Positions 1 to 13,381 of a stretch of 13,381 bases of DNA are shown here, piece after piece. How positions within the stretch are numbered: the stretch's first letter is position 1; the number at the start of each line of letters is the position of its first letter. The stretch is from Pirellulales bacterium. GTDB taxonomy: Bacteria; Planctomycetota; Planctomycetia; Pirellulales; JAICIG01. The stretch is taken from NCBI GenBank assembly GCA_025924495.1, contig JAICIG010000209.1, forward strand, positions 1 to 13,381. Reading direction: 5' to 3'. A model generated the notes under the pieces. It searched no databases. It was given only the letters and a program-made list of their open reading frames with translations, and was not told the origin of the DNA. The position numbers and the translations under genes are program-made.

Positions 1-2232
1 GCGAATGGCATCCAGCGGCGTCCCAATGCCGATCTCCCCTCGCTCATATTGGGCCATCGCATCGGCGCGAATCAAATCGGCTTGCACGACGGCGGCAGAT
101 TCTTGCTCTAAGGCGGCGTACAGCAACGAAATGGTTCCCGCCAGGCGCTGCACGCTCCGAAGTTGCTGAATCGCTTCCGGTTGCGATTCGAGTTTCATGC
201 GAAAACGACCCGCGTGCGGAGCGTTCTCAGGCAGCGGCCAGGCGCCCGTCAACGGTCGGCGCCCCAACTGCGCGAGCAGGAACTGGCCGATTCGCAAATC
301 GAGCTCCGCCTCCACCAAATCAGCCTGGACGCCGCGTTGTGCCGCCTTCAGTCGCAACATTGCCTCGGCCCCGTCGGCATGTGTCCGCCATCGCAAGGCT
401 GCCGGATCAAGCGATTGCAGTTGTTCCGCCTCCTGGGTCATGGCTTGAAAGCGCGCGAGCCGATGGCACGTCTGCCAATATGTCTCAATCATGCTGCGGC
501 GGTCAGCGCCGGCGCCGACCCAAGACAAACACTCGGCCAAACCAACGCGTGCGCCTGTTTCGCCCGGCGGCTGGTGCACCCAGTGCAGCGTCGTTCCCAA
601 TTCCTGCGTACGCTGGGGCGGCGTCAGGTCGACTAGCGCGGGATAGAGCCCCGTCGGCGCATCGGCCGAAGGGCCTGCGTCAGCGTCGAGCGGCGGCTTG
701 CGAGTTGAAAACGGGGTCGAGCGAAACTTCGACCCCGGAGCGTTCGCGGGCCGTTTTTCAGAGGGATCCAGCGGCCGTGCCGGTTCGCCGCTGGGACCGC
801 TCGGAACATTCGGTTCGTCAACCGGCCCGGCTTCGACTTCAGCCTCGTCGGCAGAATCTGAGCCGGGCTCAGCATTCGATGACGGCGCCGACGCATCAGC
901 GGCTGCCGCGGCGGGCTCGCCAAACTCCCGTGCGTCCGGGGGCGCGGCCGAGCGGATGCGCGTCGCCGGTTGGTCGAACCCGGCGCGCCGAACGCCGTCG
1001 GGTTGTTCCGAGAACGACGCGTCGCCCTGCCTGCGCTGAGAATTGCTGACGGGCGTCGTGATCAGCATGCCAACGAGTTTACCGCCGGGCAAGCCAGGCG
1101 GCGCAATGCTCAGAGCATACTCAGCAATGTCGCGATTGTAGTCCCGGACGGCGGCAACAAATGCGCGCTGCTGACGCGCTAGTTCGAAAACGCTGTCCAG
1201 CGCCACCATCAGATCTATCTTGCCTTGGGCAAAGGCGTCGAAGTCTCCCTCGGCCGCATGCGCCGCAGCCGTGACCGCGGCTGCGCGCATCTCCACGGAA
1301 CGATGCCGTAGAGGCAATGAACGATCAATCAAAACGGCTCGCGGCGGCGGGGGAGCATTCGAGTAAACACGATCGAATCGCGTGAGATAACCGCCCGAGT
1401 GCGGAATGTCGGCTGGCAGAGGCAATTCGGCGCTGGCAGGCCAATGCGCCAGTTCGGCCAGCGCATATTGATTGGCCAGCACTTCCGCCTCGCTCTCTCG
1501 CAATCGAGCCTCGGCGGCCGAAAGCCGCGCTTCCACCAGAGGGTCCGCTGGGAATTGACCGGCCGGCTCCGCCGGCGGCAGAAATTGCTGCAATCGAGCG
1601 AAACTGTCGGCGGCAATCCGGTATTCGGCCAGCGCAGCCCACAGTTTCCAATAGGCCTGCGCCACGTCGATCTGCTGCCGGCGATCAATGAGCCGCGACA
1701 TGAGATCGACCAAAGGAGTCGCGGCGCCTCGCAGGGCCAACTCGCTCGGATTCGCCAGCGAACGGATCAGCGCCTCGGCCTCGCCGGTCTTCGTCGCCGG
1801 AGCTTGAACGGGCGCCAGCGGCGTCTGGTCTGTCGAAGCATCGCGTTCTAGAGGCTCCATCTCCGCCGGCTTGGCGTTCGACTTCGCCGTGGCGGCCCCC
1901 TTGGCAGCTGCCGCCTTGCGGGGCGCTCCGCTTATCGAAGGCCCGCCTTCTTCCGCGATCTGCGCAGCTTCCGCCTCCGTTTCTGCGGACTCTGCGTCGG
2001 GTTGTTGAGTTGTCGCTGGCGATCCGATAGTCCGGCCATATCGATCGATATTGGGCGCCGCCTTCGGCGCGTAGTTGATCGACTTGCCATCGCTGGCTTC
2101 CGCTTCCGCAGGATCAATTGCGGTCGCCGGAGCTGCGGCCGCAGTCCTTCGGCTCTTTACCGACGGACCCGGCTTTGCAGGCGGGCTTTCGCCCCACAGC
2201 ACGCACGCGAGCAGTATCGAGGTCAACTCCAT
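1..2232 (-). CDS. TolC-like outer membrane efflux-type protein, two internal repeats, partial (C-terminus outside window)
   Basis: The frame is open for 744 codons and runs off the left edge. ATG at 2232 has GGAGG eight bases upstream (2241-2245) and an in-frame stop further up, so the start is firm. A short hydrophobic N-terminus (residues 4-12) may be a weak signal peptide. An Ala/Pro/Glu-rich linker follows to about 150. Residues about 175-375 are long amphipathic helices (YWKLWAALAEY near 194, then PLPADIPHSGGY near 271, then DYNRDIAEYAL at 364-374). Residues 385-540 are a disordered Ser/Pro/Glu/Ala stretch. From 581 the helical unit returns (YWQ at 585, PLPENAPHAGR at 666). Two related helical halves are the architecture of TolC/OEP proteins, which form export channels across the outer membrane with an inner-membrane pump. 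No pump gene is in the window, and the beta-barrel strands are not obvious. The TolC assignment is inferred from helix pattern and duplication. Confidence 0.72.
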   Translation of the reverse strand, partial: MELTSILLACVLWGESPPAKPGPSVKSRRTAAAAPATAIDPAEAEASDGKSINYAPKAAPNIDRYGRTIGSPATTQQPDAESAETEAEAAQIAEEGGPSISGAPRKAAAAKGAATAKSNAKPAEMEPLERDASTDQTPLAPVQAPATKTGEAEALIRSLANPSELALRGAATPLVDLMSRLIDRRQQIDVAQAYWKLWAALAEYRIAADSFARLQQFLPPAEPAGQFPADPLVEARLSAAEARLRESEAEVLANQYALAELAHWPASAELPLPADIPHSGGYLTRFDRVYSNAPPPPRAVLIDRSLPLRHRSVEMRAAAVTAAAHAAEGDFDAFAQGKIDLMVALDSVFELARQQRAFVAAVRDYNRDIAEYALSIAPPGLPGGKLVGMLITTPVSNSQRRQGDASFSEQPDGVRRAGFDQPATRIRSAAPPDAREFGEPAAAAADASAPSSNAEPGSDSADEAEVEAGPVDEPNVPSGPSGEPARPLDPSEKRPANAPGSKFRSTPFSTRKPPLDADAGPSADAPTGLYPALVDLTPPQRTQELGTTLHWVHQPPGETGARVGLAECLSWVGAGADRRSMIETYWQTCHRLARFQAMTQEAEQLQSLDPAALRWRTHADGAEAMLRLKAAQRGVQADLVEAELDLRIGQFLLAQLGRRPLTGAWPLPENAPHAGRFRMKLESQPEAIQQLRSVQRLAGTISLLYAALEQESAAVVQADLIRADAMAQYERGEIGIGTPLDAIR

Positions 2233-2256
2233 CCTTGGCGCCTCCGCGGAAAGCCT

Positions 2257-2262
2257 ATTCTA
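2257..2262 (-). promoter_or_regulatory. candidate -10 box (TAGAAT) for the TolC-like gene
   Basis: TAGAAT on the minus strand matches the sigma-70 -10 consensus at five of six bases and lies 24 nt before the ATG at 2232, which leaves room for a short leader carrying the GGAGG. No convincing -35 box is seen at 16-18 nt spacing, so the call is weak. The rest of the 219-bp divergent spacer (2233-2451) shows only a 7-bp inverted repeat. Confidence 0.25.
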
Positions 2263-2451
2263 AAAACATTGCGACCGATGCATTCTCGCCATCTTCACCG
2301 GGAGCAGCCTAGTGGCAGGCGTCGGCAAAGCCCCTAGGGCAACGGCGCTCCCTGCGGCCAGCCATCGCCAATCTTGCCGCAATCCATAAACTGTAAGGGT
2401 GACAACTCTGTTTGCCGGAGTCAACTCAAAACCCCTTACGAGCGCGAGCCA

Positions 2452-3054
2452 ATGAGCCGACGCGACCTCCTCTCCGCTCTAGCGCTCGCGGTGCTGAGCG
2501 GCATTTCTTTGGCTGCGGCCGCGCAGGTCGTTTGGCTCGGCACAGCTTCACGACGAGAGTTCGGCCGCGAAGAGTTGATCGCCTGGCTTGCTCAGCGTGA
2601 CCTTTCCGCCGTCCCGCGGGCCGACAAGCTCCGGTTGGCGCGGCAGTTCGAACAGGACTTTGCCGCGGGGCACGATTGGCAGGAGGAATTGGACGAATGG
2701 AATGAGTCGCAGCGCGAGCAGTTGGCGGAAAACTACGCCGAGTTGTCGCAGACATGGTTTCTTGACAAGGTCGATCGCTACTTCGAACTGCAAGAGCCCG
2801 AACGCACCGAATACGTGGACAGCCAGATCGACGATATCGCGCGCTGGCCGATCCTTGAACGGGGGAAGTTCGCGGCCGGCAATCTATCCTGGAACGGCGA
2901 TCTCGGACGCCGTTTGCCGCAACTACAGAATCGATTCACTCATCTCAAGCCAGCGCAACAGCAGAGAGTTCAACAATTCGCAGGCGCAGTCTATCTGCGC
3001 TGGCTGGCGCGGGGGTTCCAGCAGTTAATTCCGATTTCGCCCGGCGAAAACTGA
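2452..3054 (+). CDS. hypothetical exported or membrane-anchored helical protein (200 aa)
   Basis: I do not recognise the family. The frame is open from 2374, but I chose ATG 2452 because translation then begins MSRRDLLSALALAVLSG, a positively charged N-terminus followed by a hydrophobic segment (residues 6-29) ending in AAAAQ. This is a signal peptide or an N-terminal anchor. SRRDLL also resembles a twin-arginine (Tat) motif, with Leu in place of the usual Phe. No good ribosome-binding site is seen. The remaining 170 residues are rich in Glu, Arg, Gln and Trp, predicted helical, without cysteines or catalytic motifs I can identify; the domain should lie outside the cytoplasm. It diverges from the TolC-like gene and converges on the 71-residue protein gene, whose stop is 22 bp away. 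A periplasmic structural or regulatory role is only a guess. Confidence 0.75.
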   Translation: MSRRDLLSALALAVLSGISLAAAAQVVWLGTASRREFGREELIAWLAQRDLSAVPRADKLRLARQFEQDFAAGHDWQEELDEWNESQREQLAENYAELSQTWFLDKVDRYFELQEPERTEYVDSQIDDIARWPILERGKFAAGNLSWNGDLGRRLPQLQNRFTHLKPAQQQRVQQFAGAVYLRWLARGFQQLIPISPGEN

Positions 3055-3076
3055 AGCGAAGGACGTCGAGCGATAT

Positions 3077-3292
3077 TCAACGAGGCCACAGTTCCTCAGC
3101 CAGATCTTCGCAATCGACGCGGTCCTCGTGATGCCACAGCGGCAGGCCTCGGCGAACGCGTTCCGCGAGCACGTCGAGTTTCTCCTTCGAACCCGGCAAC
3201 GCTTCTGTGGAATCAAAGTGATCACCGCCGGCAACGTCGGGCTCGAAGTTCCAGAGGCCCATCTTAATAGCATCCAAAACCGAATTCGGCAC
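3077..3292 (-). CDS. small conserved acidic protein, GTG start (71 aa)
   Basis: The frame is open upstream to 3571, but the region before 3292 reads as non-coding. A strong ribosome-binding site AAAGGAGG sits six bases before a GTG at 3292. From there the protein is soluble and well composed: PNSVLDAIK at 2-10, WNFEP at 14-18, FDSTEALPGS at 26-35, KLDVLAER at 38-45, RRGLPLWH at 47-54 and an acidic tail. I associate this pattern of WNFEP, a DSTxAxPG turn, LDVLAER and GLPLWH with a short protein of unknown function in planctomycetes; this is recalled, not searched. It has no signal peptide, membrane segment or cysteine pair (one Cys, at 61). It lies 170 bp downstream of mfnB on the same strand and seems to have a separate promoter. 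The function is unknown. Confidence 0.8.
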   Translation of the reverse strand: MPNSVLDAIKMGLWNFEPDVAGGDHFDSTEALPGSKEKLDVLAERVRRGLPLWHHEDRVDCEDLAEELWPR

Positions 3293-3437
3293 GGGGCTCC
3301 TCCTTTTGCAGCCTGCGCGGCGGTCAGGCGATAGCGCTCGACGAATCGACGGAAGTTCGTGGCAGATAGTTTTGCGCGACCGGTCGCTGAACCGCGCAGC
3401 AATCCATGAATAGACGGCTGGATTTGGGATAGCAGCG

Positions 3438-3466
3438 AGTATTTGGGCCTTTGCTGCAAATGTCAA
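3438..3466 (-). promoter_or_regulatory. candidate sigma-70 promoter for the 71-aa protein gene
   Basis: On the minus strand a perfect TTGACA (3466-3461) is followed after exactly 17 nt by AATACT (3443-3438), four of six matches to TATAAT. The -35 box overlaps the stop codon of mfnB (3465-3463). Transcription would begin near 3431, giving a leader of about 140 nt before the GTG at 3292. This would let the small protein be expressed apart from mfnB. The placement is inferred from consensus only. Confidence 0.45.
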
Positions 3467-4203
3467 GCAAATCGTGAAAGATCTGCTCTCAGCCGACCGC
3501 GCTGCCGAAGGTGTTCGGCCCATGCTCGCACAAGCTGTGCGTCGAGCGAGCCGCTTCTGCCGCCTCGGCATACGGCGCCGCGCACCGCAACGAAGTCGGG
3601 ATGGCAGGCAAGAACCTCAGCCAATTGCTGCCAACTCAAAGAACCAGCCAGTACGCAGAATGAATGACTGCGGCGAACCAACGCTGTAAATCGCCGTAAT
3701 TGCGACAACGGGAAATGGTCGAGCAAGCCGCCTTGCGATTTCTCATACGTATCGATTAGCACAGCGCCGCAGGCGGTGTCGATGGCGAATTCGAGAACCT
3801 CCTCAGGCCGCGGAGCAACCGCCTCGCCCCAATCGGCATAAACTACCGCAACAGGAGCGATGCCTGAAGGCAGAAGCTCGCGCCAGCGCAGCCAGCGGGC
3901 GCGCCACTCTGCCAAGCCGGCACAACCCGCGAGCCCCAACTTGGCATAGGCGACGTTCGCGGGGATATCGAATGCGGGTTTGCGCTCTTCGAGCAAACCG
4001 ACATCGAGGTCCCGCAATTCTCCGCATGCCAGGCTCAGTGGCGCACTGCGGTCGATCGCCGCCGCTATCTCAGCGACGGTTTGCGCGTCGACGGCGCCCA
4101 AGGAGCCGCGCGCGGGCTCTTTCAAGTCGATCAGATCGGCGCCGCCAAGAAGCGCATCTCGGGCCTCGGCGACCGAACGAACGCTGACGAGCAACCGCGT
4201 CAT
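3463..4203 (-). CDS. mfnB: (5-formylfuran-3-yl)methyl phosphate synthase, MfnB family
   Basis: This 246-residue protein matches the MfnB (DUF556) family. MfnB condenses two glyceraldehyde 3-phosphate molecules into 4-(hydroxymethyl)-2-furancarboxaldehyde phosphate, the first step to the furan ring of methanofuran. Bacteria with the tetrahydromethanopterin/methanofuran C1 pathway also carry it. Evidence: LLVSVRSVAEA at 4-14, GGADLIDLKEPARGSLG at 20-36 with Lys28, YAKLGLAG at 86-93 with Lys88, VVYADW at 120-125, LIDTYEKS at 149-156 with Asp151 and Lys155, and a C-terminal VRGAVCRGGRSGSLD phosphate-binding region at 207-221. These are a TIM-barrel Schiff-base lysine arrangement, and the length fits archaeal members (about 235). 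The frame is open to 4365, but ATG 4203 starts the conserved domain and overlaps the stop of the upstream gene as ATGA, which implies coupled translation. No other C1-pathway gene lies in the window. Confidence 0.88.
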   Translation of the reverse strand: MTRLLVSVRSVAEARDALLGGADLIDLKEPARGSLGAVDAQTVAEIAAAIDRSAPLSLACGELRDLDVGLLEERKPAFDIPANVAYAKLGLAGCAGLAEWRARWLRWRELLPSGIAPVAVVYADWGEAVAPRPEEVLEFAIDTACGAVLIDTYEKSQGGLLDHFPLSQLRRFTALVRRSHSFCVLAGSLSWQQLAEVLACHPDFVAVRGAVCRGGRSGSLDAQLVRAWAEHLRQRGRLRADLSRFA

Positions 4204-4751
4204 GAAGCAACCTGCGCATCGCGAAGTTGCCGTTTGACCTCGGCCAGCCGCGCGTTGAGCCGGTTGACTAGGTCTACCGACAGCGGCTCGCACCAGGCGC
4301 CGCGAATCGTAATGTAGTGCCCGCACCAATAACCAAGCGCCGGTTTGACGTCGACTTGCGCCCACTCCTCAGCGCGCTCGGCCAGGCGGACGACGACGGT
4401 CGAGGCTTGCATATCCGGGCGTCGTTTGCTTGGCAACAAACTCGGCCCTTGCCCCAGCAAGAAGCCTTCCACGACCTCGATGGGTACACGGATTGGCGCA
4501 GCCGAGCGCAAGTAGACGAGCATTTTGCCCGCCTCATAAGCCAATCGCGGCCGCCGTGTCTGCCAAGCCAGGTTGGCCAAAGCCGCAATGGAAATTAGCA
4601 AAATCGCTCCGCCAATCGCACGCGCCGTGCCGGACTCCGCCACGCGAAATTGCCCCGTGCAAACCGCCAGCGCGAAGCAGGCAAGGAGTGCCGGCAACAG
4701 AGCGCCGAACCAGAGCACGCGCCGATTGGCGCTCAACCAGACTTCAGCCAT
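4200..4751 (-). CDS. two-helix membrane protein with cytoplasmic C-terminal domain, coupled to mfnB (183 aa)
   Basis: I do not recognise a named family. Two hydrophobic segments (about 13-34 and 46-63) form a helical hairpin. After the basic stretch QTRRPR comes a soluble domain of about 115 residues with alternating beta-like strands (MLVYLRS, IRVPIEVVEGFLLGQG, STVVVRLAERAEEWAQVDV, YITIRGAWCEPLSVD) and a final amphipathic helix (LVNRLNARLAEVKRQL). A membrane hairpin followed by a small beta domain and one helix recalls bacterial PH-like membrane proteins; this is a guess from pattern. The first gene of a leftward unit, it ends in a 4-nt ATGA overlap with mfnB, so both are probably made together. 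The ATG at 4751 has no Shine-Dalgarno sequence and follows a perfect TATAAT by 11 nt. Confidence 0.78.
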   Translation of the reverse strand: MAEVWLSANRRVLWFGALLPALLACFALAVCTGQFRVAESGTARAIGGAILLISIAALANLAWQTRRPRLAYEAGKMLVYLRSAAPIRVPIEVVEGFLLGQGPSLLPSKRRPDMQASTVVVRLAERAEEWAQVDVKPALGYWCGHYITIRGAWCEPLSVDLVNRLNARLAEVKRQLRDAQVAS

Positions 4752-4762
4752 CGAAGCGAACG

Positions 4763-4768
4763 ATTATA
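4763..4768 (-). promoter_or_regulatory. consensus -10 box for the membrane protein-mfnB unit, near-leaderless
   Basis: TATAAT on the minus strand is a perfect -10 match. Transcription would start about 4756, only some five bases before the ATG at 4751, and no Shine-Dalgarno sequence fits in between. No good -35 box stands 16-18 nt upstream. The mRNA may therefore be leaderless or nearly so. Confidence 0.45.
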
Positions 4769-4947
4769 GGGATGATAGGCGGTTAGCATGACGAACCCGA
4801 TTGCCATAGGCACTTGCGTTAAGCAAGACCTTGGCACAAGCCGACTGATCGTTGCGATCGTAGCAAAAACAGAGCAGGCTGGAGAAGGGGGGGCGAATTT
4901 GCCGAGAAAACTCAGGATTCACCCGTTTTCGCCGCAAGTCCATGGTG

Positions 4948-4953
4948 TATAAA
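4948..4953 (+). promoter_or_regulatory. candidate -10 box (TATAAA) for the transporter-rnd unit, possibly leaderless
   Basis: TATAAA matches the -10 consensus at five of six bases and ends eight bases before the ATG at 4962, so transcription would begin at or next to the start codon. No Shine-Dalgarno sequence is present upstream. The -35 region is weak. The 210-bp spacer (4752-4961) also has a small hairpin CTTGC-gttaa-GCAAG at 4813-4827, which might be an operator half or nothing. Confidence 0.35.
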
Positions 4954-4961
4954 CCGTAGCT

Positions 4962-6569
4962 ATGTCCGAAACCCACGACGCATCAACTCCGCACAGTTCA
5001 AGTCGCCCCGTTCTTTTTGCGCTTATAACGGCTTTAGTCGCTTACGGCCTCGCCGCCGCAGCGCAGTTGCCGCAACGTGCGACCGACCGAATTCTGGCAG
5101 CACATAGCGATGCCGAACACGGCAGCAAATCGCACGCTGTTACTAGCGAGGAACACGCTGAGAACGAGGGGGCTGCAGCGGGAGCCAAGAAAGCGGACCC
5201 GCCGCCGGTCTGGATGGTCGCTCCCTTTGCCTTACTGCTGGCGGCCATTGCCCTGTTGCCGCTGATTCATGCCAGCGAACATTGGTGGGAGAACAATTTA
5301 CATAAATTCTACGTGGCGGCAGGCCTGGGCGCCGTAACGCTGCTTTATTACGGCCTGATGCATGCCGAGCCCATCCAGCGGCACTTTCTCGGGCATGCGG
5401 TGGTCGAGCACTCAGGCCAACCATTTGCCTGGGAGTTCTCCTGGACGATCTTCGCCAATGCCATCCTCCAGGACTATGTGCCATTTATCATCTTGTTGTT
5501 TAGTCTATATACGATTAGCGGCGGCATCCGCATCGAAGGGGATTTGCCGGCTCATCCTTTGACGAACACGGCATTCCTCGGAATTGGAGGCCTTTTAGCC
5601 AGTTTTGTCGGGACCACGGGCGCGGCCATGTTGCTGATCCGCCCGCTGTTGGAAACAAACAGCGAGCGCAAGCACGTCCGCCACACCGTCGTGTTCTTCA
5701 TTTTTGTCGTCTGCAATTGCGGCGGTTGCTTGCTGCCGCTAGGCGATCCGCCGCTTTTCTTAGGCTATTTGCAGGGAGTTGATTTCCTTTGGACGACAAA
5801 GCTCTGGAAAGAATGGCTGACGGTCAACGGCGCGCTGCTGGCGATTTACTACGCCTGGGACCAATTGTTTTGTTATCCGCGCGAGCAGCGCAGCGACCTC
5901 GCCCGAGATGAATCGCGCACGCGCCCGCTGCGATTCCTCGGCTTGTGGCCGAATGCCTTTTTATTGCTGGGGGTCGTGCTCTCGGTCGCTCTGCTAGATA
6001 CCAGCAAGACAATTCCAGGCACCGACTGGCATCCGTGGTTGTATCTGCGCGAGTGCGTGTTGCTGTCGCTGGTGGCGATCTCGCTCGGTTTGGGACAAGA
6101 TTCGGTGCGCCACGCCAATCGCTTCAATTACGGAGCGATCGTGGAAGTCGCCGCATTGTTCTTAGGCATCTTTATCTGCATGCAACCGGCGCTCCAGATC
6201 CTGGACGTCCGCGGTCCGAGTTTGGGCATCGACACGGCGCCGAAGTTTTTCTGGGTCACTGGAGCGCTGTCCTCCGTGCTCGATAATGCACCGACCTACC
6301 TGGTCTTTTTCGAGACAGCGCGAGCTCTGCATGCCGAGGGCTTCCAATCGATGCCGCACTTGGGCATTCCCGACCAGCTGCTTGCGGCGATCAGCCTGGG
6401 CGCGGTTTTCATGGGCGCTAATACCTACATTGGCAACGGTCCTAATTTCATGGTCAAGACGATTGCCGAAAAGTCGGGCGTGCGCATGCCGAGTTTCTTC
6501 GGCTATATGGCCTACAGCATTGGGATTTTGATTCCCTTGTTCGTGCTTGTGCATTTACTGTTTCTCTAG
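4962..6569 (+). CDS. multi-pass ion transporter, NhaD/CitMHS-type putative sodium:proton antiporter (535 aa)
   Basis: The protein has about 12-13 hydrophobic segments: one at 16-36, then, after a polar loop, segments from 83 to the C-terminus. It belongs to the ion transporter superfamily that includes NhaD, ArsB and CitMHS. Two inverted half-units each carry a broken-helix signature: GTTGAAMLLIRP at 217-228 with GGCLLPLGDPPLFLG at 254-268 in the first half, and SSVLDNAPTYLVFF at 437-450 with GANTYIGNGPNFMVK at 485-499 in the second. Asp441-Asn442 is the usual cation-binding pair of this group. The family is often annotated as a sodium:proton antiporter or putative citrate transporter; the sequence alone does not settle the substrate. 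A loop at 45-70 is rich in His (48, 53, 58, 65) and Glu. It heads a unit with rnd, 24 bp downstream. The ATG fits a leaderless start; no alternative is better. Confidence 0.87.
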   Translation: MSETHDASTPHSSSRPVLFALITALVAYGLAAAAQLPQRATDRILAAHSDAEHGSKSHAVTSEEHAENEGAAAGAKKADPPPVWMVAPFALLLAAIALLPLIHASEHWWENNLHKFYVAAGLGAVTLLYYGLMHAEPIQRHFLGHAVVEHSGQPFAWEFSWTIFANAILQDYVPFIILLFSLYTISGGIRIEGDLPAHPLTNTAFLGIGGLLASFVGTTGAAMLLIRPLLETNSERKHVRHTVVFFIFVVCNCGGCLLPLGDPPLFLGYLQGVDFLWTTKLWKEWLTVNGALLAIYYAWDQLFCYPREQRSDLARDESRTRPLRFLGLWPNAFLLLGVVLSVALLDTSKTIPGTDWHPWLYLRECVLLSLVAISLGLGQDSVRHANRFNYGAIVEVAALFLGIFICMQPALQILDVRGPSLGIDTAPKFFWVTGALSSVLDNAPTYLVFFETARALHAEGFQSMPHLGIPDQLLAAISLGAVFMGANTYIGNGPNFMVKTIAEKSGVRMPSFFGYMAYSIGILIPLFVLVHLLFL

Positions 6570-6593
6570 ATTGCGACTCGCGCCGCGGAGCAA

Positions 6594-7781
6594 ATGAACT
6601 TGAGCCAGCAAATCATTACGAGTCCGCGGGAGTTTTCCGCGTTTTGCCGCCGGCTGGCTGGCGCCGAATCAATCGCCTTCGATACGGAATTCGTTTCGGA
6701 AGACACGTATCGTCCGCAATTGTGCCTGGTACAGGTCGCGTGCGGCGATGAACTGGTCGCTCTCGATCCGCTGGCGATTGGCGACATGACGGAGTTCTGG
6801 GAGGTTCTCGCCGCGCCAGGCCACGAGACGATCGTGCATGCCGGGCGTGAAGAATTGAACTTTTGCCTGGCTGCCGTAAAACAGCCCCCGACCCGCCTAT
6901 TCGACGTACAGATTGCTTCGGGGCTGATTGGCCTCGACTTTCCGGCCGGGTACGGCAATTTGATTTTCAAAATCCTGGGCGAGACGCCGCGCAAGGGAGA
7001 GACTCGCACCGATTGGCGACGTCGCCCTTTGTCGGAACGGCAGATCGACTACGCACTGGAAGACGTGCGCCACTTGCACCCTTTGCGAAACAAGCTGCAC
7101 GCGCGGCTGACAGAGCTGGAACGGCTCCATTGGTTCGAAACAGAAATGGCGGCCTTTCAGGAAGAAGTGACCAATTTGCGCAGCCGCGAGCGCTGGCGAA
7201 AAGTGACGGGCAGCTCGAACCTGTCGAGCCGCAGCCAGGCGATCGTGCGCGAATTGTGGTTGTGGCGCGAAAGCGAAGCGGAGCGCCGCAATTGCCCGGT
7301 GCGCCGAGTGCTGCGAGATGATCTGATCGTGGAGATGGCCAAACGCCGCTCTGCTGATCCGAAGCAGATTCGTGCGGTTCGCGGGATGGAACGGGGCGAC
7401 CTGCAACGTCATGTCCCGTCGATCTCGAAAGCCATCGCCAAGGCCCTGGAAGCGCCCGACGAAGCTTGCCCGGCCGTGGCCCGGCGCGAATCGAGCCCCC
7501 AATTGGCGATGTTAGGGCAGTTCTTGTCTTCCGCGCTGAGCAGCATCTGCCGGGCGGCCGAGGTCGCGCCGAGCATGGTGGGCACGCCGAACGATGTCCG
7601 CGACCTGATTGCCTATCAACTGGGCGAATACGAAGGCCGTGAAGGGGAACTTCCCGCTTTGGCTCAGGGTTGGCGCGCCGAAGTCGTCGGCCAGTTGCTC
7701 GACGACCTGTTGGCTGGCAAAGTCTCGATCCGCATTCGCGATCCTCGTTCCGACCAGCCGCTGGCTTTCGAACGCGAGTAA
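6594..7781 (+). CDS. rnd: ribonuclease D, DEDDy 3'-5' exonuclease with HRDC domain
   Basis: This enzyme trims the 3' ends of tRNA precursors and other structured RNAs in the cytoplasm. The exonuclease domain covers about residues 1-200. Motif ExoI is FDTEF with Asp30 and Glu32. Motif ExoII is HAGREEL at 82-88. Motif ExoIII is YALEDV at 153-158 with Tyr153 and Asp157, the DEDDy type. The stretch GYGNLIFKILGE at 119-130 and the basic DWRRRPLS before ExoIII are typical of RNase D. An HRDC domain (RNA binding) follows at about 213-293, then a C-terminal region of about 100 residues. The 395-residue length fits the family (E. coli about 375). Oddity: where E. coli has Asp in ExoII (HAGSEDL), this protein has Glu87. 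It starts 24 bp after the transporter and is likely co-transcribed. A GGAG lies very close to the ATG, so the ribosome-binding site is poor. Confidence 0.92.
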   Translation: MNLSQQIITSPREFSAFCRRLAGAESIAFDTEFVSEDTYRPQLCLVQVACGDELVALDPLAIGDMTEFWEVLAAPGHETIVHAGREELNFCLAAVKQPPTRLFDVQIASGLIGLDFPAGYGNLIFKILGETPRKGETRTDWRRRPLSERQIDYALEDVRHLHPLRNKLHARLTELERLHWFETEMAAFQEEVTNLRSRERWRKVTGSSNLSSRSQAIVRELWLWRESEAERRNCPVRRVLRDDLIVEMAKRRSADPKQIRAVRGMERGDLQRHVPSISKAIAKALEAPDEACPAVARRESSPQLAMLGQFLSSALSSICRAAEVAPSMVGTPNDVRDLIAYQLGEYEGREGELPALAQGWRAEVVGQLLDDLLAGKVSIRIRDPRSDQPLAFERE

Positions 7782-7810
7782 TTCCCGGCTCGATTGCCAA
7801 ACGCCAAAAT

Positions 7811-8608
7811 TCAGAACTTGCCGCGGCGACGTTCTTTGGCTGGCAGGATCTCCAGACAGGTCGTCCACCAGCCGTTGAGAATGGTCTCCTGAAACTCCAC
7901 AGGCAATCGCTCGGCCTGCATCTCGCGAGCCAGCCGACGATGATCGTACTCCACCGGGACGAATTCAACCTGCAAGCCGCCGCTCGGCGAGTATTCCACA
8001 AGCGCCACCCAGACCTTCGTCCGACCCTCAGTCTCCGGGCGGCCTAGCACGCCCACATTGACGAATTGGCGACCGCCGCGAAGGAAACGTTGCCAACGGA
8101 TGCCGGTGTGCGTCGCCAAAATCAAATCAGCCGAATTATCATCGGCCAGCTTGTCGAGGAAGTGCGTGGAACTGGTCGACTCCCACAAGAATTCGTTCGT
8201 CTTTCGCGGGCTGCCGTGACACATCAGCACGGCAAACGGCCCCAGCTCAATGCGTCGTTGCTTCGGCAGCGTACGCATCCAAGCGCGATTCTCCGCGGAA
8301 GTGTTGGTCAACGTGTAGTCGTAGCTGATCTGGGCGAAGTAGTTGTCTCGAGGATCCGTGTAGCCGCACTGACAATCGTCGAGCGAGTTGCCCACCGAAT
8401 CGTCGTAATTGCCCTGAATGCAAAGCACTCCTGCATCATGCAAGAGAGGAAAGACACGATCGGGATAAGGCCCGAAGGCCCCCAGGTCGCCAAGGCAATA
8501 AGTAGCATCCACACCCCGCCGGGCTGCCAGGCGCAGCGCCTCCTGCAACGCAAGATAATTGCTGTAGATACCGCCGAAGCAGGCGATCCGCGTAATTGGG
8601 GCAGTCAT
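7811..8608 (-). CDS. metallophosphoesterase-fold protein with degenerate metal site 1 (265 aa)
   Basis: The fold is that of YfcE/MJ0936-type calcineurin-like phosphoesterases, shown by motif order and spacing: RIACFGGIYSN (7-17) in place of RIAxISDIHGN, LGDLGAFGPYP (39-49), GNYDD (66-70) for GNHD, CHGSPR (130-135), ATHTG (165-169) for xGHTH, and FVNVGVLGRP for FVNPGSVGRP. Family knowledge: metal site 1 uses Asp and His of the first motif and the last His of GHTH. Here these are Gly13, Tyr15 and Gly169. The ligands of site 2 remain: Asp41, Asn67, His131, His167. The catalytic His of GNHD is Tyr68. An insert after GNYDD carries CQC (79-81) and many aromatics. The last gene of a three-gene unit, its ATG overlaps the radical SAM stop as ATGA. 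It converges on rnd with 29 bp between the stops and no clear terminator. It may bind one metal or act as a sensor or binding protein, not a standard two-metal phosphatase. Confidence 0.87.
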   Translation of the reverse strand: MTAPITRIACFGGIYSNYLALQEALRLAARRGVDATYCLGDLGAFGPYPDRVFPLLHDAGVLCIQGNYDDSVGNSLDDCQCGYTDPRDNYFAQISYDYTLTNTSAENRAWMRTLPKQRRIELGPFAVLMCHGSPRKTNEFLWESTSSTHFLDKLADDNSADLILATHTGIRWQRFLRGGRQFVNVGVLGRPETEGRTKVWVALVEYSPSGGLQVEFVPVEYDHRRLAREMQAERLPVEFQETILNGWWTTCLEILPAKERRRGKF

Positions 8609-9552
8609 TCAGTACGCTCGCCAACAGCCGCATTTTTAGCGATTGGGCTGCGTCCTAAGCGCAGCTCGGCGGCGCCGGCTGATGGGTTGGAACAGATGGC
8701 GCCGTACTGGTAGCACGTCGAGCAGGCGCCGTATTCGATCGCAAACGGACGCATGCTTTCGGCGAGCGAATCGCCCAGCCTCGATTGCGGCTCTTCAATT
8801 AAAATCGGGCACACGTGCACGCCGCGGTCGGTCACAATCCGGCTATGTTCGCAGACCAATTGCGAAGCGTCGAAGCCTTGCAGCATTTCGGCCGTAACGC
8901 GCTCTGCCGCATCGTAACCATGGGTTCGTTGTGCCTCGGCGCCAAGCCGTAGCGTCGGCAAAATCTTCAAACGGGGGCGTTCGTATCCAATACTGCGAAG
9001 CACACGCAAAAAACTCTCCACGACAGTCGCTTCTTCTGCGTCAGACCAGGTGCGTGCGGCGGTGATGATGGGGAGAAAGCCGTATTTGACCAATTTAGCA
9101 ACGCCTTCCATCGCCCGGGCAAACGTCCCCGCGCCGCGGATCGGATCATTCGTCTCCGGCGAAAACCCGTCGATCGAAACGCGGAACTCCAAGCTGTACA
9201 AGCTCTCGGCTTCGGCTTTCGCGAGGGGTCCGAGCCACTCGTCTTTGAGAATCGTGCCGTTCGTTAATACCGTCGCGGGGCCATAACGGAGCGTCTCGAC
9301 GAGGATCTCCGGCATTTGGCGATGCATGAAAGGCTCGCCGCCGGTGAAGTAATACTCCTTCACCCCTAACTCGACCGATTCTGTCAGGCGCCGACGGATT
9401 TGCTCGAACGAGAGATAGCCGAATGAGTCGTTCTTAGGACTGCAACTGATGAAGCAATGGTGGCACGTCAGATTGCAGAAGGCGCCGGACACCTGAAACC
9501 AGAGCTGATCAAGATGCGACAGCCGGACCTCGGGCGGTGATGCGGCGCTCAC
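8605..9552 (-). CDS. radical SAM enzyme with C-terminal cysteine-rich (SPASM/twitch-like) region (315 aa)
   Basis: Radical SAM enzymes cleave S-adenosylmethionine at a 4Fe-4S cluster to start radical chemistry. The cluster motif is CNLTCHHC (Cys26, Cys30, Cys33), directly followed by FISCSPKN with an extra Cys37. The SAM-binding TGGEPF is at 70-75. VLTNGT and the strand FRVSIDG further on complete the partial TIM barrel. The C-terminal part holds Cys234, Cys248, Cys277, Cys280 and Cys287 (spacing 13, 28, 2, 6), as expected for a shortened SPASM/twitch domain carrying an auxiliary Fe-S cluster. Such domains are common in peptide-modifying and cofactor-making members; no precursor peptide is seen nearby. 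The start is GTG 9552, overlapping the flavoprotein stop as GTGA, with AGGAAG upstream. Its own TGA overlaps the next ATG. The middle gene of a tightly coupled trio; the substrate is unknown. Confidence 0.9.
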   Translation of the reverse strand: MSAASPPEVRLSHLDQLWFQVSGAFCNLTCHHCFISCSPKNDSFGYLSFEQIRRRLTESVELGVKEYYFTGGEPFMHRQMPEILVETLRYGPATVLTNGTILKDEWLGPLAKAEAESLYSLEFRVSIDGFSPETNDPIRGAGTFARAMEGVAKLVKYGFLPIITAARTWSDAEEATVVESFLRVLRSIGYERPRLKILPTLRLGAEAQRTHGYDAAERVTAEMLQGFDASQLVCEHSRIVTDRGVHVCPILIEEPQSRLGDSLAESMRPFAIEYGACSTCYQYGAICSNPSAGAAELRLGRSPIAKNAAVGERTE

Positions 9553-10814
9553 GGGTGCAGCTTCCTGGCCGTGGCGTAAAGATTCAGATCGGCCCGATCT
9601 CCGATAATGGAAAACAATTCGCGAATCTGCTCATGGCCGACTGACAGGAGAAAGTGCGAGTTGCGGCCGTAGCTTTTGGCGCCAAGGATGTAAAAGTCGG
9701 GTTCGGGGTTCAACAGAGTATCGGCGCCCTGCCCCGTCTGATCAAGGCAATCGGTAGATGGCGTATTGGCCAACGCCGCTGCCAGCTTGATCGGTCCGCC
9801 GCTGACATAGCATTCGTGCACTTGCAGTTCTGCATAAAGGGAGTTGTCGGGCCGATAACCGACATTGGCAAGAATCCTGTCAACTTCAATCATGCCTGCG
9901 TGTCGTCCCGACAGCGTCACGCTAAACCGGTCTCCCCTCGTCTCGATGCGTTCCATACTCGTCCCCGACCAATGCGTCACTGGTCCTTCGCCCGCAGTCG
10001 CCAAAGCGTTGGCCGCTCGTGCCAGGCGATCTCGCTCGGGCAGTCGATCGTCAGCAATCAAAGGAATCGGTTCCGTCGAGTCGGCCCCTAAAACGCCGCG
10101 CGAAATCCAGGTCGCTTGGGTTCCAGGCGCCGAATTGGCGAGTTCGGCGAGCGCGAGCGCACTCGTGGCGGCGGAATATCCCGAACCAATCAGCAATGTA
10201 TGGCGCCCGGAATACTTCTCGCGTTCGCCGCCATGCAAGTCGGGCAAGCCGTACTCAATGCGCTCGACCGCGTCGAGTTCGCCCACGGCCGGAATCCCCG
10301 CCTGGCCGGCCCAATTGTGATTGCCGTAAGTGCCCGTGGCGTCAATGACGACGTCCGCCGTCGCCAGGCGTTCGATTCCTGCGCCATCGCGTACAAGAAT
10401 TCGAAACGGCGCGTCGATGCGAGCATCTTCCTCAACGACGTCGGTCTTCAGCAGCCCTTCGCGCCCAACGGCCAGCACCTTGACGCCCAGATGCAAGTGA
10501 TCGACGAGTAAGTCGGAGTTGGCGAGCGGTATGAAGTACGCTTCGGCCAAGTCGCGAGCCGACAGCACCGCGTCGTCATCGCGCGGGCGCCACGAATCAT
10601 CTTGAGCCGACAAAGCGGCGAGACCGAGCGGCGAAACATTCATTCGCCAGGGCGTGAACAGCCGCACATGGCCCCAGCGCAGCAAATTTTCGACGGCGCG
10701 GCCCTGCTCATAAAGATCGACGTCGTACCCTAGATAACGGGCATAGAGCGCAGTCTCCAAGCCGATCGGGCCGGCGCCGAGAATGGCGATTCGCGCGGGG
10801 GTATCAACGGCCAT
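9549..10814 (-). CDS. FAD-dependent oxidoreductase, two-dinucleotide-fold flavoprotein (421 aa)
   Basis: The N-terminus (8-38) is a classic FAD-binding Rossmann unit: ILGAGPIGLE with GxGxxG at 13-18 and acidic Glu36 at the end of the second strand (DLYEQG). VVIDATGTYGN at 155-165 is the second FAD-contact motif. HTLLIGSGYSAATSA at 205-219 starts the second, NAD(P)-binding fold. The C-terminal DFYILGAKSYGRNSHFLLS at 373-391 is where the flavin ring is usually contacted. There is no CxxC redox pair, so it is not thioredoxin-reductase-like, and no clear FMO fingerprint. It is thus a monooxygenase- or dehydrogenase-like flavoenzyme of unknown substrate. The first gene of the trio, it ends by GTGA overlap with the radical SAM gene. 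The ATG at 10814 has no good Shine-Dalgarno sequence but begins the fold at the right distance. A 154-bp spacer with a hairpin separates it from the membrane protein gene upstream. Confidence 0.88.
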   Translation of the reverse strand: MAVDTPARIAILGAGPIGLETALYARYLGYDVDLYEQGRAVENLLRWGHVRLFTPWRMNVSPLGLAALSAQDDSWRPRDDDAVLSARDLAEAYFIPLANSDLLVDHLHLGVKVLAVGREGLLKTDVVEEDARIDAPFRILVRDGAGIERLATADVVIDATGTYGNHNWAGQAGIPAVGELDAVERIEYGLPDLHGGEREKYSGRHTLLIGSGYSAATSALALAELANSAPGTQATWISRGVLGADSTEPIPLIADDRLPERDRLARAANALATAGEGPVTHWSGTSMERIETRGDRFSVTLSGRHAGMIEVDRILANVGYRPDNSLYAELQVHECYVSGGPIKLAAALANTPSTDCLDQTGQGADTLLNPEPDFYILGAKSYGRNSHFLLSVGHEQIRELFSIIGDRADLNLYATARKLHP

Positions 10815-10876
10815 TCGTCAACTCACGGTGCAAAAAAACGCGGATCCCTTAATTCCAAACGTTGCGACCTTATTCT

Positions 10877-10903
10877 GCCGTTTAGCCGCAGAACTGCAAC
10901 GGC
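10877..10903. promoter_or_regulatory. intergenic hairpin upstream of the flavoprotein-radical SAM cassette
   Basis: GCCGTT (10877-10882) and AACGGC (10898-10903) are perfect inverted repeats, with a second inner stem GCAG/CTGC (10888-10891/10894-10897) and a five-base bulge. It lies 62 bp before the flavoprotein ATG and 65 bp after the stop of the membrane protein gene. No T-run follows directly (a run of seven T on the minus strand comes about 40 nt later), so it is not a standard terminator; it could be a leader structure. Confidence 0.35.
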
Positions 10904-10968
10904 TCTCTGCACGGCTTCCCCACGCTGCCTGGAAACTCACGGCGATCTTGCATCAATCGACAAGCAAG

Positions 10969-11616
10969 TCAGCGGCGAACGGCGGCGGTTGGAGCAGCGG
11001 CAGCCCCGGCGGACTCGACCGACGCGGGTTCGGCCTGAATGCCACTGATCTCCGGCGCTTTAAAGCCGAGCAGATACGACACCGTTAGCAGGGCCACGAC
11101 GGGCCGGAACCAACGGGCCAACCGCCCTTGCGGACGGCGCCAAGCCAAGCTCAGCATGGCCGCCAACGGCACAAAGAACAGGAATGGCACCGATCTGCGC
11201 CAGATGTCGTGATCGCTGGCATAGGCCCCGCCCAATGCATTCCAGAACATGCACAGAAGCCAGTACGAGCAGATCAATAGCCAGAACCAGCCTTCGCGCT
11301 CGCGCAATGACCGAGCAGCGCCGCCGGAGCCCGCGGCGAGCGCCTGCACACCGAGCAGATTGCCATTCGGGCTTAGCATGAGTATGCCCGAGGAGAGCAG
11401 GACGAAGTTGAGCAGATCCGCCAGCTTCATGGAAATCGTATAAGCCAGCTTCTTTTCTTCGATGCAGTGCGAGGTATACAGAATATCGTTGCAAATCAGC
11501 AGCGTCAGGACGGCGCTCATCCAGAAGCGATCTCGATCGCGGTCAAAGAAGGCCTGCAGCACCTCGCGCAGGGCCGCCAAGAACAGGATGCCGAAAATGA
11601 TATTATAAAAGGTCAT
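10969..11616 (-). CDS. hypothetical multi-pass membrane protein (215 aa)
   Basis: I do not recognise the family. The frame is open to 11706, but ATG 11616 has GAGGG about eight bases upstream and begins MTFYNIIFGILFLAALREVLQ, the first membrane helix. About six hydrophobic segments follow: near 3-20, 30-50, 58-78, 108-128, 138-157 and 165-183, with charged loops between (DRDRDRFW, HCIEEKKLAY, RRPQGRLARW). The C-terminal tail (about 185-215) is Ala/Pro-rich and probably disordered. Polar residues inside helices (CNDILYTSH, MKLADLLN) suggest more than a plain anchor. It sits between the class V enzyme and the flavoprotein, all read leftward, with about 155 bp of spacer on either side. A candidate promoter and a leader hairpin lie upstream. 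Whether it belongs functionally to the downstream trio is not shown. Confidence 0.8.
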   Translation of the reverse strand: MTFYNIIFGILFLAALREVLQAFFDRDRDRFWMSAVLTLLICNDILYTSHCIEEKKLAYTISMKLADLLNFVLLSSGILMLSPNGNLLGVQALAAGSGGAARSLREREGWFWLLICSYWLLCMFWNALGGAYASDHDIWRRSVPFLFFVPLAAMLSLAWRRPQGRLARWFRPVVALLTVSYLLGFKAPEISGIQAEPASVESAGAAAAPTAAVRR

Positions 11617-11647
11617 CGACGGTCCCTCGCCACGACCCGACGCAGCC

Positions 11648-11685
11648 GACCGCGCTATCTGCAGCGGTCTGAGGGCAAAAGTATA
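11648..11685 (-). promoter_or_regulatory. candidate -10 box and leader hairpin before the multi-pass membrane protein gene
   Basis: TATACT (11685-11680, minus strand) matches the -10 consensus at five of six bases; a TTGACG exists upstream but at 23 nt, too far. Transcription would start near 11673. Just after it comes an inverted repeat GACCGC...GCGGTC (11669-11664 and 11653-11648), extended inward by GC/GC with one bulged base. GGGACC next to the ribosome-binding site could pair with GGTC of the second arm, a possible switch; this is speculative. Confidence 0.35.
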
Positions 11686-11773
11686 GAACTTGCAGCCGAC
11701 AGACACTACGTCAATCCGTCGCCAAAAAACCGCCGAATTTGCGACTCTTTGGGCGATCTGTGCTCGCCGGAGG

Positions 11774-12931
11774 CTATTCCGCCGATGATAGAGCTGCGAT
11801 CAGGCGATCGATATCTGCGGGGTTTGCGTAGGCATGGGGGCTGACGCGTAAGCGTCCTGCACGGCAACTGAGTAGCACGCGGCGTTCGAGGCAATGTTTC
11901 CGCACCGCCGCCGGATTGCGGCCCGGCAATTCGAACGAAACAATCCCGCTGGCATGATTGCCTTCGCGGCAACTGGCGACAACCGCCCCCAGCCGCAATA
12001 ACCGCTCGCAGATCGCCTCGGTAATTGCCAGAATTCGCTCCGCAATCTGCTCCGTCGAGAATGACGCCAGCAGTTCGAGGCTGGCGCCGAGGGCCAACAA
12101 GCCCGGCATGTTGTACGTCCCGCCTTCATAACGCGCGGCAGTTGGCTTCAGCTTGAGCTCGATTTTCTGGAAGTCGTAAGACTGGACAACGCTGTTCCAA
12201 CCGATGCCCATCGGTCGCAACAACTCCAGATGCTCCTGCCTCGTGTAGAACAGGCCCGCTCCTTCGGGGCCGAGCAGCCATTTGTGTCCGTCGGCCGCTA
12301 GAAAATCGACCGGATTCTTTCGCACGTCGAGCGGAAACACGCCCAGGCCCTGAATGGCATCCAAAAACAGCAGGGCTCCGCGCGAATGCGCCAGTTCCGC
12401 CAGAGCGTCGAGATCGTTGCGCCAGCCACTGGCATAGCCAACCCAACTGATAGCAACGATTCGCGTGCGTCGATCGCAGGCAGCAGAAACCTTGCCAAGA
12501 TCGATGCGCCCTTGCTCGACAGGCACGCGCCGCGTCTCGACGCCCCGGCTGGCCAGGTTCAGCCAAGGATATAGGTTCGATGGAAATTCATCGGCAGGTA
12601 CGACCACATTATCGCCCGGCTGCCACGGAAAGCCTTCGGCCACCAGGTTGATCCCCTCGGTCGTATTGCGGATCAGCGCAAGCTCATCCACGCCCGCGGA
12701 GATCAGCTTGGCGCCGCGCAAACGCACATGTTCTAATCGCGCGGCCCATTGCGGCCAATTAGCGCATCCATTCTCGGCCAGGTCCTTGGCCCACTCGCAA
12801 AACACCGCCTGAGCGGGGGCTGAAATCGGCGCCACCGCGGCATGATCGAAATAGGCCCACTGATCGGCGCAAGGCATCATCCGCCGCAGTTCGAGCCATC
12901 TTTCGCTGGGATCTTCAAGCTCGACGTTCAT
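11774..12931 (-). CDS. class V aminotransferase-family PLP enzyme (385 aa)
   Basis: This is a fold-type I PLP enzyme of the aminotransferase class V / cysteine desulfurase-like superfamily. YFDHAAVAP at 27-35 is the N-terminal substrate motif. RNTTEGIN at 88-95 binds the PLP phosphate. LFLDAIQGLG at 188-197 gives Asp191 and Gln194 for the pyridine ring. ADGHKWLLGPEG at 213-224 gives Schiff-base Lys217. LRVSPHAY at 361-368 supplies a carboxylate-binding Arg362. The mobile loop with catalytic Cys in SufS/IscS (GHHC-like) is absent; the equivalent region reads VLLSCRAG with Cys356. A desulfurase or selenocysteine lyase label would therefore be unsafe; an aminotransferase, epimerase or lyase is as likely. 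The ATG at 12931 has no Shine-Dalgarno sequence and a large inverted repeat ends five bases before it. The nitrilase-type gene ends 81 bp upstream on the same strand. Confidence 0.88.
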   Translation of the reverse strand: MNVELEDPSERWLELRRMMPCADQWAYFDHAAVAPISAPAQAVFCEWAKDLAENGCANWPQWAARLEHVRLRGAKLISAGVDELALIRNTTEGINLVAEGFPWQPGDNVVVPADEFPSNLYPWLNLASRGVETRRVPVEQGRIDLGKVSAACDRRTRIVAISWVGYASGWRNDLDALAELAHSRGALLFLDAIQGLGVFPLDVRKNPVDFLAADGHKWLLGPEGAGLFYTRQEHLELLRPMGIGWNSVVQSYDFQKIELKLKPTAARYEGGTYNMPGLLALGASLELLASFSTEQIAERILAITEAICERLLRLGAVVASCREGNHASGIVSFELPGRNPAAVRKHCLERRVLLSCRAGRLRVSPHAYANPADIDRLIAALSSAE

Positions 12932-12936
12932 CGGAT

Positions 12937-13007
12937 AAGTACGTAGTAGATGGTAGGTGGCATGTAGGGCAGAGGAGATATTTTTTCACCCATACTACGC
13001 ACCACTT
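12937..13007. repeat. imperfect inverted repeat in the spacer before the class V gene
   Basis: Left arm AAGT-a-CGTAGTA-ga-TGG (12937-12953) is complementary to right arm CCA-TACTACG-cacc-ACTT (12990-13007): 14 paired bases in three blocks around a 36-nt loop containing a run of T on the plus strand. The stretch is visibly lower in G+C than its neighbours. Read on the gene strand, the hairpin fills the leader and ends five bases from the ATG at 12931. It could control translation, or be the remnant of a small repeat element. Confidence 0.55.
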
Positions 13008-13012
13008 GCCGC

Positions 13013-13381
13013 CTACTTTCCTTCCACCAGTCTTCCGTACATTTCTGGCCGGCGATCGGCAAAGCGGTCGATCTCGTGTTTGCCGGGCACGCGAATCACG
13101 CGTTTGCGGCGGGCTTTGGCGGGATCGATCTCCGCATAGAGAATTGTTTCCTCTTCATGATTCGCAACCGCCAGCAGTTCGCCGCCCGGACCGCAGATTT
13201 TACTCTTGCCGATAAAGCGGAAACCTCGCTCCGCGCCGACGCGGTTGACGGCCATATAGTAAACGTTGTTCTCCATGGCCCGCGTATTGATCACAAAGTC
13301 GGCCGTGCATTCGGCGCCGGGCGGCCAGTTGGTCGGCAACACAATCAGGTCGGCGCCGTCGAGGGCCATCACCCGCGACGC
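13013..13381 (-). CDS. nitrilase-superfamily carbon-nitrogen hydrolase, partial (N-terminus outside window)
   Basis: The frame enters at the right edge ([13 protein letters not shown]) and ends at TAG 13013, giving the last 122 residues. Members hydrolyse amides or nitriles with a Glu-Lys-Cys triad. [18 protein letters not shown] is the segment that follows the catalytic Cys in this family; the Cys, Lys and first Glu lie outside the window. Next come [18 protein letters not shown] (the conserved RAxEN region) and [16 protein letters not shown], the usual FxGxSxIxxPxGxxL strand-turn, then a tail ending in the EID and RVP...R..MYGRL elements. The substrate cannot be told from the C-terminal half. 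It lies 81 bp before the class V enzyme on the same strand and may share a transcript with it, though a hairpin sits between them. Confidence 0.88.

Follow-up and report, generated by a model that had tools for sequence, protein, structure and literature searches.

A three-gene cassette of Pirellulales as the probable core of an ArsS-independent organoarsenical pathway

Three adjoining genes of a Pirellulales bacterium, encoding a flavoprotein, a radical SAM protein, and a protein of phosphoesterase fold, probably form the core of an organoarsenical pathway independent of ArsS (to which we give a probability of about 0.68), with arsenosugar-like compounds as the most likely products. The original prediction, made on the 13,381-nt stretch of contig JAICIG010000209.1 that was analysed (the window), had proposed an undescribed oxidative or radical modification pathway whose substrate could not be named. 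A radical-based pathway with a repurposed phosphoesterase fold stands as the likely class of system, but the substrate does not lie beyond naming: relatives of the three genes bring with them ArsM-like methyltransferases and glycosyltransferases of the TIGR04282 and TIGR04283 families, and arsenic is therefore indicated. The word 'arsenosugar' in the names of these glycosyltransferases is NCBI annotation, with no assay behind the name.

All three open reading frames are present on the minus strand, as originally described. The FAD/NAD(P)-dependent flavoprotein (421 aa; 10814..9549) is encoded first, followed by the radical SAM protein (315 aa; 9552..8605) and the calcineurin-like phosphoesterase-fold protein (265 aa; 8608..7811). 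Both junctions are 4-nt stop/start overlaps: GTGA at 9549..9552, between flavoprotein stop and radical SAM start, and ATGA at 8605..8608, between radical SAM stop and phosphoesterase start. Of 146 related loci the best 80 were kept for comparison; many of them lie on contigs that end early, and their genes were called by a greedy choice of reading frames that leaves some starts too long. Across this set gene order is conserved and the overlap less so. The phosphoesterase gene lies within 600 nt after the radical SAM gene in 51 of the 80 loci, and the flavoprotein gene within 600 nt before it in 53; the spacing would allow a 4-nt overlap at 12 of the 51 radical SAM/phosphoesterase junctions and at 20 of the 53 flavoprotein/radical SAM junctions, the window itself not being among these counts. 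Close packing is therefore common, and the translational coupling proposed from the two overlaps, which are real here, is only an occasional form of that packing. In these loci the homologues are thus not usually unlinked, and no assignment of the trio to a characterised pathway was found in the open-access papers searched.

That the three genes belong together is also borne out by their joint distribution. Strong homologues of all three occur in the same 10 of 148 genomes from the phylum of Adhaeretor mobilis, by cut-offs chosen after the score gaps were visible. The full set is kept even where one member lies elsewhere in the genome: the flavoprotein gene is unlinked from its partners in G003, G025, and G106, and the phosphoesterase gene in Adhaeretor (G001), yet all three are present. 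G003 is the cultured strain Thalassoglobus neptunius KOR42 (locus L033 among the related loci), which has an ArsM domain and gave no ArsS match. Below this set, the next phosphoesterase match among the 148 genomes falls to 2.5e-19 and the next flavoprotein matches to 3.8e-76 (G135) and 5.5e-61 (G114). The next radical SAM match (9.9e-98, 50% identity) is in G063, which has a phosphoesterase match of only 4.2e-12 and no flavoprotein match. The radical SAM gene is found in many Planctomycetota, and relatives occur in bins labelled Acidobacteria, Gemmatimonadetes, Gammaproteobacteria, and Latescibacterota, although such bins can be mixed.

Membership of the radical SAM superfamily is clear from the PF04055 match (76.5 bits; cut-off 29.5) and the CX3CX2C motif. 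The cluster motif, with an extra Cys37, lies within CNLTCHHCFISC (9442..9477, minus strand); C30, C33, and C37 are present in 81/81 sequences and C26 in 80/81, the remaining one having an X. A C-terminal cysteine set, C234-x13-C248 and C277-xx-C280-x6-C287 (8692..8853, minus strand), is likewise conserved, each residue in 81/81, and is on sequence grounds a candidate auxiliary Fe-S cluster site. The protein has no match to Pfam SPASM, and none of the best 25 of 51 NCBIfam families is matched above its cut-off. The best of them, the Rv1681 family (NF049973), scores 101 bits, far under its cut-off of 380. The protein is also not an ArsS, scoring 45.4 bits to TIGR04167 (cut-off 300) and branching apart from ArsS on the tree. 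Several SPASM peptide maturases stand among the sub-cut-off matches of the same best 25 families, in line with a radical SAM peptide-modification (RiPP) system whose precursor is unlinked or unannotated. This explanation is very improbable, given that the gaps between the trio genes are mostly short and that the best 80 of 146 loci, at ORF lengths from 70–80 aa upwards, show no precursor-like family that keeps reappearing next to the radical SAM gene. The peptide-modification candidate was accordingly rejected or at least weakened.

The phosphoesterase-fold protein passes the Pfam cut-off for the calcineurin-like metallophosphoesterase fold and has lost one of its two metal sites, as expected of a protein that had been called degenerate. 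By the ligand roles usual for this fold, the residues that would bind the two metals (D, H, D, N, H, H, H) are all lost at site 1 and all kept at site 2 in 54/54 sequences. Motif I reads GGIYSN (8558..8575) in place of the canonical DxHGN, with G13 and Y15 where the two metal-1 ligands would stand, and aligns with SDIHGN of SapH. D41 is kept in motif II (GDLG; 8480..8491), N67 in motif III (GNYDD; 8399..8413), where the canonical His is replaced by Tyr68, and H131 in motif IV (CHG; 8213..8221). Motif V, canonically GHxH, reads THTG (8102..8113), keeping the first His (H167) and replacing the second by Gly169. Each of these states, like a CxC motif formed by C79 and C81 (8366..8374), is found in 54/54 sequences, and all of the motifs are on the minus strand. 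The invariant CxC, which sits in a low-confidence loop of the predicted structure (residues 70–85), distinguishes these proteins from the asymmetric Ap4A hydrolase SapH/Spr1479 (3qfm), as does their lack of the site 1 D, H, and H in all 54.

The flavoprotein belongs with the two-dinucleotide-binding flavoproteins, with a PF07992 score of 46.3 bits (cut-off 26.1) and two GxGxxG/A motifs on the minus strand. In the first, GAGPIG (residues 13–18; 10761..10778), G13 and G15 are conserved in 52/53 sequences and G18 in 50/53; in the second, GSGYSAAT (residues 210–217; 10164..10187), G210 and G212 are conserved in 53/53. The protein matches the folds of both flavin monooxygenases and disulfide reductases, matches that served for fold only. 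YpdA/Bdr and the class B flavin monooxygenases (SidA, PvdA, and FMO) share 12–20% identity with it among the matches listed, and it differs from them by an insert at residues 333–361 (pLDDT <50) holding two cysteines invariant in 53/53, Cys335 (9810..9812, minus strand) and Cys356 (9747..9749, minus strand).

The link to arsenic comes in part from gene fusions. In three genomes (G131, G073, and G086), a radical SAM relative 40–46% identical to the trio protein over about 290 residues forms one polypeptide with an ArsM-like arsenite methyltransferase domain; in the NCBIfam scan, two of these fusions score 238–242 bits against NF008823, just below its cut-off of 263. A 33% identical relative in G023 adjoins an ArsM-like gene. 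A second group of radical SAM–ArsM fusions was rejected as part of the trio family, as on the trees it falls within a different radical SAM family; therefore, only the three fusions above count directly, and the nine 'fused or adjacent' genomes of the order count comprise these three, the one adjacent case, and five of the second group. ArsM also directly adjoins the radical SAM and phosphoesterase genes in G009, in L061 (Acidobacteria), and in G269 (Gemmatimonadota), and in L026 it sits on the opposite strand, separated from them by one gene and about 2 kb. The G009 locus carries, on one strand, the flavoprotein, radical SAM, phosphoesterase, and ArsM genes, a MIP channel, a transglutaminase-like gene, and a glycosyltransferase scoring 229.6 bits to TIGR04283 (cut-off 182); G009 has no ArsS match.

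ArsM near the trio is rare (2 of the best 80 of 146 loci), and neither ArsM nor a TIGR04282/TIGR04283 relative lies in the window. TIGR04282-like genes occur in 19 of the same 80 loci, and the one in L008 reached 181 bits when checked against TIGR04282 (cut-off 134). An ArsS-like match in L070 proved to be the radical SAM gene of the trio itself, and a glycosyltransferase match in L039, partial at 97 residues, was left unused. Upstream, a ThiO-type oxidase, a glutaredoxin, and a Ser/Thr kinase recur in 8–22 of the best 80 loci, depending on the gene and the count; considered as pathway genes, they were set aside as probably reflecting synteny, a reading from which TIGR04282 was exempted.

Across 276 genomes of the order, in which the radical SAM gene alone stood for the trio and the arsenosugar-type ArsM C-terminal domain was counted at E<=1e-10, the domain is found in 22/40 trio-only genomes, 34/46 ArsS-only genomes, and 4/189 genomes with neither. 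Among genomes without ArsS, the association of ArsM with the trio has a Fisher P of 4.6e-16, and trio and ArsS occur together in 1 genome against 7.0 expected (P 0.0027), both values being inflated by shared ancestry within the order. The ArsM link may itself be a by-product of ancestry, with the trio modifying some other small molecule or cofactor in lineages where ArsM is merely common. Consistent with this, 28 of 30 ArsM regions examined in trio genomes lack a trio gene, and their recurring neighbours are housekeeping-like. Of the 41 genomes of the order that carry the radical SAM gene, 16 lack the ArsM domain even at E<=1e-4, and the 121 Gemmatimonadota genomes show no genome-level association (radical SAM gene in 27, ArsM domain in 8, and both in only 2). 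We nevertheless regard such a by-product as unlikely: within a single order the domain follows the trio (22/40 against 4/189), ArsM adjoins the radical SAM and phosphoesterase genes in three phyla, and ArsM fusions occur in the same radical SAM family.

On the ArsM tree, the proteins of trio genomes and ArsS genomes are not cleanly apart: the ArsS-side group of 23 rows includes 5 from trio genomes, and the trio-side group has a support of only 94/74. ArsM proteins of three trio genomes (L100, L026, and L109) score highest against the arsinothricin ArsM model NF040538 (340–359; cut-off 500), and that of L102 against NF008823 (186; cut-off 263). Adhaeretor is the sole genome of the two samples to hold both trio and ArsS. 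It has two ArsM genes, one grouping with trio-genome ArsM and the other adjoining ArsS, and such a pairing, an ArsM type for each system, would suit two distinct products. In G319, scored as trio-only, a 98-residue ArsS-like piece (50% identity) lies directly beside ArsM and is perhaps the relic of a replaced ArsS.

Two known systems invite comparison with the proposed organoarsenical pathway. ArsM–ArsS arsenosugar biosynthesis likewise joins a radical SAM enzyme to glycosyltransferases of the TIGR04282/TIGR04283 families and an ArsM of arsenosugar type, and ArsS and the trio nearly exclude each other. The trio radical SAM protein differs in travelling with the flavoprotein and the phosphoesterase-fold protein. 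The arsinothricin genes arsQML share with the trio a radical SAM enzyme and an ArsM, and the portion of their description drawn on here includes a permease and mentions neither a flavoprotein nor a phosphoesterase (PMC8552651). ArsL is not among the best 25 of 51 NCBIfam families for the window's radical SAM protein. In the pertinent part of a review, only ArsS (oxo-arsenosugar) and ArsL (arsinothricin) are named as radical SAM makers of carbon–arsenic bonds (PMC12159101).

The gene set, its joint distribution, its links to ArsM and glycosyltransferase genes, the near-exclusion with ArsS, and the loss of the site 1 ligands are observed; from these we infer arsenic as the element, together with substrate and individual reactions as follows. 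Trivalent arsenic would be methylated by an ArsM of arsenosugar type, whose gene mostly lies apart from the trio, and the radical SAM protein would then form a further carbon–arsenic bond on the methylated arsenical, taking the role of ArsS by adenosyl transfer. The protein of phosphoesterase fold, which keeps a single metal site and has an invariant CxC, may bind or process that arsenical rather than a phosphoester, while the flavoprotein, with its two invariant cysteines, would set the oxidation state of arsenic. TIGR04282/TIGR04283 glycosyltransferases would complete the product. The same proteins could conceivably serve arsenic detoxification or repair, the flavoprotein and phosphoesterase-fold protein holding the redox state or carrying arsenicals and the radical SAM protein degrading or demethylating them. 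This is quite unlikely, as both the near-exclusion with the biosynthetic ArsS and the glycosyltransferases found beside the trio, ArsM, or the fused genes fit biosynthesis better. More tentatively, the trio could make an organoarsenical class of its own, distinct from the products of ArsS, by way of a new radical SAM family for carbon–arsenic bonds, a one-metal former phosphoesterase that handles arsenicals, and a flavoprotein that sets the arsenic oxidation state.

If the organoarsenical reading is true, the trio would provide a third radical SAM family making carbon–arsenic bonds, widening the known range of organoarsenical makers, as well as a marker gene for organoarsenical production in metagenomes. 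It would also supply an instance of a phosphoesterase fold that no longer appears to act in phosphoester chemistry.

Judged by its homologues, the window is planctomycete in type. The three genes lie on the minus strand in the order flavoprotein (10814..9549), radical SAM enzyme (9552..8605) and phosphoesterase-fold protein (8608..7811). Reading the ORFs confirms the three-gene cassette with 4-nt overlaps of the original prediction, with GTGA and ATGA as the stop/start overlaps at the two junctions. Pfam names the folds of all three proteins. In NCBIfam, the phosphoesterase-fold protein has zero matches, the flavoprotein has 13, none at cut-off, and the radical SAM protein has no model at cut-off among the best 25 of its 51 matches. 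Relatives of the arsenite methyltransferase ArsM or of glycosyltransferases were not found within the window. The window also encodes a 4-HFC-P synthase (3463-4365; MfnB-type, PF04476, 181.8 bits), a methanofuran-synthesis enzyme in a bacterial contig, and, on the opposite strand at two genes' distance from the trio, a CitMHS_2 transporter (4962-6569; PF16980, 492.6 bits). Upstream on the trio's strand (10969-12931) are encoded a 245-aa protein that no Pfam family matches and a SufS/CsdA-like class V aminotransferase; among 80 related loci, no relative of the former was found, and a single one of the latter (L041).

A scan of genome contigs with the radical SAM protein gave 146 relatives, and these 80 loci are the best of them; many of the contigs end early. 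With the window included, the fetched flanks hold the phosphoesterase in 55 of 81 loci, the flavoprotein in 54, and both in 36. The phosphoesterase lies ≤600 nt downstream of the radical SAM gene in 51/80 loci (4-nt overlap possible in 12 of these), and the flavoprotein ≤600 nt upstream in 53/80 (overlap possible in 20). Eight loci, from records titled Gemmatimonadetes or Gammaproteobacteria, have a radical SAM/phosphoesterase pair whose fetched flanks show no flavoprotein (L068, L071, L072, L074, L076, L078, L079, and L080). Among 148 genomes of Planctomycetota, the phylum to which Adhaeretor mobilis belongs, orthologue-strength matches of each protein, with cut-offs taken from gaps in the score lists, fall in the identical ten genomes. 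The flavoprotein is far off in three of these and the phosphoesterase in one; because these genes are unlinked yet present, the co-occurrence exceeds hitch-hiking, which supports the claim that the three belong together. Separately, a ThiO-family glycine oxidase gene lies upstream of the flavoprotein in L003 (7461-8567) and about 20 further planctomycete loci, often accompanied by a TIGR04282 glycosyltransferase and glutaredoxin. In G135, a genome with the arsenosugar radical SAM enzyme ArsS, a 42% flavoprotein relative lies two genes from a gene that is ThiO-like by eye (L087:2251-6031); no radical SAM or phosphoesterase match was found in this genome at the thresholds used.

Following weaker radical SAM matches in the 148 genomes revealed three (G131, G073, and G086) in which a protein of the trio's radical SAM family, 40%–46% identical to it over about 290 residues, runs on into a methyltransferase domain. 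In the two such proteins scanned, this domain scores 238–242 bits against NF008823 (arsenite methyltransferase), below the cut-off of 263. Common to all 14 aligned ArsM-like sequences are an N-terminal-region Cys-Cys, YGC, a Cys preceding the GA motif, and an extra C-terminal domain; 13 also have an SNC motif (SDC in L102). The arsenic-binding residues are expected among these cysteines. In G131, the gene after the fusion is a TIGR04283 'arsenosugar biosynthesis glycosyltransferase' (239 bits versus a cut-off of 182), and in G023 a 33% radical SAM relative adjoins an ArsM-like gene. Another set of fusions (G146, G092, G136, G074, G091, G027, and G237) was rejected as part of the trio's family, since the radical SAM domain there differs clearly and separates on trees.

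ArsM is also a direct neighbour of radical SAM/phosphoesterase genes in three phyla: Planctomycetota (G009), Acidobacteria (L061), and Gemmatimonadota (G269). In L026, which probably comes from the same genome as region L122, it lies about 2 kb away on the opposite strand with one gene between. The most complete locus, that of G009, encodes on one strand the flavoprotein, radical SAM enzyme, phosphoesterase, ArsM, a MIP channel (PF00230, 177.7 bits), a transglutaminase-like protein, and a TIGR04283 glycosyltransferase (229.6 bits versus 182); no ArsS match was found in this genome, and the MIP channel has no counterpart in the other 181 sequences searched. ArsM is followed by TIGR04283 in the trio genome G033, and TIGR04282-like genes occur in 19/80 related loci. 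In ArsS genomes, L175 being an example, these two glycosyltransferase domains form a fusion directly downstream of ArsS. Of the 30 ArsM regions retrieved from trio genomes, 28 contain none of the trio genes, and the recurring neighbours are housekeeping-like. G269 has two radical SAM genes and two ArsM domains (L120 and L159), one pair being adjacent.

Across 276 genomes of Adhaeretor's order, in which the trio was scored by its radical SAM gene, 41 have this gene, 47 have ArsS (TIGR04167), and 61 have the ArsM C-terminal domain at E≤1e-10, rising to 74 at E≤1e-4. At the stricter threshold, the domain is present in 34/46 ArsS-only, 22/40 trio-only, and 4/189 genomes with neither (Fisher versus neither, 2.0e-26 and 4.6e-16); at E≤1e-4, the counts are 37/46, 24/40, and 12/189. 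Even then, the domain is absent from 16 of the 41 genomes with the radical SAM gene, including G096, although this genome has an ordinary ArsM. Trio and ArsS coincide in one order genome against 7.0 expected (P 0.0027) and in one of the phylum sample (P 0.06). Because genomes of one order are not independent, the P values for the order overstate the case. Among ArsS-free genomes of the phylum sample, the ArsM domain is found in 8/9 with the trio and 15/84 without (P 3.7e-5). In nine of those 15, a radical SAM gene is fused to the domain or adjoins it (three fusions of the trio's family, one adjacent, five of the other family), a tenth (G027) has a fusion of the other family, and an eleventh (G063) has a 50% radical SAM relative elsewhere in the genome. 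In 121 Gemmatimonadota genomes, no association was found (radical SAM gene 27, ArsM domain 8, both 2).

In the two samples, only Adhaeretor carries both systems, and its two ArsM genes separate on a 71-row ArsM tree. One (L109) sits in a 22-row group comprising 18 trio, 3 none, and 1 both, whose branch is not firm (support 94/74); the other (L110), beside ArsS, falls in a group of 23 (16 ArsS, 5 trio, 1 none, 1 both; support 91/89). In G319, scored trio-positive and ArsS-negative, a 98-residue ArsS-like piece with 50% identity to Adhaeretor ArsS, perhaps a relic, directly adjoins ArsM (L123:5594-7096).

The original prediction named no substrate; ArsM fusions, co-distribution, and linkage instead supply a testable candidate, an organoarsenical. 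According to two papers (PMC12159101; PMC8552651), the radical SAM enzyme ArsS adenosylates arsenic in oxo-arsenosugar biosynthesis and ArsL moves a 3-amino-3-carboxypropyl group onto arsenic in arsinothricin biosynthesis. By analogy, the trio's radical SAM enzyme would act at the same step, after ArsM; residues and fold suggest that the phosphoesterase-fold protein may be a one-metal, CxC arsenical-handling protein and the flavoprotein may perform arsenic redox. Open-access literature on arsenosugar/organoarsenical biosynthesis, radical SAM, ArsM, and Planctomycetes yielded no paper that describes the trio in its title or the opening of its abstract, though one may be in print elsewhere. We put at roughly two in three the probability that the trio constitutes an ArsS-independent organoarsenical pathway. 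Counting against it are the order genomes that have the radical SAM gene but lack the ArsM domain, the missing association in Gemmatimonadota, the scarcity of trio genes in ArsM regions, and the absence of ArsM and glycosyltransferase relatives from the window. In G027, genes for a TIGR04283 glycosyltransferase, a radical SAM-ArsM fusion, and a TIGR04282 glycosyltransferase form a compact cluster (L157:1898-5990); since the radical SAM domain of this fusion belongs to the other family, a further ArsS-independent system may exist.
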